A DNA stretch of 64,000 bases from the NCBI GenBank assembly GCA_018820855.1, contig JAHJNL010000089.1:1-64000 (forward strand), written 5' to 3'. The position numbers were made by a program, and so were the translations under genes. Source of the DNA: Pseudomonadota bacterium. Lineage in GTDB: Bacteria; Desulfobacterota; Desulfobulbia; Desulfobulbales; Desulfocapsaceae. Positions 1 through 64,000 of the stretch are shown in pieces. Positions within the stretch are counted from its first letter, which is position 1; each line of letters starts with the position of its first letter. The notes below the pieces were generated by a model. It saw nothing but the letters and a program-made list of their open reading frames with translations. It ran no database searches and was not told the origin of the DNA.

Positions 1-138
1 CTTAGGCTTCCTTCAGACCCCACCTCACGGTAACGCCCTTGCCATCGGCTAGTAATTTATGCTAGGTTAATATCCTAACACAGGAACACTTACAGGGGAC
101 TTTAACCCCATAAGATCACGCCCATGTCGGGCGTACAC
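1..138 (-). mobile_element. Group IIC intron, 5' part of domain I, running off the left edge
   Basis: Read on the minus strand, this begins GTGTACGCCCGACATGGGCG and continues through a segment ending in the CTGAAGGAAGC block. Both resemble the domain I start of group IIC introns such as the Oceanobacillus one. It is closely similar to the 5' part of the second intron copy near 4.5-4.66 kb, and the two copies stop matching just past the proposed 5' splice site, which places the boundary at about base 138. Only the 5' end is visible, so it cannot be said whether a reverse transcriptase gene lies outside the window. Confidence 0.75.
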
Positions 139-262
139 AAGTCGCTGCAAGTGACCTGCGGGCAGCGCGGTTTTTCGTTGCTCAACCTTGCTGCCAAGAG
201 TTTCGATTAATCAAAGCTCATTGCTACAAATCTCCGCAGGCCCCTGAGCTCAAACGTTCGGC
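139..262 (+). other. attC-like flank of the first intron
   Basis: The DNA upstream of the intron (minus sense) has 7-bp complementary blocks CCTGCGG and CCGCAGG. It ends on the plus strand with CTCAAACGTTCGGC at 249-262, close to the GTTRRRY core of integron attC sites. Group IIC-attC introns are known to insert into the bottom strand of attC sites, so the arrangement fits, but the outer stem pairing is weak. This is an inference from short motifs only. Confidence 0.35.
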
Positions 263-484
263 ACCGATAGCATTATCAATCAACGACTGCCTTGAAGCGT
301 TTCTATCCCCTCAAGGTGAACCATTAAAAATTACCCAGTCTCATTTACATTGTTAACTATCCTCACAGCGCCTACCACTTCCTCCTTATTGTAACACCTC
401 AAAAATAGTGCATTTTTCTGGCCCCCTACCCTAACTCACTCCTTCTCAGAAAAAATTAATGCGCTTACAAAATAGTGAAAACCA
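263..484. other. Intergenic, no gene seen
   Basis: AT-rich DNA between the attC-like flank and the tetR promoter. No convincing reading frame, RNA gene or repeat was found in it. Confidence 0.5.
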
Positions 485-521
485 TTGACAGGCTAATACG
501 ACTGTATTAATACGTCTGTAT
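485..521 (+). promoter_or_regulatory. tetR promoter with two tandem TetR-type operators
   Basis: A perfect -35 box TTGACA (485-490) lies 17 bases before TAATAC (508-513). Two tandem 14-base units, TAATACGACTGTAT (494-507) and TAATACGTCTGTAT (508-521), differ at one base. Each contains the small palindrome ATAC-N4-GTAT. The units fill the spacer and cover the -10 box, which is the expected layout for autorepression by the TetR protein encoded 26 bases downstream. The binding role is inferred from position and symmetry. Confidence 0.65.
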
Positions 522-547
522 TACAAACTACATACAAAGAGAAAAAA

Positions 548-1198
548 ATGGGATCAAAAAAAACTGACAGTACACGGAAAAATCTGCTTAAGGCTGGGAT
601 AAGTGTTTTTGCAGAGAAAGGGTACAAGGAGACCACTGTCCGTGAAATCTGTAAACAGGCAGGGTCTGCAAATATTAATAGCATTAACTATTATTTTGGT
701 TCGAAGGAGCTCTTATACAGGGAAATACTTGAATTGATCTTTTCCAAATATGACGAATATAAGTCTGCTGTTCCTGAAAAAAAATCCCCAGAGCAGCAGC
801 TTAAGGACTTTATCACAAACTTTTGCATCATGCTTTACAAGGACAATGCTTTTGCATCGGATGTTACAAAAATTTTCGTTTCTGAAATGACAAAACCCTC
901 CCCGTTTATTGAAGAGCTCGTTGATCAGTACAATAAACCGCGCTTAAAAAAACACCTAAAGATGATCAGAGATATCTTAGGTGAAGATGCACCTGATTAC
1001 ATGGTCAGAGACTGTCTGGTCTCTGTTTCCGGACAGCTTCTCTATTGTAGTTTTGCCTGGCCTGTCTTCAATCGCCTATTTCCTGAACACTCACCAGGAG
1101 ATACCTATGAACAGTGGGCCGATCATGTGTTCAATTTTTCCATGGGAGGTATTAATGCCTGCAAAAAGCAACTCCAGGAATTAAAAAAAGGAGGTTAA
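548..1198 (+). CDS. TetR/AcrR-family transcriptional repressor
   Basis: A 216-residue one-domain regulator. Residues about 10-60 form the TetR helix-turn-helix (TRKNLLKAG, then GYKETTVREIC and NYYFGSKELLYREI). The C-terminal half resembles the ligand-binding domain of CecR/YbiH-type TetR proteins, including a predicted helix rich in acidic and aromatic residues. The gene ends 2 bases before the sulfotransferase start, with its stop inside that gene's AGGAGG-like ribosome site, so the two are almost certainly one operon. Tandem operator-like sites overlap its own promoter, so it probably controls itself and the sulfotransferase. The ligand is unknown. Confidence 0.9.
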   Translation: MGSKKTDSTRKNLLKAGISVFAEKGYKETTVREICKQAGSANINSINYYFGSKELLYREILELIFSKYDEYKSAVPEKKSPEQQLKDFITNFCIMLYKDNAFASDVTKIFVSEMTKPSPFIEELVDQYNKPRLKKHLKMIRDILGEDAPDYMVRDCLVSVSGQLLYCSFAWPVFNRLFPEHSPGDTYEQWADHVFNFSMGGINACKKQLQELKKGG

Positions 1199-1200
1199 TC

Positions 1201-2343
1201 ATGTCTCAAAAAATATTCGCTGACAATCTCATTCTGGCGGCAAAACAGCACACCGGCCTGAAAGATTTTGGCGGCGACACCTTTAAGGCAGGACTTGACG
1301 CACTGATATATTCACTAAACACTGATTTATCTCTCCCGGAATTAAGCGCTCAATATTTTCAGGGAATAATCCTTCAGCTCTTAGTCAACAGACTTGAGGT
1401 GACTCGACTTATTAAAACTCATCCTGAAATACTGGAAGAGATAATTGAGAAGCCGGTATTTATTATCGGTCTACCGCGATCAGGGACGACAATTCTGCAT
1501 ACCCTTATGGCCCTTGATCCCTGTTCCAGATTTTTACGCAACTATGAATGCAGCGGAGCAATCTTGCCGCCGCCTGAACTAATCCCCGGGGCCATTGATC
1601 CACGTATTGAAGCAACGCATAAGGCTATGGAAGGATTTTTAGGAGCAGCACCTCAACTCCGCGGCATCAATGGCTTAAACTTCATGGCATATGGCACGGC
1701 AGAATGCCAGAATCTCATGGCCCATGAATTTTGCCACCTCGGGTACAGTGCTGGGTCAAGTCTGTTTTCCTATGGTGACTGGTTGTCTCGCACCGACCTG
1801 GAACCTGCCTACAAGACTCATAAACTTCTCCTGCAAATATTACAGTGGAAACTGCCCAATGAGAGATGGGTGTTAAAAGCGCCGATACATCTCTTCGGTC
1901 TGGACCACCTGCTGGCAACTTATCCAGATGCCGAAATAGTTTTTACTCATCGTGCCCCCTATGATGCGATTCAATCGGGCATCAGCATGATATATCACTG
2001 GACGGAATTCACCACTCAACAAGCCGACATAGAAGCAATAGTAAACTGGTGGCCGAAATTGATGGCAGGGGCGCTTAAGAAGGCCCTAAAAGTCAGAAAA
2101 AAATCTGATGCTACGAAGTTTTACGATGCAAAATTCACAGACATAGCAAAAGAACCCTGCCAGGTCGTCGAGAATATCTATGAACACTCTTCAGTCAGAT
2201 TCAACAAAGCACATGGGAAAAGGATGACGGTCTGGCTGCGGGACAACCCCAGGTCAAAGTTCGGGAAACATGATCCGACTCGTGAAAAGTATGGCTTGGA
2301 TCCGCTGGTCGTAAAAGAGCTTTATCAATTTTATAAGCCGTAG
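1201..2343 (+). CDS. Sulfotransferase-family protein (Sulfotransfer_3 type)
   Basis: This 380-residue protein carries the 5'-phosphosulfate-binding loop of PAPS-dependent sulfotransferases, GLPRSGTT, at about residue 89-96. A second typical block, VFTHRAPYDAIQS, near residue 250 resembles the 3'-phosphate-binding region. The fold family is clear, but members act on very diverse acceptors (lipids, sugars, peptides), so the substrate cannot be told. It starts 2 bases after the TetR stop codon behind a strong AAAGGAGG ribosome site, which makes it the likely regulated target. It has no signal peptide, so a cytoplasmic enzyme is expected. Confidence 0.82.
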   Translation: MSQKIFADNLILAAKQHTGLKDFGGDTFKAGLDALIYSLNTDLSLPELSAQYFQGIILQLLVNRLEVTRLIKTHPEILEEIIEKPVFIIGLPRSGTTILHTLMALDPCSRFLRNYECSGAILPPPELIPGAIDPRIEATHKAMEGFLGAAPQLRGINGLNFMAYGTAECQNLMAHEFCHLGYSAGSSLFSYGDWLSRTDLEPAYKTHKLLLQILQWKLPNERWVLKAPIHLFGLDHLLATYPDAEIVFTHRAPYDAIQSGISMIYHWTEFTTQQADIEAIVNWWPKLMAGALKKALKVRKKSDATKFYDAKFTDIAKEPCQVVENIYEHSSVRFNKAHGKRMTVWLRDNPRSKFGKHDPTREKYGLDPLVVKELYQFYKP

Positions 2344-2412
2344 GCAAATTGGCTGTTTGGCCAGTCTTAACTTCACTTTCCAGATAACTAATGGAATTCT
2401 TTTGGAGTAATT

Positions 2413-3370
2413 ATGACAGCGGTGAACGGCAACAGAATATTTTTTTTGGATAACCTCCGCACCATGACTGTCCTGGCTGTGGTCCTTCTACATGCAGCCT
2501 GCCCGTATTCAAATATAGTAGCATGGTGGAGTGTACGAGAGCCAGTAGCAGGCCCTTTCTTTGATATTCTGATTCTCATTCTGGGAATCTTCGTTATGCC
2601 AACCTTGTTTTTCATCTCCGGCTATTTCGCTCTGTATTCGCTGAGAACACGATGTATGAAAGGTTTTATTACCGCAAAGTTCAAGCGGTTAGCAATACCT
2701 CTCGTCACAGTTGGTTTTCTCTTTGTACCTGTAATCTCTTATATCAGAGTGTTGCAATCCGCTGAGGTTGTTCCAAGTTATTTTGTTTTCTGGCTTGCTC
2801 AGATGAAAACGCTGTTTCAATATCCGCTGGTGGATTATTCTGTTCCTGAAATCGCTACAGCCCATATGGCATATTTCTCGCCTTGGCACTTATGATATCT
2901 GTCATTACTCCTGCTCTTCATGCTTTTCCATGCGGGCATCAGCTGGACATGGAGAAATTTTACCAGGCGTCAAAAAATCAAAAATGAGCATGAGGGACAT
3001 TCCAGCAAGAAAATATTAATAATTATGGGCATTGCGTTTCTTGTCTCGGGCATTGGAAATGGACTGGTCAACACCCAATTTGGTGAAGCGGCCTGGCTTC
3101 AGTCGGAACGTCTTGTTCTGGTTCAGGTCGTTGTAGTCCCCTTGTATGCTGTAATGTATACTCTTGGAGTGACTACATCTGCCTATTATGCTTGCACTCC
3201 AATATTGGCTACTGGCTGTTTCCTGGCCGCAACCCATCAAATTTGGATTCGTCTTCATCGTTTCGACCTTTAGTTGCTGGGCACTCAGTAGCCTCCTCCT
3301 CTGGAGGAAAAAGTTCCGAGCAGTTGCTGTGGCAGCTACAGCAGGAATATTGTTTGTGTCTCTTTTGTAA
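2413..3370 (+). pseudogene. Broken acyltransferase-3 family membrane protein
   Basis: The start follows a good ribosome site (TTTTGGAG). The first 160 codons encode the N-terminus of an acyltransferase-3/MdoC-like membrane protein (FFLDNLRTMTV, then FFISGYFALYS). Translation meets TGA at 2893-2895 in the motif SPWHL-stop-YLSLLL, where family members usually have tryptophan, so TGG to TGA is likely. The same frame continues with hydrophobic segments to about 3185. There a frameshift moves the membrane-spanning sequence into another frame, ending at 3370. Two independent lesions argue for a dead gene, not recoding. A sequencing error at one site cannot be excluded. Confidence 0.75.
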
Positions 3371-3511
3371 ATAATAAGGGGATAGTATAGCAATTGCCGA
3401 ACCAACACATACCAGATCAGAGGAAGCACAGTCCTCCTCAAAATAGTTCGGTTGCTGGCTGGTATGTAAATGTTGTGTGAGAAAATCGAATTTCATTGTT
3501 CGTTGTAAGAG

Positions 3512-3961
3512 GTGCAGATGATCGTTCATAATGTGAAAATTGGAAATCAAGAATCTAAACAAGTTTCAGACAGAGAACATAAGAAAATTTATGTCGGGTG
3601 TGCTGAATCTGACATTCGATATAGAGATCTGTTGGTCTATGGCAGGCATAGATGGGAACTGTATTCAAAACCTACGATAGATTTTCTCACCCTGGATCGG
3701 AAAGAAATGGAATTGGTTCAATATAAACCAATCGTTGAAAAGACAATCCAGAGAGCAAACGGTGTGATGATTCTTATCTCTGCTCAGACCTCAAAAGACT
3801 CTTTGGCCCTTTGGGAAATCGATTGTTCTCTATCAAATAAAATTCCCATTGTTGGTGTGGATATCCGTCAGAATTCCGAAAGCGATATACCGACCAAGCT
3901 TGCAGAGAAAATGACGAGATATGGGTGGGAATGGTTCGCAGAATTCTTTAACGGGCTATAG
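3512..3961 (+). CDS. TIR-like (ThsB/DUF1863-type) protein
   Basis: This 149-residue protein has the layout of the ThsB-like TIR domain: a first beta strand KKIYVGC near residue 24, a middle segment VEKTIQRANGVMILISAQT, and the block ALWEIDCSLSNKIPIVGVDI at about 109-128. In Thoeris defence systems such proteins produce cyclic ADP-ribose-type signals for a ThsA effector. No ThsA or other effector is visible within several kilobases. It is therefore either an orphan, an accessory of a distant system, or a DUF1863 protein with another job. A GAGGTG ribosome site precedes the ATG. Confidence 0.65.
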   Translation: MQMIVHNVKIGNQESKQVSDREHKKIYVGCAESDIRYRDLLVYGRHRWELYSKPTIDFLTLDRKEMELVQYKPIVEKTIQRANGVMILISAQTSKDSLALWEIDCSLSNKIPIVGVDIRQNSESDIPTKLAEKMTRYGWEWFAEFFNGL

Positions 3962-4131
3962 TAAATAAATGTGGAAGTAAGGAAAATATTATACAATATA
4001 TCCGCTCATCTCCTCCTTTCACATCCCAACTCCTTAAAATTTATAGTATTTTCACCCATAAAAGATAAAATATTCAGATAGTTATTTTTCGTCAGAGAAC
4101 CAGTCCTTTGTAAAAGAATCGGCATAGCCGA

Positions 4132-4660
4132 ATCGGGTAGCCGGGGGTTTTTCTCCCCCAGCCCCCACACCACCTAGCAAGCGGGTCCGCACTAGGCGGT
4201 TCCCAAAGAACATCGGACCGTAGCCGGATGAAGTATATCCGCAGCTCTTTGACAGCAAGAAGGCGACAACTGTCGGTAATACCGAAAGCTGGACTGTCTC
4301 ACATCGCGCCTACCATTGCGGGCCCTGTCGGGTTCTATGCGTGGTAGAGCATATGAGGTCTCACTTTCCTCTATGAGTTTGGCCCTTCAGCGGGGTGAGT
4401 CTTCCAGGCTTTTCTCTTCACCTGGCACGTTTCCAGTCTCCCGTGCGCCTTTTGGGTGACTTCCTGCGCCTAATATGGCCTCTGCTGATTCCTGCCCAAA
4501 CACCCTGCATGTTACCACACAAGGCACTGCAGAAACAGACCCTACTTTGCGGTAACGCCCTTGCCTTCGGCTAGTAATTTATGTTACGTTTCAAAACGTT
4601 ACATGGAACACTTACAGGGAACGTTAACCCCATGAGTTCACGCCCATGCCGGGCGTACAC
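4132..4660 (-). mobile_element. ORF-less group IIC intron (ribozyme only)
   Basis: On the minus strand this starts GTGTACGCCCGGCATGGGCG, like domain I of group IIC introns. It ends with a domain V-like hairpin (4167-4202; GAACCGCC, central GCGG-ACC-CGC, GGTGGTGTG) followed by a G/C-rich domain VI-like hairpin and the terminus CTACCCGAT. The total of about 530 bases leaves no room for the usual reverse transcriptase, and no maturase motifs were found in any frame. It would therefore depend on a protein supplied in trans, perhaps by the copy at the left edge. The ends are accurate to about two bases. Confidence 0.8.
4167..4202 (-). ncRNA. Group II intron domain V (catalytic hairpin)
   Basis: Minus-strand CCGCCTAG pairs with CTAGGTGG around an inner GCGG/CCGC stem. 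This is the arrangement of group IIC domain V, which carries the catalytic triad near the base of the stem. It is the best single anchor for calling the surrounding 530 bases a group II intron. Confidence 0.75.
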
Positions 4661-4795
4661 AAATTAATAAACGCAGCCTCCAAGCACGTCCGCTCTCTGA
4701 CTTTAAGTCAGTTTCGTGTTTACCTGCTTCGGCCACTATCTGCTTCGCTTGGGGCGGGTTATCGCAACTTTAGGCCCTGACCGAATCTATTAACA
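4661..4795. other. attC-like half site interrupted by the intron
   Basis: If the intron is removed, the plus strand reads GCCGA joined to ACAAATTAATAAACGCAGCC and ends with CAACTTTAGGC near 4765-4775. These resemble the RYYYAAC and GTTRRRY cores of an integron attC site. The inner arms GCCTCCAAGC and GCTTGGGGC pair with one unpaired base, as attC stems do. This matches the target preference of IIC-attC introns. The support is motif-level only. Confidence 0.4.
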
Positions 4796-4816
4796 CCCGT
4801 AAGGAGAGTTATCACA

Positions 4817-5563
4817 ATGGACATCCCACGAATATTCAACATCACTGAAAGCGCTCACCGCATCCACAACCCGATCACACCCGAAAAGCTCGCAACTCTC
4901 GGCGCGGCGCTGCATCTGGAATCGGGGGCACGAGTGCTCGACCTCGGCAGCGGTTCAGGGGAGATGCTGTGCACCTGGGCACGCGATCACGGCGTCATCG
5001 GCACCGGCATCGACATGAGCCAGTTGTTCACCGAGCAAGCGCAACTCCGTGCTGAAGAACTCGGCGTCGCCGATCAAGTCAAGTTCATCCATGGCGATGC
5101 TGCCGGCTATGTCTCTGACGAGAAGGCCAGTGTGGCAGCCTGTGTCGGTGCCACTTGGATCGCCGGGGGAGTCGTCGGCACTATCGAGCTTCTGGCGCGG
5201 AGCTTGCGCACCGGAGGGATCATCCTCATCGGCGAGCCCTACTGGCGACAGTTACCGCCGACGGAAGATGTTGCCAAGGGGTGTCTTGCCAACTCAAGCT
5301 CCGACTTTCTCATGCTTCCAGAACTTCTCGCGTCTTTCGGCCACCTTGGCTACGACGTCGTTGAAATGGTGATGGCTGACCAAGACGGCTGGGACAGATA
5401 CGAGGCGGCCAAATGGCTCACCATGCGCCGCTGGCTTGAAGCCAATCCCGACGACGAGTTCGCGAAAGATGTTCGAGCCAAACTGACCTCGGAACCCGAG
5501 CGCTACGCCGCTTACACGCGTGAATACATGGGCTGGGGTGTATTCGCGCTGATGCCACGGTGA
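4817..5563 (+). CDS. Class I SAM-dependent methyltransferase
   Basis: A 248-residue protein with the SAM-binding motif I VLDLGSGSGEML at about residue 40-51, an acidic end of strand 2 (TGIDMS) and a motif II-like FIHGDAAGY. These define a Rossmann-type methyltransferase, but the substrate is not evident. The gene is clearly richer in G and C than its neighbours. It is preceded by GGAGAG at a normal distance and is followed after about 45 bases by an attC-like site, which is the layout of an integron gene cassette. Transfer from elsewhere is therefore likely. Confidence 0.82.
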   Translation: MDIPRIFNITESAHRIHNPITPEKLATLGAALHLESGARVLDLGSGSGEMLCTWARDHGVIGTGIDMSQLFTEQAQLRAEELGVADQVKFIHGDAAGYVSDEKASVAACVGATWIAGGVVGTIELLARSLRTGGIILIGEPYWRQLPPTEDVAKGCLANSSSDFLMLPELLASFGHLGYDVVEMVMADQDGWDRYEAAKWLTMRRWLEANPDDEFAKDVRAKLTSEPERYAAYTREYMGWGVFALMPR

Positions 5564-5608
5564 TGAGGGGATTACCGGGCGACTCAGAAAGTGGGAAAAA
5601 TCCAATCA

Positions 5609-5697
5609 TGCCTAACAAGGCAAATTAACTCGGACCACCAAAAGTCGCGGCGCTTCGCTCTACGTCTTTTGGCAGCCGGTTATTTGCAGCGTTGGGA
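5609..5697 (+). other. attC-like recombination site after the methyltransferase
   Basis: The left core GCCTAAC fits RYYYAAC and the right end GTTGGGA nearly fits GTTRRRY. Between them, GCAAATTAACTCGG pairs with CCGGTTATTTGC, leaving unpaired bases on one side. Inside that, CCAAAAG pairs with CTTTTGG and there is a small G/C-rich tip. This imperfect long hairpin with extrahelical bases is the hallmark of attC sites. Its orientation relative to the methyltransferase is the one expected for a cassette. Confidence 0.6.
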
Positions 5698-5744
5698 TTC
5701 ATAAAAATCAATTGCATAAACAACAAATAACCAGGAGACAAGTT

Positions 5745-5852
5745 ATGAGTTTTGATGAGAAGATTGTTCCAGAGTTTGTGGCAGATCATGGCACAAAAAA
5801 AGGGGAAAAGTCGAAGAAAATCAAGAACGAGTGGGAATTGGTCAGGTCTTGA
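5745..5852 (+). pseudogene. Start of a small gene cut by an inverted-repeat element
   Basis: AGGAG seven bases before an ATG begins a 35-codon lysine-rich frame (MSFDEKIVPEFVADHG at the start). Its last codons are already part of the inverted repeat that follows, so the natural C-terminus has probably been replaced. Lying directly after the attC-like site, it would be the next cassette gene in an integron array. The family is not recognised. Confidence 0.4.
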
Positions 5853-5900
5853 AATATTAGTTCGCCAACGGAAGGGATACTTATATTTCAAGACCTGACC
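5840..5900. repeat. 18-bp perfect inverted repeat, transposase-type (RAYT/MITE-like)
   Basis: GGTCAGGTCTTGAAATAT (5840-5857) is repeated inverted at 5883-5900, with 25 bases between the arms, and is followed by CCCCA. The word GGTCAGGTCTTGAAATAT is, from memory, typical of sequences flanking REP-associated tyrosine transposases (PF01797 group). No transposase gene lies here, so this would be a non-autonomous remnant. Confidence 0.6.
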
Positions 5901-5947
5901 CCATGTTTTCCGAATTGCATCTTTTGACAAGAGATTACAAATTTACT

Positions 5948-6682
5948 CTATTCACTCAACCTTGCCTCAGACTTCTTTGCCCGCCCCGGTAAAGAGGTTG
6001 TAATGACCTGATCTCCGTTCTTGTTCCCGATGAAATTCCAGTGCCAGGCCTCCCACGGCATCTTCATCGGATTCAACCGGAAATAAGTTTCTTCGAATCC
6101 GAAACGCCATCCGTTTTCCTGGAGCCAGGTATAAGCAGTCGTATCGGCAAAACGCCAGTTGCTCGGAAAAAAATCAATGGCGGTACCGAGCATATGTTGT
6201 GAATAGCCTGGCGGAGCAACATAACGAACAATATCACCAAAGGTCCGGCCTTCGGCAAGCATCCGCTTGAAAATGCGCTTCTGGTATCCTGCACTCCGAT
6301 AGACTGATTCAACTTTAAGAAATATTCCGTCCTGTTCTGCGGCCTTCAGGAGAACCACCACAGGCTGGTATGCTGCGGCCAGGATATATAATTTACTGCT
6401 ATTATGCGTATATTCGGTGGGGATACGGCGAAAATCAGAGTAATCAAGCTTCGGTGCGACAAACTTATTTCCTGACCAGGGTGGTGGAATTATATATGTA
6501 TTACCATTAATAGTCACTACTTCCTGCGGTTCATCCCGCTCCGGACTTTCAAGAGACCGTATCACCTGCGATGATTTGGATGGACGAGTACTGCAGGCCG
6601 GTTGCGAGACACAAACCATCATCAGCATGATCAGAAGAAAAATTGTGCAACGACGGCGGCTATAGCGGGTTTTGGTGTTCAT
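5948..6682 (-). CDS. D-alanyl-D-alanine carboxypeptidase-like peptidase (VanY, M15B)
   Basis: This is a zinc peptidase of the VanY/LAS group. The metal and catalytic residues are visible in SQHMLGTAIDF (His and Asp) and in the C-terminal EAWHWNF (second His). Such enzymes trim D-Ala from peptidoglycan stems. The start chosen here gives a basic, hydrophobic N-terminus ending near Cys30, possibly a lipoprotein signal, although the lipobox is weak. An upstream start at 6715 would add 11 residues, and neither start has a clear ribosome site. It is divergent from the beta-lactamase-like gene, so the two may share a regulatory region. Confidence 0.82.
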   Translation of the reverse strand: MNTKTRYSRRRCTIFLLIMLMMVCVSQPACSTRPSKSSQVIRSLESPERDEPQEVVTINGNTYIIPPPWSGNKFVAPKLDYSDFRRIPTEYTHNSSKLYILAAAYQPVVVLLKAAEQDGIFLKVESVYRSAGYQKRIFKRMLAEGRTFGDIVRYVAPPGYSQHMLGTAIDFFPSNWRFADTTAYTWLQENGWRFGFEETYFRLNPMKMPWEAWHWNFIGNKNGDQVITTSLPGRAKKSEARLSE

Positions 6683-6883
6683 AGAATTATCAGAAATAGT
6701 CATTAATACTAACAAAAGTTGCCGGTAGCAGCAACTACTGTTAGCGGAGCCGTTTTTTCCGGAACCAGCGGTGGTTGTTTGCTATCGGATTATTTTTACG
6801 GAGATGAAAAGCGGCTTCTGTTATAGTCGTTCCATTTGTGATATCATAGAGTTCAACAATTAAATACTACCCTATAGAATAAA

Positions 6884-8443
6884 ATGCTTGTCAAAATTCT
6901 TTTCTTACTGTGGCTTATATTGATTCCCTGCCAGGTATTTCCCCAATCCGGGCAATACGATCTGGTCTATCTCTGGGACAAAAGTCTGGATAATGTGCTT
7001 GATTACCAGAACCGCCTGGAAGAAATACTGGATCCCGACATTACCGGGAATCTTCGCATTGTCTGCCGAAAACAGGGAGATTACGGCCTGATCTATGACC
7101 ATAATGGTACAGCTCTCAATTCCGCCCAACTTATGGTCCAGCACAGTGAGATACTCAGGAAAGCCGGTCTGCCCGAGTGCCTGGCTGTCGAGGATCAAGG
7201 GTACTATCAACTGTACAATGTCAGCTACGGGCTGGGACCGAATCTCGAGAGCATGAAAAACCAGTATGCAAAAGTATATCATTCTCTTGGCAGTGAAGTT
7301 GGCAAAAACCTTTTTATAGAGCAGACCTCCGATAATAATTATACACTGATCTATCGGCGCCGCAGCGATCGTTCATCCACTTATAAGGTTGCCAGAAAAC
7401 ACACCAAACTCCTTAAGCGCAAAGGAATCTCAACAGCTATCATAGCCGAGAAAAACAATCCTGTTGTATTTGGTGAATCCTCTCATCTGGATAATGCCAC
7501 ATCCTATACAAAGATAAAGATCTCAGCAAAAAAGGAACCTGCACAAAAGATCGTATCATCTGAACCTAAACCTAAGTCTAAGTCTAAACCTGCACCTAAA
7601 CCTGAATACAGAGCCAACACTGATCTGGCAGAAATTGTACCAACACCCTCTTCAGCTTCAGGAAAGAAAGGAGTAGAACAGGCGATAGAGTCATTTATCA
7701 AGGAGTTACGCAGAAAAGGAAAAATCTCCGACGACGAGAAAACCGGCTGGATGGTATATGACCTGACCAAGAGAGAGAGTCTGGTTGACATCAATGGCGA
7801 ACTGCGATTCCAGGCGGCGAGTATGATCAAGCCCTTTGTGGCCCTGGCCTTTTTTCACCAAGCGAAACAGCGTGAATTAATATATGGCCCAAAGAGCCGC
7901 AAGAACATGGAATTGATGATTCAGCGCAGCAATAACAGCTCTACCAACTGGATCATGCGCATGGCCGGAGGTCCATCCCGGTGCAACGAAATTCTCCAGA
8001 CCTATTACAGTGATATTTTCAAAAATACCGTCATAACCGAATACATTCCGCCGGGAGGTAAAACCTACAAGAACGTCGCTCTGCCGTCCGACTACGTCCG
8101 CTTCCTGCAGGCTCTCTGGGACGATGACTTACCGTACAGTGAGGAAATCCGCCGACTGATGTCCCTGCCCGGCCGCGACCGACTCTACGATAACACCCCG
8201 ATCCCGCAAGGCACTCTGGTCTACAACAAAACCGGTTCTACCGCCTATCTCTGCGGGGATATGGGGATTTTAGTTCCCCATGACAAATCTGGCAAACGTT
8301 ACCCTTATGCCCTGGTCGGCATTATCCAGAGCAGTTCCAGGCCACGCAATTACGGCAACTGGATGCTCACCCGTGGTAATGTGATCAGACAGGTATCCAC
8401 CCTCGTTTATCAGGAGATGAAAAAACAGTATCACCTGTTGTAA
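6884..8443 (+). CDS. Exported serine hydrolase, class A beta-lactamase-like, with repeated N-terminal module
   Basis: A signal peptide (residues 1-20) is followed by two similar segments of about 50 residues (near 55-105 and 143-190), each with a YxLIY core and a basic helix, like SPOR-type repeats. A Lys/Pro-rich linker (about 220-245) leads to a beta-lactamase/transpeptidase fold. Its motifs are S313-x-x-K316, S349-N-N351 and K449-T-G451. Resistance enzymes usually lack such an N-terminal part, so a cell-wall role is as likely as drug hydrolysis. It lies head-to-head with the M15 peptidase. Confidence 0.8.
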   Translation: MLVKILFLLWLILIPCQVFPQSGQYDLVYLWDKSLDNVLDYQNRLEEILDPDITGNLRIVCRKQGDYGLIYDHNGTALNSAQLMVQHSEILRKAGLPECLAVEDQGYYQLYNVSYGLGPNLESMKNQYAKVYHSLGSEVGKNLFIEQTSDNNYTLIYRRRSDRSSTYKVARKHTKLLKRKGISTAIIAEKNNPVVFGESSHLDNATSYTKIKISAKKEPAQKIVSSEPKPKSKSKPAPKPEYRANTDLAEIVPTPSSASGKKGVEQAIESFIKELRRKGKISDDEKTGWMVYDLTKRESLVDINGELRFQAASMIKPFVALAFFHQAKQRELIYGPKSRKNMELMIQRSNNSSTNWIMRMAGGPSRCNEILQTYYSDIFKNTVITEYIPPGGKTYKNVALPSDYVRFLQALWDDDLPYSEEIRRLMSLPGRDRLYDNTPIPQGTLVYNKTGSTAYLCGDMGILVPHDKSGKRYPYALVGIIQSSSRPRNYGNWMLTRGNVIRQVSTLVYQEMKKQYHLL

Positions 8444-8541
8444 CCCAAAGACATCCCATTCCAGTCCGCATTATCTGCGGTTTCCCGGAATTACAGCAAC
8501 TGGATCAACATAATTTCCCACACAGGAGAAAGGATTCGTTT

Positions 8542-10005
8542 GTGGCTAAACAGGCAACTGAACTCAGGTGTGCCGTCCGCTTTGGCGTGGTCTTCAAATA
8601 CTTCGGACAACTCTGCCTCGTACTTGCCGCGCTGACGCTGGTTCCGTTGGTGGCATCGCTGGTCTTTGGCGAGACGCCCATCAGCTTGCGGTATAGCGTG
8701 GTGATCGGCGGGCTCGCTGCCTTGGGGAGCGGTTTGGACCGGCTGCGGGCTCCTGCCAGGGTACAAGCCAACGAAGGCATGGTGTTGGTCGCACTGATGT
8801 TTCTCTTCACTCCGCTCGTGATGTCCTACCCGATGATGGGCTCGGGATTAGGATTTACGGATGCCCTCTTCGAAGCCATTTCCGGCTTGACAACGACGGG
8901 TCTGAGCACAAAGGCGACACTCGTTGGCGCACCACAGTCGTTTCTTTTTGCCCGCGCCTGGATGCAATGGTACGGCGGGCTCGGCTTCGTCGTACTTTCC
9001 CTGGCGCTCATTTTACAGCCGGGTCTTGTGGCAAAGGGTCTCGCTGTCACGGAGGCCGAAAACGACGACTTGGTCGGTGGCACGCGGGTACACGCGCGGC
9101 AGGCCCTCATCGTCTATAGCGTTCTGACCGCCCTGGGCATCATCGGTTCCTTGTCGGTGGGAATCGGTTTTTTCGACGCTCTGCTGTATACATTTGCTGC
9201 GGTCTCGACCGGGGGCTTTGCCCCGCAAGACGGCAGCCTCGCGACGTTCGATGGGCCCGCGCAGGTGTGGATTATCCTGCTCTGCCTCGCCGGTGCGATC
9301 CCGCTTGCATTCTATTACCGAATCTTAAAGGAGAAGCGGCGGGTGGCCGTGGACTTTCTGCAACTCCGGGCTGTTGTGATCGCTTCACTGGTCGTTTCGC
9401 TGGCGGTGGGCGCCGCCATGCGGCTGAACGCTGGCATGCCTTGGCCGCAAGTACTCCACCACGCGCCCTTGCTAGCCTTTTCCGCCCAGACAACCGCTGG
9501 ATTTTCCTCCATGCCATGCGGGCAACTCGATGCAGGCTCGCAACTGGTCCTAATCTTCTCGATGCTTGTAGGAGGCAGCGCGGGATCGACAGCTGGGGGA
9601 TTCAAGCTGTTGCGGCTGTTAATCGCGGCGAGCTTGATTCGGTTGATCCTCCTGCGAACCTGCCTGCCGAAACACGCAGTCATCGGCCCCCGGCTGGCAG
9701 GCCGCCGACTGCAGGACGACGAGATTCATGCGGCTCTACTGCTCATCGTGCTGTTCGTTGCCGTCGTCGCGCTGTCCTGGCTGCCGTTTGTGGTAATGGG
9801 CTACGAACCGCTCGATTCGATGTTTGAAGTGGTTTCGGCCACAGGAACGGTGGGGCTTTCCGTGGGACTGACAAACGCGACGTTGCCCCCACTACTCAAG
9901 GGAATTCTGTGCGTTGACATGCTGCTGGGAAGACTTGAAATCATGGCGTGGTTGGTCCTACTGTATCCGGGAACGTGGTTTGGCAGAAGAATGGAGGGAA
10001 CATGA
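8542..10005 (+). CDS. trkH: TrkH-family potassium uptake channel subunit
   Basis: A 487-residue membrane protein starting with GTG eight or nine bases after AGGAGAAAGG. Four selectivity-filter-like loops are visible, including the blocks SGLTTTGLST, AAVSTGGFAP, SAQTTAGFSS and SATGTVGLSV, as expected for the four-repeat TrkH/KtrB fold. It imports K+ together with the cytoplasmic regulatory subunit encoded next; the two genes overlap by ATGA, so translation is coupled. G+C content is markedly higher than in neighbouring genes, which suggests acquisition. Confidence 0.93.
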   Translation: MAKQATELRCAVRFGVVFKYFGQLCLVLAALTLVPLVASLVFGETPISLRYSVVIGGLAALGSGLDRLRAPARVQANEGMVLVALMFLFTPLVMSYPMMGSGLGFTDALFEAISGLTTTGLSTKATLVGAPQSFLFARAWMQWYGGLGFVVLSLALILQPGLVAKGLAVTEAENDDLVGGTRVHARQALIVYSVLTALGIIGSLSVGIGFFDALLYTFAAVSTGGFAPQDGSLATFDGPAQVWIILLCLAGAIPLAFYYRILKEKRRVAVDFLQLRAVVIASLVVSLAVGAAMRLNAGMPWPQVLHHAPLLAFSAQTTAGFSSMPCGQLDAGSQLVLIFSMLVGGSAGSTAGGFKLLRLLIAASLIRLILLRTCLPKHAVIGPRLAGRRLQDDEIHAALLLIVLFVAVVALSWLPFVVMGYEPLDSMFEVVSATGTVGLSVGLTNATLPPLLKGILCVDMLLGRLEIMAWLVLLYPGTWFGRRMEGT

Positions 10006-10718
10006 GAACTGTTTTTATTGGAGCTGGACAAGTGAGCATCGAAACAGCCAAAGCACTCGTCAAAAACGGCCACGAGGTCATCATCATCGAGACCGACAAG
10101 GCCAAGATCGATGAATTATCCGAGGAGATGGATTGCAGCTTCCTGCAAGGCGATGGCAGCCGTCCGAACGTCCTGCGCGAAGTCAATCCCGCGCAGACGG
10201 ACTTCCTGTTTTGCCTCACTAACAGTGACCAGGCGAACCTTATCGCCAGTCTCGTCGGCCGTTCCCTCGGTTTCAAGCGGGTCGTGACGAGCATCGGCGA
10301 TCCACAGTTCGAGGTCATCTGCCATGAGTTGGGCCTGGAGGACACAATCATCCCCTCCCGCACAATCAGCCGTTACCTGGAAGATATGGTGGGCGGCAGA
10401 GGAAACGCCGATCTTTCCACGGTCATCAAAGGAGAGGCCCGGTTCTTCACCTTGATTGCGAAAGAGGAAGATGCGGTCGCTGCCAAGAATCTGAAATTGC
10501 CTGCCGATGCCAAAGCCATTTGCTATTACCGTGACGGCACGTTTTCACACGCCGATGAAGAAACGACATTCCGCCAAGGCGACGAGATTGTGATTCTCAC
10601 GCACAGCAAGAATCTGCCCGCATTGCATGAACGTTGGCAGCTGAAACCGTCGCAGGAAGAGCCTTCGGATTTGGCCTCAAATAAGAAACAAGCAGTCGAT
10701 TCTGAAATCGAGAGTTAG
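10002..10718 (+). CDS. trkA: TrkA/KtrA-type potassium channel regulator
   Basis: A 238-residue protein with an N-terminal Rossmann domain (VFIGAGQVSIETAK, then the acidic VIIIETDKAK) that binds NAD(H) or nucleotides, followed by a TrkA-C/RCK domain. It is the single-copy KtrA size, not the duplicated enteric TrkA. The ATG overlapping the trkH stop is preferred because GGAGGGA lies directly before it; an upstream in-frame start would lie inside trkH. It gates the TrkH partner. Confidence 0.92.
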   Translation: MRTVFIGAGQVSIETAKALVKNGHEVIIIETDKAKIDELSEEMDCSFLQGDGSRPNVLREVNPAQTDFLFCLTNSDQANLIASLVGRSLGFKRVVTSIGDPQFEVICHELGLEDTIIPSRTISRYLEDMVGGRGNADLSTVIKGEARFFTLIAKEEDAVAAKNLKLPADAKAICYYRDGTFSHADEETTFRQGDEIVILTHSKNLPALHERWQLKPSQEEPSDLASNKKQAVDSEIES

Positions 10719-10888
10719 CCCTATTTCTCGAGGGAATCACGCGAAGGACGCGTAGTAGGGCTGTGAGGATTTAGGAAGGAATGGTAACAAGTGAGTTGCA
10801 TTTTTTTTTGTAATTTCTTTGAATGAGAGAATATCCTGACAAAACTTGACCAAAGTGCAAGGGAGGAATCATAAGCGGAGGTATGATT

Positions 10889-11920
10889 ATGGCCATACAT
10901 GAATCGGAACGTATAAAAAGTGTTGAGGAAAAGAGCAAAACTGGTCAGATCTGGCCCGATTGGCATCAACAACTGAAATATTTTCGACCTTCCAACAGGT
11001 TGGAAGCCGCCTGGCAGCTGCTGAACACGATGGTTCCCTATTTTTGTCTATGGTATCTGATGGTCCGGTCGATCCAACTCGGCTATTCATATATATGGAC
11101 TCTGATTCTTGCCCTCCCTGCTGCCGCCTTTCTGGTTCGACTGTTCATCTTATTTCACGACTGTGTGCATGGTTCTTTTTTTAAATCGAAGAGTGCCAAC
11201 ACATTTTTCGGCTACTTTCTCGGTGTACTCGTGTTTACTTCATTTGAAGACTGGCGTTTCACCCACCTACGGCACCATGGAACTTACGCCAATCTCGACT
11301 CGCGTGGATTCGGCGACATCTGGACCATGACGCTCAAGGAGTATGAGAACTCATCAACAATGAAACAATTACGGTATAGAATCTACCGCAACCCTATTGT
11401 GCTGGTTGGCTTGGGAGCAATATTTAATTTTCTATTCTACAATCGTATTCCAGACTTAAGGGTAAAAAGGAAGGAACGTATGGGCGTTACTTTGACTAAC
11501 CTGCTCATTCTTGCCGTTGCTTTGAGCGCCGCTCGGATTATTGGCTGGCGGGCCTACCTCCTGATCCAGTTGCCGGTGTTGTGGCTGGCAGGAGGGGCCG
11601 GTATCTGGCTTTTTTACGTGCAGCACCAGTTTGAAGGAGGGTACTGGGCGCGCAAAAACGAGTGGGATCCTCTGCGTGCAGCCATGGAAGGGAGCTCCTT
11701 TTATAATCTGCCGGCTGTTCTGCGCTGGCTTTCCGGCAACATCGGCTACCATCATATCCATCATTTGAACCCCATGATTCCCAATTACCATCTTAAGAAG
11801 TGTTACGATTCCGTTCCGGAACTGCGAGCTAAGGCGCCGCTTACAATCAGGAAAAGCATTCATTGTCATCGCCTGAAATTGTGGGATGAGAAATTGCAGA
11901 AAATGGTCGTTTTTCCGTGA
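10889..11920 (+). CDS. Membrane fatty acid desaturase
   Basis: The three histidine boxes of the DesA/omega-6 desaturase family are present: HDCVHGS, HLRHH and HHIHH, the last followed by LNPMIPNY. Two hydrophobic hairpins precede and separate them. These di-iron enzymes introduce double bases into acyl chains and need O2 in all characterised members. That is odd beside a strictly anaerobic Wood-Ljungdahl operon and suggests acquisition or microaerobic exposure. The second ATG is preferred because GGAGG is correctly spaced from it, while it almost touches the ATG two codons earlier. Confidence 0.9.
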   Translation: MAIHESERIKSVEEKSKTGQIWPDWHQQLKYFRPSNRLEAAWQLLNTMVPYFCLWYLMVRSIQLGYSYIWTLILALPAAAFLVRLFILFHDCVHGSFFKSKSANTFFGYFLGVLVFTSFEDWRFTHLRHHGTYANLDSRGFGDIWTMTLKEYENSSTMKQLRYRIYRNPIVLVGLGAIFNFLFYNRIPDLRVKRKERMGVTLTNLLILAVALSAARIIGWRAYLLIQLPVLWLAGGAGIWLFYVQHQFEGGYWARKNEWDPLRAAMEGSSFYNLPAVLRWLSGNIGYHHIHHLNPMIPNYHLKKCYDSVPELRAKAPLTIRKSIHCHRLKLWDEKLQKMVVFP

Positions 11921-12444
11921 TATGGCTGTTTCTCACTGATAGGTCGATGTCATGCGGAGCACCAATGCGATGAGGTCAAAACCGAACAGGACTTCGGCAG
12001 CAGACCGCAAAAAGAAGTGATCGCTGAAAAGCGACGTATCGATTAACTTGAGTTGACTATAAAAAAATAGAAATCCAAGAAACCAATTATAGGGGTTGGT
12101 TGGTACAAGAAATAACAATGGTCTCTTCTAAGAGAGAATTCCCAAGATGTTGAAGAGTTAGAAGACACATACTACGAATGGGTGGCTAACGCCAATGACA
12201 CAATCAAGAAACTCTCAACTTCTCCTTATCAAATAGAAAAAATTGAAATTGATGTTAATGAATTAATCGAATGGTGCAGAATAGAGAAATGCACCATAAA
12301 CGGTGAATCGAGATAGAAACATATCTCACTGAAAACAATAGATAATATCCTATAACAAATCGTTTCACACGGAAGCTCTGAAGCTCGCCGGCAACCTCTA
12401 TGTCAGGCCACAGAGTACATGCGAGTAGATAAGGTGACGATGTC
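11921..12444. other. Intergenic region with a small coding relic
   Basis: About 520 bases with no intact gene. The only coding-like stretch is the start-less frame listed separately. No terminator, transfer RNA or repeat was recognised. Confidence 0.6.
12116..12316 (+). pseudogene. Start-less fragment of an unidentified gene
   Basis: An open frame of about 65 codons with protein-like composition (VEELEDTYYEWV, then NELIEWCRIEKCTING) ends at TAG. It has no usable start codon or ribosome site, because an in-frame TAA precedes it. It looks like the remainder of a small helical protein. The family is not recognised. Confidence 0.35.
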
Positions 12445-13791
12445 ATGAAGGTGTATATTTTTAAGTACTTGGATCGCATTCGTTCCAGCTTTTGGTTCAT
12501 CCCCATAGTCATGGCTTGTGGGGCGGTGGCGTTGGCCTTCGGAACCGTCTCCCTTGATGCACCGGTGACGGATTGGTTGCATCGTGCCTGGGGCTGGACG
12601 TTCACCGGTGGAGCGGAGGGGGCAGCTGCCCTGCTGGGGACTGTCGCCGGGTCAATGATCACCATCGCCGGGGTGGTTTTCTCAATGACTTTGGTCGCCC
12701 TGTCGCTTGCCTCATCGCAGCTCGGGCCTCGCATGCTCCGCAACTTCATGCGCGACACCACGACCCAGGTGGTACTCGGCACGTTCGTCGCCACTTTTCT
12801 TTACTGCTTGCTCGTTCTCCGCACTATCCGGCGCGCAGAAGAGGTTGTCTTCATCCCTCACCTATCGGTCTCGCTCGGCGTGGTGCTCGCCGTGGTGAGC
12901 GTGGGGGTGTTGATCTACTTCATCCATCACGTGTCCGTTTCCCTCCAGGCCAACGAGATCGTGGCACGGGTCAGTATGGAGTTGATCGAGGGAATAAACC
13001 GCCTGTTCCCTGAAGGAATCGGACAAGGCGCGCCGCGGATTCCGATCGAGCCACCCAACATCGCCTTTCTCAAGGTCTTCGAGCGGGAGGCTCATCCGGT
13101 TGGCGCGGTCGGGGACGGCTACCTCCAGTTCGTCGACGCGGACGTTCTCTTTGCGTTGGCCATAGAAGAAGAAGTTGTGCTACGGCTGGAGCGACGTCCA
13201 GGACACTACATCGTATCCGACGTGCCGCTGGTCCTGGTCTGGCCCGGACACCGGGTCACCGACCAGCTCACGGCCCGGATCCATTCCGCGTTTACACTGG
13301 GCAACCAGCGAACCCCTCGCCAGGACTTCGAATGCGCGGTCAACCAACTGGTTGAAATTGCGGTGCGGGCCCTCTCCCCCGGCCTGAATGACCCGTTCAC
13401 GGCGATTGCGTGTGTGGATCACCTGGGATCCGCATTGTGTCGTTTGGCCCAGCGCGAGATGCCATCGCCTTATCGCCATGACCGGCAGGATAAGCTTAGG
13501 TTAATTGTGCCTGCCATCACCTTCCCGGCGATCACGGACACAGCGTTTGACCAAATCCGGCAATATGGCCGCTCCAGCGCCGCGGTGACCATCCGCATGC
13601 TGGAAACTATTGCCGTGGTAGCGGAATTTGTACATCACGCAGAGGACCGCGCTGCGCTCCAACGCCAAGCCAAGATGATTGTCAGAGGGTCTCGCGAAGG
13701 GTTGTCGGAAAGCGAGGACCGCCGAGCGGTTGAAGAGCGCTACCAGGCTGCGAGTCAGCTTCTCAGCAAGCCGGAAGGATCTATCAAATGA
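12445..13791 (+). CDS. DUF2254 integral membrane protein
   Basis: A 448-residue protein matching the DUF2254 pattern. It has a hydrophobic N-terminus (SSFWFIPIVMACGAVALAFG), a second pair of membrane segments with the family motif SMITIAGVVFSMTLVALSLASSQ (shown here in two overlapping parts, residues 72-94), and a soluble C-terminal half. That half contains the family block ALSPGLNDPFTA near residue 313. The function of the family is unknown. It is G+C-rich compared with its surroundings and its stop overlaps a possible 57-codon frame by ATGA. Confidence 0.85.
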   Translation: MKVYIFKYLDRIRSSFWFIPIVMACGAVALAFGTVSLDAPVTDWLHRAWGWTFTGGAEGAAALLGTVAGSMITIAGVVFSMTLVALSLASSQLGPRMLRNFMRDTTTQVVLGTFVATFLYCLLVLRTIRRAEEVVFIPHLSVSLGVVLAVVSVGVLIYFIHHVSVSLQANEIVARVSMELIEGINRLFPEGIGQGAPRIPIEPPNIAFLKVFEREAHPVGAVGDGYLQFVDADVLFALAIEEEVVLRLERRPGHYIVSDVPLVLVWPGHRVTDQLTARIHSAFTLGNQRTPRQDFECAVNQLVEIAVRALSPGLNDPFTAIACVDHLGSALCRLAQREMPSPYRHDRQDKLRLIVPAITFPAITDTAFDQIRQYGRSSAAVTIRMLETIAVVAEFVHHAEDRAALQRQAKMIVRGSREGLSESEDRRAVEERYQAASQLLSKPEGSIK

Positions 13792-13961
13792 AACTCACGT
13801 ACTGGCGGCGCGCACTCCACGGACGTCACGGCCTAACCCTTCTTTTAAGCCGTGTGCAAGCAGCCGTGCCCGCTTTATTTTCAGTCGGCAAAAATACAGA
13901 TATTGAAGCAAATGAAGATGCAGATTACAGAGAGAGTACATGCAATGAGAATTCCTTTTAA
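13788..13961 (+). CDS. Possible small coupled ORF after DUF2254
   Basis: ATG overlaps the DUF2254 stop (ATGA) and opens a 57-codon frame. The first half is basic (MKLTYWRRALHGRHG) and the second half acidic. The overlap suggests coupling, but there is no family resemblance. The sequence GCCTAAC at 13831 inside it may be half of an attC-like site. It could easily be chance. Confidence 0.25.
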   Translation: MKLTYWRRALHGRHGLTLLLSRVQAAVPALFSVGKNTDIEANEDADYRESTCNENSF

Positions 13962-14066
13962 GCTCCTCTCTCTTCAGAGAAGTCAATCGACAGAGGAGAA
14001 ACTTGAGGGTCTTACGGGCAGGTCAATGGCGCGTCACTCACCTTAATCTTCAGCCGGGAATAACAC

Positions 14067-14672
14067 ATGTCAGACAAGAAAATAGCTATTGGGATAGTTG
14101 GAAGCTATAGGAAACAAGGTGTAATTGACACTGCTGTTTCTGAAGTGCTCAGCGCTCTTCAGAATTTAGGGGTAGAAATAAAAAAAATTTACCTTCTTGA
14201 TTACAATATAGAGTTTTGTACAAATTGTCGTACTTGTCTTCAACCCCCTGGCGTCACAAGAGGGAAATGTATCCTTAAAGATGATATGGAAGATATGTTA
14301 CAGTCAATTGATTCTGCTGATTATTTAATAATTGGTGCTCCCACGAATGCAGGCTATGTCAATGCGTTAACACAAAGATTTATTGAGAGATGTGTTTGTT
14401 TTGGCTATTGGCCGTGGGGAACTGCAGCACCGGTACTCCGCAATAAAATAATAAAGAAGAGGTCCATTTTGGTTTCTGCAAGTGCCGCTCCTGTATTAAT
14501 CGGCAAATACTTCAATGGTACAATGAAGGCATTGAAAACACTTTCAAAATATTTAGGTGCTCAGCCAATCGGTGATATCTGGGTGGGAAGTGTAACCAAA
14601 AAAGAAATAGAACTGTCAAATAAAATCAAAGAAAAGGCCACGACATTAGCTCAAAAGCTTATTGGAAAGTAA
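14067..14672 (+). CDS. NAD(P)H-dependent FMN reductase / iron-sulfur flavoprotein-like
   Basis: A 201-residue flavodoxin-fold protein. It has an FMN phosphate-binding start (GIVGSYRKQGVIDTAV), a C-x-x-C-x-x-C cluster (CTNCRTC) near residues 50-56, and ADYLIIGAPTNAGYVNA, the usual FMN ring contact region. The close cysteines resemble the cluster region of archaeal and clostridial iron-sulfur flavoproteins, although spacing differs. A role in electron transfer or stress is likely but the partner is unknown. Confidence 0.78.
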   Translation: MSDKKIAIGIVGSYRKQGVIDTAVSEVLSALQNLGVEIKKIYLLDYNIEFCTNCRTCLQPPGVTRGKCILKDDMEDMLQSIDSADYLIIGAPTNAGYVNALTQRFIERCVCFGYWPWGTAAPVLRNKIIKKRSILVSASAAPVLIGKYFNGTMKALKTLSKYLGAQPIGDIWVGSVTKKEIELSNKIKEKATTLAQKLIGK

Positions 14673-14773
14673 TCGGCTGACAAACGCAGTCAGCAAATGG
14701 CGAGAACGTTTGAGCACTGACACGAAAAGGTTATCATTCAGCTACACCCGCAGTGAGAACAGTGAGTTAATCA

Positions 14774-15352
14774 ATGAAAAAATATTTACTGAGTAGCAAG
14801 CTTATTGATTTTGAGCATCCCTTGGTGGCTGAAAAAGCGGCAGAACTTTCTATTGCTTGTCCCTCAGATGCGTCTATTGCCAAATCTTGTTTCGAATTTG
14901 TCCGTGATTCAATAAAACATAGCTGGGATTACCGTCAGAATCCGGTAACCTGTAAGGCTTCCGAAGTATTGATCCACGGCACTGGCTATTGTTATTCGAA
15001 GAGCCATCTGTTAGCGGCCCTATTAAGAGCAAATAAAATTCCTGCAGGAATTTGCTATCAACGTCTGGCCGTTGAAAAGGAAGGACCGCCATTCAGTTTA
15101 CATGGATTGAATGCTGTTTACCTCAGGGAATACGGCTGGTATCGCATTGATGCAAGAGGAAACAAAACTGGTGTTAATTGCGAATTTACTCCACCAATTG
15201 AGAAATTGGCCTTCCCCATCCGTCATATCAATGAAAGTGATTTCCGTGAAATTTGGCCGGAGCCACTTCCAATCGTTGTTAAGATATTAACTGAGTGCAA
15301 GACTGTAGAGCAGGTTTATCAAAACTTGCCTGACATTGAAATTGTAAAATGA
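14774..15352 (+). CDS. Transglutaminase-like cysteine protease-fold protein
   Basis: A 192-residue protein with the transglutaminase-core triad: Cys in GTGYCYSKSHLLAALLR (about residue 73), His in FSLHGLNAVYL and Asp in WYRIDARGN. Bacterial members act as proteases or amidases, and some are not enzymatic. There is no signal peptide, so it is probably cytoplasmic. It stands alone with weak ribosome-site evidence and no clear partner. Confidence 0.82.
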   Translation: MKKYLLSSKLIDFEHPLVAEKAAELSIACPSDASIAKSCFEFVRDSIKHSWDYRQNPVTCKASEVLIHGTGYCYSKSHLLAALLRANKIPAGICYQRLAVEKEGPPFSLHGLNAVYLREYGWYRIDARGNKTGVNCEFTPPIEKLAFPIRHINESDFREIWPEPLPIVVKILTECKTVEQVYQNLPDIEIVK

Positions 15353-15427
15353 TAACGTATTTCAGTTGCCTACCGGCAAAATTTCTAACCGCACCATTTA
15401 TTGAAGAATTCCAAGGACAGCATAGCA

Positions 15428-15841
15428 ATGAATCTATTCGCATACGGTACATTAATGGATACAGAAATCATGACTCAGGTATCCGGCACTACACACCGAT
15501 CTCAGAAAGCTACCCTTCTTCAGTATGTTCGAAAGAGAGTGTCCGGAGAAGTCTATCCCGCGATCATCAAGCAAAACGACGGCTCCGTCGATGGAATCGT
15601 TTATTTCAATGTATCATCGGAGGAGTTAGACCGTCTCGATAAGTTTGAAGGGCCTTTTTACGAGAGGACCGAGGTTGTGGCGGTTAACGACGATGGCGAA
15701 AGCATAAGCACACACGCCTACGTCATAGCTGCAGATTCTGCCCATCAACTATCCAATGACAACTGGAGCTATGAGCACTTCTTGATGAACCACAAGCAGC
15801 TCTTTCAAGGAGACTATCACGGGTACAACGAACTGGAGTAG
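15428..15841 (+). CDS. Gamma-glutamylcyclotransferase-fold (AIG2-like) protein
   Basis: A 137-residue protein beginning MNLFAYGTLMD, the YGxL substrate loop of the AIG2/gamma-glutamylcyclotransferase fold. A catalytic-type glutamate is present in DKFEGPFYERTEV. Such enzymes release 5-oxoproline from gamma-glutamyl amines or peptides. The ATG is preferred over a TTG nine codons upstream because the fold begins immediately with it. Confidence 0.82.
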   Translation: MNLFAYGTLMDTEIMTQVSGTTHRSQKATLLQYVRKRVSGEVYPAIIKQNDGSVDGIVYFNVSSEELDRLDKFEGPFYERTEVVAVNDDGESISTHAYVIAADSAHQLSNDNWSYEHFLMNHKQLFQGDYHGYNELE

Positions 15842-15927
15842 AAAATCTTAACAAGATAATATTTTCTTACGCTCCATGACGTTTCCGGAGACACGCTATA
15901 TTATCATCATCAAAATGGAGAAGAATC

Positions 15928-16197
15928 ATGATCAAGATGCTGCTTTTTCACAGTGGGAACCCTGCTTGAGTCAGCTGTAAACAGGCTACAGTTGTAGCAA
16001 AAAAAATGGAGGAGATTTTTAAAGATAAAATTGAATTGCATATACACAGATCTGACTCGCCAGAGGCCATTCCCTATAAGCTGAGAAGCTCGACCAATGT
16101 ATTCGTCAACGATGAGTTGGTGCCCTTGAGTGTGGCAACCTCTGAAACAGAAATGGAGAAATATCTGACTGCCGTATCATCACTGAGTTCACAATAA
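15928..16197 (+). CDS. Small thioredoxin-like selenoprotein (UGA read as Sec, U-x-x-C motif)
   Basis: ATG preceded by GGAGAAG opens an 89-residue frame interrupted only by TGA at 15967-15969 (codon 14), giving FHSGNPA-U-VSCKQATV. The U-x-x-C spacing is that of the redox motif of thioredoxin/glutaredoxin folds, and it follows a first beta strand exactly as expected. The rest (about 75 residues) has the alpha-beta pattern of a short thioredoxin fold. A hairpin directly after the TGA and a strong terminator after the stop support a complete gene. The alternative, a 63-residue protein from an ATG at 16006, lacks a ribosome site. The exact family is not recognised. Confidence 0.75.
15972..15994 (+). 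promoter_or_regulatory. bSECIS-like hairpin of the small selenoprotein
   Basis: CAGCTGTA pairs with TACAGTTG (one G-U pair) around the loop AACAGGC, starting 3 bases after the TGA. The loop contains GG, as bacterial selenocysteine insertion elements do, at the usual distance from the codon. Confidence 0.6.
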
Positions 16198-16223
16198 GGC
16201 AACTTATCGTACCCCTAAACGAC

Positions 16224-16270
16224 AAAGAGCCCTGTTCCTCACAAAAAGGAACAGGGCTCTTTGATTTTTT
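16224..16270 (+). terminator. Strong intrinsic terminator, possibly bidirectional
   Basis: A perfect 16-base-pair stem (AAAGAGCCCTGTTCCT and its complement) with a 7-base loop, followed by GATTTTTT. It ends the small selenoprotein gene. On the other strand it lies about 20 bases after the mvhD stop, so it may also end the Wood-Ljungdahl operon, although the tract there is less T-rich. Confidence 0.88.
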
Positions 16271-16284
16271 CTTAAAAAAAGGAG

Positions 16285-16887
16285 TTACTCACTTAATGAA
16301 GCGAGAGACTTCTCCATTTTTGTATTGATGATTTCACTGATGTGTTCGTTAGTCCAGATGCCATCCTTGCGTACTGCTTTTGTGGCATTGCCAAAACTGA
16401 TACGAACCTTCTGGCTGGATACGGCTTCCAGGGCCTTGGAGATTCTTTCATGAACCTCTTCTTTGGAAAGTCCTTCTGCCGCACCAATTGGCCCAAGTTC
16501 CTTCATCTGTTGAGTGAACTCAGTAATCAACTGAACAAACCGAGGGGCTTCGGCAGCAGATGCCCACTTCAGACTGAAGCGCTCTTCTCGAATTCCCACA
16601 TCTTTAAGCACCTTTTTGACCAGTGCATCCATACCCATTGCATCATAATTACCGACCTGGTAATGACATTCGCCAAGTTGTCAGCCACCGCTGAAGATGG
16701 CATCAGCCCCCTCCAGAAATCCTTTAAGGACAAAGGAAGGATCAATCCTGCCGGTACACATCACTCGGATAGTCCGAAGATTTGGCGGGTATTGGAAGCG
16801 TGAGACCCCTGCTGCATCTGCGGCCGCGTAACAGCACCAGTTACAGAGGAACCCAAGGATCTTTGGGCTGAAAGTATTCTCTGACAT
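16285..16887 (-). CDS. mvhD: MvhD-type [2Fe-2S] electron-transfer subunit, selenoprotein
   Basis: The frame starts after GGAGAAGAA and contains one TGA (16681-16683, codon 69). Read as Sec it gives [18 protein letters not shown], exactly where MvhD proteins have the motif G-C-x-x-G-x-C-H-Y. The full product is 200 residues, near the family's usual length of about 140 plus a helical tail. Other cluster cysteines are C15, C18, C19 and C44. MvhD passes electrons from a hydrogenase or dehydrogenase to HdrA, here the neighbouring gene upstream in the operon. A gene caller would split it in two. Confidence 0.88.
16648..16664 (-). promoter_or_regulatory. bSECIS-like hairpin of mvhD
   Basis: On the minus strand ATTACC pairs perfectly with GGTAAT around the loop AGGTC, 16 bases after the UGA. 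A GGU-containing apical loop at this distance is the classic bacterial Sec insertion signal. Confidence 0.72.
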
Positions 16888-17071
16888 TAGTTCTTCTCCA
16901 TATATCTCTAGCTCTAGCTGACTCTTTTAAATACCCCTTGAAGGGTGCAAGCGCCTAAACAGTTGGTACTCACTCCAGGAGTAAGTATATTTATTTATTC
17001 AACTTCATTGTCAATGAGTAAGGAAATGGCCAAAGAGGCACTGATTATTACCCTGTTTGACAACTTCAGTT

Positions 17072-20000
17072 TCAGGCCTCAACCTTTTCCTCAACCTTTT
17101 TGTTACCAAATGCCTCAATTTGAGAAATAAGCTGTTCATTGGTAAAACCGCCCATGGATATGGCAAAGGTCGGACAGTGAGAGGCACAGATACCGCAAGC
17201 CTTACATGATGCAGAGACGGTCTCGGCCTTGCGTTTCTTATCCACCTTTTTCATCTGGATGGCCCCATAAGGACAGAGGCTGGCACAGATGCCGCAACCA
17301 ATGCAAGCATCCTGATCCACACTGGAAACAATGGGATCGACCTTAACGTAGCCCTTTACCAGAGGAATCGAGGCCTTAGCTGCTGCAGCCTGGGCCTGGA
17401 CGATTGTTTCATCTACAGGTTTGGGCCCGTGAGCCAGCCCACAGACATAAATACCCTCTACTGCCAGTTCAACAGGACGCAGCTTGACATGCGCTTCAAG
17501 GAAGAAGCCATTGGCAGTGACAGGAAGCTTCAACATCTTGGAAAGTTCCTCGGTTCCGTCGGGAACAATACCGACAGACAGTACCACCAGATCAGGATTA
17601 AGACTCACGTCTTCCTGCATAATGGAATCAAAAAAGTCTATGTGTACTTTCCCGGATTTCTGGCTCACTTCAGGTTTACGATCCATTTCATAAGGGATAA
17701 AAACAACTCCCTTTTTGCGGGCCTCAAGATAGGCATCTTCAGCGTAGCCGTAGGTGCGCATATCGCGATACAGGACGATAATCTGAGAATCCGGATTGAT
17801 CTCTTTTATCTTGAGGATATTTTTTATGGCATGGTTACAGCAGACCTTGGAGCAGTAATTCAGATCATCACCACGGGAACCTGCACACTGGATCATGACA
17901 ATGGAATCAGGTGCTCGGTTTTTGGCCTTGCCCGCCAGTTGAGCTTCCAGTTCCTGCTGAGTTATGACTTTCTTGGATTGACCAAGCAGGTATTTATCCG
18001 GACGATGTTCGTGACCACCGGTTGCCACGATGATGACACCATGATCAACGGTATGTTCCTTCTTTTCCGCCCCTTTTCCGCTTTCGATAACAGAGGAAAA
18101 ATTTCCGACAAAGCCGGATGTCATGGCAAGTCTTGCGTCAGTTATTACATCTATTTTATTAGACTTTTTCACTTTATCAGAAATAGTCTTCAGATAATCT
18201 GCAACCGTGTCACCGGCCAGAGTATTTTTCAGATTCTGAAGATTGCCGCCAATCTTTGCGGATTTTTCAATAAGAACAGAAGAAAAACCCTGGTCTGCAA
18301 GAGACAGAGCAGCAGTCATTCCGGCCACACCACCACCAAGGATGACTGCCTTGGGGGTAACAGGGACACTCTGTTCAGGCAAAGGCTGGATGTGAGCTGC
18401 CTTGGAAACCGCCATACGCACCAGATCCTTGGATTTCTGAGTAGCCGCCTCAGGTTCGTTGGCATGAACCCAGGAACATTGGTCACGGATATTGACCATC
18501 TCAAAAAGATTCCTGTTCAGTCCGGCATCCTTCAGGGTCTCCTGAAAGAGCGGTTCATGAGTTCGTGGCGAACAAGCGGCAATAACCACCCGGTTCAGCC
18601 TTTGCGCCTTGATAGTCTTCTTGATCTGCTCCTGAGCATCCTGAGAACAGGAATAGAGATTTTCGGTATAATAGGTGACATTTTCCATGCCCCCTGCCTC
18701 CTCGGCGACCCCAGGACAGTCAACAACAGAACTGATATTAATACCACAGTGGCAGACAAAGACACCGATCCGCACCTCGTCGTCAGCACTCACCATCAGT
18801 TCTTCCGGATACTCCTTACTTACCGTCCCCTTCCCTCGCTGATTTTTCAGCACAGAAGAGGCCAGAGAAGCGGCTCCGGAAGACTGGGTTACAGACTCAG
18901 GGATATCCTTGGGCCCCTGGAAGGCGCCTGCGACTACAATTCCTTCCTGGCTGGTCTGCAGCGGGGCGAAGGTATCGGTCTTACAGAAATTATAGCGATT
19001 CAGGTCAATCTTGGTGATATCGGCAATCTTTTCTGCATCCTTAGGGGATTCAAGGCCCACAGAAAGAACAACCATGTCATGGGATTCGAACTTATGCTGA
19101 CCGTCAAGAGTGGCATAGGTCAGTTTGAGATGATTTTCCCAGGGGGTAACATCGGCAACCTTAGCCCGGACAAACTTGATGCCAATGGCCTCTGCACGAA
19201 GGCGGGCAGCATCAAAATCCTTGCCCTGAGTTCGAATATCCATGTAGTAGATGGTGATATCCACTTCCGGATCATGTTCCTTGGTTACCAGGGCCTCTTT
19301 GATGGCATACATACAGCAGACCGAAGAACAGTAGCCGTTATTGCAGCCTATATCCCTGGAGCCGACACACTGAATAAAGGCCATGGACTTTGGATGGCGA
19401 CCGTCTGAGAAGCATTTGATCTCACCCATGAACGGTCCTGAAGCAGTTGTCATCCTTTCGTATTCGAAGGAAGTAACAATGTCCGGATGCTTGCCGTAGC
19501 CGAATTTCGCCAGGGTCTCAGGAGCAATCTTACCAAATCCAGGAGAAAGAATGACGGCACCGATCTTCAGATCACGGGCCTCAGGCTTCTGATTGAAATT
19601 GATGGCATGACTCTGACAGACGGGCACACAGATCTGACAGGTATCGTGCTGCAGGTACATACAGGACGATGGATCGATATAATAGGTTGCCGGTACGGCC
19701 TGGGCATAATCGATGTGGATGGGTCGCGTGATGGCCAACCCCTCATTATAAGGGTCCACATGATGTTTGGGGCAGTACTGGGTGCAAAGCCCACAGGCAG
19801 TACAGGCATCCGCATCAATATAACGCGGACGAATATTAAGCTTTGCTGTGAAATTCCCAGCTGTTCCTTCCAATGCAAGCAGATCTGCATTGGTGACCAT
19901 CTCTATATTGGGAGACCGACCGGCCTCTACCAGTTTTGGTGCCAGGATTCAGAGCGAGCAGTCATTGGTCGGAAACGTCTTGTCCAGCTGGGCCATGACA

Positions 20001-20137
20001 CCACCAACGGCAGGTGATTTTTCGACCAGATAGACATAATAACCAAGCTCGGTCATATCAAGGGCAGCCTGGATACCGGCGATACCTCCGCCGAGTATCA
20101 TAACAGCCCCTTCCCTGTGCATCATTGCTTTACCCAT
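17072..20137 (-). CDS. hdrA: HdrA-type FAD iron-sulfur protein with two HdrA modules, selenoprotein
   Basis: Reading the TGA at 19949-19951 (codon 63) as Sec gives one 1021-residue protein after a good AGGAG site. The first module starts [15 protein letters not shown] and has [17 protein letters not shown], where HdrA proteins carry a conserved cysteine. A ferredoxin-type site [12 protein letters not shown] follows. The second module begins [12 protein letters not shown] near residue 430 and has its own FAD site [16 protein letters not shown]. The C-terminus holds two [4Fe-4S] motifs ([12 protein letters not shown] and [12 protein letters not shown]). It is thus a QmoA-like plus HdrA/QmoB-like composite. 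It probably bifurcates or confurcates electrons between MvhD, ferredoxin and formate or NAD(P)H. Confidence 0.9.
19920..19946 (-). promoter_or_regulatory. bSECIS-like hairpin of hdrA
   Basis: On the minus strand, directly after the UGA, CTGGC and ACCA pair with TGGT and GCCGG around the loop AAAC, with an internal AGAG bulge. This is compatible with a bacterial SECIS, although the loop lacks GG, so it is weaker than the others here. Confidence 0.5.
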
Positions 20138-20185
20138 AATGTTACTCCTAACTAATACCTGGGTGGTATATTATTTGACAGATCG

Positions 20186-23100
20186 TCAGGCATCAACCTT
20201 TTCGACCTTGATTGTACAGAGTTTATACTCGGGAGTCCTGGACAACCGATCCAGGGCATCCAGCGTCAGGAAGTTTACCAGCGCTTCAATATGATTATAG
20301 GTGGTAAAAATAGTACCTTCCTGTGAACGATCAGTAATGGTTGCAGGCATCTCAACAGAGCCGCGACGAGAGGTCATTCGGATCAAGTCGCCTTCTGCAA
20401 TTTCCATACGTTCTGCATCTACCGGATTGATCTGTGCCAAGGCCTGCGGACTAATTGCATTCAACTCGACGGTTTTGCCGGTCATGGAGCTGAAATTATA
20501 GCGGGCCAGATCTCGTCCGGTGGTAAAATACATCGGATATTCTTCATCTATCTGTTCCACCGGCGGTATATAATCTTCCGGAATAAAGAGGCCGCGTCCT
20601 CTGGTGAAACTCTTGGTATGAAGCACGGGTGTCCCCGGATGATTTTCATCAGGTACCGGCCACTGCAGACCAACCTCTTCCAGACGTTTATAGGTAATTC
20701 CCTTGTATTGCGGCAGGAGGCTGCGAATCTCTTCAAAAATATCCTCAGCACACTTGTAATCCATTTCGTAACCCATCTTGTGGGAAAGATCACAGAAGAT
20801 CTGCCAGTCAGGCCGGGCTTCGCCGGGAGGATTCACGGCCTTGCGCACCCGCTGCACCCTGCGTTCGGTGTTGGCGAATGTGCCGTCTTTCTCGGCAAAA
20901 CATGCTGCAGGTAAAACAATATCTGCGGCCTTTGCCGTGTCTGTGAGAAAGATATCCTGAACAACAAGGAAATCCACTTTTTCCAATGCCTGCTTGACAT
21001 GGGCAATATTCGGATCTGCAACGGCTGGATCTTCACCAAAGATATAAAGGCCGCGAATATCCCCGCTAAGGACATTGTCCCATACCTCGGTGGCCGGTTT
21101 TCCGGGTCGACGCGGCAATTTGACTTTCCATTTCTCTTCATAACGGTCAAAGAGATCCACATTATCGAGGGCGGTGTAGCCTGGCAGATTATTAAACAAG
21201 GCGCCCATATCACAGGCACCCTGGACATTGTTCTGTCCTCGCAGAGGATTACAGCCACCGCCTTCCACACCCACCTTTCCGCAGAGCATGGCGAGGTTAG
21301 CAATGGACTTGACACGGTCTGTGCCGGTCACATAATGGGTAATGCCCATGCCATGATAGATAGCATGACGCCCTTGGGCGGCATACATCCTGGCTACGGT
21401 AAAGAGCTGCTCAGTGGGCAGGCCGGTAATTTTCGAGACGTAGTCAGGTGTATATTTTTTCATCACCCGGACCAGTTCATCAAAATCCTCAGTCCGTTCT
21501 TCCACAAACTTTTTATCCCAGAGATCTTCTTCCAGGATTATGTGCATGAGGCCGTTTAAGAAGGCCACATCAGTACCGGGTATTATGCGCAGCCAGTGAT
21601 CGGCAGTCTCTGCCAGTCTGGTCTTGCGTGGATCTACAACAATAAGTTTTGCACCGCGTTTGACAGCCTGATGAATCCGCATGCCGATGGTCGGATGTCC
21701 GGTATCAGGGTTGGAACCAATCATGAGGAACAGATCTGTATTCCTGGAATCCATGATTGAGTTTGTCATTGCGCCGCTTCCGAATGTGAGGGCCAAACTG
21801 GCCACCGTGGGAGCGTGTCAGAGTCGGGCACAATGGTCGATATTATTCGTCCCTATGGAAGTTCGCATGAACTTCTGCATGAGGTAATTTTCCTCATTGG
21901 TCGCACGGGCACAGCTGAAGCCGGCAATGGAATCAGGTCCATACATGGCCTTCAGATCAAAGAACTTCTTGGCTGTATATTCCAGGGCCTCATCCCAGGT
22001 AGTCTCGACCAGCATACCGTTTTTACGGATCAGCGGTTTTTTCAACCGATCCTTGTGCTGAATAAACTCGTGTCCCAGGCGACCCTTCACACATAAGGCG
22101 CCATAATTCGGGGCCAGATGCTTCTCTGAAGTTACTTCTAAAATGGTATCGCCCTTGACCCGCAGAAGCATCTGACACCCTGCTCCGCAATAAGGACAGG
22201 TGGTACGTACCTCTTTAACATCTTCTCCCTGCACCGGGATGATCTGAGCCTTCTTGTTCAGGGCTCCGGTGGAACAGTTGTCTACACAGGCGCCACAGGA
22301 GACACAGTTCTCCTTAAACTTGATGACAAGATCCAGAGGACGCCCTTTCTCATCCATGGAACCGGCACTGATCTGTAAGGCATCATATTCGCAGGCACGT
22401 TCGCAGCGCTTGCAGTAGATACACTTGTCACGATCAACAATAAATGCAGGGTGTGAGTAATCCTTGCCATAAATCGGTGTCGTCCCCATTCCGATCTTAT
22501 TGATATTGACATTATTATCAATAGAGAGTCGCTTCAGATCACAGCGGTCAAATGCGGTACAGCCACAGGAAAGGCAGCGCTCTGCCTCTCTTTGGGCCAT
22601 TTTTTCCGTAAAACCGAGTTTGACCTCGTCAAAGTCCTGACGACAGATCTCCGGTGGCCTGGTCGGCATTTTTTCGCGGAGTTTGACATCTATGCCGTCA
22701 AAATTTTTGAGAGAGACATCATCAAAGCCCTTACCACGTGTAAAATTGAAACGGTTATCGGCCGGTTCTTTTTCCACATCCATGATATAGGCATGTATAT
22801 TGGCCACAGCGCGTCTTGCCGAAACAACCGCCTGAATAACAGATTTCGGTCCGGTGGCAGCATCCCCACCGGCAAAAACTCCGTCGATATTTGTCTGAGA
22901 ACTTCTCGGATTTGCAGCAATCATGTTGCGGGGAGTAAGTTCGATGGATTTTTCCAGTTCTCCACCTTCGAAATACTCATTCACAGCAAGTTGGCCAAGC
23001 GATGTGACTATAGAATCAACCTGCAGGATGTTAGTGGAGCCTGGGATGGGTTCAGGACTTCGATTTCCTTTGGCGTCAGGCTTGCCAAGTTTCATCCTGA

Positions 23101-24307
23101 TAATTTCAAGTTTCAACCGCGAAGGACCATCTCCTGTATCACAGATCTCAACCGGGGAGGCCATAAGCAAAAATTGAGTCCCTTCTTTTCCAGCTTCCCT
23201 GATATTACGCTGGTGGGCTGGCATCTCTAAACGGGCCTGCGGATAGACAACAGTGACCTCTTGTACCCCCTGACGCAACAGGGTACGGGCTATTTCCATA
23301 GCTATATTGTTGCCGCCAATGACTGCGGCGCGTTTTCCCATGTCAAGATGTTTGCCCTCAGCCACTTTTTTGAGATAGTTCATGGCAGAATAGACATGGG
23401 GATTCACGCAGCCTTTGATATCGAGAGGTATATCTACACCTGCTCCGCTTGCGATAAACACGGCATCAAATCCCTGTTCCTTGAGAGATTCAATGGTAAA
23501 ATCCTTGCCCCATTTCTGGCTTAATTTAACGGAAATGCCAAGCCGAAGGATGGCATTTATTTCATAATCAAGGACATCGCGGGGTATGCGAAACTCAAGG
23601 AAGCCGTAACGCAGAGCACCTCCGAGTTTTGGTGCAGCCTCATAAATAGTTACATCATGCCCTCTTCTCGTGAGAAAATAGGCTGCTGTAAGTCCTGCAG
23701 GACCTCCGCCAATAACCGCTACCCGTTTTCCGGTGGGTTTATCCTTGGGGATTTTGAGGTCAATCTCATGCGTCATGCACCAATCAGCAACGAAGCGCTT
23801 GAGATGATTGATGGAAACAGGTTCATCCACCAGGAGACGGCGGCATCTGGTCTCACAGAACCGCGGGCAGACACGGCCGACTGAAAACGGCATGGGATTA
23901 CGTTCCATGACCAGGCGCAAGGCCTCTTCATATTGGCCCTTAGCCACATGGGCGATATAGCCCTGGACATTGATCTGACCGGGGCAAGTCAGGTTGCATG
24001 GGGCCTTACAGTCACCAAAATGAGTTTCTGCAAGGATGCCCAGACGTTCCTGACGGTGAGCAGTGATTCTGTCGGAAACAGTTTTCACCACCATCCCTTC
24101 TTTAGCCAAAGTCACACAGGAACGCATCAACTCGTCCTGGCCCTCGACCTCAACCACGCACAACTGACACGGAGTGTCCGAGGGTTTTCCTTCCACATGA
24201 CAAAGCGTGGGGATGACAATGTCTGATCGCCTGGCCACCTCTAAGAGGGTAAGATCCTTTTCGGCAACGATCTGACAGCCGTTTATGTTAAGTGTTACGG
24301 TATTCAT
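20186..24307 (-). CDS. fdhA: Selenocysteine formate dehydrogenase fused to a GltD-like NAD(P)H module
   Basis: With TGA at 21818-21820 (codon 830) read as Sec the product is 1373 residues; the context DHCARL-U-HAPTVA is the active-site signature of Sec formate dehydrogenases. The order is an N-terminal [2Fe-2S] domain (CHVEG..CQLCVVE), a GltD-like FAD/NAD(P) domain with GGGPAGLTAAYFL, two [4Fe-4S] ferredoxin motifs (CIYCKRCERAC and CVSCGACVDNC), then the CPYCGAGC cluster and the molybdopterin/tungstopterin domain. It should interconvert CO2 and formate and exchange electrons with NAD(P)H and HdrA. The ribosome site is weak. Confidence 0.92.
21786..21806 (-). promoter_or_regulatory. bSECIS-like hairpin of fdhA
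   Basis: Minus-strand GGCCA pairs with TGGCC around the tri-loop GTT, about 15 bases after the UGA, flanked by further partial pairing. The G at the start of the loop fits the pattern of fdhF-type insertion elements. Confidence 0.62.
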
Positions 24308-24328
24308 GACATCACAAGGCTGTTGTTA

Positions 24329-25681
24329 CTATTTAGAGGGTTTCCACTCTTTGAGGAACACTGGAAGATGTCCGGCCTCACGAGGCCCGATAATGATTGT
24401 CCAATCAGGAAGCTCCTCTTCCAGCTCACCCTTGAGTGATGCCAGGTAGCCGGGAATAATGAGATCGCGATGCTTGACCTTGTCTTCGATCCCGCTTTTC
24501 TTCACAAACTGGGCGATCAGATCAGCACCAAATTTTCCGGCAGCCCAGGCTGTAAGTACGGAAAGCCCTTCTGTATCTTTGATAAGCAGCCAGGTGGGTA
24601 CCTTGGAACCCTCAATTTCACCTGAAACAATAAAGTAAGTGAGAGAGAAGTTACAGGTGATAACCACTGGTGAATCCTCACCAGGACCAGTGAGCGGGTA
24701 GATATCCTCGGTAACAACCATCGGTCGCTGCGGATCGGTGAAGATATTCATCCGTTCGAGGAAGAGCGGGAAAAGAAGATCACCCTGGAGGTCAGAAAGA
24801 ACTATAATTCCGGAATATTTTGCAATAAGCACAGATGCCACCATGGCCTCCATCATGGGATCATCAGTGATCTCACAGGGGAAAGTAATGGTGGGAAACC
24901 CTAACGGCTTGAATTTAGCGGTGACCGCAGCACGTCTGGCCACAACATTGTCCTCAAAAGCTGCACGAACAGTACGGGCTCCGGTGTCGATAACCACATC
25001 CTTGAGACCTGCTGCCAGCAGTTTTTCGGAAATCTCAACGCAGTTATCAAGATTGGTACCTTTCACCCCGACAGGGGCCTTGGCCTCTTTACCAAGTGTT
25101 ACCATCTCGTCTGCATTCTCAAGGGTGGCACCATACAGAAGAGGTATTCTGTCACCGCAAATCTTGGCTCCTGCTGCAAGACTTGCCACTGAATCACTCA
25201 TCAGGATGAGAGAGGCCCTGGCTGATCCATCCAGCACTTTTTGAACCAGAGCGAGAAAGGAAGCCTCATCATTCTTGGCATCTTTCACGGCAATGAGATC
25301 GGCACGCATAATAACACCGACACGCTCATACTCCAGTTTGTTAAAACGCTCAATCCGACCAGCGACATCGGCATCGCTCATCTCGGTGGTAACAAGCACC
25401 GCAATACCTGTCTGGTTCTCAAATCGCTTTTCATGGCGATACATACAGGTTTCACCGCCTGCGGCAAAACCTCCGGCACCACCAAACTTGATAGTCCGAA
25501 TGGGAGGCGCTGAGGCCTCACCTATGGTAGCCTTGGCCTCATCGGAGACGTAGGGACATGCATCTATTTCCACCTGACCTGTCGCTACTTTCATTGCAAA
25601 GGCAAGGCAGGTAGGGATGCTACATTCGCCGCAGTTTTTCTTGGGCAGCATCTTCAGGATCTGAATACCGGTTAAAGCCAT
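24329..25681 (-). CDS. acsC: Corrinoid/iron-sulfur protein large subunit
   Basis: The N-terminal [4Fe-4S] motif C17-x2-C20-x4-C25-x16-C42 (CGECSIPTC, then ACPYV) is that of AcsC/CdhE, followed by a TIM-barrel-like middle and a C-terminal B12-binding domain. The protein accepts the methyl group from methyl-tetrahydrofolate on its cobamide and delivers it to AcsB. Its partner, the small subunit, is encoded here as part of the MetF fusion two genes upstream. The start is set by GGAGG. Confidence 0.93.
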   Translation of the reverse strand: MALTGIQILKMLPKKNCGECSIPTCLAFAMKVATGQVEIDACPYVSDEAKATIGEASAPPIRTIKFGGAGGFAAGGETCMYRHEKRFENQTGIAVLVTTEMSDADVAGRIERFNKLEYERVGVIMRADLIAVKDAKNDEASFLALVQKVLDGSARASLILMSDSVASLAAGAKICGDRIPLLYGATLENADEMVTLGKEAKAPVGVKGTNLDNCVEISEKLLAAGLKDVVIDTGARTVRAAFEDNVVARRAAVTAKFKPLGFPTITFPCEITDDPMMEAMVASVLIAKYSGIIVLSDLQGDLLFPLFLERMNIFTDPQRPMVVTEDIYPLTGPGEDSPVVITCNFSLTYFIVSGEIEGSKVPTWLLIKDTEGLSVLTAWAAGKFGADLIAQFVKKSGIEDKVKHRDLIIPGYLASLKGELEEELPDWTIIIGPREAGHLPVFLKEWKPSK

Positions 25682-25739
25682 GGTTATTCCTCCAGTTCTC
25701 TATACAATTGGATTAGTAATTTAATTCGTATAACAGGCT

Positions 25740-27944
25740 TTAAACAGCCATCTCCATTTCAAGCGCAGGATGTCCTTTTTCCTTCAGGAATGCGAGGATC
25801 TCTTCCTCTGTGGTCCCCTGCTCTTCTGTGGCAATCATGTCAAACAATTCAGGCATACCAATGTCTGCACAAACTTGTTTGAGCTTTTCTGCTATCTCAT
25901 CTTTCAACATCTTCGGCAGCCAGACAACACGTTTGAGTCCGCCCTCTGCCTTGAACAGTTTGTTTGATGTCATATAGTGCTTGCTCACCCCCATAAACCC
26001 TGGTGTCTGCATGCCGCCTCCGGCCATACCGGCAAGGGAAGTGAACTTCATACCGGAAGGTGTCATACCGAGGTAATCACGGTTCACCACCATAATACCG
26101 TTACATTGGGGCAACATGGCAGCTATGGCCTCAAAACAACCGCAGGCGGTCATGGGATTATTCATCAGTGAATAACAGCTGACCTCCGGAACCGCACCTC
26201 GAGATGCCTGGTTAACAAACTCATTGATACCGACAAAATATCCATTATCAGCGTCAGTACATTCCCCTTTCTGGATAGGCTGATTCGGACCGGTGGGATT
26301 GATCTGATAAGAGGCCTTTCCGTCAAGCCAGTTATAGGCGCCACACATACCGATACGCTCAGGGGTAATTACACAGACATGACTGGGAGCAAATGACTGA
26401 CAAAGGGTACAGGAATAGAAGACATCCTCGGTCTCATCGGTCATGGCACCGAGACGCAAATCCCGTTCAGCATAGACAGAGGCAGCAAGACTCATGACCT
26501 CTTTGACCTTGTCTTCTACGGTAAAGAGCTTCACCTGAATCTTATCGACAATGGCCCCGAACTCCTGATGAAGTTTTCCATGAAGAACAACGCCGATATG
26601 CTTGAAAGAGAAACCTTTTTCGACTGCTGCCTTGCCGATCCTTACCCACATGATATTGCGCTGACCCATATGCATGATGCCTTGGATATAGTTGGTCAGG
26701 TGATGGAACTGTCGCTCAAGAATAGGTTCGAAATCAGACTGCATCTCACGTCCGGCCACCTCAACCAGGATACCCAGGGGCAGATTCTGGCCCTGTTCGA
26801 TATCACAGATATCGGGTCCTTCAAGGGTCACGAGGCCATCCTCAACCTCATCCATCTCTTTGGATATAAGGACTTCCACACCGGGAGTACGACCGCCTCC
26901 ACACTCCATGAAGAGATCGTCTTTACGAACTCGTTCACCCTCAAAGGCAGGGCCAAAGGCCATGGGAATATCAATCTTGGTCACATTGACCTTCAGACCA
27001 CGGACTTCAATGGACTTCTGCACGATCTCTTCGTGAGGGACATTGGCGACAACATGCTCGTAGGTACAGATACCTGTGGGCAGCACCTCCGGAATATCGT
27101 AGTCGGAAATGGTGGGGAATCCCCAGTTGATGGCGCCTGCGGCATTGGCGTACCACTCATCGCTGACCTCGCCAAAGGCCATGACAAAGGCAAAGGTACG
27201 ATCTTTGTTATAGAGCAGGTTGCCTTTATAATCACCGGGTTTAATGCCACCAAAGGCAAGAGCTACACGGCAGGCAAAACCGATGGCGAAAACAGCTGTG
27301 GTATATTCACGACCGAAAGGTACCAGGCGGGTATTCCAGCCTACCTGAACATTCTGTTTTATCAGCTGTTCGGGCATGCTCAGTCCGTTGGTCTGATCGT
27401 GCATAAAGATATAGAGATTTTTCTCCTGCAGTTCCAGGGCAATCTTAGCTGCCATTTCCGGATCAGCAGGAGTACCAAGGATTGCCGCAAAACCGGGAGC
27501 AGTTCCGTCAACAAATTCCACACCACGTTTACGGAAGACAACATCGTCTGCTGCACCGAGCCAGTAATTATCGGCTGTGGGGTCCTCTGTGGCCGTATAC
27601 AGATTAGGCTCATTGAGATAGCGGATGGACTCATACATCTCCTCGGCAAAGAAGGTAGCCATACCCGCGTCCAGTGCCGGTGCCAGATACGGCAACCAGA
27701 TATCCTGGGTTACCACAGCGGGCATGAGCTTTCGACACTCCTGGAAAATATCTTTCATATCTCCAAGTTTTTCGACCTTGGCGCCAAGCATACTGTAGAT
27801 AATGGGAAGATAATAGGCTGTATTGGGAAAAGAAATTTCCTTTTCCGCACCATATTTTTTCACGGCATCTTCATAACTGTTTTCAGCCATATCTATAATT
27901 TTCTGCGCTCCTCGAATGGCAGCAGAACAAATTATTTTCGACAT
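25740..27944 (-). CDS. acsB: Acetyl-CoA synthase (CO-methylating), alpha subunit
   Basis: The 734-residue length equals that of bacterial AcsB. The A-cluster ligands are visible: CTLCQSFAPSHVC with a further GMC about 10 residues later (roughly residues 506-530), and TACGCFE near 600, where the C-G-C supplies the nickel ligands. It joins a methyl group from the corrinoid protein, CO from CooS and CoA into acetyl-CoA. The gene is preceded by GGGAG and lies in the same operon as its partners. Confidence 0.95.
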   Translation of the reverse strand: MSKIICSAAIRGAQKIIDMAENSYEDAVKKYGAEKEISFPNTAYYLPIIYSMLGAKVEKLGDMKDIFQECRKLMPAVVTQDIWLPYLAPALDAGMATFFAEEMYESIRYLNEPNLYTATEDPTADNYWLGAADDVVFRKRGVEFVDGTAPGFAAILGTPADPEMAAKIALELQEKNLYIFMHDQTNGLSMPEQLIKQNVQVGWNTRLVPFGREYTTAVFAIGFACRVALAFGGIKPGDYKGNLLYNKDRTFAFVMAFGEVSDEWYANAAGAINWGFPTISDYDIPEVLPTGICTYEHVVANVPHEEIVQKSIEVRGLKVNVTKIDIPMAFGPAFEGERVRKDDLFMECGGGRTPGVEVLISKEMDEVEDGLVTLEGPDICDIEQGQNLPLGILVEVAGREMQSDFEPILERQFHHLTNYIQGIMHMGQRNIMWVRIGKAAVEKGFSFKHIGVVLHGKLHQEFGAIVDKIQVKLFTVEDKVKEVMSLAASVYAERDLRLGAMTDETEDVFYSCTLCQSFAPSHVCVITPERIGMCGAYNWLDGKASYQINPTGPNQPIQKGECTDADNGYFVGINEFVNQASRGAVPEVSCYSLMNNPMTACGCFEAIAAMLPQCNGIMVVNRDYLGMTPSGMKFTSLAGMAGGGMQTPGFMGVSKHYMTSNKLFKAEGGLKRVVWLPKMLKDEIAEKLKQVCADIGMPELFDMIATEEQGTTEEEILAFLKEKGHPALEMEMAV

Positions 27945-28000
27945 ATCAGAACTCCCTGTATTAAACCTTTATTTGGTACGTTTTCGTTCGGCTCAGACAA

Positions 28001-30691
28001 TCAGTCCATGAGACCGGAAATCAATGATTTGGCCATGGCAATAGCCTTGGGATGACGCATAATCATGATTTCCCCACCTGCCATGAGCATACAACTGGCA
28101 GTAAGGGCCTCCATCATGATGCCACGGATCTCCTGATCTCCAATCATATCATCACTGGGCAGTTTGGTCTCTTTGGCCTTCCATACCTCGCAACCAAGGT
28201 TACAGATGATGGGGACTTGGAGTTTGTCATCTTGCTGGGTCAGGGCGGCAATACGGATACGCTCCATGACCGAGTAGGTGTACTCGATACCATAGCCAAG
28301 GGCGCCGATGGAAGGATCCATGAGCACCTTGTCCAAAGGTACACCGAGATTTTCCAGAAGGATGTTCAGCTGTTTGGCCAGGTTGACATCAATGGGGGAT
28401 GCGGCAACAATGGGATGCTGGAAGGCCATGGCAGTCGCACCGACAGTACGGTAGTTGGAATCCTCCAGAGGAGAGAGACAGACCTTTTTGTCACCAATGA
28501 CGGAGGTAATATCTCTTAAGGTCTCGGTATCTTTTTCAGAATTTCCGCAACCCCAGACAATAATCGGTACGTCAACTGCTGCAATAACCGCAGCAGCAAC
28601 TTTGGCAGCCTCGGCAGCAGGACGATTCATACCGTTAGGGTCAGTGGAGCCGAGAGAGATGGCGATTGCTTCAGCACCATAGATCTTTACACATTTTTGT
28701 GCCCAGGCAACGGGATTGTCCAGAACATCACTGAAGTGTTTGGTCAATGTTTCAGGCCATTCATCCGGTTTTACATCCGCAACCTCCATAGCGATAAGAG
28801 GCTTATTGGGATGCACTCCCTCAAAGAGCTGGAAAGGCATTGAGGAGGAACCACCTACTGTCCTGATATTATCTCCATTTCCAAGATTGACCGAACGAAT
28901 GTTACCTGTGTATTTGGCCTGGTAGCTTTTGGGGTCTACCTTACTGCTGCGATCCGCAAGAGTGGTACTTTCTTTCGCAAGTTCAGCAGCACCAGTGTCA
29001 GAGACAGGAGCAGGCGCTGATGTCTTTGCTGCCTCAGCAGCCTTGGCATCGGCCTCAGCTTTGACTTTGGCTTCTGCTGCAGCCTTGGCATCTGCTTCGG
29101 CTTTGGCTTTGGCTTCATCGGCCTTGGCTTTGGCATCTGCTGCAGCCTTGGCATCTGCATCACTCTTTGCCTTTGCTGCCGCGGCATCGGCGTCGGCTTT
29201 TGCCTTTGCCTCAGCTTCGGCCTTGGCGTCTGCCTCGGCTTTGGCCTTTGCTGCTGCAGCCTGCACAGCACTCTCATCTACAGCAGGACCAGCTGGAGCA
29301 GGAGCGGCAGGTGCAGCCGGTGCAGGAGTTGCTGCTACAGCTGCCGGAGCTGGAGCAGCTGGTGTCGTCTCAGCTTCCCGTTTTAGAATGACATGGGCTC
29401 CAGCAAAACTTGACAAGGCTTCAAACTGGTCGTCACTTAATCCATATGCCTTCTTCAATGCGGCAAGACCCTGCTGTACCGCTTCAAGGGCCATGATCCG
29501 TTCTTTCTCATTCATTTCATGCTCTCCTGAATCATCCGCACCCTGAGGTACGTCAGTTGTTCTGCTGGTAGTCGTATCAATGGCTGCCGGAGCCGATGTC
29601 TGTGGGGCAGCGCTCTTGGCATTCTGCAAGAGTTTTTCTGCCTCAGCACGGGCTACAGCAATAATCTGCCCTGCCTCAACCTTGGCCTTTTCGAGCAATT
29701 CATCTGTAACGGCCGACTGAACGGTGATAGACTCTCGCGGCGCTGCAGCAATGGCTGGTTTGTCAACTTCGCTAATCCCAGGCCTGGGAAGAAGTCCGGC
29801 TCGTTTAAGAATTTCAGGGACCGCGCTCTCCCACTCAATGGCCATGCAGTGGACACCGGAGACGCCCTTTATTTCTTTTACTTGCTTGATAATATCAACA
29901 CAGATCTGGATGCCCTCTTCCTGCATATCCTTGGCATCCTTCATTCGCCGGATCACATCATCAGTGACATCCATGCCGGGAACGAAGTTTTTCATATAGC
30001 GTGCCATACCCAATGATTTGGGCGGGGTGACACCGGCAAGGATATAACATTTCTCATCGAGACCGAGATCCCTGACCATCTCCATGAATTTGGCAAATTT
30101 CTCTACGTTGTAGATAATCTGTGTCTGAATAAAGTCAGCACCGGCTGTCACCTTTTTTCCCAGGCGTACCGCTCGATATTCAAAAGGGTATGCAAAAGGA
30201 TTGGCTGCAGCCCCTAAGAAAAGCTTTGGTTCATCGCTTTTGATCTCTTCTCCGCACTGGAAACGTTTATCATCACGCATTCCCTTCATCATGCCGAGAA
30301 GCTGAATGGAGTCCATGTCAAAGACTCCTTTTGATCCTGGATGATTACCGAACTTTTGATGGTCCCCTGTAAGGCAGAGCAGATTTTTCAGACCAAGAGC
30401 TGAAGCGCCCAGGATATCCGACTGCATACCTATCCGATTTCGATCACGGCAGGTCATCTGGATTACGGGTTCAACCCCTTCCTCTTTGGCAATCAGGCCA
30501 GCTGCAATGGAAGACATGCGTACAATCGCGGTCTGGCAGTCAGTGATATTGACTGCATCCACATTGCCTTTTAACAGCCTCGCCTTTTCGCGAACTATCT
30601 CAGGATTGCCGTTTTTAGGTGGGCCGAGTTCACCGGTTACGGCGAATGTCCCCTGTTTCAATATTGTTTCTAGATTACTGCCCGACTTCAT
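28001..30691 (-). CDS. metF-acsD: Fusion of methylene-THF reductase (MetF) and corrinoid/iron-sulfur protein small subunit (AcsD)
   Basis: Residues 1 to about 320 form a MetF-type TIM barrel (FAVTGELGPPKNGNPE at the start, TGADF..QTQIIYN near 190). After a helical segment (about 330-450) comes an Ala/Lys/Glu/Asp-rich, TolA-like coiled linker (about 475-575, repeats such as AKAEADAKAAADAK). The last 310 residues are a complete AcsD/CdhD-type subunit (PLIAMEVADVKPDEW, DPSIGALGYGIEY). Methyl-THF made by the first domain would thus be tethered to the CFeSP that receives the methyl group. ATG behind GGAGGGG is preferred over a TTG seven codons upstream. No separate metF, metV or acsD occurs in the window. 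Confidence 0.92.
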   Translation of the reverse strand: MKSGSNLETILKQGTFAVTGELGPPKNGNPEIVREKARLLKGNVDAVNITDCQTAIVRMSSIAAGLIAKEEGVEPVIQMTCRDRNRIGMQSDILGASALGLKNLLCLTGDHQKFGNHPGSKGVFDMDSIQLLGMMKGMRDDKRFQCGEEIKSDEPKLFLGAAANPFAYPFEYRAVRLGKKVTAGADFIQTQIIYNVEKFAKFMEMVRDLGLDEKCYILAGVTPPKSLGMARYMKNFVPGMDVTDDVIRRMKDAKDMQEEGIQICVDIIKQVKEIKGVSGVHCMAIEWESAVPEILKRAGLLPRPGISEVDKPAIAAAPRESITVQSAVTDELLEKAKVEAGQIIAVARAEAEKLLQNAKSAAPQTSAPAAIDTTTSRTTDVPQGADDSGEHEMNEKERIMALEAVQQGLAALKKAYGLSDDQFEALSSFAGAHVILKREAETTPAAPAPAAVAATPAPAAPAAPAPAGPAVDESAVQAAAAKAKAEADAKAEAEAKAKADADAAAAKAKSDADAKAAADAKAKADEAKAKAEADAKAAAEAKVKAEADAKAAEAAKTSAPAPVSDTGAAELAKESTTLADRSSKVDPKSYQAKYTGNIRSVNLGNGDNIRTVGGSSSMPFQLFEGVHPNKPLIAMEVADVKPDEWPETLTKHFSDVLDNPVAWAQKCVKIYGAEAIAISLGSTDPNGMNRPAAEAAKVAAAVIAAVDVPIIVWGCGNSEKDTETLRDITSVIGDKKVCLSPLEDSNYRTVGATAMAFQHPIVAASPIDVNLAKQLNILLENLGVPLDKVLMDPSIGALGYGIEYTYSVMERIRIAALTQQDDKLQVPIICNLGCEVWKAKETKLPSDDMIGDQEIRGIMMEALTASCMLMAGGEIMIMRHPKAIAMAKSLISGLMD

Positions 30692-30747
30692 CGGTTGGAC
30701 CCCTCCTGCCAAGAATAAACTTATTCAAGAATAGTATTCTCGTTTGA

Positions 30748-32736
30748 TTACTTCTGTCCGCATCCTACTCCGGGAAGAGCATGTCCGGAGCTCAGATCAC
30801 GACGCATCTCCATATCAAAGAGTACGCGATCCTGTTTCTTGTTAATACCAAGAGCCGCACGCTTCCCGTCAATGGCCTTGATCATTTTCTGTGCAAGCTT
30901 AATTGGATCTTCTTCGCAATCCCAGCAGGCGCCGTATTCTTCCTTCATGCCATTGAGAATAAATTCGCTCATCTGTTTGGAGCCGGAAATCGGGAGATTC
31001 TGGAATACGACATGTGCTCCTGAAGTCACAAAATACTGACCGATGGCAACTGCTTTTTCACTCATCCAGAGAGGTGCCGTACCACAGGCAGGAACCTGGG
31101 AAATATCATCGCCAAGCCCACCTTCTTTAACAATTTCAGTAAGGGCAATGAGCAGGCGACTGTTATCAACACAGGAACCCATATGCAGTACCGGGGGCAT
31201 ACCAACGGTCTCACAGACCTCAGCGAGACCTGCGCCACAATACTCAGCTGCAGCCTCGGGCCGCATCAATCCCTTTCTCCCTAAGGCCTGGGCAGCACAG
31301 CCTGTTGCCAGGACAAGAACGTTGTTCTTCAGGAGTTCAACGGCAATCTTGAAGTGGACATCATCGGAATATTTATAATGCTCGCAACCAACCAGGGCTC
31401 CGATTCCTTTGATGCGGCCATTGATGATATTGTCATTAAGGGGACGATAACTCTGACGAAAGCGACCGCCAAGCATGTAGTTGATGGTTTCGTGACTGAA
31501 TCCGACAACGACATCAATTTTAGCGTTCTTGGGGATATAGTATTCGCCACGTTTCTTAAAGTTATTGATAGCATGGGTGAGGATTCTCTTGGCAGAACCT
31601 AACGGATCTTCCTCCTCAAACTGCATATGGATGGCATCCGGCATCTTGGCCCGGTAGTTTGTGGTGATAATATCGGTATGTTTGCCCTTCACCACCTGAG
31701 CTACTGACTGCATGACACACTGAACATCCACCACCATGGCCTCTACAGCACCTGTGGCCAGTACCATTTCCTGCTGAATGAAAGATCCGGCAACCGGAAT
31801 ACCACGGCGCATGAGAATCTCATTGCCGGTACAGCAGACACCTGCCAGGTTGATGCCCTTGGCACCGACCTTCTTGGCCAATGCCAGCATTTCTTCATCT
31901 TCAGCGGCCAGACAGAGGGCCTCGGCCAGCAATGGCTCATGCCCATGAACGGTCACATTGACCTTATCAGCCGCGAGTACACCGAGATCGACAATGGCAC
32001 GTCTGGGTACAGGAGTACCGAACATGATGTCTGTAAGTTCAGTGGAGAGCATGGAAGCACCCCAGCCATCTGCCAGGGAGCAGCGGGCTGCCTGCTTCAT
32101 GATATTCTTGTATTCCTGATCCACACCCATATGAGTACGGTGCATGGTCTCCACGACCTCGCGATCAATCCCTCTGGGCTCGACACCTTTTTCCTTCCAG
32201 ATCTTCTGCTGTTTTGCAGGAGCACGCTTGAGCATGGCGAGTGTACCCTTCTGCTGGCCGAATTCGGCCAAGGCCTTCTCACCAAGCTCCAAGGCTATCT
32301 CGTTTTTATCCCTGCCCTCGATCTCCACTCCGTACATCTTTGCCATATTATGCAGCTTGGCAACATCCTTGATCTCATGCGGGGTATTGCCCTTGGCAGT
32401 CTCAATAAAGCCCATGACCATTTCACGGGCATGATCAGTATGTGCGGCAGTTCCAGCGGCAACAGTACGGGCAAAATTTCTGGCGACAACAGTGGCAGCC
32501 GTGGCACCACAGACGCCGATCATAGACTCAACACCATCGATGATCTGACAGGGACCCATGTTACAGTTACGGCAGCAGGTTCCCCCTGAACCGAACAGAC
32601 AGGAGGAAACACCACGAGACTCAATACGATCGTAGGCAGTCCTTACCTGTTTAGCCAAATCCTGGTTTAACAGGTCTTTGGTTGAAGCACCGGTGATTTC
32701 GTTACAGGATTCGCATCCACCTTTGCTGTTGCTCAT
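30748..32736 (-). CDS. cooS: Ni-containing carbon monoxide dehydrogenase
   Basis: A 662-residue CooS/AcsA. The B/D-cluster cysteines are in place: C8, C11, C46, C54, C55, C58 and C63 (SCLFGSGGTCCRNCNMGPC), followed by the usual Ni-Fe C-cluster region with GVCCTGNE and VACGTAP..W. It reduces CO2 to CO for AcsB. The start six codons into the longest frame is preferred because GGAGG lies seven bases before it. Confidence 0.95.
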   Translation of the reverse strand: MSNSKGGCESCNEITGASTKDLLNQDLAKQVRTAYDRIESRGVSSCLFGSGGTCCRNCNMGPCQIIDGVESMIGVCGATAATVVARNFARTVAAGTAAHTDHAREMVMGFIETAKGNTPHEIKDVAKLHNMAKMYGVEIEGRDKNEIALELGEKALAEFGQQKGTLAMLKRAPAKQQKIWKEKGVEPRGIDREVVETMHRTHMGVDQEYKNIMKQAARCSLADGWGASMLSTELTDIMFGTPVPRRAIVDLGVLAADKVNVTVHGHEPLLAEALCLAAEDEEMLALAKKVGAKGINLAGVCCTGNEILMRRGIPVAGSFIQQEMVLATGAVEAMVVDVQCVMQSVAQVVKGKHTDIITTNYRAKMPDAIHMQFEEEDPLGSAKRILTHAINNFKKRGEYYIPKNAKIDVVVGFSHETINYMLGGRFRQSYRPLNDNIINGRIKGIGALVGCEHYKYSDDVHFKIAVELLKNNVLVLATGCAAQALGRKGLMRPEAAAEYCGAGLAEVCETVGMPPVLHMGSCVDNSRLLIALTEIVKEGGLGDDISQVPACGTAPLWMSEKAVAIGQYFVTSGAHVVFQNLPISGSKQMSEFILNGMKEEYGACWDCEEDPIKLAQKMIKAIDGKRAALGINKKQDRVLFDMEMRRDLSSGHALPGVGCGQK

Positions 32737-32801
32737 AATTATCCTCCGGAACAATGATAAACGGCACGAGAAGCCGTCTTAAAAACTCTTGTTTCTAGAT
32801 A

Positions 32802-33689
32802 TTAGCTAAGATTGGCAGCCATCTTGGCGGCCTGTACAGTATTTTTCATCAACATGGTAATGGTCATCGGACCAACGCCGCCAGGAACCGGGGTAATGCA
32901 GGAAGCCTTCTCCTTAACCGCCTCAAAATCAACATCACCGGCCAGAATAGCTTTACCGTTTGCAGCCTGGCCTATGCGGTTCACACCGACATCAATTACA
33001 GCTGCACCATCTTTGACCATATCAGCAGTGATCATCTTGGGAACGCCGACTGCTGCAATGATTATATCTGCACGCCTGCAGTGAGCTGCCATATCTTTGG
33101 TCCTGGTGTGGCAAAGGGTGATAGTGGCATTACCTCCATCACGTTTCTGCAGCATCAGATTGGCTATGGGTTTACCAACGATATTGGAACGGCCGATGAT
33201 CACCACCTCTGCGCCGCTGGTCTCTACCCCGCTCCTGGTGAGAAGCTCAAGAATACCGTGGGGAGTACAAGGCAGAAAGCATTTCTCACCAAGCACCATC
33301 TTACCCACATTTACCGGATGGAAGCCATCCACATCCTTATCCGGATCAATGGCGTATAACACTTTTGCTTCATTGATATGCTTGGGAAGGGGCAACTGAA
33401 CGAGAATTCCGTTAATCTTCGGATCCATGTTGTATTTATCGACAAGGGCCAGCAGTTCTTCTTCGCTGGTGTCGGGAGCAAGGGTAACCTGCTCGGAATG
33501 GATACCCAAGGCATGGGCAGTCTTATTTTTAGCTGCCACGTAGGACTGAGAAGCTGGATCTTCCCCGACAAGAATGGTAACAAGACCCGGTACTATATTA
33601 TGTTTTTCTTTTAATTCAGCAACCTCAGCAGTCAACTCCTCACGAATTGCCTTAGCTACCTCTGTACCGCTTATAAGCTTTGCCGTCAT
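32802..33689 (-). CDS. folD: Methylene-THF dehydrogenase / methenyl-THF cyclohydrolase
   Basis: A 295-residue FolD with the catalytic Lys/Tyr region SYVAAKNKTA and the signature VVIIGRSNIVGKP, followed by the C-terminal PVPGGVGPMTITML. It carries out two consecutive folate steps of the methyl branch. It is the first gene of the operon on this strand (ribosome site GAGG), 65 bases before cooS. Formyl-THF synthetase is not in the window. Confidence 0.95.
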   Translation of the reverse strand: MTAKLISGTEVAKAIREELTAEVAELKEKHNIVPGLVTILVGEDPASQSYVAAKNKTAHALGIHSEQVTLAPDTSEEELLALVDKYNMDPKINGILVQLPLPKHINEAKVLYAIDPDKDVDGFHPVNVGKMVLGEKCFLPCTPHGILELLTRSGVETSGAEVVIIGRSNIVGKPIANLMLQKRDGGNATITLCHTRTKDMAAHCRRADIIIAAVGVPKMITADMVKDGAAVIDVGVNRIGQAANGKAILAGDVDFEAVKEKASCITPVPGGVGPMTITMLMKNTVQAAKMAANLS

Positions 33690-34112
33690 TTATTCATCCT
33701 CTAGTAATTATGGTGACCGAAATATAATAAAACAACATCGGAACATCATTTGGTTAGCAGTGGGGCGAGCTGTTCGCGAGAATCTCAATAGCTTTGAGAT
33801 GTTACCAGAACAACCCTGACAGAATCTTCACCAAACACCCAGATCAGCATGGCTATAAGGGCGTGATTGGTTGACAAATTAATAGGTTTCTGATTTTTTT
33901 TCAAGTAACAGATCAATACTTTTTGGATTATTGTTAAAAAAAATAGATATAGAAAATTACCGCCACCCTGACAACCCCGCAGAACAGCCAGGAACTGCCG
34001 GTTATAACGTGTTTTTTAAACAGAAGAAGGGGGGATGGATACTACCTAATGAGAAAGGCAATATCTTCTAGAAAAGCTAACGAAGGGAAAAAGCACACAG
34101 GATAAAAGGCTA
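33690..34112. other. Intergenic region upstream of the Wood-Ljungdahl operon
   Basis: About 420 AT-rich bases between the sensory cyclase and folD. Reading toward folD, TTGTTTTATTATATT ends about 30 bases before the start and could hold a -10 box, but no clear -35 box or operator was found. No riboswitch fold or small gene was recognised. Confidence 0.4.
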
Positions 34113-36611
34113 TTAACCGCCAAGTTCCTGAACCACCTGATTACGCCCTGCTGCCTTTGCTGCATATAAAGCACGATCTGCACGAATCATCATCTGATCA
34201 AGAGTATCACCAGTTCCCTGAAAAAGGGTGAGGCCGATACTGACGGTGAAACAGATGGTCTGTTCTTTATAGAGAAGTTTCAGGTCACTGATCGCCAAAC
34301 GAAGACGTTGAGCCGTCAACCAGCCGGACTCAAGATCAGAATTGGTCAAGAGGGCCAAGAATTCCTCCCCGCCTATGCGCCCAAAGAGATCAGAACTCCG
34401 CATGGCTGTCATGCAGCAATGAACAAAGGCAATCAGGGCCTGATCACCGGCATCATGGCCATAGGTATCATTAATTTTCTTGAAATGATCAATGTCCAGG
34501 GAGAGCAGAACAGGAAAACTATTATAACGCAGCGACCTTTTTAATTCCTGCTCTGCGTGTTCAAGGAAATGCCGTCTATTGGCCACCCCGGTGAGGGCGT
34601 CAGTAGTTGCAAGCCGTCTCAACTCTTCTTCCATTCGCTTGTTTTCCGTGACATCCCGAGCAACAGCAAAAATTTCACGTCGACTGATATCAGGATAAGA
34701 GTTCCAGGAGATCCATCTCAAGGATCCGTCTTTACAGAAAAAGCGATTGATAAAATCAGTAATACTCTGGCCTGCAGCCAGCTGTTTTCCTGCATCAACG
34801 GTAGCTTGCAGATCCTCCTCATGGACAAAATGGAACCAGAGATGACCTTTCATTTCTGCTTCACTCCATCCCAATGTCTTTTCCCATGCAGGGTTGAGCC
34901 TCTTAAACCAGCCATCAAACCCTACTACGCAGAGCATATCCAGCGAGGAGTCAAAAACCCGTTGCAGGTCATCTTCTGCCTGCTTCAGAGAAGTAATGTC
35001 GCGGGCATCAACGGCCACGCCCAAGATCTCTTTCTCAAGACCATACACCGGGTTGCAGGCCATTGACATAAAGCGTCTGCCAAGAGCTGGAAAGTCCATC
35101 CAGGACTCATATTCCACGGCCACACCGGCAAAGGCCTTATCTAAATGTTTTTGGACCGTTTGCTCAAAAAATTCTTTTCCGACAACCTCGACCACGGCCT
35201 TCCCGATCAGTTCTTCTCTCTTCCTGACATATGCCTTCAGATAAGAGTCATTCACCATCTGCAACACATAATTCTGCCCCACCAAAGAAACCATATCCGG
35301 TGTAGAAGAGACGATTCTTGTAATCTGCTGCAGATCAGCTTCAATACGCCTCTGCTCCGTAACATCCTGAATTATGAGATAAAGAAAATTTCGTTTGTGA
35401 ACAGTAATCGGGCCAATAAAAGCCTCCACATCCCGAATTTTCCCATCGGCAAGCCTGTGGCGAAAAGAAAATTGTTTTTTGTCCTGTTCAACGGCAAGAC
35501 CCATCTCAGCTTCAATCTCATGCTTGGCCAAAACATTCAGGTCTGTTACAACCATGTCCATCAACTCATCAACACTGTATCCATAAAACTGAGCTGCTGC
35601 CTGATTGGCCTCTTCGATCCGTCCCGTATCAGGATCGATAACCAGCATTATCATATGCTGATTATCGAAAATCGCCCGAAACATCTCTTCGCTCTCGCGA
35701 AGCTGTACTTCAATCCGTTTGAGATTGCTGACATCCATAGCAAAAAATGAACAACCTACAATCACCCCTTCCCGCCGAAGCGGATTGACGGTGGTTAACT
35801 GGTTTCGACCATCAATAGTTTTATATTCAAAGGTCAATGTCTGACCGCCTATACCTTTTTGGTAAATCTGTTCCCAAAAATCTCCCAGCTGAGGCGGAAT
35901 CAGATCCTTTACCATCTGTCCTTTTTCCAAGGTAACGGAAAAGAACCTTTTCATGTGTGCGGCAAAGGCCGGATTCCAATAGAGCAGACCTTTCTCTATA
36001 TCGACTGCCCAGATAAATTCATTCACACTCTCCAGTACCGCTCGAAAATTGCTTTCACTCTTTTTCAGCGCTCGGGAGAGATTCAAGACCTCTGTTGCGG
36101 TAGGGATTCCCTGACTATCGACAAAACTTTCAAAAAAGACCTTTCTGCCCTGATGGATATAAGAGGTGCTTGATTGCAAAACAGGAATCTTCTCTCCGGT
36201 GAATGTCAAGATGGAGGATTTTTGGAATCTTTCCTTTCTGTGTTCATCCGAAGAAGTGAGAAAGGTTCGACTGTTTTGTCCAATTATTTCTTTTTGTGGG
36301 AGACCAATTAACTTGGCGGCATAAAGGTTGACATCAAGGATTTGAAGCTCTTTGGCATCGGTTATTACTACTCCGACCGGTAAGATATCGAAAACAGTCT
36401 GCTGCAAATGCGAATTTGAAAAGATTCCGCCAGCAAGCTGTTCTTCCAGCTCTGCTATCTTTTTTCTACAAGTCTCGATTTCCATTGCCAGCTCCTGCCG
36501 GCTCAGTGTCTCTAGTGACTGCAAGATCTCTCCTTGTGGAATAGCAAGTCGACAAAAAATATTTTGCCCTGTCAAGGTCGCTATCCCGACAGGATCTTTT
36601 TCATTGAACAT
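34113..36611 (-). CDS. Sensory diguanylate cyclase with five PAS domains
   Basis: This 832-residue soluble protein has five PAS-like units (starting near residues 70, 195, 310, 440 and 560) and a C-terminal GGDEF domain. The active-site motif is GGEEF, and RSSD lies exactly five residues before it, forming an inhibitory I-site. It should make c-di-GMP in response to a cytoplasmic signal, perhaps redox or a small ligand. It has no membrane segments. It stands alone, divergent from no other gene, upstream of the folD operon. Confidence 0.9.
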   Translation of the reverse strand: MFNEKDPVGIATLTGQNIFCRLAIPQGEILQSLETLSRQELAMEIETCRKKIAELEEQLAGGIFSNSHLQQTVFDILPVGVVITDAKELQILDVNLYAAKLIGLPQKEIIGQNSRTFLTSSDEHRKERFQKSSILTFTGEKIPVLQSSTSYIHQGRKVFFESFVDSQGIPTATEVLNLSRALKKSESNFRAVLESVNEFIWAVDIEKGLLYWNPAFAAHMKRFFSVTLEKGQMVKDLIPPQLGDFWEQIYQKGIGGQTLTFEYKTIDGRNQLTTVNPLRREGVIVGCSFFAMDVSNLKRIEVQLRESEEMFRAIFDNQHMIMLVIDPDTGRIEEANQAAAQFYGYSVDELMDMVVTDLNVLAKHEIEAEMGLAVEQDKKQFSFRHRLADGKIRDVEAFIGPITVHKRNFLYLIIQDVTEQRRIEADLQQITRIVSSTPDMVSLVGQNYVLQMVNDSYLKAYVRKREELIGKAVVEVVGKEFFEQTVQKHLDKAFAGVAVEYESWMDFPALGRRFMSMACNPVYGLEKEILGVAVDARDITSLKQAEDDLQRVFDSSLDMLCVVGFDGWFKRLNPAWEKTLGWSEAEMKGHLWFHFVHEEDLQATVDAGKQLAAGQSITDFINRFFCKDGSLRWISWNSYPDISRREIFAVARDVTENKRMEEELRRLATTDALTGVANRRHFLEHAEQELKRSLRYNSFPVLLSLDIDHFKKINDTYGHDAGDQALIAFVHCCMTAMRSSDLFGRIGGEEFLALLTNSDLESGWLTAQRLRLAISDLKLLYKEQTICFTVSIGLTLFQGTGDTLDQMMIRADRALYAAKAAGRNQVVQELGG

Positions 36612-36714
36612 AGGCCTAAAATGCCCTGAGTGTCAACTATAAGTAAAGGAAATCAATAACAGAGAGGAGGAACAGAGAACCACATTGCAAAAGATATTGG
36701 GGAAACCACAGGGA

Positions 36715-36779
36715 AGGAAAAAAAACTACAACACTATCCGGCTACCGCCTCTATCTCAAAAAGACAGCAGCCGGACAAT
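36715..36779 (-). terminator. Intrinsic terminator after the malic enzyme
   Basis: On the minus strand TGTCCGGCTGC pairs with GTAGCCGGATA (two G-U pairs), followed after a short spacer by GTAGTTTTTTTT. It lies directly downstream of the malic enzyme stop. Confidence 0.65.
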
Positions 36780-36783
36780 ACCG

Positions 36784-38520
36784 CTACATGGCAACAAGAG
36801 GTAGATATTCAGGTTCCCAGCGCATCTTACGTAGAAGCTCCCTCATTCTTGTCTCGTCTTTTTCATGTTGAAAAGTGGAAAAGACACAGGGGCGACTGAC
36901 TCCGTTTTCCACAGCAGACATGGCCACAGCCAGAGCCACCTTGCCGCTCACATCATTTAAAGAATGAACCGGTGGTACGAGGCAGCCTTTTTCCATTTCT
37001 GCCTTGGTAACACAGGCAGAAACCGCGTGGGCCGCTGCTGTAAAAAATTGCGGCAGCACTTCACGGGCGCCGGAGCCCAATACGCCCAGGCCAACCCCTG
37101 GGAAGACAAAAACATTATTACACTGACCTATCTGATAAGTGACTCCATCATAGGTCACAGGCTCAAAAGGACTTCCTGTTGCCACCAGGGCCTTGCCATG
37201 TGTCCAGCGATAAATATCTTCAGGCAGGGCCTCAGTCATTTCCGTAGGATTGGAGAGGGGCATGATTACCGGTCTTTCGGTATTCGCCGCGATGGCCTCT
37301 ACCACGTCCTGAGTAAAACAACCGCCTTGACCGGAGGTTCCTATTAAAACAGTGACACCAGCACGTTTCACAGCTTCAAGCAGGCATAAATTTTTGGGAT
37401 CCTGGAGCCAGGGAAAGTCGTTTCTATCCTTGGCAAATTTCATTTTATATTGCTCTATATCCCGGTCACTGGTCACAACTCCTCGGGAATCCAGGGTGAA
37501 GATTCGATCCTTGGCCTGTTTCTCGGTAAGCCCCTGCTCCATCAAAGCCACGCCGATCTGTTCGGCAATGCCGACACCGCCGGCACCTGCACCATGAACA
37601 AGAAAAACCTGATCTTCCAGCTTTTCTAATTTGATCCGCATGGCAGTGAGAATTCCAGCCAGGGTGATAGCGCCGGTTCCCTGAATGTCGTCGTTAAAGG
37701 AGATCAGATCGTGAAGATAGGTATCACGAATAGCAAAGGCATTCTGCTTGGAAAAATCCTCCCACTGGCAGAGGGCATTAGGAAAAACATTTCTGAATGC
37801 ACAGGCGAAGCGTCGAAGAAATTCAAGATACTCATCACCTGTCAGACGATGATGACGCCAGCCCAGGTAATCGTTGTCCGCCAACAAGGCTTCATTATTG
37901 GTTCCCACATCCAGAGAAATAGGCAGACAATGCCAGGGGGCAACCCCTGCCCCTTGCGTATAGAGCATGAGCTTACCAAGACAGATGGCTATCCCGCCTG
38001 CGCCCTGATCGCCGATACCGAGTATCCCCTGATTGTCAGTGACTACAGCCACTCTGATATCTCTGTGAATAAAGCGGCGCAGGATATCCTCGGCCTGATC
38101 GATATTGCCCGGGTAAAAATGAAGTCCGTTGGCCTGACGAAACATGGATGAATACTGCTGAACGGCAAGGCCAACGGTAGGGGTATAGATAATACCCATC
38201 AGTTTCTCGATATCACTTTTGATCAGGGCATGGGCAAGTGTTACATTCCGGTCAAAAAGTGAACGTATATATATAAATTTCTCTATGGGCTTTTCTTTGC
38301 TGTTTATTTTAATTTTTGAATTTTCAATTTGATGCTCTATACTGCGGACAGCAGGCGGCAGACAAGCTTCAAGTCCCATTCGCTTCCTTTCTGCCAAAGT
38401 AAAAGCCGTACCTTTATTTACAAAACTGATATTATTAATCGTTGCCCCACTGGAATAGACCAGAATCTCTCTGGTATTTCCATATTCGTCGTACTTAAAC
38501 CCGTATTGATTCTCTGACAT
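36784..38520 (-). CDS. NAD(P)-dependent malic enzyme (decarboxylating)
   Basis: A 578-residue protein of the long malic enzyme type. The signatures are YTPTVGLAVQQYSSMFR, the NAD-binding loop VHGAGAGGVGIAEQI and DDIQGTGAITLAGI. It turns malate into pyruvate and CO2. The start is the ATG behind GAGAGGGA; the longest frame would add 62 residues that overlap the divergent KamA promoter and do not look like the family. Together with mdh near the right end it links C4 and C3 metabolism. The NAD or NADP preference cannot be read from sequence. Confidence 0.92.
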   Translation of the reverse strand: MSENQYGFKYDEYGNTREILVYSSGATINNISFVNKGTAFTLAERKRMGLEACLPPAVRSIEHQIENSKIKINSKEKPIEKFIYIRSLFDRNVTLAHALIKSDIEKLMGIIYTPTVGLAVQQYSSMFRQANGLHFYPGNIDQAEDILRRFIHRDIRVAVVTDNQGILGIGDQGAGGIAICLGKLMLYTQGAGVAPWHCLPISLDVGTNNEALLADNDYLGWRHHRLTGDEYLEFLRRFACAFRNVFPNALCQWEDFSKQNAFAIRDTYLHDLISFNDDIQGTGAITLAGILTAMRIKLEKLEDQVFLVHGAGAGGVGIAEQIGVALMEQGLTEKQAKDRIFTLDSRGVVTSDRDIEQYKMKFAKDRNDFPWLQDPKNLCLLEAVKRAGVTVLIGTSGQGGCFTQDVVEAIAANTERPVIMPLSNPTEMTEALPEDIYRWTHGKALVATGSPFEPVTYDGVTYQIGQCNNVFVFPGVGLGVLGSGAREVLPQFFTAAAHAVSACVTKAEMEKGCLVPPVHSLNDVSGKVALAVAMSAVENGVSRPCVFSTFQHEKDETRMRELLRKMRWEPEYLPLVAM

Positions 38521-38584
38521 TCCCTCTCCTCGGCTTTTTTGCCTGTGCATTGGGAAATTGACTTTTGCCCTGCTATCCTCCATA

Positions 38585-39643
38585 ATGCGCCCCATGACAC
38601 ATTGGAAAAAAATACTGCAGGAATCCGTAACCACCCCCGAAGAGCTTGCCCGTCGGTTTAATGTTGATTGTAGCGCATTAGAAGATGTAATAGCAACCTT
38701 TCCCATGCGGATTAACTCTTATTATTTAGGTCTCATAAAAACTGTGGGTGACCCCATCTGGAATCAGGCTGTTCCCGACCGGGAAGAACTCCACGATTCC
38801 GTGTGTATGGCTGATCCGCTTGCCGAAGAAGACCTCAGTCCTGTTGCAAATCTGGTACACAAATATCCGGATAGGGTTCTCTTTCTTGTTGCCAACGAAT
38901 GTGCCATGTATTGCAGATTTTGCACCAGAAAGAGGAAAGTCGGTACTTCCAGGATGCTGATCACCGAAGACACCATTCAAGCTGGTATTGACTATATCCG
39001 TAATAACAGGCAGATCCGGGAAGTCTTGATCTCAGGAGGCGACCCCTTGCTGCTTTCGGACGAAAAGCTGGATTCTATCCTCAGTCGCCTCCATTCCATT
39101 CCGACACTTGAGGTGATCAGAATCGGTACTCGCATTCCCTGTACCTTACCCATGCGCATTACCAAAGAGCTTACAGCCATACTCAAAAAATACCACCCTC
39201 TCTATATCAACACCCATTTCAATCATCCCAGCGAACTCACCCCAGAGGCAACAAAGGCCTGCACCCTTCTTGCCGATGCAGGAATCCCCTTGGGCTGCCA
39301 GACCGTTCTCCTGAAAGGGGTGAATGATGATCCTGAAACCCTTTCCGCCCTGTTTCTCGGACTCCTGCGCCTCCGGGTGAAACCCTACTATCTCTTTCAG
39401 GCAGATTTGACCAAGGGAACCAATCATTTTCGTACCCACACCACAACTGGTATTGCCCTTATGCGCAAGCTTATCGGCACTATCTCCGGTATGGCCGTTC
39501 CCACCTACGCCCTGGACGCCCCGGAAGGCCGAGGTAAAATCCCTCTTACACCTGATTATATCGTGAGTAACGGGGAAACACTGGTGTTTCATAATTATCT
39601 TGGAAAACTCTGCACCTATCCGGAACAAGGCGATCCTCTTTAA
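38585..39643 (+). CDS. KamA-family radical SAM aminomutase (lysine 2,3-aminomutase or EpmB-like)
   Basis: A 352-residue protein with the radical-SAM cluster motif C106-x3-C110-x2-C113 (CAMYCRFC), a SAM region (ISGGDPLL) and the PLP-lysine motif GRGKIPL near the C-terminus. It is shorter than classical lysine 2,3-aminomutase (about 416 residues) and near EpmB (about 340), which modifies elongation factor P. Neither efp nor epmA is nearby, so the target is open. The start is uncertain (also 38594); it lies back to back with the malic enzyme. Confidence 0.8.
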   Translation: MRPMTHWKKILQESVTTPEELARRFNVDCSALEDVIATFPMRINSYYLGLIKTVGDPIWNQAVPDREELHDSVCMADPLAEEDLSPVANLVHKYPDRVLFLVANECAMYCRFCTRKRKVGTSRMLITEDTIQAGIDYIRNNRQIREVLISGGDPLLLSDEKLDSILSRLHSIPTLEVIRIGTRIPCTLPMRITKELTAILKKYHPLYINTHFNHPSELTPEATKACTLLADAGIPLGCQTVLLKGVNDDPETLSALFLGLLRLRVKPYYLFQADLTKGTNHFRTHTTTGIALMRKLIGTISGMAVPTYALDAPEGRGKIPLTPDYIVSNGETLVFHNYLGKLCTYPEQGDPL

Positions 39644-39745
39644 TTTTTTCTCTAAAGTATCCGCCATTCCCTTGATCTTCACCATTGAAAAAAGATATAC
39701 TTCATCAATATCTCATACTTCATTCATCCAACCATAAGTGAGCTT

Positions 39746-41296
39746 ATGAACCAGGAACAAACCCTTGCTGCAGTACTCCACTCCGATGAATTGCCCACCC
39801 TGCCCACGGTTGCCTCAGAGATTATCACCCTGACGGCTCGCGAGGACACCACTCTCACCGATATTGGTGACCTTGTATCGAAAGATACAGCTCTTTCTGC
39901 AAAAATCCTTAAAGTCTCGAACTCTGCTTTTTACAGCTTCCCCCAGCAGATCAGCTCGATAAATCAGGCTGTTTCCATCCTCGGCATCAATGCGGTCAGG
40001 AGCCTGGTGCTCTCCTTCTCCTTTCTCTCCATCAAAGCGGGGAAAAAAAGGGGCCACTTTAATTTTGAAACTTTCTGGAAACATTCTCTTGCCGGGGCAG
40101 TGGCATCAAAGCTCATTCTCGGACAGGTAAAGGGAGCCGATACCGAAGAGGTTTTTGTCTGCGGACTCCTTCAGAACCTCGGAGAACTGATCCTGGCCCG
40201 AACCTTTGCCGAAGAATACGAAGAGGTGTTAAAAAAGGTTGAAGATGGACAGTATGACCATCTCAACGCAGAAGAAGAGGTATTCGGCACATTTCATTCT
40301 ACCATCGGTTATGAGGTTGCCAAGAACTGGGGGTTCCCGGAAGTCCTTCTTCTGCCAATACTTTACCACCACGAGCCAACGCTATACAAAGGAGGTAACC
40401 CGAAGATAGATGCCACCACAAAAGCTCTCTATCTCTCAGATCTTCTGATCAACATCCTCTACTCCAATAAACCCGAAGAGTTTCATAAACGTTTCAACAA
40501 GGAGGCGAAAACCCTCCTTGGCCTGAAGAATAAGGATCTGGAGTATATCCTCAACGAAGTACATACTCAGGTAGATCAAGCAGGTGAATACTTTGGACTG
40601 CGAATCAAAAACACCAAGTCCATCCAGGAAATTCTTCAGGAGGCCAACATCCGTCTCAGCTTGATGAATCTCGACTTTGACCAGATGAATCAAGAACTCA
40701 TCAGGGCAAAAGTCAAACTGGAAAATCTCACCAAGGAACTGGAGGCAAAAAACAAGATTTTAGCCAACCTGGCAAACATGGACGGGCTCACCGAAATCTA
40801 CAATCATCGCTATTTTCAAATTACTCTCGAAAATGAGATAGACCGTTGCATACGTAACGCATCTCAACTCTCTCTCCTTTTGATAGACATTGATCATTTC
40901 AAAAACTTCAATGACACCTATGGCCATCAGGTCGGAGATTTCATTCTCAAGGAATTCAGCAGGATACTCAAGGAAAATATCCGCAAATATGACACCCTCG
41001 CCAGGTACGGCGGAGAAGAATTCACAGTCATCCTTCCAGACACCAATGCGGAAGAGGCATCAGCCGTTGCAGAAAAACTAAGGGAGGCTATAGACAATAC
41101 GACTTTTAGTGATAGCAGAGATGAATATCACATCACTGCCAGTTTTGGTGTTTCCTCAGCACGGCCTGCGACCATTGATAATTTTGAGAAGAGTAATTTC
41201 ATAAGTCAGGCAGATGCCGCACTTTATGAAGCCAAAGAGGGAGGAAGAAATCAAGTGGTCACCTATGCAGCAAAAAAGAGATGGTACAAATTCTGA
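39746..41296 (+). CDS. HDOD-GGDEF protein
   Basis: Residues about 10-215 are an HDOD domain (PTLPTVASEIITLT, KVSNSAFYSF), a hydrolase-like fold that is usually a signalling scaffold. A coiled coil (about 290-350) leads to a GGDEF domain with GGEEF and an RxxD site (RKYD) five residues earlier. It is probably a diguanylate cyclase regulated through HDOD. The operon status is unclear: 102 bases separate it from the KamA gene on the same strand. Confidence 0.9.
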   Translation: MNQEQTLAAVLHSDELPTLPTVASEIITLTAREDTTLTDIGDLVSKDTALSAKILKVSNSAFYSFPQQISSINQAVSILGINAVRSLVLSFSFLSIKAGKKRGHFNFETFWKHSLAGAVASKLILGQVKGADTEEVFVCGLLQNLGELILARTFAEEYEEVLKKVEDGQYDHLNAEEEVFGTFHSTIGYEVAKNWGFPEVLLLPILYHHEPTLYKGGNPKIDATTKALYLSDLLINILYSNKPEEFHKRFNKEAKTLLGLKNKDLEYILNEVHTQVDQAGEYFGLRIKNTKSIQEILQEANIRLSLMNLDFDQMNQELIRAKVKLENLTKELEAKNKILANLANMDGLTEIYNHRYFQITLENEIDRCIRNASQLSLLLIDIDHFKNFNDTYGHQVGDFILKEFSRILKENIRKYDTLARYGGEEFTVILPDTNAEEASAVAEKLREAIDNTTFSDSRDEYHITASFGVSSARPATIDNFEKSNFISQADAALYEAKEGGRNQVVTYAAKKRWYKF

Positions 41297-41463
41297 TACT
41301 ATCGGTCATGGGATTGTCTTTTTCTGCTGAGATATTGGCCCCAGTCTGGTACAATAAACATTCAAAAGGAATCCACTCAATAGCCACTCATCACATCCGG
41401 CTATGACATTTTGTCTCCTTACCCTATGGATGTGATTGTTTTTTCGTAACAAACAGAGACATT

Positions 41464-42144
41464 ATGACCGAGATCACCTTCAACTACTGTTTTGATTTTC
41501 CCGACAACAGTAAAAAACGTTTTTTAATCCAGCTGGATCCCATAACCCTTGAGTACAAATCCTCCTCGAACACACCCCCGGACTGGGCACTTCTCGGAAT
41601 CGCCCGCTGCCAGTGCTGTAAACTAGATCTTTCCCAACATGATTATTGCCCCATAGCAGCCAATATCTCTGAACTTGTTATTGGATTCAAAGACACCGCC
41701 TCCCATAGTTCATGCCTTGTTTCCTGTATCTCTTCTGCCAGAACCTGCAGTAAAGACACCACGGTCCAGGAAGGACTGGCCTCAATCATGGGAATCATCA
41801 TGGCCACCTCCGGCTGTCCCAGCATGTCCATCCTCAAACCAATGGCCTGCTTTCACCTGCCTTTTGCCACAGTTGAGGAGTCCATGTTCCGATCAGTATC
41901 GGCCTACCTCCTTCGCCAATATTTCTCTCACAAAAAAGGAGATAACTGCGATTTTTTCATGCACCGCATCCAGGAGCATTACGATGAGGTTCAGCAGGTA
42001 AATGAAGGAATCCTGAAACGGATCAACATGACCTCGGAAATGGATGCCGACAAAAATGCCATCATCACCCTCAACTCCCTGGCCCAGATTCTGGTCATGG
42101 AGGTTGACGAAGACCTGGATTCATTCAAACGATTGTTTTCCTGA
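41464..42144 (+). CDS. Conserved-looking cysteine-rich protein of unknown function
   Basis: A 226-residue protein without signal peptide. It has a first cysteine cluster CQCCKLDLSQHDYCPIAAN near residues 48-66 and several later cysteines. The C-terminal third is helical and acidic. The Cys-rich start could bind a metal, possibly zinc, but no family was recognised; it resembles small proteins seen next to diguanylate cyclases in related bacteria only in general style. No ribosome site stands out. It lies between two c-di-GMP signalling genes. Confidence 0.6.
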   Translation: MTEITFNYCFDFPDNSKKRFLIQLDPITLEYKSSSNTPPDWALLGIARCQCCKLDLSQHDYCPIAANISELVIGFKDTASHSSCLVSCISSARTCSKDTTVQEGLASIMGIIMATSGCPSMSILKPMACFHLPFATVEESMFRSVSAYLLRQYFSHKKGDNCDFFMHRIQEHYDEVQQVNEGILKRINMTSEMDADKNAIITLNSLAQILVMEVDEDLDSFKRLFS

Positions 42145-42439
42145 AAAGAATCAGGACATTTCTCCGCGTCACCTTAGCCCCCGCCCCTCCCTTTAAGGCA
42201 AGTCATCCTCTTTTCTCAAAAAGAAGAACAGCTGCGGATGATACCTCAGCTCCCCCTGTGCCTGTCGCTTGTCTTCAAAAAAGAATAATATTACTTGCAA
42301 TATAGCATGGAAAAACCATACCCTCTATAAAAGGATTTACCCATACTGTTTCGCGAGGCTGGCATTATTACTGTTTGCTTCCTGACATCGAACTATATCA
42401 TTATTCGATTTGCCGACAGCAACCCTCGTGGAGATAAAG

Positions 42440-44449
42440 ATGAGTCAAACGATGCAACAACTCACGAGAGCGATATTTTTGTCCCTTATTGCATTTGCAG
42501 CGCCCACCAGTCTTTGGGCTGCCGCTGAGGAGATGCTGGACCTTGAACTCTCTGAATTGATGCAGATTCAGTTCACTTCAGCCGGACGCAAGACACAGAA
42601 CCTTAGCGATGTAGCAGCTGCCGTCTATGTAATTGACCAGGAAGCTATCCATAACTCCGGAGTCACATCCATTCCCGAGGCATTGCGGATGGTTCCAGGT
42701 CTGCAAGTTTCACGAATCAGTTCCAACAAATGGGCAATAACCTCCCGAGGATTCAACGGAACCGTCTCGAATAAACTGCTGGTACAGATTGATGGGCGCA
42801 GCATTTATACCCCTTCGTACTCAGGGGTTTACTGGGATGTTCAACATGTCATGCTGGAAGATGTAGATCGGATTGAAGTAATCCGCGGCCCTGGAGCCAC
42901 TCTTTGGGGTGCCAATGCCGTCAATGGCATCATCAATGTCATCACCAAACAATCCTCTGACACTCAAGGCGGACTTCTCAGCGTCGCCACCGGCAATCAC
43001 GAAAATGGTATCGCCTCATTTCGTTACGGTGCGCAGTTTAATAAAAACACTTACGGTCGCTTCTACCTCAATCGACACGATCAGGATTCTTATCAGCTTT
43101 TGGAAAATCAAGCTGATGCTCATGATGACTCACAGATGTCCAGCGGCGGCTTCCGCCTGGATGGTGACGTCGGACTGAAGAACAACTGGACATTGCAAGG
43201 CGATCTGTATCAAGGTGACGGCAGTCAATTCATTTATCCCTACTGGACTGCTGACTCGCCATTCCCTTTAACCGTTGATGATCAGATAGATGCAGAGGGT
43301 TACAACCTGCTGGGTCGCTGGCAGCATAAGTATTCCGAAACTAACTCATTGACATTTCAGGCCTATTTCGACAACACCGATCGGCAAGAGCTCTATCTGG
43401 GCCAGACGCACGACACCGTCGATCTCGATTTCCAGCATCGTTTTCAATGGACAGATCAACACGATCTCATCTGGGGGGTAGGGTATCGAAATATTTCAGA
43501 CGAATTCAATAATAGTTACATGGTTGCACTGGTACCGGATCAACAAACAAGTGAACTGTTCAGCGGTTTTTTCCAGGACGAAATCAAACTGATCAAAGAT
43601 AAACTCAGTCTAACACTGGGTACAAAACTTGAACACAATCAGTACACGGGTATCGAAGTCCAACCAAGCGCCCACTTACTCTTGAAAGTGAATACAGACA
43701 ACAAAATATGGACCTCGGTTTCCAGAGCTGTACGCACTCCGTCACGGGTAGAAGATACCGGTCGAATCGCCACTGCCCAGCTGCCCACCCCTCCATTTTC
43801 ACACGTTTTTCTCTATGGCCATTCGGAAATGGTGTCAGAAGAAGTCATTGCCTATGAAGCCGGGTACCGTTACTCGCAAAACAATAATTTTTCTGTAGAC
43901 CTGGCCCTATTCTACAATGATTATGAAAAATTACTTGATTTCAAATTAGTAGATCCAACAACCATACTGTTCACAAACGATATGGAAGGAAGGAGTTATG
44001 GCCTGGAAATAAGCAGTCAATGGCGACCATTATCCTGGCTGACAGCCGAATTAACTTACAGTTACATCGAGCTAATCATGGATCTCCTGGACAAAGAGAA
44101 TACCAGTTTTTCACTCAGTGATCAGATTGCTGAAGAATCAAGTCCGCAACATCAGCTATCGTTACGCTCATCAATTGATCTGAGTGAAACGATTCGTTTA
44201 AACATATGGTGTCGCTACATCGACAAACTTAACATTTCCAGTCAATCCGCCTACTATGCACGTATTCAAATTGAGGAGTATGTCGCGCTGGATATCAATA
44301 TCATCTGGAACCCCACACAAAATCTGGAATTAATGTTGGCCGGGCAAAATCTGCTGGATCCTGATCATCTGGAATTTATCAGTGAATATTTTGTCCCAGC
44401 AACTGAAATTGGACAAAGTGTGTATGCCAAACTGACCTGGAAATTTTAA
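42440..44449 (+). CDS. TonB-dependent outer-membrane receptor
   Basis: The ATG behind GGAG opens a 669-residue protein with a signal peptide (cleavage near SLWA), a plug domain (SDVAAAVYVIDQEAI, VIRGPGATLWGANAVNGIINV; typical of TonB receptors) and a beta-barrel ending in the terminal phenylalanine (YAKLTWKF). The TonB box is probably near residue 30 (EMLDLELSELM) but is atypical. The ligand is unknown. It heads a tightly spaced unit with the YfiR-like gene and two signalling genes, which suggests that it senses or imports a signal for them. Confidence 0.88.
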   Translation: MSQTMQQLTRAIFLSLIAFAAPTSLWAAAEEMLDLELSELMQIQFTSAGRKTQNLSDVAAAVYVIDQEAIHNSGVTSIPEALRMVPGLQVSRISSNKWAITSRGFNGTVSNKLLVQIDGRSIYTPSYSGVYWDVQHVMLEDVDRIEVIRGPGATLWGANAVNGIINVITKQSSDTQGGLLSVATGNHENGIASFRYGAQFNKNTYGRFYLNRHDQDSYQLLENQADAHDDSQMSSGGFRLDGDVGLKNNWTLQGDLYQGDGSQFIYPYWTADSPFPLTVDDQIDAEGYNLLGRWQHKYSETNSLTFQAYFDNTDRQELYLGQTHDTVDLDFQHRFQWTDQHDLIWGVGYRNISDEFNNSYMVALVPDQQTSELFSGFFQDEIKLIKDKLSLTLGTKLEHNQYTGIEVQPSAHLLLKVNTDNKIWTSVSRAVRTPSRVEDTGRIATAQLPTPPFSHVFLYGHSEMVSEEVIAYEAGYRYSQNNNFSVDLALFYNDYEKLLDFKLVDPTTILFTNDMEGRSYGLEISSQWRPLSWLTAELTYSYIELIMDLLDKENTSFSLSDQIAEESSPQHQLSLRSSIDLSETIRLNIWCRYIDKLNISSQSAYYARIQIEEYVALDINIIWNPTQNLELMLAGQNLLDPDHLEFISEYFVPATEIGQSVYAKLTWKF

Positions 44450-44464
44450 AGGAAAATTTAATCA

Positions 44465-45007
44465 TTGAGACATTTTTTTCTCTTAATCGCTTTGGCATTT
44501 GCGTTCTGCCTTGCTTCGCCGGGACATTCGGCGGGAATCTCCTCCGAGCCTCAACTCAAAGCTGCCTATCTCTTTAACTTTGCCAAGTTCATCCACTGGC
44601 CTGAGGATACTTTTACCAATGCGCAGGCTCCGTTAGTCATCGGAGTCCTCGGAGAAACCCCCTTTACCGGTGAGCTGGCTCCCCTAACCACTCGAAAAGT
44701 TCGCAACAGGGCTATAACAATCCAACACTTTAAAACTGTAAAGGATGTACAGAACTGTCACATTCTCTACATCAGCCCATCGATATCAAATAACCTTCAA
44801 GCAGTTCTGCAAGATCTCAAACCCAGGCCCATAGTAACAGTCAGCGACAGCAAAAATTTTGCCAATCGCGGTGGTATGATCCAGTTTGTGACAAGAAGAG
44901 AACGCTTGCAGTTTGTCGTCAATCTCGTTGTAGCCAAGGCCAACGGCATCAAGATCGATTCACAATTGCTGTCTCTGGCTGTTGAAATTCTGGAGTCCGA
45001 AAAATGA
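44465..45007 (+). CDS. YfiR-like (DUF4154) periplasmic protein
   Basis: A 180-residue exported protein: signal peptide, then the DUF4154 core ([42 protein letters not shown]). The best studied member, YfiR, represses a membrane diguanylate cyclase by binding it in the periplasm. The start is TTG, with AAGGA at about nine bases. Its stop overlaps the kinase start (ATGA), so the two proteins are made in step and may interact. Confidence 0.85.
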
Positions 45008-47802
45008 ATAAGTTGTTCAAAAAATTGCCTGTCAAACACAAACTGAACCTCATTATCCTCGGCGTCTGTTCCTCCGTTTTACTACTTACTTTTACCATAA
45101 CTTTTGTAAGTCTGTGGTATTTTTACAAGCAGAACACCCTTGAAGAGCTCCACATGTTAGCCAAAGTTGTCAGTGAAAACAGTGCCGCCGGCCTGGTTTT
45201 TCAAGATGCGGAAGCACTGGAAAAGAATCTGAAATCTCTGGCAAACAATAAAACAATTGTCGATTCTCGTATTTTGCAGGCAGACGGCATGGTACTTGCT
45301 ATCTATTCCGGAAATCCGAAATCGACTGAGTTCCATCAGCATGATCTTTATAATCCTGAGATGATCCAACAGGGCCACATCATACACAAAAGTCATATCC
45401 ACATGATCCAGCCTATCATTCTGGACGGTGACAAAATCGGTGTACTCTATTTACAGGCCAGCCTGAGCAATCTCTACGCAAAAATGGTTCAAGTCGGTTT
45501 TTACCTATTTGTCATTCTCTGCGGTGGACTGATCATAGCTTTTTTCCTGGCAAATCACCTGCAATGGATCATAACCCGTCCGCTGATCAAATTGACCGAC
45601 ACCATCAAACAGGTTTCGGATAAAAAAGACTACAGTCTGCGTGTTGAGCAGACCAGTGATGATGAACTGGGCCTTTTGGCCGTAGGTTTTAACGACATGC
45701 TCACCCAGGTACAGAAACGTGATGAACACCTTGAAGAGCTGGTCCAGGAACGCACCACAGAATTGCAGGAAGCTATGGAAGAAGCAATCGTCCTTGCCGA
45801 TAAGGCACAAGCCGCGAGTAAGGTCAAATCACAATTTCTCGCCAACATGAGTCATGAAATTCGCACACCCATGAACGGAATCCTGGGAATGGCGGAAATG
45901 GCCCTGGATATGGAGCTTAGTCAGGAACTGCGAATTTCCATTGAAACGATCAGGACCTCAGGAGAATCGCTATTGACTATCATCAACGACATCCTCGATT
46001 TCTCCAAGATCGAGGCTGGCAAGCTGGAACTGGAAACGATCAACTTTCATGTCCCATCACTGGTTGAAGATGTTGCACAATTACTGGCCCAGCGTGCTCA
46101 TGCGAAAGGTTTGGAATTAATCGTTGATGTACCTGACAGTATCCCTCTCTACGCCAAGGCTGACCCCAGTCGTATCCGGCAGATTCTGACCAATCTTCTC
46201 GGGAATGCCATTAAATTCACCGATCAAGGTGAAGTTTTGGTTCAGCTTAGTCTACTGGCCGAATCTGCAGATACCGCCACCCTCCGCTTCACTGTACGCG
46301 ATACCGGGATCGGTATAAGCGCTGAAGAACAGCAAAATTTATTCCAGCCTTTCACCCAGGCAGATGACTCGACTACCCGCAAATTTGGCGGAACCGGACT
46401 CGGGCTCGCCATTTCAAGGCAACTGGCCGAGATGATGGAAGGGCGTATCTATTGCAGCAGTAAGCCGGGATATGGTTCTGAATTCTGGCTGGAGGTGACC
46501 TTGACTAAAGCATCTGGGACACAGATTGTCCCCATGGCTCAGGCCAATGCGCTATCTGGCCTTAGGGCCATGATCATAGATGACAATGCCACCAACAGAA
46601 AATTATTGGCACATCAGATGACCACTTGGGAGGTCGAGCAGGCGAGTGCGGAAAGCGGCATTCAAGGCTTGACCATGCTGCACCAGGCCGCAGCTGAGGG
46701 CACACCTTTTGACATGGTTATTCTTGATATGCATATGCCGCATATCGATGGGATAGAAGTGGCGCAACTGATCAAAAAGGATCCATCTCTCAGCCAAATC
46801 CGCATGATAATGCTTACCTCGGTTGGAATTCGAGGTGATGCACGCCTGGCTCGGAAAGCCGGAATCAAAATTTACCTGACCAAACCTGTCCGCCAGATCG
46901 ATCTGTACAATAGCCTTGTCAACTTGATGAAGGGAGATCCGACAGCAGAAGATCAACTCATCACCCAGTACAATTTTGAAAAACCAACGACTATTTTCAA
47001 TGCTAACGTCCTGGTTGCAGAAGATAATCTTGTTAATCAACAGGTTGCCATTGGTGTTCTCCGCAAGATGGGCTGTAAGGTTGATTTGACCATTAATGGC
47101 CAGGAGGCTCTGCGCTCTCTCGAAACCAACCATTATGATATCATTTTCATGGATTGTCAGATGCCACGTATGGATGGTTACGAAGCCACTGCTGAAATCA
47201 GGCGCATGGAAAGTATGCAGGCCAACAATACACGAATCCCGGTAATTGCACTGACCGCCAATGCCCTCACGGGTGATCGCGAAAAGTGTCTGGCCGCAGG
47301 AATGGACGATTATGTCAGCAAACCTTTCGGAATCAATCAGATTGCAACTGTACTCAAACGCTGGCTGCCGGACAAACAGCTGGAGAACAAAGAAACAGCA
47401 GTTACAAAAACGATCTCCACAGAAGCTGAAATCCATACCAGCAGACCTGAAGAAGTGCTGCTCAGCCGCAAAGAACTGGAAAATATCCGCGCGCTCCAGA
47501 GCGAAGGTGCACCAGACCTGCTTACCCGTATCATAAGTCTTTACCTGGAAGACACCCCAAAACAGATGGACAAGCTTTATCAGGCACTACGTGATGATAA
47601 TAGCGTAGAGGTCCGCGCCATTGCCCACAGTTTAAAGTCAAGTAGTGCCAATCTTGGAGCCTTGCCTCTCTCTGCCCTGTTCAAAGAAATAGAAAACAAA
47701 GGTCTCACGAATTCTCTGGATAAAGCAGCAGAACTCTTTGCCAGAGCCGAAAAGGAATATCAGAGAATTATCGTGCCCCTGCGTACTGAGATGCTTAACT
47801 AA
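45004..47802 (+). CDS. Hybrid sensor histidine kinase with two receivers and HPt
   Basis: This 932-residue protein has a first transmembrane helix (residues 15-38), a periplasmic sensor of about 120 residues (CHASE8-like), a second helix (165-190), HAMP, and HisKA with the H-box SHEIRTP (His about 284). HATPase follows with N and G boxes, then two receiver domains (Asp about 574 and 716, both in the xxDMPM-like context) and a C-terminal HPt (AHSLKSSS, His about 874). The short periplasmic part is a natural partner for the YfiR-like protein. Its last base overlaps the next start codon. Confidence 0.92.
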
Positions 47803-49577
47803 TGAAAAATATAGCCCAGCAATATGCGCCCTTGATCCAGATAGTAGACGATGATTTTGCCACCCGCCTTTTAATGCGGGCCAGTCTCGAAAAAGCCGGT
47901 TTCAGAGTAGCTGAGGCAGAAAATGGTCTGGTTGCCGTTGCGGAATTTGAAGAATTGCAGCCGGATGCCATTCTCCTTGATGTCATGATGCCAAAACTTG
48001 ACGGTTTCGATACCTGTCGGGCGATCCGCAGGCACCCAAGTGGAATGCACACACCGATTCTCATGGTAACCGGCCTGGAAGATCTCGAATCGATCCATCG
48101 TTCCTTTGATTCCGGTGCCACCGATTTCATAACCAAGCCGATTAACTGGCCGGTGCTGAATTACCGGGTTAAATATATGCTGCGGGCCAGTGAGGCTTTT
48201 CACGATGTCATTGACAAACAGAAACAAATCCAGGAATTGGCATTCTTTGACCATCTAACCGGGTTAGCGAACCGAACCATGTTCAAAGATTCCCTGGAAA
48301 TTCTTCTCGCCGAGAGTGCTGCTGAAGAATCGCAGCTGGCAGTCCTTTTCATGGATTTGGATCGTTTTAAGACAATCAACGACACTCTGGGTCACCATAC
48401 TGGTGACATTCTTCTACAAAATGTCGCGGCAAGGATCAATTCCTGTATTCGCGAATCCGATTCCTTCAGCCGTCTGAAAAAGAACGAATCAAAAAATTAT
48501 GTTTCGCGCCAGGGAGGAGACGAATTCACCATCATGCTCCCTCGACTGACAAATCCTGAGGATGCCAGCAAAGTAGCTCAACGTATCAATAATGCCCTGG
48601 CCCAATCTTTCAAAATAGAAGGACATGAAATTTTTATCTCTGCCAGTATAGGCATCTCCATTTTTCCCCTGGATGGAACCGAGGCTGAAGTACTGATGAA
48701 ACACGCCGACCTTGCCATGTACCATGCCAAAGAAAAAGGGAAAAACGGTTTTCAATTTTATAAAAAGTCCCTCAATATAAAGGCCAGAGAACGTCTTAAT
48801 TTTGAAAACGATATCCGCAAAGCTGTTGCCGGCGAAGAGTTTGAACTCTGGTATCAACCTCAAGTCAGTATGCAGGATGGTCGAATCACAGGCGCAGAGA
48901 GTTTAACACGCTGGAATCATCACATCCTTGGTCAGGTTCCACCATCTGATTTCATCCCGTCTATTGAGGAACTTGGCCTGATCGTTCCCTTTACCGATTG
49001 GGTCATACACCAGGCAGGTAAACAACAGCTTGAATGGCAAAAGGATGGAATGCGACCGATACGGGTGGCGATCAATATTTCCAGTAAAAACTTTATCCAG
49101 CAGCGGCTCCCGGAAAAGTTAAAACGCATCATTAACGACAAAAACGTAACGCCCTGTTTTTTTGAGGTTGAGATTACTGAAAGTGTGTTGGCGGAACAAA
49201 GCGGGGAAACTTTAAAAATTTTACGACATCTCAAAGAGTTGGGTATGACCATTTCCGTGGATGATTTTGGTACCGGCTACTCCTCTTTGATGTACCTGAA
49301 AAGTTTCCCCGTTAACTCGATCAAGATTGATCGTTTTTTCGTCAAGGACATCATCAACAACCCCCAGGATGCAGCAATTGTCCAGGCTATTATTGCCATG
49401 GCTCAAAGCCTGGAAATGACAGTAATCGCTGAAGGGATCGAAACCAGAGAACAATTCAGAATGTTGCGTGACATGGGGTGTAATATCGGCCAAGGCTATC
49501 TTTTCAGCCCGGCGATACCGGCGAAACACTTTGCCAGGCTGGTGCAGGTCGACAATTCTTTTTACAATTTCAAATAG
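47802..49577 (+). CDS. Response regulator with GGDEF and EAL domains
   Basis: A receiver domain (phosphoacceptor Asp in AILLDVMMPKLDG), a GGDEF domain with intact GGDEF but with an insertion of about 11 residues between RESD and that motif, and an EAL domain (ESLTRWNH, VDDFGTGYSSLMYL). The EAL signature is ESL, which is still seen in active phosphodiesterases. It may make or break c-di-GMP under control of the hybrid kinase, whose gene overlaps it by one base. The net activity cannot be told from sequence. Confidence 0.93.
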   Translation: MKNIAQQYAPLIQIVDDDFATRLLMRASLEKAGFRVAEAENGLVAVAEFEELQPDAILLDVMMPKLDGFDTCRAIRRHPSGMHTPILMVTGLEDLESIHRSFDSGATDFITKPINWPVLNYRVKYMLRASEAFHDVIDKQKQIQELAFFDHLTGLANRTMFKDSLEILLAESAAEESQLAVLFMDLDRFKTINDTLGHHTGDILLQNVAARINSCIRESDSFSRLKKNESKNYVSRQGGDEFTIMLPRLTNPEDASKVAQRINNALAQSFKIEGHEIFISASIGISIFPLDGTEAEVLMKHADLAMYHAKEKGKNGFQFYKKSLNIKARERLNFENDIRKAVAGEEFELWYQPQVSMQDGRITGAESLTRWNHHILGQVPPSDFIPSIEELGLIVPFTDWVIHQAGKQQLEWQKDGMRPIRVAINISSKNFIQQRLPEKLKRIINDKNVTPCFFEVEITESVLAEQSGETLKILRHLKELGMTISVDDFGTGYSSLMYLKSFPVNSIKIDRFFVKDIINNPQDAAIVQAIIAMAQSLEMTVIAEGIETREQFRMLRDMGCNIGQGYLFSPAIPAKHFARLVQVDNSFYNFK

Positions 49578-49592
49578 ATCAATCCAACCACT

Positions 49593-49624
49593 GGCAAGAA
49601 CCTGCCAGGGTTCCTGCCTCTTTT
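49593..49624 (+). terminator. Terminator between the EAL gene and priA
   Basis: GGCAAGAACC pairs with GGTTCCTGCC (one mismatch) around TGCCAG, then TCTTTT. It ends the signalling operon; priA converges from the other side. Confidence 0.6.
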
Positions 49625-49708
49625 CACTCCCTTTTCCCCACACAGCTATTATGCAGTGCACACCTTCCAGTTACGAGAGGACTGCTACTTACGCAGGACA
49701 AAAAGAGA

Positions 49709-52207
49709 TCACATCATGCTTTCAGGATCTACATCCACAGCAATCCTGGTATCTCCCCTGGCAAGGCTTGACTGATTATCCAGGACCTGCCTGCAAGCTG
49801 CATGGAGTTGTGAGGCGGGCCCACCTTTCAACAGAATCTGCCAGCGATAACGATCGCGAATCCGGTCTATGGGTGCCGGCGCAGGCCCCAGAACTTCTAT
49901 CCCCTTCTCCTGCCATGAGCGACAAAGCTCTGCTGTCAGTCCGGCAGTCCTCTGCACCTCAACTTCATTGGTGCCGGAAAACTTCAAATTTATCAAGCGC
50001 AGATAGGGCGGAAAAAGAGGATTCTTTCTGATCCCCATCTCCTTTTCATAGAGCTGCTCATAATCGTGGGCCTGGGCCAGTTGGATAGCATAATGTTCCG
50101 GACGCAGTGTCTGGATAATCACTCTTCCCGGCTTTTCCCCTCTTCCGGCCCTGCCGGTAACCTGTGACAGAAGTTGATAAGTACGTTCGGCTGCACGATA
50201 ATCCGGCATACTGAGGCCACCGTCAGCCCAAACCACACCAACAAGAGTCACATGAGGAAAATCGTGGCCCTTGGCAATCATTTGAGTCCCGATCAGGATA
50301 TCTATCTCCCGCTGATGCATTTTCTTGAGCAGGGAAATAAATTTTCGCCTGTCCGTGACCGTATCCGAGTCGATGCGGGCCACCCGTGCATCTGGGAAAA
50401 GTTCTGCTATCTCCTGTTCAATTCGCTCAGTACCAAATCCCACTGGAATGAGTTGATCAGAGCGGCAGGATCCGCAGACAATATTCTCTTTCAGGGCATA
50501 GCCGCAGTAATGGCAGACCAGCTTTGCTTCCTTTTTGTGATAGGTCAAAGACACATGACAATGCAGACAACGGACCGGTTCACCACAATCCCGACAAAGG
50601 TAAATGGAAGAGAAGCCACGACGGTTGAGGAGAAGAATTGATTGTTGATTCTCTTGAAGATTCAGTGCCAATTCCTTCTGTAATTTTTGGCCGATGGCCT
50701 GGCCTCTCTTCTTTTCTATTTTAATCCGTAAATCAACAATGGAAACCTGGGGAAGCGGCCGATCCTCCACCCTCTTTTTCATGGTTAGCAAGGTAAACTT
50801 TCCACTCTTTGCCTTAGCGTAGCTACTAATAGCCGGAGTACCTGATCCCAGAAGCACCACAGCCTTATTGTAGCGGCCCCGGAGGATAGCCAGGTCTCGG
50901 CCATGATATCGCAAACCATCCTCCTGTTTAAAGCCAGAGTCATGTTCCTCATCCACCACGATCAATCCGGGATTCAGGAGGGGGGCAAAGACTGCAGAGC
51001 GCGCCCCAATTACCACCTTAGCCTCACCTCTTGCTGCCAGACTCCACTGGTCAAACCGTTGTCCCGGGGTGAGTCCCGAATGGAGCAGAACCACCTGATC
51101 CCCAAAGCGCGAAACAAAATGGGCCTCAAGTTGAGTGGCAAGGGCAATTTCAGGAACGAGAATCAAGACATCACGTCCAAGTTCCAAGGTCAGCTCAGCA
51201 GCCCGCAGATAGACCTCTGTTTTCCCGCAACCGGTCACCCCATGGAGAAGGAAAGGGGAAAAGGATTGCTCTTTTAAGGCAGGCAGGATCAGGCCCAGGA
51301 CCTGTTCCTGTTCTGAACTGAGCCTTGCCGGCTTTTCAAAAAATGGAAGAGGTTCACCAAAAGGATTCCGGTAGATGCGACGGTTCGTAGAACGGACCAG
51401 GCCCATTCGCTCAAGCTCAAGCAAAGATTTAGAAGCCCCGCTGTAGACACGTCGCAGGTCTCGAGCAGCGACAACCTCCTGCCCCTGCTCACGGGAAAGA
51501 CAGGAAAGATGAAAAAGGGTGCGAAGCAGAGGAATGGTCAGCTGTTCTTTCCCCTCTTGTTTAGCTATTGCCGCGAGAGCCTTTTTCCCCTCTTTCCCTT
51601 CGATGGACTCGGGGAGTTCCAATGCTGTCTGCATTGCATAACAACGTTCCAGCTTTTCACCAATTTTTGATTCATCAAGGTTATCTTTATAACAGATCAA
51701 TCCCTGTTTGGTGAAATCGGCAAGAAGTTTGCGCCACTGTTTGTCTGTGGCCAATTTACCGGTCAGGGCCTGACTAAGTTCCTCTTTTTTCAAAAGTAGT
51801 GTAAACCATTCAGGTTCAGGCAGATGAGAGAGAGGCCAGGAAACCAGATTCTCTTTCCCCGCAGAAGTTAACCGGATTGTTTTGCGATTACGCGAAGTCA
51901 GGCCACCCGGGAGTGCAGTTCTGACAACCTCACCGATGGGATAATGATAGTAGTCGGCAATCCAGCGGAAAAACGAGACAAGATTTTCCGGAAACAGCGG
52001 TTCCCTGTCCAAAAATTGAATAATCGAAAATATCCTGTAGCTGACATCTTCTTCAGGAAGAAGTCCCAGTACATAGCCAGTTACCCTCTGTCTCCCTAAA
52101 GGGACAAGGACCCTTCTGCCTACTGGATCACCACTTGTCTCCGCATCAAACGAGTAAGCAAGGGTCTGGAACAGGGGAGCGGCAACAGCCACCTCGATTC
52201 TGGTCAT
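49709..52207 (-). CDS. priA: Primosomal protein N' (replication restart helicase)
   Basis: An 832-residue PriA: 3'-DNA-binding N-terminus, Walker A GVTGCGKTEVYL and the DEEH box VVDEEHDSGFK, then the zinc-binding cysteines (CRDCGEPVRCLHC, CHYCGY, CGSC). It is longer than most PriA (about 730); the extra length lies in the middle. It restarts stalled replication forks. Its start overlaps the galU stop by ATGA, so both come from one transcript. Confidence 0.95.
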   Translation of the reverse strand: MTRIEVAVAAPLFQTLAYSFDAETSGDPVGRRVLVPLGRQRVTGYVLGLLPEEDVSYRIFSIIQFLDREPLFPENLVSFFRWIADYYHYPIGEVVRTALPGGLTSRNRKTIRLTSAGKENLVSWPLSHLPEPEWFTLLLKKEELSQALTGKLATDKQWRKLLADFTKQGLICYKDNLDESKIGEKLERCYAMQTALELPESIEGKEGKKALAAIAKQEGKEQLTIPLLRTLFHLSCLSREQGQEVVAARDLRRVYSGASKSLLELERMGLVRSTNRRIYRNPFGEPLPFFEKPARLSSEQEQVLGLILPALKEQSFSPFLLHGVTGCGKTEVYLRAAELTLELGRDVLILVPEIALATQLEAHFVSRFGDQVVLLHSGLTPGQRFDQWSLAARGEAKVVIGARSAVFAPLLNPGLIVVDEEHDSGFKQEDGLRYHGRDLAILRGRYNKAVVLLGSGTPAISSYAKAKSGKFTLLTMKKRVEDRPLPQVSIVDLRIKIEKKRGQAIGQKLQKELALNLQENQQSILLLNRRGFSSIYLCRDCGEPVRCLHCHVSLTYHKKEAKLVCHYCGYALKENIVCGSCRSDQLIPVGFGTERIEQEIAELFPDARVARIDSDTVTDRRKFISLLKKMHQREIDILIGTQMIAKGHDFPHVTLVGVVWADGGLSMPDYRAAERTYQLLSQVTGRAGRGEKPGRVIIQTLRPEHYAIQLAQAHDYEQLYEKEMGIRKNPLFPPYLRLINLKFSGTNEVEVQRTAGLTAELCRSWQEKGIEVLGPAPAPIDRIRDRYRWQILLKGGPASQLHAACRQVLDNQSSLARGDTRIAVDVDPESMM

Positions 52208-53076
52208 AAGTCCGCAGCCAGCTGCCTGATATGCGCCGTCAAATCCGCCCCAAGTTTTTCATGTCGCATGCCATAAGCCAGGATGGCCTTGAGGTAACCA
52301 AGCTTGTCGCCTGCATCATAGCACGTACCTTCAAACTCGTAGGCATACATGGATCGTATGTTTTTGAGTGCCTGCAGGGCATCGGTGAGCTGAATTTCTC
52401 CGTCGTGGCCCGGAGTTGTTCGTCCCAGAAGTTCGAATATTTCCGGGGTGAGAATATATCGACCTATCATCGCCATATCAGAATCAGTGGTGCCGGGGGC
52501 AGGTTTTTCCACCAGGCCTTGCACGGCATGGATGCGATCACGATCCGTTGCCATGCCTTCCACTATACCATACTGACACGTCTGCTCTTGCGGAACACGC
52601 TGCACAGCGACGATAGGTTCCTGCAGTTCATTAAAAAGATCGAGCATCTGTCTGGCACAGGGAGTTTCGGCAAGGACCAGGTCGTCGCCGAGCAGGACCA
52701 TGAACGGTTCATTGCCCACCACATGTCGGGCTGTCCAGATGGCATGTCCAAGCCCCAAGGGCTTTTTCTGACGCACAGAGACAATATCAATGAGGTTGGA
52801 AATCATGTCCAGTTCTTTGCAGAGACTTCTCTTGTTTTTTTCCCTGAGCACGCAGTCAAGGTGAAAATCGTAATCGAAATGATTCTCTATGGCGGACTTG
52901 CCTTCACTGGTAACAAAGATGATCTGATCGATCCCGGATGAGACAACTTCCTCAACAATATACTGGATGCTGGGACGGTCTACGATAGTCAGCATCTCTT
53001 TGGGAATGGCCTTGGTAGCGGGCAGGAACCTGGTATCAAGCCCTACCACGGGAATGACCGCCTTACGAACACTCAT
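52204..53076 (-). CDS. galU: UTP-glucose-1-phosphate uridylyltransferase
   Basis: A 290-residue nucleotidyltransferase. The N-terminal motif is KAVIPVVGLDTRFLPATKAI; most family members read GLGTR, so the Gly-to-Asp change in the UTP loop is unusual. The remaining blocks (EEVVSSGIDQIIFVT, GLGHAIWTAR, FEGTCYDAGDKLGY) are typical. It makes UDP-glucose for polysaccharides. Given otherwise normal conservation, activity is probable. Confidence 0.93.
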   Translation of the reverse strand: MSVRKAVIPVVGLDTRFLPATKAIPKEMLTIVDRPSIQYIVEEVVSSGIDQIIFVTSEGKSAIENHFDYDFHLDCVLREKNKRSLCKELDMISNLIDIVSVRQKKPLGLGHAIWTARHVVGNEPFMVLLGDDLVLAETPCARQMLDLFNELQEPIVAVQRVPQEQTCQYGIVEGMATDRDRIHAVQGLVEKPAPGTTDSDMAMIGRYILTPEIFELLGRTTPGHDGEIQLTDALQALKNIRSMYAYEFEGTCYDAGDKLGYLKAILAYGMRHEKLGADLTAHIRQLAADL

Positions 53077-53349
53077 AACCTATTTTCCTTTTTTTTCAAT
53101 GACAGATGGGAACTATTCAAGTATTCAGAACAGAGGATTCAGGAGTCTGTACTATCACGCAGATTCATATAAATAAGACTGTAATGGCAGTAGCACCTGT
53201 TCTTGCATCATATGCTAACATCGCCTAACTTTATTGTGACTTCCAGCTGGTTACTCGCAAATACCTGAGCTGTTACGACAGATATAGTCCTCTGTACAAA
53301 AAAGCCCTGGCAAACATACCATACTTACCGTCTAAAGCCACCTTCTTCC

Positions 53350-56300
53350 ATGCAATTTGACTACCCCACAGAACTACCCATTGTTTTCTATCGACAATCT
53401 TTTCTCGAACTCTTTCAAAAGTATCAGGTAATTATTGTCTCCGGGGAAACCGGCTCAGGAAAGACCACGCAACTGCCTAAATTCTGTCTCGAATCCTTCC
53501 CTGACTCCACTTTACTCATAGGCTGCACCCAGCCAAGACGAGTGGCGGCGACTTCGGTGGCCTCCCGTGTCGCCGAAGAGCTGAAACAGCACGCCGATCT
53601 TGTCGGTTACAAAATCCGCTTCCATGACAAAACCAGTAAGGACACCAGGATCAAATTCATGACCGACGGTGTACTCCTTGCCGAAACCAGGCAGGATCCG
53701 CTCCTCCGTCGCTATAATGTTATCATTATAGATGAGGCCCATGAACGAAGCCTCAATATCGATTTTCTCCTCGGTTATCTCAAAAAACTGCTGCCCAGGC
53801 GCCCTGACCTGAAACTGATCATCACCTCTGCCACCATTGACACGAAGATCTTTTCCCGTCATTTTGACAATGCCCCTGTTCTCAATGTGGAAGGCCGCAG
53901 TTTTCCCGTAGAGATACGGTACCAGCCCCCTGCGGAAACAGAGGAAAAAGATGGTTTTTCCTACGTGGAACATTGCGTGGAGGCCATCGTCCAGTTGCAT
54001 CACAGGGAACCGTCCCGTGATACGCTGATCTTTCTCCCTACAGAAAAGGATATCAGGGAATGCTGCGCCCTTCTGGAAAACAGACTTTCCGCAAGCCTTA
54101 TTCTCCCAATGTTCGGCAAACTACAGGCCGCTGACCAACAGAAGATCTTCAGAGCATCCAAATTAACCAAGATCGTTGTGGCAACCAACGTTGCAGAAAC
54201 CTCCATTACTGTCCCCGGTATCCGCTATGTCATAGACACAGGGCTGGCCAGAATTTCTCAGTATAACGTGCGGGCCAGAACCACAAGTCTGCCGATAACC
54301 AGGGTCTCACAGGCCAGTGCCGATCAACGCAAAGGCCGTTGCGGACGTGTTGGCCCGGGAATCTGTATCAGACTCTATTCAGAAGAAGATTATCTTGGCC
54401 GGGACCAATATACCCTGCCGGAGATCAAACGTTCCAACCTGGCTGAAGTCATCCTGCAGATGATTGCCATGGACCTGGGTTCGCCCTTAGACTTCCCCTT
54501 TATTGAACCGCCACATTCCGGAGCTATTCGTGATGGCTACGCCCTGCTCAATGAACTGTGCGCCCTTGACAGTGAAAACAAGCTGAGCAAAATCGGCACG
54601 CTCATGGCCAGACTCCCCATTGATCCTCCGATATCCCGTATTCTCATCGCTGCCCGGGAAAATAACTGTGTCAGGGAGATAAAGATCATTGCCCCTGCCC
54701 TGGCCATCCAGGATCCGAGAGTTCGTCCGGCAGACCGTGAATCCGAGGCCGACAGTGCACACAAAAAATTTGCCCATCCGCAATCCGATTTCCTCACCCT
54801 CCTCAATATCTGGGATCTTTTTCATAGTGTTCAGGACAAAGTTCGTTCCTGGAACCGATTGAAAAAATTCTGCGTAAGCCACTTTCTTTCTTTTCAGCGA
54901 ATGCGGGAATGGATTGACCTCCATGATCAACTGGCCTCCATTCTCAACCGGGAAAAAGGCTTCACAGAGAACACAGCCCCCGCTTCATACCAGGCCATAC
55001 ATAAAAGTCTGTGCACCGGGTTTCTGCGCAACATCGGACTCAAAAAAGAAAAAAAACTCTATCAGGGAGCCGGCAATAAAGAACTGATGGTTTTCCCAGG
55101 TTCTCACCAGTTCCACAGCTCCGGTAAGTGGATCATTGCGGCCTCTTTTCTCGAGACCAACCGCCTCTATGCACTCACAGTCGCCAATATCGACCCTGAA
55201 TGGCTGATAGAAACGGCTAGCCATCTCTACCGACGCTCCTGGTCCAACCCACGCTGGCAGAAAAAGAGTGGACAGGTGGTGGCTGATGAGAAAATCAGCC
55301 TCTTTGGTCTGATCCTCTCTGCTGACAGAATGGTCAACTTTGGCAGGACATCACAGAAAAACCAGGAAGAGGCACGGCAGATTTTTATTCAACACGGACT
55401 GCTCGAACACGAGATCAACGGCAACTATCCATTCTTGGAAAAAAACCGTGACATCCTCAGTAAATGGCAGGACACTGAAGAACGTCTGAGAAAACGCGAC
55501 CTGCTGGTGGACGACACTACCCTCCACCAGTTTTACGAGCAGCGCCTTCCTTCCGGAGTCTATGATTGTTTCACCCTGAACCGTTTTCTGCGGAAAAAGA
55601 GTAACCAGTCTCTTCTGATGATGAGAGAGGAAGACATCCTGAACCGTAAACCGGAGGAGCAGGAGCTGCAGGATTTCCCCAAACAGCTCACTGTGGGCTC
55701 TCGTCTATTCCAGCTCCAATACCATCTCTCCCCAGGTGACGATGATGACGGCGTCACAGTGCGTATTCCCCTGGACGCTGCCGACTCAGTCCCTGAAACC
55801 AGCTTTGAATGGCTGGTCCCCGGACTCATTCGGGAAAAAGTTATCTTTTTGCTCAAGGGACTGCCGAAACGGATTCGTAAACACCTTATCCCTCTGAGCA
55901 ACACCGTGGATCTCCTCCTGGATGACTGCACACATTACCAGGGATCTCTTTACCATAGCCTTGAAAAAGGAATATTCAAGATGTTCCGTATCAAGGTAGG
56001 ACGGGCAGACTGGCCCGTGCAGATACCGCCTCATCTGTGCATGCGTTTTCTTCTCTGCGACGAAAGCGGAAGAACCATCGCTAGCGGCAGAGAATTGCAC
56101 AAACTACTCCAGGAGATCGACAGGTTGCCCGCCCAGGAAGTCGCCCCAAACCAGGCGACCTCACAACGACTTTCGCAATGGCAGGGCAAGCTGTTCAAGA
56201 CCTGGGACTTTGAAGGACTGGAGAGACGAATCCCGCTCTTTACCACCGGGAAAAAGGTAGGAGGCTCTCTCTATCCTGCCCTGCATGTTGAAAGAGATCG

Positions 56301-57108
56301 CGGCGGAGTCACGTTATCCTTTGAGCATGACAAAAAGAAGGCCATACAGCACAACGTGAAAGGATCTCTTTTTCTCTACCAGCTCCACTTTGCAGAAGCT
56401 TTCAGGAATTTAAAGAAATATTGTCACACCAGTTTCTCGGGTCCTTCCTCTCTCTGGCTCACCAGCATAATTGGCAACAAAAAAGAGGCCGCAGACAGTT
56501 TACTCCACTTCATCATGAAAACTATTTTTGCCACTGACCTGGAGAACATACCTGAAAAAGAGATTTTTGATGAGCAAATCAAAAATGTACAGCAATGTGA
56601 CCTCTACCGAAAAGGCCAGGAGATATGTGACACAGTCCTTCTCATCCTGCGCAAACGCAAAGAAGTATCAGATCATATAAAGCGCTTTTCTAAGTTGGCA
56701 CAACAGAGTCATTCCTACGAACCGAGCAGATATCATGAATATGCGGAGTTACTGGAAGATATTCTCCCTGTGGATTTTTTTGAGACCAAAACCCTTGCAG
56801 ACCTTGAAGGCTGTATCCGTTTTTTCCAGGCCCTCATGATTCGTATCGAACGAGCCCACGCCAATCCTGCCAAAGATCGGATAAAGGCAAAACAGCTTGA
56901 ACCCTACCTGCAGAAAACAAAAAGAATACCAGCTGATCTTTCCGATCTTCCTGAAGAATGCAGAAAGGCCCTGTCTCTTTTTCAGGCAATGGTCAATGAA
57001 TTCCGGATTGTCATCTTTGCCCCTGAAATAAACAGGGGAATACAGGTATCTGAAAAGAAGTTAAAACAACAGTGGCAGATAATCAGTTCCTCATGCCCCG
57101 GTTTCTGA
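53350..57108 (+). CDS. hrpA: DEAH-box RNA helicase HrpA
   Basis: A 1252-residue helicase with Walker A GETGSGKT (residues 32-39), IIDEAHERS, TSATID and the C-terminal RNA helicase motif QRKGRCGRVGPG, followed by the long HrpA-specific C-terminal domain. HrpA is implicated in RNA processing and in rescue of stalled ribosomes. It is divergent from galU and monocistronic as far as can be seen. Confidence 0.95.
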   Translation: MQFDYPTELPIVFYRQSFLELFQKYQVIIVSGETGSGKTTQLPKFCLESFPDSTLLIGCTQPRRVAATSVASRVAEELKQHADLVGYKIRFHDKTSKDTRIKFMTDGVLLAETRQDPLLRRYNVIIIDEAHERSLNIDFLLGYLKKLLPRRPDLKLIITSATIDTKIFSRHFDNAPVLNVEGRSFPVEIRYQPPAETEEKDGFSYVEHCVEAIVQLHHREPSRDTLIFLPTEKDIRECCALLENRLSASLILPMFGKLQAADQQKIFRASKLTKIVVATNVAETSITVPGIRYVIDTGLARISQYNVRARTTSLPITRVSQASADQRKGRCGRVGPGICIRLYSEEDYLGRDQYTLPEIKRSNLAEVILQMIAMDLGSPLDFPFIEPPHSGAIRDGYALLNELCALDSENKLSKIGTLMARLPIDPPISRILIAARENNCVREIKIIAPALAIQDPRVRPADRESEADSAHKKFAHPQSDFLTLLNIWDLFHSVQDKVRSWNRLKKFCVSHFLSFQRMREWIDLHDQLASILNREKGFTENTAPASYQAIHKSLCTGFLRNIGLKKEKKLYQGAGNKELMVFPGSHQFHSSGKWIIAASFLETNRLYALTVANIDPEWLIETASHLYRRSWSNPRWQKKSGQVVADEKISLFGLILSADRMVNFGRTSQKNQEEARQIFIQHGLLEHEINGNYPFLEKNRDILSKWQDTEERLRKRDLLVDDTTLHQFYEQRLPSGVYDCFTLNRFLRKKSNQSLLMMREEDILNRKPEEQELQDFPKQLTVGSRLFQLQYHLSPGDDDDGVTVRIPLDAADSVPETSFEWLVPGLIREKVIFLLKGLPKRIRKHLIPLSNTVDLLLDDCTHYQGSLYHSLEKGIFKMFRIKVGRADWPVQIPPHLCMRFLLCDESGRTIASGRELHKLLQEIDRLPAQEVAPNQATSQRLSQWQGKLFKTWDFEGLERRIPLFTTGKKVGGSLYPALHVERDRGGVTLSFEHDKKKAIQHNVKGSLFLYQLHFAEAFRNLKKYCHTSFSGPSSLWLTSIIGNKKEAADSLLHFIMKTIFATDLENIPEKEIFDEQIKNVQQCDLYRKGQEICDTVLLILRKRKEVSDHIKRFSKLAQQSHSYEPSRYHEYAELLEDILPVDFFETKTLADLEGCIRFFQALMIRIERAHANPAKDRIKAKQLEPYLQKTKRIPADLSDLPEECRKALSLFQAMVNEFRIVIFAPEINRGIQVSEKKLKQQWQIISSSCPGF

Positions 57109-58053
57109 CAGACTATTCATCCAAGAGAAGCAATAGTTCCTGTAAATTGAAGCGCCTGACCCTGTCGCAGATAACCTCAACTAAAGAAGATTGATTATTT
57201 CGCGTTGAGGTTTGTATTGGCATCAGAAAGCTAGTTAAAAATAAGCCCCTCTGCCAAATTCTCGGAGAGAGCTTCTTGTTTCTATGGTTGCTGGCAGTAA
57301 ATAGTTAGTGCTTAATCTACTTTTATGGTGCCGTGGAACAACACCAAACTGGTAAATATAAACATTTAAAATCATAGTTAGCTGTGTTCACCTCCATCAC
57401 GTCTGAAAAAGGAGGCTCAACATGCATGTATGTAAGAGCTGTTCTACCTTTTAGCCCGTCAACAGTGCTTGTGTCTTTTAACCATGCTCTATTGCTTGTG
57501 CCTGACATGCTCCCTTCACATGATATTGTTGCAACATTAGAAGTACTAGTTAATGGGGTCCAACCCACGAGTTCTGCTGATGAACATACCCAAGTATCTC
57601 CTGTCCGCTGCTATTGCCGACAAAGCAAACAACATTATTGCCTATGTTACAAATGAGTAAACTTTCTTCAACTGTCTCTCCTGTATAACTAACAAAATTG
57701 TATTCACTTTTTTAGCAAAGCGTCTTTTGTGTGGAAAACCTATATTAAAATATTTTATATAGCAATCTCAATATGATGAGAATCATGGCAGGTTAAGGTT
57801 CAGCGTAAACATCTAAGAGAACAATCTTGTCTCATCCTGTGGAGAATCTATCAGATATTATTCAGCCTGGTTTAGAGAAGTAGCAGATAAACCACATATA
57901 ACTACAGCTAAAAGCTAACGGCTAACAGCACAAGTTCAGTAAACGTTTTTTACGAGCTATACGGAGTACAAAAAATAATGCAGGCAGAGAGGGTATGCCT
58001 GGGTAGCTGAAAAATTGTAACGAGTTGCAGATGAGAAGTTTCTGAAAACACCA
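57109..58053. other. 945-base region without an intact gene
   Basis: An AACCTCAAC/GTTGAGGTT inverted repeat (57173-57212, 22-base loop) follows hrpA but lacks a T-tract. Between about 57,320 and 57,600 the minus strand holds an open frame of about 95 codons with protein-like composition (GWTPLTSTSNV, TALTYMHVEPPF). It lacks a clear start and has a stop just upstream, so it may be the tail of a decayed exported protein. Nothing else was recognised. Confidence 0.5.
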
Positions 58054-60360
58054 TCAATGACCGAAGACAACCTCTCTGAAAAAAACAATCAGGCTTTCCC
58101 GGCGACTTCTCATTTTTACCTGTTCCGGGATAAGATCAGTATGGTCAACCTTCATGACCGCCATTTTGTATTCTATGTGGGAGGCAAAGCGATTGTCGAG
58201 GTACCAGGCATAAGTAAGGCCGAAAAGGAGGCCAGGTGGAGTAAACCCCTCTTCACCGTTGATGAGTCGGGTATAATGATTTGCATCATCCGGATCTTGG
58301 ACCATCCTGGCAAGGGCCAGGTAGTCAGAAAGATCTTCATTACTTAAATAACAGTCCCTTACAGCGAGAGGTTTGAGATAGAGATGATAAGCCTTGCCCA
58401 GGATTATCCCATCCGCCGTCACAGGAAGCATTTCCTTTCGCTGAAAATAATCCCCAAGTAATGACTGACCAAGGGCAACAAGGAATGCCACCTCCAGATC
58501 ACCTTCTGTACGAAACTGATCCTGACGTATCTTGAGCAGGCCATCATAGGGATCAAAAAAAGAATAGACGCGATCCCACTTCTGATTACGTTTCCACTCC
58601 TCTGTTTCTATACATTGTATTCCCTTTACAAGCTGCAGATGTGCCAGAGGGATATCCTTATGATTCCATATAATATCCTGTAGAATTTCCCGTAAAGTCT
58701 CATCATCTTTTCCTGTCTGACTTCGCAGTTCAATAGAGATTCCTGCCAAATAGTCACGAATCTGTCTGTAACGTATCGAAGGGAGTTCAGAAGTAGTCAG
58801 GAAATGACTTTTTGTTATCAGAGCCGAATTGGTAGGAGCTGCACCTCGTTCCGTTACATGATGAAAGGTCGCCCACAGAGTGCGGATAACCAGAGAAAAC
58901 TGTTCCGCATCATGTCGGATAACACCATGCTCTAAGAGGACTGAAGGCGAATACATGCCACATTCAAGGGGAACGATTCCCTGTAAGCGGACCTTTTCCC
59001 GGTCAAGATAGATAGGAATCTTCCCTTCCACCGCATAATTCTGCAAGACTGTTGCCGGAACATTTTTTAAGGAGAGACACAAGACCTGATCAAAAAGCCC
59101 ACGGGTACCACCTGGAATATTTCGTTCATAAGCCTTTAACAGGTCAGAAAGATGAAATTTCCGCTCCGGGTCAACCATACTGAGATCTGTTTCACCAGTC
59201 TGTACCCAGAGATTGGACACCAGTATCTTCAGAGCCTTATGATTCTTTTTAACAGCATCAGCAATACCCGGTACCTGAAACACAGGAATAAGAGAACTAT
59301 ACAGGCTACCGGGTGCCATTATCATGATATCAGCACCTTCAATAAGATCAAAAACAGAAGATGAGACATCGGGCTCGCCACAGAAATTAACAAATGCGCG
59401 ATCTATAGGATAGCCACGATGGGTATGACCCGATTTATATTCTCCATTAAGCTGGGCACCATTTGTATAGCGCAGACTCAATTGGGCAGGAACAGAGGTA
59501 CAGGGCAGGACTGCAAGTTCATCTGCACCAAGCAAGGCGCAAAGTAATGCTATTCCGCGATAGAGATGTTTTCGAACCAGAACAGGCTCTGAAGCCAATC
59601 TGATATTATCATACCGATCAGGAATGCGTTTATAAATAGACGCGGCAAGAATCAAGTTCCCAAGACAATGTGGCCTTGAGAGAGTATTGTGAAGCCGCGC
59701 ATCATCAAAGAGTAGAGAAATTCTTTTTTCAAGCCCGTCCTGGATTGCCTTGGGAAGAATATTGCGCTCTGCAAGACCGCAGTCCCGCAAAAGTTGCTGG
59801 GAATTCTCAGGCCTGGCAGAGAAGCGATAGTTGAAAACTGTGGCAAGGAGACTTACAGTCCGTGTCGCCTCAGCCTCGGTCAAACCATACAACTCATGCA
59901 GCAGAGAAAGTTGGATTGACGAGAGCAAAACGTGACGGATATCCCCAAGTGCTATCAGAGGCAGATCTTTCAGCAGTTCACCGGTTGAGCCGCCGTCATC
60001 GGTGACACAAACAATGGAGCGGGTCTTAGGAAACAGACTCTTCATGCCTGAAAAGGGATTTCTGGCCCAGGAACTGCTTCTGCTATCTCCTCCGACAATG
60101 GTAGAGAGTCCGGTCCCACCACCAAAGACCACAACATTGAGATCTTGCACCGGCTCACTCGCCAGAGCATCTCTTAACTGTTGCAGGCCGTTAGCAGTTT
60201 CTGACGGAAGTCCCGGCGGCACCCCGGAGAGAATCAATTCCACCAATTTTTCACGCAGATCATCGTGAGGAAGGAGATCCAGTGGTGACAACTGTTTTCC
60301 ACTAATCCGTTTCAAACTGTCAACAAGGTCAGCCGTATGTTCTTCTCTATGATTTTGCAA
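58054..60360 (-). CDS. yvcK: YvcK/CofD-like protein with long C-terminal extension
   Basis: The middle of the protein (residues about 75-400) is a YvcK-family domain: VVVFGGGTGLSTI, DDGGSTG, LGDIRH and MAPGSLYSSL. YvcK proteins bind UDP-sugars and control growth on gluconeogenic carbon and cell-wall precursor supply. At 768 residues it is about twice the usual size; the last 350 residues are unidentified. A nearby kdsB and galU would fit a role in sugar-nucleotide balance, but no partner is clear. Confidence 0.85.
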   Translation of the reverse strand: MQNHREEHTADLVDSLKRISGKQLSPLDLLPHDDLREKLVELILSGVPPGLPSETANGLQQLRDALASEPVQDLNVVVFGGGTGLSTIVGGDSRSSSWARNPFSGMKSLFPKTRSIVCVTDDGGSTGELLKDLPLIALGDIRHVLLSSIQLSLLHELYGLTEAEATRTVSLLATVFNYRFSARPENSQQLLRDCGLAERNILPKAIQDGLEKRISLLFDDARLHNTLSRPHCLGNLILAASIYKRIPDRYDNIRLASEPVLVRKHLYRGIALLCALLGADELAVLPCTSVPAQLSLRYTNGAQLNGEYKSGHTHRGYPIDRAFVNFCGEPDVSSSVFDLIEGADIMIMAPGSLYSSLIPVFQVPGIADAVKKNHKALKILVSNLWVQTGETDLSMVDPERKFHLSDLLKAYERNIPGGTRGLFDQVLCLSLKNVPATVLQNYAVEGKIPIYLDREKVRLQGIVPLECGMYSPSVLLEHGVIRHDAEQFSLVIRTLWATFHHVTERGAAPTNSALITKSHFLTTSELPSIRYRQIRDYLAGISIELRSQTGKDDETLREILQDIIWNHKDIPLAHLQLVKGIQCIETEEWKRNQKWDRVYSFFDPYDGLLKIRQDQFRTEGDLEVAFLVALGQSLLGDYFQRKEMLPVTADGIILGKAYHLYLKPLAVRDCYLSNEDLSDYLALARMVQDPDDANHYTRLINGEEGFTPPGLLFGLTYAWYLDNRFASHIEYKMAVMKVDHTDLIPEQVKMRSRRESLIVFFREVVFGH

Positions 60361-60476
60361 TGGAATGTCGATTTATGGTTTTTGGTTCTGAGAAGTGGTT
60401 AACAACAGACGATGTTCAGTGACAAACTTGTCAAATAACCACTTTCAACTGCTAACTCTCAATGTTCAACTTTCTG

Positions 60477-61403
60477 TTACAGACCGGTGGCTGCCATCTG
60501 TTTCTCAACCGCCAGAACTGAAAGCTGCAGGGCTTTGTTCTCCTCTGCTGTCAACTCAAACTCAAGAATTCTCTCAACACCCTTTTCACCAATCACCACA
60601 GGAACACCAAGAAAGTAACCGGAAACACCAAACTCACCTTCTAAGTAAGCAGCACAGGGAAGAACCCTTTTGGAATCAGTGAGCACGGCCTCTGCCATCT
60701 CCACGGCGGCAAGCCCTGGAGTGTAAAAAGCAGAACCGGTCTTGAGATGATTGACGATCTCAATTCCACCATTCTGGGTCCGTTCAACGATAGCATCTAT
60801 TTGCTCACGGGAAAGGAGATCGGTGATGGGCACACCGGCGACGTTGGCCAATCTGACGAGGGGCATCATATTATCACCATGAATTCCCATGACCAGGGCA
60901 TTGACATCTTTGGGAGCCACTCCCACGGCTTCGGCCAGGAAGGTTCGATAACGTGCAGAATCAAGGACACCCGCCATACCGATTACCTTTTTCTTGGGAT
61001 GTCCGGTTACCTTGAATGCTGTATGTACCATGGCATCGATGGGATTAGTCACCACGATCAGGACACAGTCTGGTGAATGCTTGACCGCCTCTTCAGCACA
61101 GGCCTTGACAATGGCCACATTTTTTACCAGAAGATCATCACGGGACATACCGGGTTTCCGCGCCAGTCCTGCCGAAATAATCACCACATCGGAATTTGCC
61201 GTATCAGCGTAATTATTACTGCCCTTGATTGAGTAGTAAAACCCTTCCACCGGGCCGGCCTGGAGAAGATCAAGGGCCTTGCCCTGAGGAATTCCTTCAG
61301 CCACGTCGAGGAGAACAATATCACCAAGATTTTTGATTGCAGCCCAATGGGCAGCTGTTGCTCCAACGTTTCCGGCACCGATAATGGTAATTTTTTTTCT
61401 CAT
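60477..61403 (-). CDS. mdh: Malate dehydrogenase (LDH-like type)
   Basis: A 308-residue protein with the NAD-binding GAGNVGATAAH, the active-site stretch GLARKPGMSRDDLL (Arg pair for malate) and catalytic GIHGDNMMPL. The short LDH-like class is typical of Desulfobacterota and Chloroflexi. It serves the TCA cycle or its reductive direction, which fits the acetyl-CoA pathway in this window. Confidence 0.95.
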   Translation of the reverse strand: MRKKITIIGAGNVGATAAHWAAIKNLGDIVLLDVAEGIPQGKALDLLQAGPVEGFYYSIKGSNNYADTANSDVVIISAGLARKPGMSRDDLLVKNVAIVKACAEEAVKHSPDCVLIVVTNPIDAMVHTAFKVTGHPKKKVIGMAGVLDSARYRTFLAEAVGVAPKDVNALVMGIHGDNMMPLVRLANVAGVPITDLLSREQIDAIVERTQNGGIEIVNHLKTGSAFYTPGLAAVEMAEAVLTDSKRVLPCAAYLEGEFGVSGYFLGVPVVIGEKGVERILEFELTAEENKALQLSVLAVEKQMAATGL

Positions 61404-61488
61404 TGTGTTTCCTATTTGGCAGAATAATAATCACAGGGCGCAAACGCGGTGCGAATGCATTCACCTCATCTTTACTTTTTTGAATAAT

Positions 61489-62277
61489 TCATGTTGATCT
61501 GGACTCTGCTGTGTTGTTTATAATAAATTCTTCCACCCTTTTCAGATCCTCAGGTGTGTCCACCTCGATTGAATCGTGGGATGTCAAGACGACCTTGATC
61601 CTGTAGCCATATTCAAGGGCGCGCAACTGTTCCAACTTTTCAAAACGCTCCCATTCTCCTTCTGGCAAAGCAACAAAGGTCAGCAGAAATCCTTTCCGGT
61701 AAGCATAAAACCCCAGATGTTTGTAATAGGTTGGACCGATTTTTTCTTCAGGGTTTCGTTGAAAAGGGACCGGCGATCTGGAGAAATAGAGGGCATTCAT
61801 TTCATGATCAAAAACAGTTTTCACATGATTGGGATCATTGATTTCCTCTGGTCTGATAATCTTATAGATAAGGGTGGCCATGGGCAGCGAAGGATCATCA
61901 AGCAGAGGTTTTGCCACCTGTTCAATGACTTCCGGAGCGAAAAGAGGCTGATCGCCCTGGATATTGACGACCACATCATGCTCGGATATGTTAAGAAGTT
62001 CGGCAGCCTCGGCAAGACGATCGGAACCTGAAACATGATCATTGCGGGTGAGAACGTATTCACCTCCAAAAGATGCCACGCAATCTGCGATACGCTGATC
62101 ATCCGTAGCCACTACGACGCGACTCAAGAGTTTCACGGCCTGGGCCCGCTCCACAACATGCTGAATCATTGATTTGCCATTGATAAGAGCCAGCGGCTTT
62201 CCTTCAAAACGATTAGAGTGGTAACGGGCCGGAATGATGGCCACCACTTCTATCTTCTCTTGTTTTCCTGTTTCCAT
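61489..62277 (-). CDS. kdsB: CMP-KDO synthetase
   Basis: A 262-residue protein with IPARYHSNRFEGKPLALI, VVVATDDQRI and NIQGDQPL, the classic KdsB blocks. It activates KDO for lipopolysaccharide, so the organism has a Gram-negative outer membrane. It lies just downstream of nothing obvious and 86 bases upstream of mdh on the same strand. Confidence 0.95.
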   Translation of the reverse strand: METGKQEKIEVVAIIPARYHSNRFEGKPLALINGKSMIQHVVERAQAVKLLSRVVVATDDQRIADCVASFGGEYVLTRNDHVSGSDRLAEAAELLNISEHDVVVNIQGDQPLFAPEVIEQVAKPLLDDPSLPMATLIYKIIRPEEINDPNHVKTVFDHEMNALYFSRSPVPFQRNPEEKIGPTYYKHLGFYAYRKGFLLTFVALPEGEWERFEKLEQLRALEYGYRIKVVLTSHDSIEVDTPEDLKRVEEFIINNTAESRST

Positions 62278-62561
62278 CTGTTATCGTTATATATGAATTG
62301 TTGAAAAGTAAGGATCGACCAGACTCTAAAAGCATTCTCTGGTAGCGTGCTCTTACCAGTCTGGAATCTATTAGCTTCTTTGGATATTTGACCGATGACA
62401 GTTGACTAGAAGTCTGTTTAGTTGTCAAGATACAAATTCCACAGATACTAGTATAGTTTTCCCTGATAATTATACATATTCTACCGTTTCCACAGGTTTC
62501 AGGAATATGGCCTTCTGGAATTCAGATTAAGCATAATTTATAAGTACACATTTTTTTTCAG

Positions 62562-63359
62562 ATGAACCACTTCCCCCATCCACCATCGCCATCGCTACTT
62601 TCTCTGGCTGTCACCTACGTTGCGGAGCACCCGATTCTTCGGGAAAATGCCCTCAACCTGGCAAAAAAACTGCAATTAAATATGGTTGAACCTGCCGAGA
62701 AACAAAAAAATGACCTGTTACTGATCTACACAGAAGCAGGTTTACAGCTGCAACTAAGTGGCAACACCAAAGGAACACTCCACGTAGACTTTTCCTCAGG
62801 TGCAATGACTTATAGACGACTGCATGGAGGAGGAATCAAACAGCCACTGGCTAAAGCAGTAGGCATAAAACCAGGGAAAAGGCCATTTATTCTCGATGCC
62901 ACAGCAGGACTTGGCAGCGATGCCTTTCTTCTGGCGACACTTGGATGCAGGGTGTGCATGGTGGAGCGTTCCCCTCTTCTCGCTGCACTGCTGCAGGATG
63001 GTATGCAAAGGGCAGCCGCTGACCGAGAACTTCAAGAAATCATGGCACACAGACTTACCCTGCTCCAGGGTGATGCCCGTATTCTTATAGAAGGTCTGAC
63101 AGAGAGACCGGATACCATCTATATGGATCCCATGTATCCCCATCGTCGTAAAGCCGCACTCAACAGACAGGAGATGCGAATCATCCGCAGCATAGTCGGC
63201 ACTGACGAAGACGCCGATGAACTTCTCCGCACAGCCCTCCGCCATGCAGACAAGCGAGTGGTGGTCAAGCGCCCCAAGGGTGCTCCGCAAATCGCTGACC
63301 GTGCCCCCACGCACGTTATCAGCATGAAAAACAGTCGTTATGATGTGTATATGGTGTAA
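62562..63359 (+). CDS. rsmJ: 16S rRNA (guanine1516-N2)-methyltransferase
   Basis: A 265-residue SAM enzyme with LDATAGLGSDAFLLA (motif I) and the characteristic catalytic YMDPMYPHRRK. Both fit RsmJ (YhiQ). It methylates 16S rRNA near helix 45. It is convergent with rlmH, another rRNA methyltransferase. Confidence 0.92.
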   Translation: MNHFPHPPSPSLLSLAVTYVAEHPILRENALNLAKKLQLNMVEPAEKQKNDLLLIYTEAGLQLQLSGNTKGTLHVDFSSGAMTYRRLHGGGIKQPLAKAVGIKPGKRPFILDATAGLGSDAFLLATLGCRVCMVERSPLLAALLQDGMQRAAADRELQEIMAHRLTLLQGDARILIEGLTERPDTIYMDPMYPHRRKAALNRQEMRIIRSIVGTDEDADELLRTALRHADKRVVVKRPKGAPQIADRAPTHVISMKNSRYDVYMV

Positions 63360-63440
63360 AGGTTAGTTGAAAGTGGATAGTGGACAGTTGAAAGCAAGAT
63401 AATATCCGAAACTCAACGAATACACCTTTCCGGTTATTTT

Positions 63441-63908
63441 CTATTTATGATACTTTTCCCCGGCCTTAATCGTATATGCCCGATACAACTGCTCCAGGAG
63501 AAACAGGCGAACCATATCATGGGTAAAAGTCATCCGAGAGAGCGAGAGACAAAAATCAGCCTGACCAAGGACTTCCGACGCATGTCCGGTGGGACCTCCG
63601 ATAAGAAAGGAAACCTGTTTTTTCCCCTCCATTTCCCACCGGGAAAGGAGATCAGCCAGTTCCTCGGAACTAATCTGCCTGCCTTGGGCATCAAGAGCCA
63701 CTTTGACAGCTGCAGGAGGTAGCGCAGCAAGGAGGACTCGCCCCTCCTCCTGTCGTTCCTGCTCTTCTGTCCACCCCTTCTTCCTTTTCAGTTTCAGAGT
63801 AGTTAATTGCAGACCGGTATAATGTTTAAGCCGTCCGGCATACTCATTAATCCCCTGCTCTATAAAAGATTCTTTAGTTTTGCCGAGCAAAAGCAGTTCA
63901 AGCTTCAT
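63441..63908 (-). CDS. rlmH: 23S rRNA (pseudouridine1915-N3)-methyltransferase
   Basis: A 155-residue SPOUT-family protein, the usual RlmH length. It shows LIGGPTGHASEVL and the C-terminal knot TFTHDMVRLFLLEQLYRAY ending in EKYHK. It modifies the 23S rRNA residue at the ribosome decoding side once the 70S ribosome has formed. Confidence 0.95.
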   Translation of the reverse strand: MKLELLLLGKTKESFIEQGINEYAGRLKHYTGLQLTTLKLKRKKGWTEEQERQEEGRVLLAALPPAAVKVALDAQGRQISSEELADLLSRWEMEGKKQVSFLIGGPTGHASEVLGQADFCLSLSRMTFTHDMVRLFLLEQLYRAYTIKAGEKYHK

Positions 63909-63911
63909 AAG

Positions 63912-64000
63912 TTAGCAATGGATTTTGTCCTGCGCTACCATTATCTCTTTCAGAATACGGCAGAACTTCTCATAAGATATCTCATGATTGATCCCGGGGC
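63912..64000 (-). CDS. C-terminal end of an unidentified gene (runs off the right edge)
   Basis: An open minus-strand frame of 28 visible codons (INHEISYEKFCRIL, then KEIMVAQDKIHC) ends at TAA three bases before the rlmH start, so the two are probably in one operon. Too little is visible to name it. Confidence 0.45.
   Translation of the reverse strand, partial: PGINHEISYEKFCRILKEIMVAQDKIHC

Follow-up and report, generated by a model that had tools for sequence, protein, structure and literature searches.

By its profile match, the gene at positions 15928 to 16197 of the window (the whole 64,000-nt stretch of DNA analysed here) is a member of the already named family TsoX and not of a new family. 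TsoX is most likely a selenium thioredoxin fed by thioredoxin reductase. We hold it highly probable that in this tsoX a SECIS element directs the reading of UGA as selenocysteine (Sec), and that the product acts as a stand-alone, reductase-fed selenium thioredoxin with a thioredoxin fold. By computation we show that the gene belongs to the family, that its UGA is conserved, that a hairpin covaries, that the genome encodes the Sec machinery and that the fold is predicted to be that of thioredoxin.

Family membership and gene structure

The window protein matches the NCBIfam profile NF045809 ('HSGNPxU motif (seleno)protein TsoX') with an E value of 1.1e-36 and a score of 124.8 bits (cut-off 52), over positions 1-80 of 82. 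The original prediction, which could place the protein in no known family, was wrong on this point. The family already stands in a published table: a 2026 review (PMC13188914) lists 'HSGNPxU motif selenoprotein TsoX, NF045809, UxxC', citing Haft and Tolstoy 2025. A literature search for TsoX, its motif and the Tso names, at the level of titles and passages, returned nothing evidently on bacterial TsoX beyond this review; one of the papers returned, PMC10536192, contains a single word that begins with TsoY. In the literature passages covered here, we found no mention of SECIS covariation in TsoX, of Thr in place of its cis-proline, of its occurrence as a lone gene or of its link to a reductase. 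In Pfam, no family matched the window TsoX up to an E value of 10.

Of 257 genomes of the class, 24 exceeded the NF045809 cut-off, as did 21 of 395 sampled from the phylum; 5 genomes are in both sets, giving 40 TsoX genomes in total, the window genome included; rows below the cut-off (L016, L017, L043, L044 and L061 to L064) were dropped before counting, and L080, a repeat of L018, was counted once. None of 14 control genomes matched. The window protein itself as query matched 17 of 144 related genomes at E 0.01, and gave one relative when genome contigs were searched with this single sequence. Two of the 17, the weak matches in G120, with a CANC motif, and G067, were rejected as TsoX. Zero matches were found in the phages, plasmids and viral contigs searched, and PHROGs gave two weak matches only (E 0.14 and 0.2).

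In the tree, the window copy groups with those of G175 and G250, genomes that belong to two further families within the order (support 100/99). Among 19 genomes of the same genus only G006 has TsoX, and its copy does not group with that of the window. Horizontal transfer and repeated loss are both possible histories.

The features of the gene and its surroundings are as follows.

15928-16197, forward strand: tsoX coding sequence, NF045809 match, 89 amino acids with Sec14, stop TAA at 16195-16197
15967-15969, forward strand: UGA codon 14, putative Sec, first residue of U-x-x-C
15917-15920, forward strand: ribosome-binding site GGAG, 7 nt upstream of the ATG
15985-15998, forward strand: putative bacterial SECIS hairpin GCUAC-AGUU-GUAGC
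16223-16263, forward strand: nearly palindromic intrinsic terminator, 17 pairs (9 G-C) followed by ATTTTTT, between tsoX and the convergent mvhD-like gene
15876-15904, forward strand: possible weak sigma-70-like promoter, 9/12 matches, no better than chance
16285-16887, reverse strand: MvhD-like gene (SGG-U), one in-frame internal TGA, beside tsoX
17072-20137, reverse strand: HdrA-like gene (CSL-U), one in-frame internal TGA, ends in TGA
20186-24307, reverse strand: FdhA-like gene (CARL-U), one in-frame internal TGA, ends in TGA

Read with TGA as Sec, the 89-residue protein starts MIKMLLFHSGNPAUVSCKQATVV, and its residues 8-17 (HSGNPAUVSC) hold both the HSGNPxU motif and UxxC. A gamma-glutamylcyclotransferase-like gene of the same orientation ends 86 nt before tsoX, and the convergent mvhD-like gene ends 87 nt beyond tsoX. 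The region holds two terminator-like sites where shuffles give 1.0, while its two sigma-70-like promoters were not above the chance level of 2.5. Altogether, 15928-16197 looks like a real, well-conserved gene. The original prediction had described a tiny thioredoxin-like selenoprotein with an 89-codon frame, a TGA at codon 14 in a U-x-x-C position (UVSC), a good ribosome site and a strong terminator past the stop; the frame and its signals are all there, and the reading as a tiny thioredoxin-like selenoprotein is supported. It had also warned that ordinary gene callers would miss the gene, and the standard-code ORF listing does begin only at 16006, which confirms that standard-code annotation cuts the gene short.

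Predicted decoding of the UGA codon as selenocysteine

The computed evidence that UGA codon 14 would be read as selenocysteine is strong. UGA occupies this codon in 37 of the 40 homologous genes (40 genomes) and Cys in one. The three copies that lack it (L087 2364-2627, minus strand; L082 6967-7215; L101 155-412) have Cys/Ser (G250), Leu/Tyr (G201) and Leu/Cys (G539) in the active site, with TTA for both Leu codons, and their genomes still have tRNA-Sec and SelB. Homologues with U or C at codon 14, the check that had been proposed, were thus found. The absence of any Cys homologue had been named as grounds for rejection, but the Cys copy exists, even if rare within TsoX (1/40, G250); distant CxxC matches below the cut-off, such as that in G120, exist besides. 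Around the UGA, H8 and G10 are invariant and N11, P12 and C17 nearly so, and pN is well under pS on either side of it. Downstream of the UGA, the comparison of the window copy with its nearest relative, L018, gave a pN of 0.141 and a pS of 0.71 (near saturation), and seven close pairs gave a pN of 0.006-0.161 and a pS of 0.110-0.295. The window genome has the Sec machinery (selA 609.5, selB 367.7, selD 366.6 and tRNA-Sec 73.4 bits). Its SelD match (L146, G000 C91:9507-10448, minus strand) contains one in-frame TGA, so SelD is probably itself a selenoprotein.

It is very improbable that the UGA is a true stop, leaving a 63-residue protein from the ATG at 16006 or a decaying pseudogene. The start of the standard-code listing and the loss of the outer pair from the window hairpin would suit such a gene, but the invariant and nearly invariant residues surround a UGA kept in 37 of 40 genomes, and pN lies far below pS on both sides of it. 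A product beginning at 16006, which the original prediction would have counted against itself, is unlikely because the HSGNP stretch of the N terminus is conserved and the start there is preceded by a Shine-Dalgarno-like sequence in 38 of 40 loci, while an ATG at the internal place with such a sequence occurs in just one of the 37 UGA rows. The presence of UGA inside conserved genes would also be expected if the genetic code were changed and UGA stood for an ordinary amino acid, which we regard as the most improbable reading of all. Against it, the nearby HdrA-like and FdhA-like genes, each with its one internal TGA, end in TGA, so that UGA also serves as a stop in this genome, and tRNA-Sec, SelA, SelB and SelD are all encoded there.

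A conserved hairpin of 5 pairs with a 4-nt loop starts 15 nt past the UGA. In the 37 UGA rows, columns 18-23 pair with columns 28-33 and the second loop position is G without exception; the RNAalifold consensus has the same six pairs. The Cys copy of G250 is the sole row of 40 without the loop G. In the covariation set of 35 distinct rows, 96.7% of the 210 cells are paired; when the partner strand is shifted by 1 to 3 columns, the figure is 19 to 53%. Cells changed on both sides number 17 against a mean of 5.6 (none of 500 shuffles as high), and the covariation score is 0.308 against 0.178 (0/500); these shuffle counts are not probabilities because the rows are related sequences. Two of the five covariation measures are weaker and not clear of the shuffles: the number of pairs changed on both sides is 2 where shuffles give 1.0 (58/500 as high), and that of further pair types is 7 where they give 5.9 (40/500). 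The strongest pair, 21-30, is U-A in 20, C-G in 15, A-U in 1 and G-G in 1 of the 37 rows. In most rows it links the third position of an Ala codon with that of a Val codon, and with a third codon position on each side it is not readily explained by constraint on the protein.

The window copy has lost the outer pair G18-C33, and its hairpin is weaker than in most rows, with an energy of -6.3 kcal/mol alone. In a 36-nt fold of the window a rival hairpin wins at -9.2 kcal/mol, whereas the minimum-energy structure of 54 nt (15967-16020), at -10.2 kcal/mol, contains the conserved hairpin. The 36-nt minimum-energy fold holds the conserved hairpin in 34 of 40 loci, the window being among the other 6. 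An 8-pair hairpin with the loop AACAGGC, seen in 33-47 nt folds from the UGA, was rejected as the SECIS, being unconserved and unremarkable (z -1.1 for 15964-16010). The expectation of a bSECIS-like hairpin behind the UGA therefore holds for 15985-15998, but the hairpin that short folds produce is a different, unconserved one. The RNA folding suggested for 15967-16010 thus gave another hairpin in short folds, with an unremarkable z, and the conserved one in the best 54-nt fold. As given in passages of PMC13188914, the model of a bacterial SECIS has a loop of 3-9 nt, a stem of 4-16 pairs, a G in the first two loop positions, a UGA-loop spacing of 16-37 nt and a minimum free energy of at most -7.5 kcal/mol. 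The window hairpin agrees in its stem of 5 pairs, its 4-nt loop AGUU, in which a U comes after the G of position 2, and its distance of 20 nt from the UGA. It differs in energy, which reaches the published limit only in the 54-nt context, the -9.2 kcal/mol of the 36-nt fold belonging to the other hairpin. Judged from sequence and folding, 15985-15998 fits the published model apart from this borderline energy.

Predicted fold, possible electron source and possible partners

The fold of TsoX is predicted to be that of thioredoxin. A model built from two sequences (pLDDT 92.1, pTM 0.81) found thioredoxins in Foldseek, with a best E value of 4.1e-4 and three matches at 0.001 or better. In structural comparison a thioredoxin ranks first, with Z 12.1 and 1.6 A across 83 residues; KaiB in its switched form also reaches Z 11.7. 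Sequence identity to the structural matches is 10-27%. While the single protein had no significant phmmer match among solved structures (best E 0.76), the 40-row family profile found 1nho at E 9.6e-5 together with E. coli thioredoxin variants. Small thioredoxins of the MJ0307 type (TIGR00411; PDB 1nho) are similar in length, but the TIGR00411 match of the window TsoX is weak (E 0.0023) and, at 18 bits, far under the cut-off of 92.75.

TsoX shares with thioredoxin (Trx1, TrxA) the predicted fold and an active-site pair two residues apart at a helix start. The active-site motif of thioredoxin is WCGPC. In its place TsoX has GNPAUVSC, with Sec for the first Cys; it is 89 amino acids long, aligns from about residue 20 of thioredoxins onward and lacks a Pfam match. 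The cis-proline place corresponds to residue 56 in the alignments with a proline there, and Thr is found at this residue in 38 of 40 rows, including all 37 Sec rows; the three non-Sec rows have F, T and A. Ser55 was rejected as the equivalent because the profile alignments place Thr56 there. None of the 40 rows has Pro at residue 55 or 56, so that the classical cis-proline is lacking throughout. With Thr in place of the cis-proline, the chemistry of TsoX may differ from that of thioredoxin.

A thioredoxin reductase lies beside TsoX or is fused to it in 3 of the 40 loci; if three such genes per 4 Mb genome are assumed, chance would place about 0.12 within 2 kb of these loci. In G394 (L103 6597-7808) a single frame of 404 amino acids matches both TIGR01292 (384 bits, cut-off 343.45) and NF045809 (94.8 bits); this fusion comes from a single assembly whose contamination is estimated at 9%, and the reductase part may have an internal start of its own. 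G394 has a second thioredoxin reductase on the opposite strand, at a distance of 4.7 kb. In G050 the reductase ends about 48 nt upstream of tsoX, and in G615 a partial match (residues 4-139) lies 1.2-1.6 kb upstream. The fusion and the neighbours hint at the electron source of TsoX and suggest a testable biochemical partner for the family. L103 also carries, at about 7.9 kb and about 1.3 kb past the tsoX start, a small UGA-holding frame with a weak match to NF041115 (metal-binding selenoprotein; 33.3 bits, cut-off 95).

The partners of TsoX in relatives are probably the Tso operon proteins. Of the 40 genomes, 22 have a TsoA gene (18 over the cut-off and 4 below) that shares contig and strand with tsoX and lies no more than 4 kb from it; TsoC is near tsoX in 12 and TsoY in 6; a TsoA match is absent from the other 18. 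TsoA also occurs in 6 of 30 genomes without TsoX over the cut-off, a set chosen and not random. The window copy is a nearly full-length TsoX with HSGNPAU, UxxC and UGA at the Sec site, but it stands alone: its genome gave no match to TsoA, TsoC or TsoY and eight weak matches to TsoB, none over the cut-off, and no operon of TsoA, TsoB and TsoC with TsoX nearby was found there. TsoX in this genome would therefore need a general reductase and another target. Such a copy, without detected other Tso proteins, offers a simple case for learning the role of TsoX itself.

For TsoX we infer Sec insertion and selenium-thioredoxin activity. SelB and Sec-tRNA would read UGA codon 14 under the direction of the stem-loop at 15985-15998, yielding an 89-residue stand-alone thioredoxin-fold protein with the active site Sec14-x-x-Cys17. 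Thioredoxin reductase would reduce its Sec-Cys selenosulfide, and the selenolate so formed would go on to attack a disulfide, or an oxidised bond of similar kind, in its partner.

It is possible, though we think it doubtful, that TsoX is no thioredoxin-like electron carrier and instead uses Sec14 and Cys17 to bind or transfer a metal(loid) or chalcogen, the Thr leaving the site open to metal. The invariance of Thr56 in the Sec rows, against F, T and A in those without Sec, would suit this function, as would a passage in PMC2757866 which, with reference to Su 2007, says that metal binding may be prevented by the cis-proline. Also in its favour, 16 of 41 regions hold an ORF of one blastp cluster, whose G532 member is an ArsR-family regulator by Pfam. 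Against it, the region of the window lacks this ORF, ArsR-type regulators answer also to redox and sulfur signals, and a thioredoxin reductase neighbours TsoX or is fused to it in 3 of the 40 loci. Rather improbable to us is a more elaborate scheme in which TsoX would be the dedicated selenium thioredoxin of a separate branch, passing electrons from thioredoxin reductase to the Tso selenoproteins, with the Thr in place of cis-proline letting the Sec-Cys site retain either a metal(loid) or a mixed selenosulfide that is long-lived, and with the solitary window copy outside the Tso pathway.

The other genes around the window tsoX are probably unrelated to it, since the FMN reductase, transglutaminase-like, gamma-glutamylcyclotransferase-like and mvhD-like neighbours had no counterpart at E 1e-4 in the 40 other regions (4 to 15 kb long, one repeating another). 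The first three had been considered as TsoX partners. Judged by eye, methyltransferase-like genes lie near some solitary tsoX copies. The MvhD-like, HdrA-like and FdhA-like genes form a row adjoining tsoX in the window; passages of PMC13188914 name hdrA and frhD as selenoprotein genes in Deltaproteobacteria. Elsewhere in the window, positions 4447-4526 on the minus strand match a group II intron domain (RF01998) with 43.3 bits against a gathering threshold of 35.
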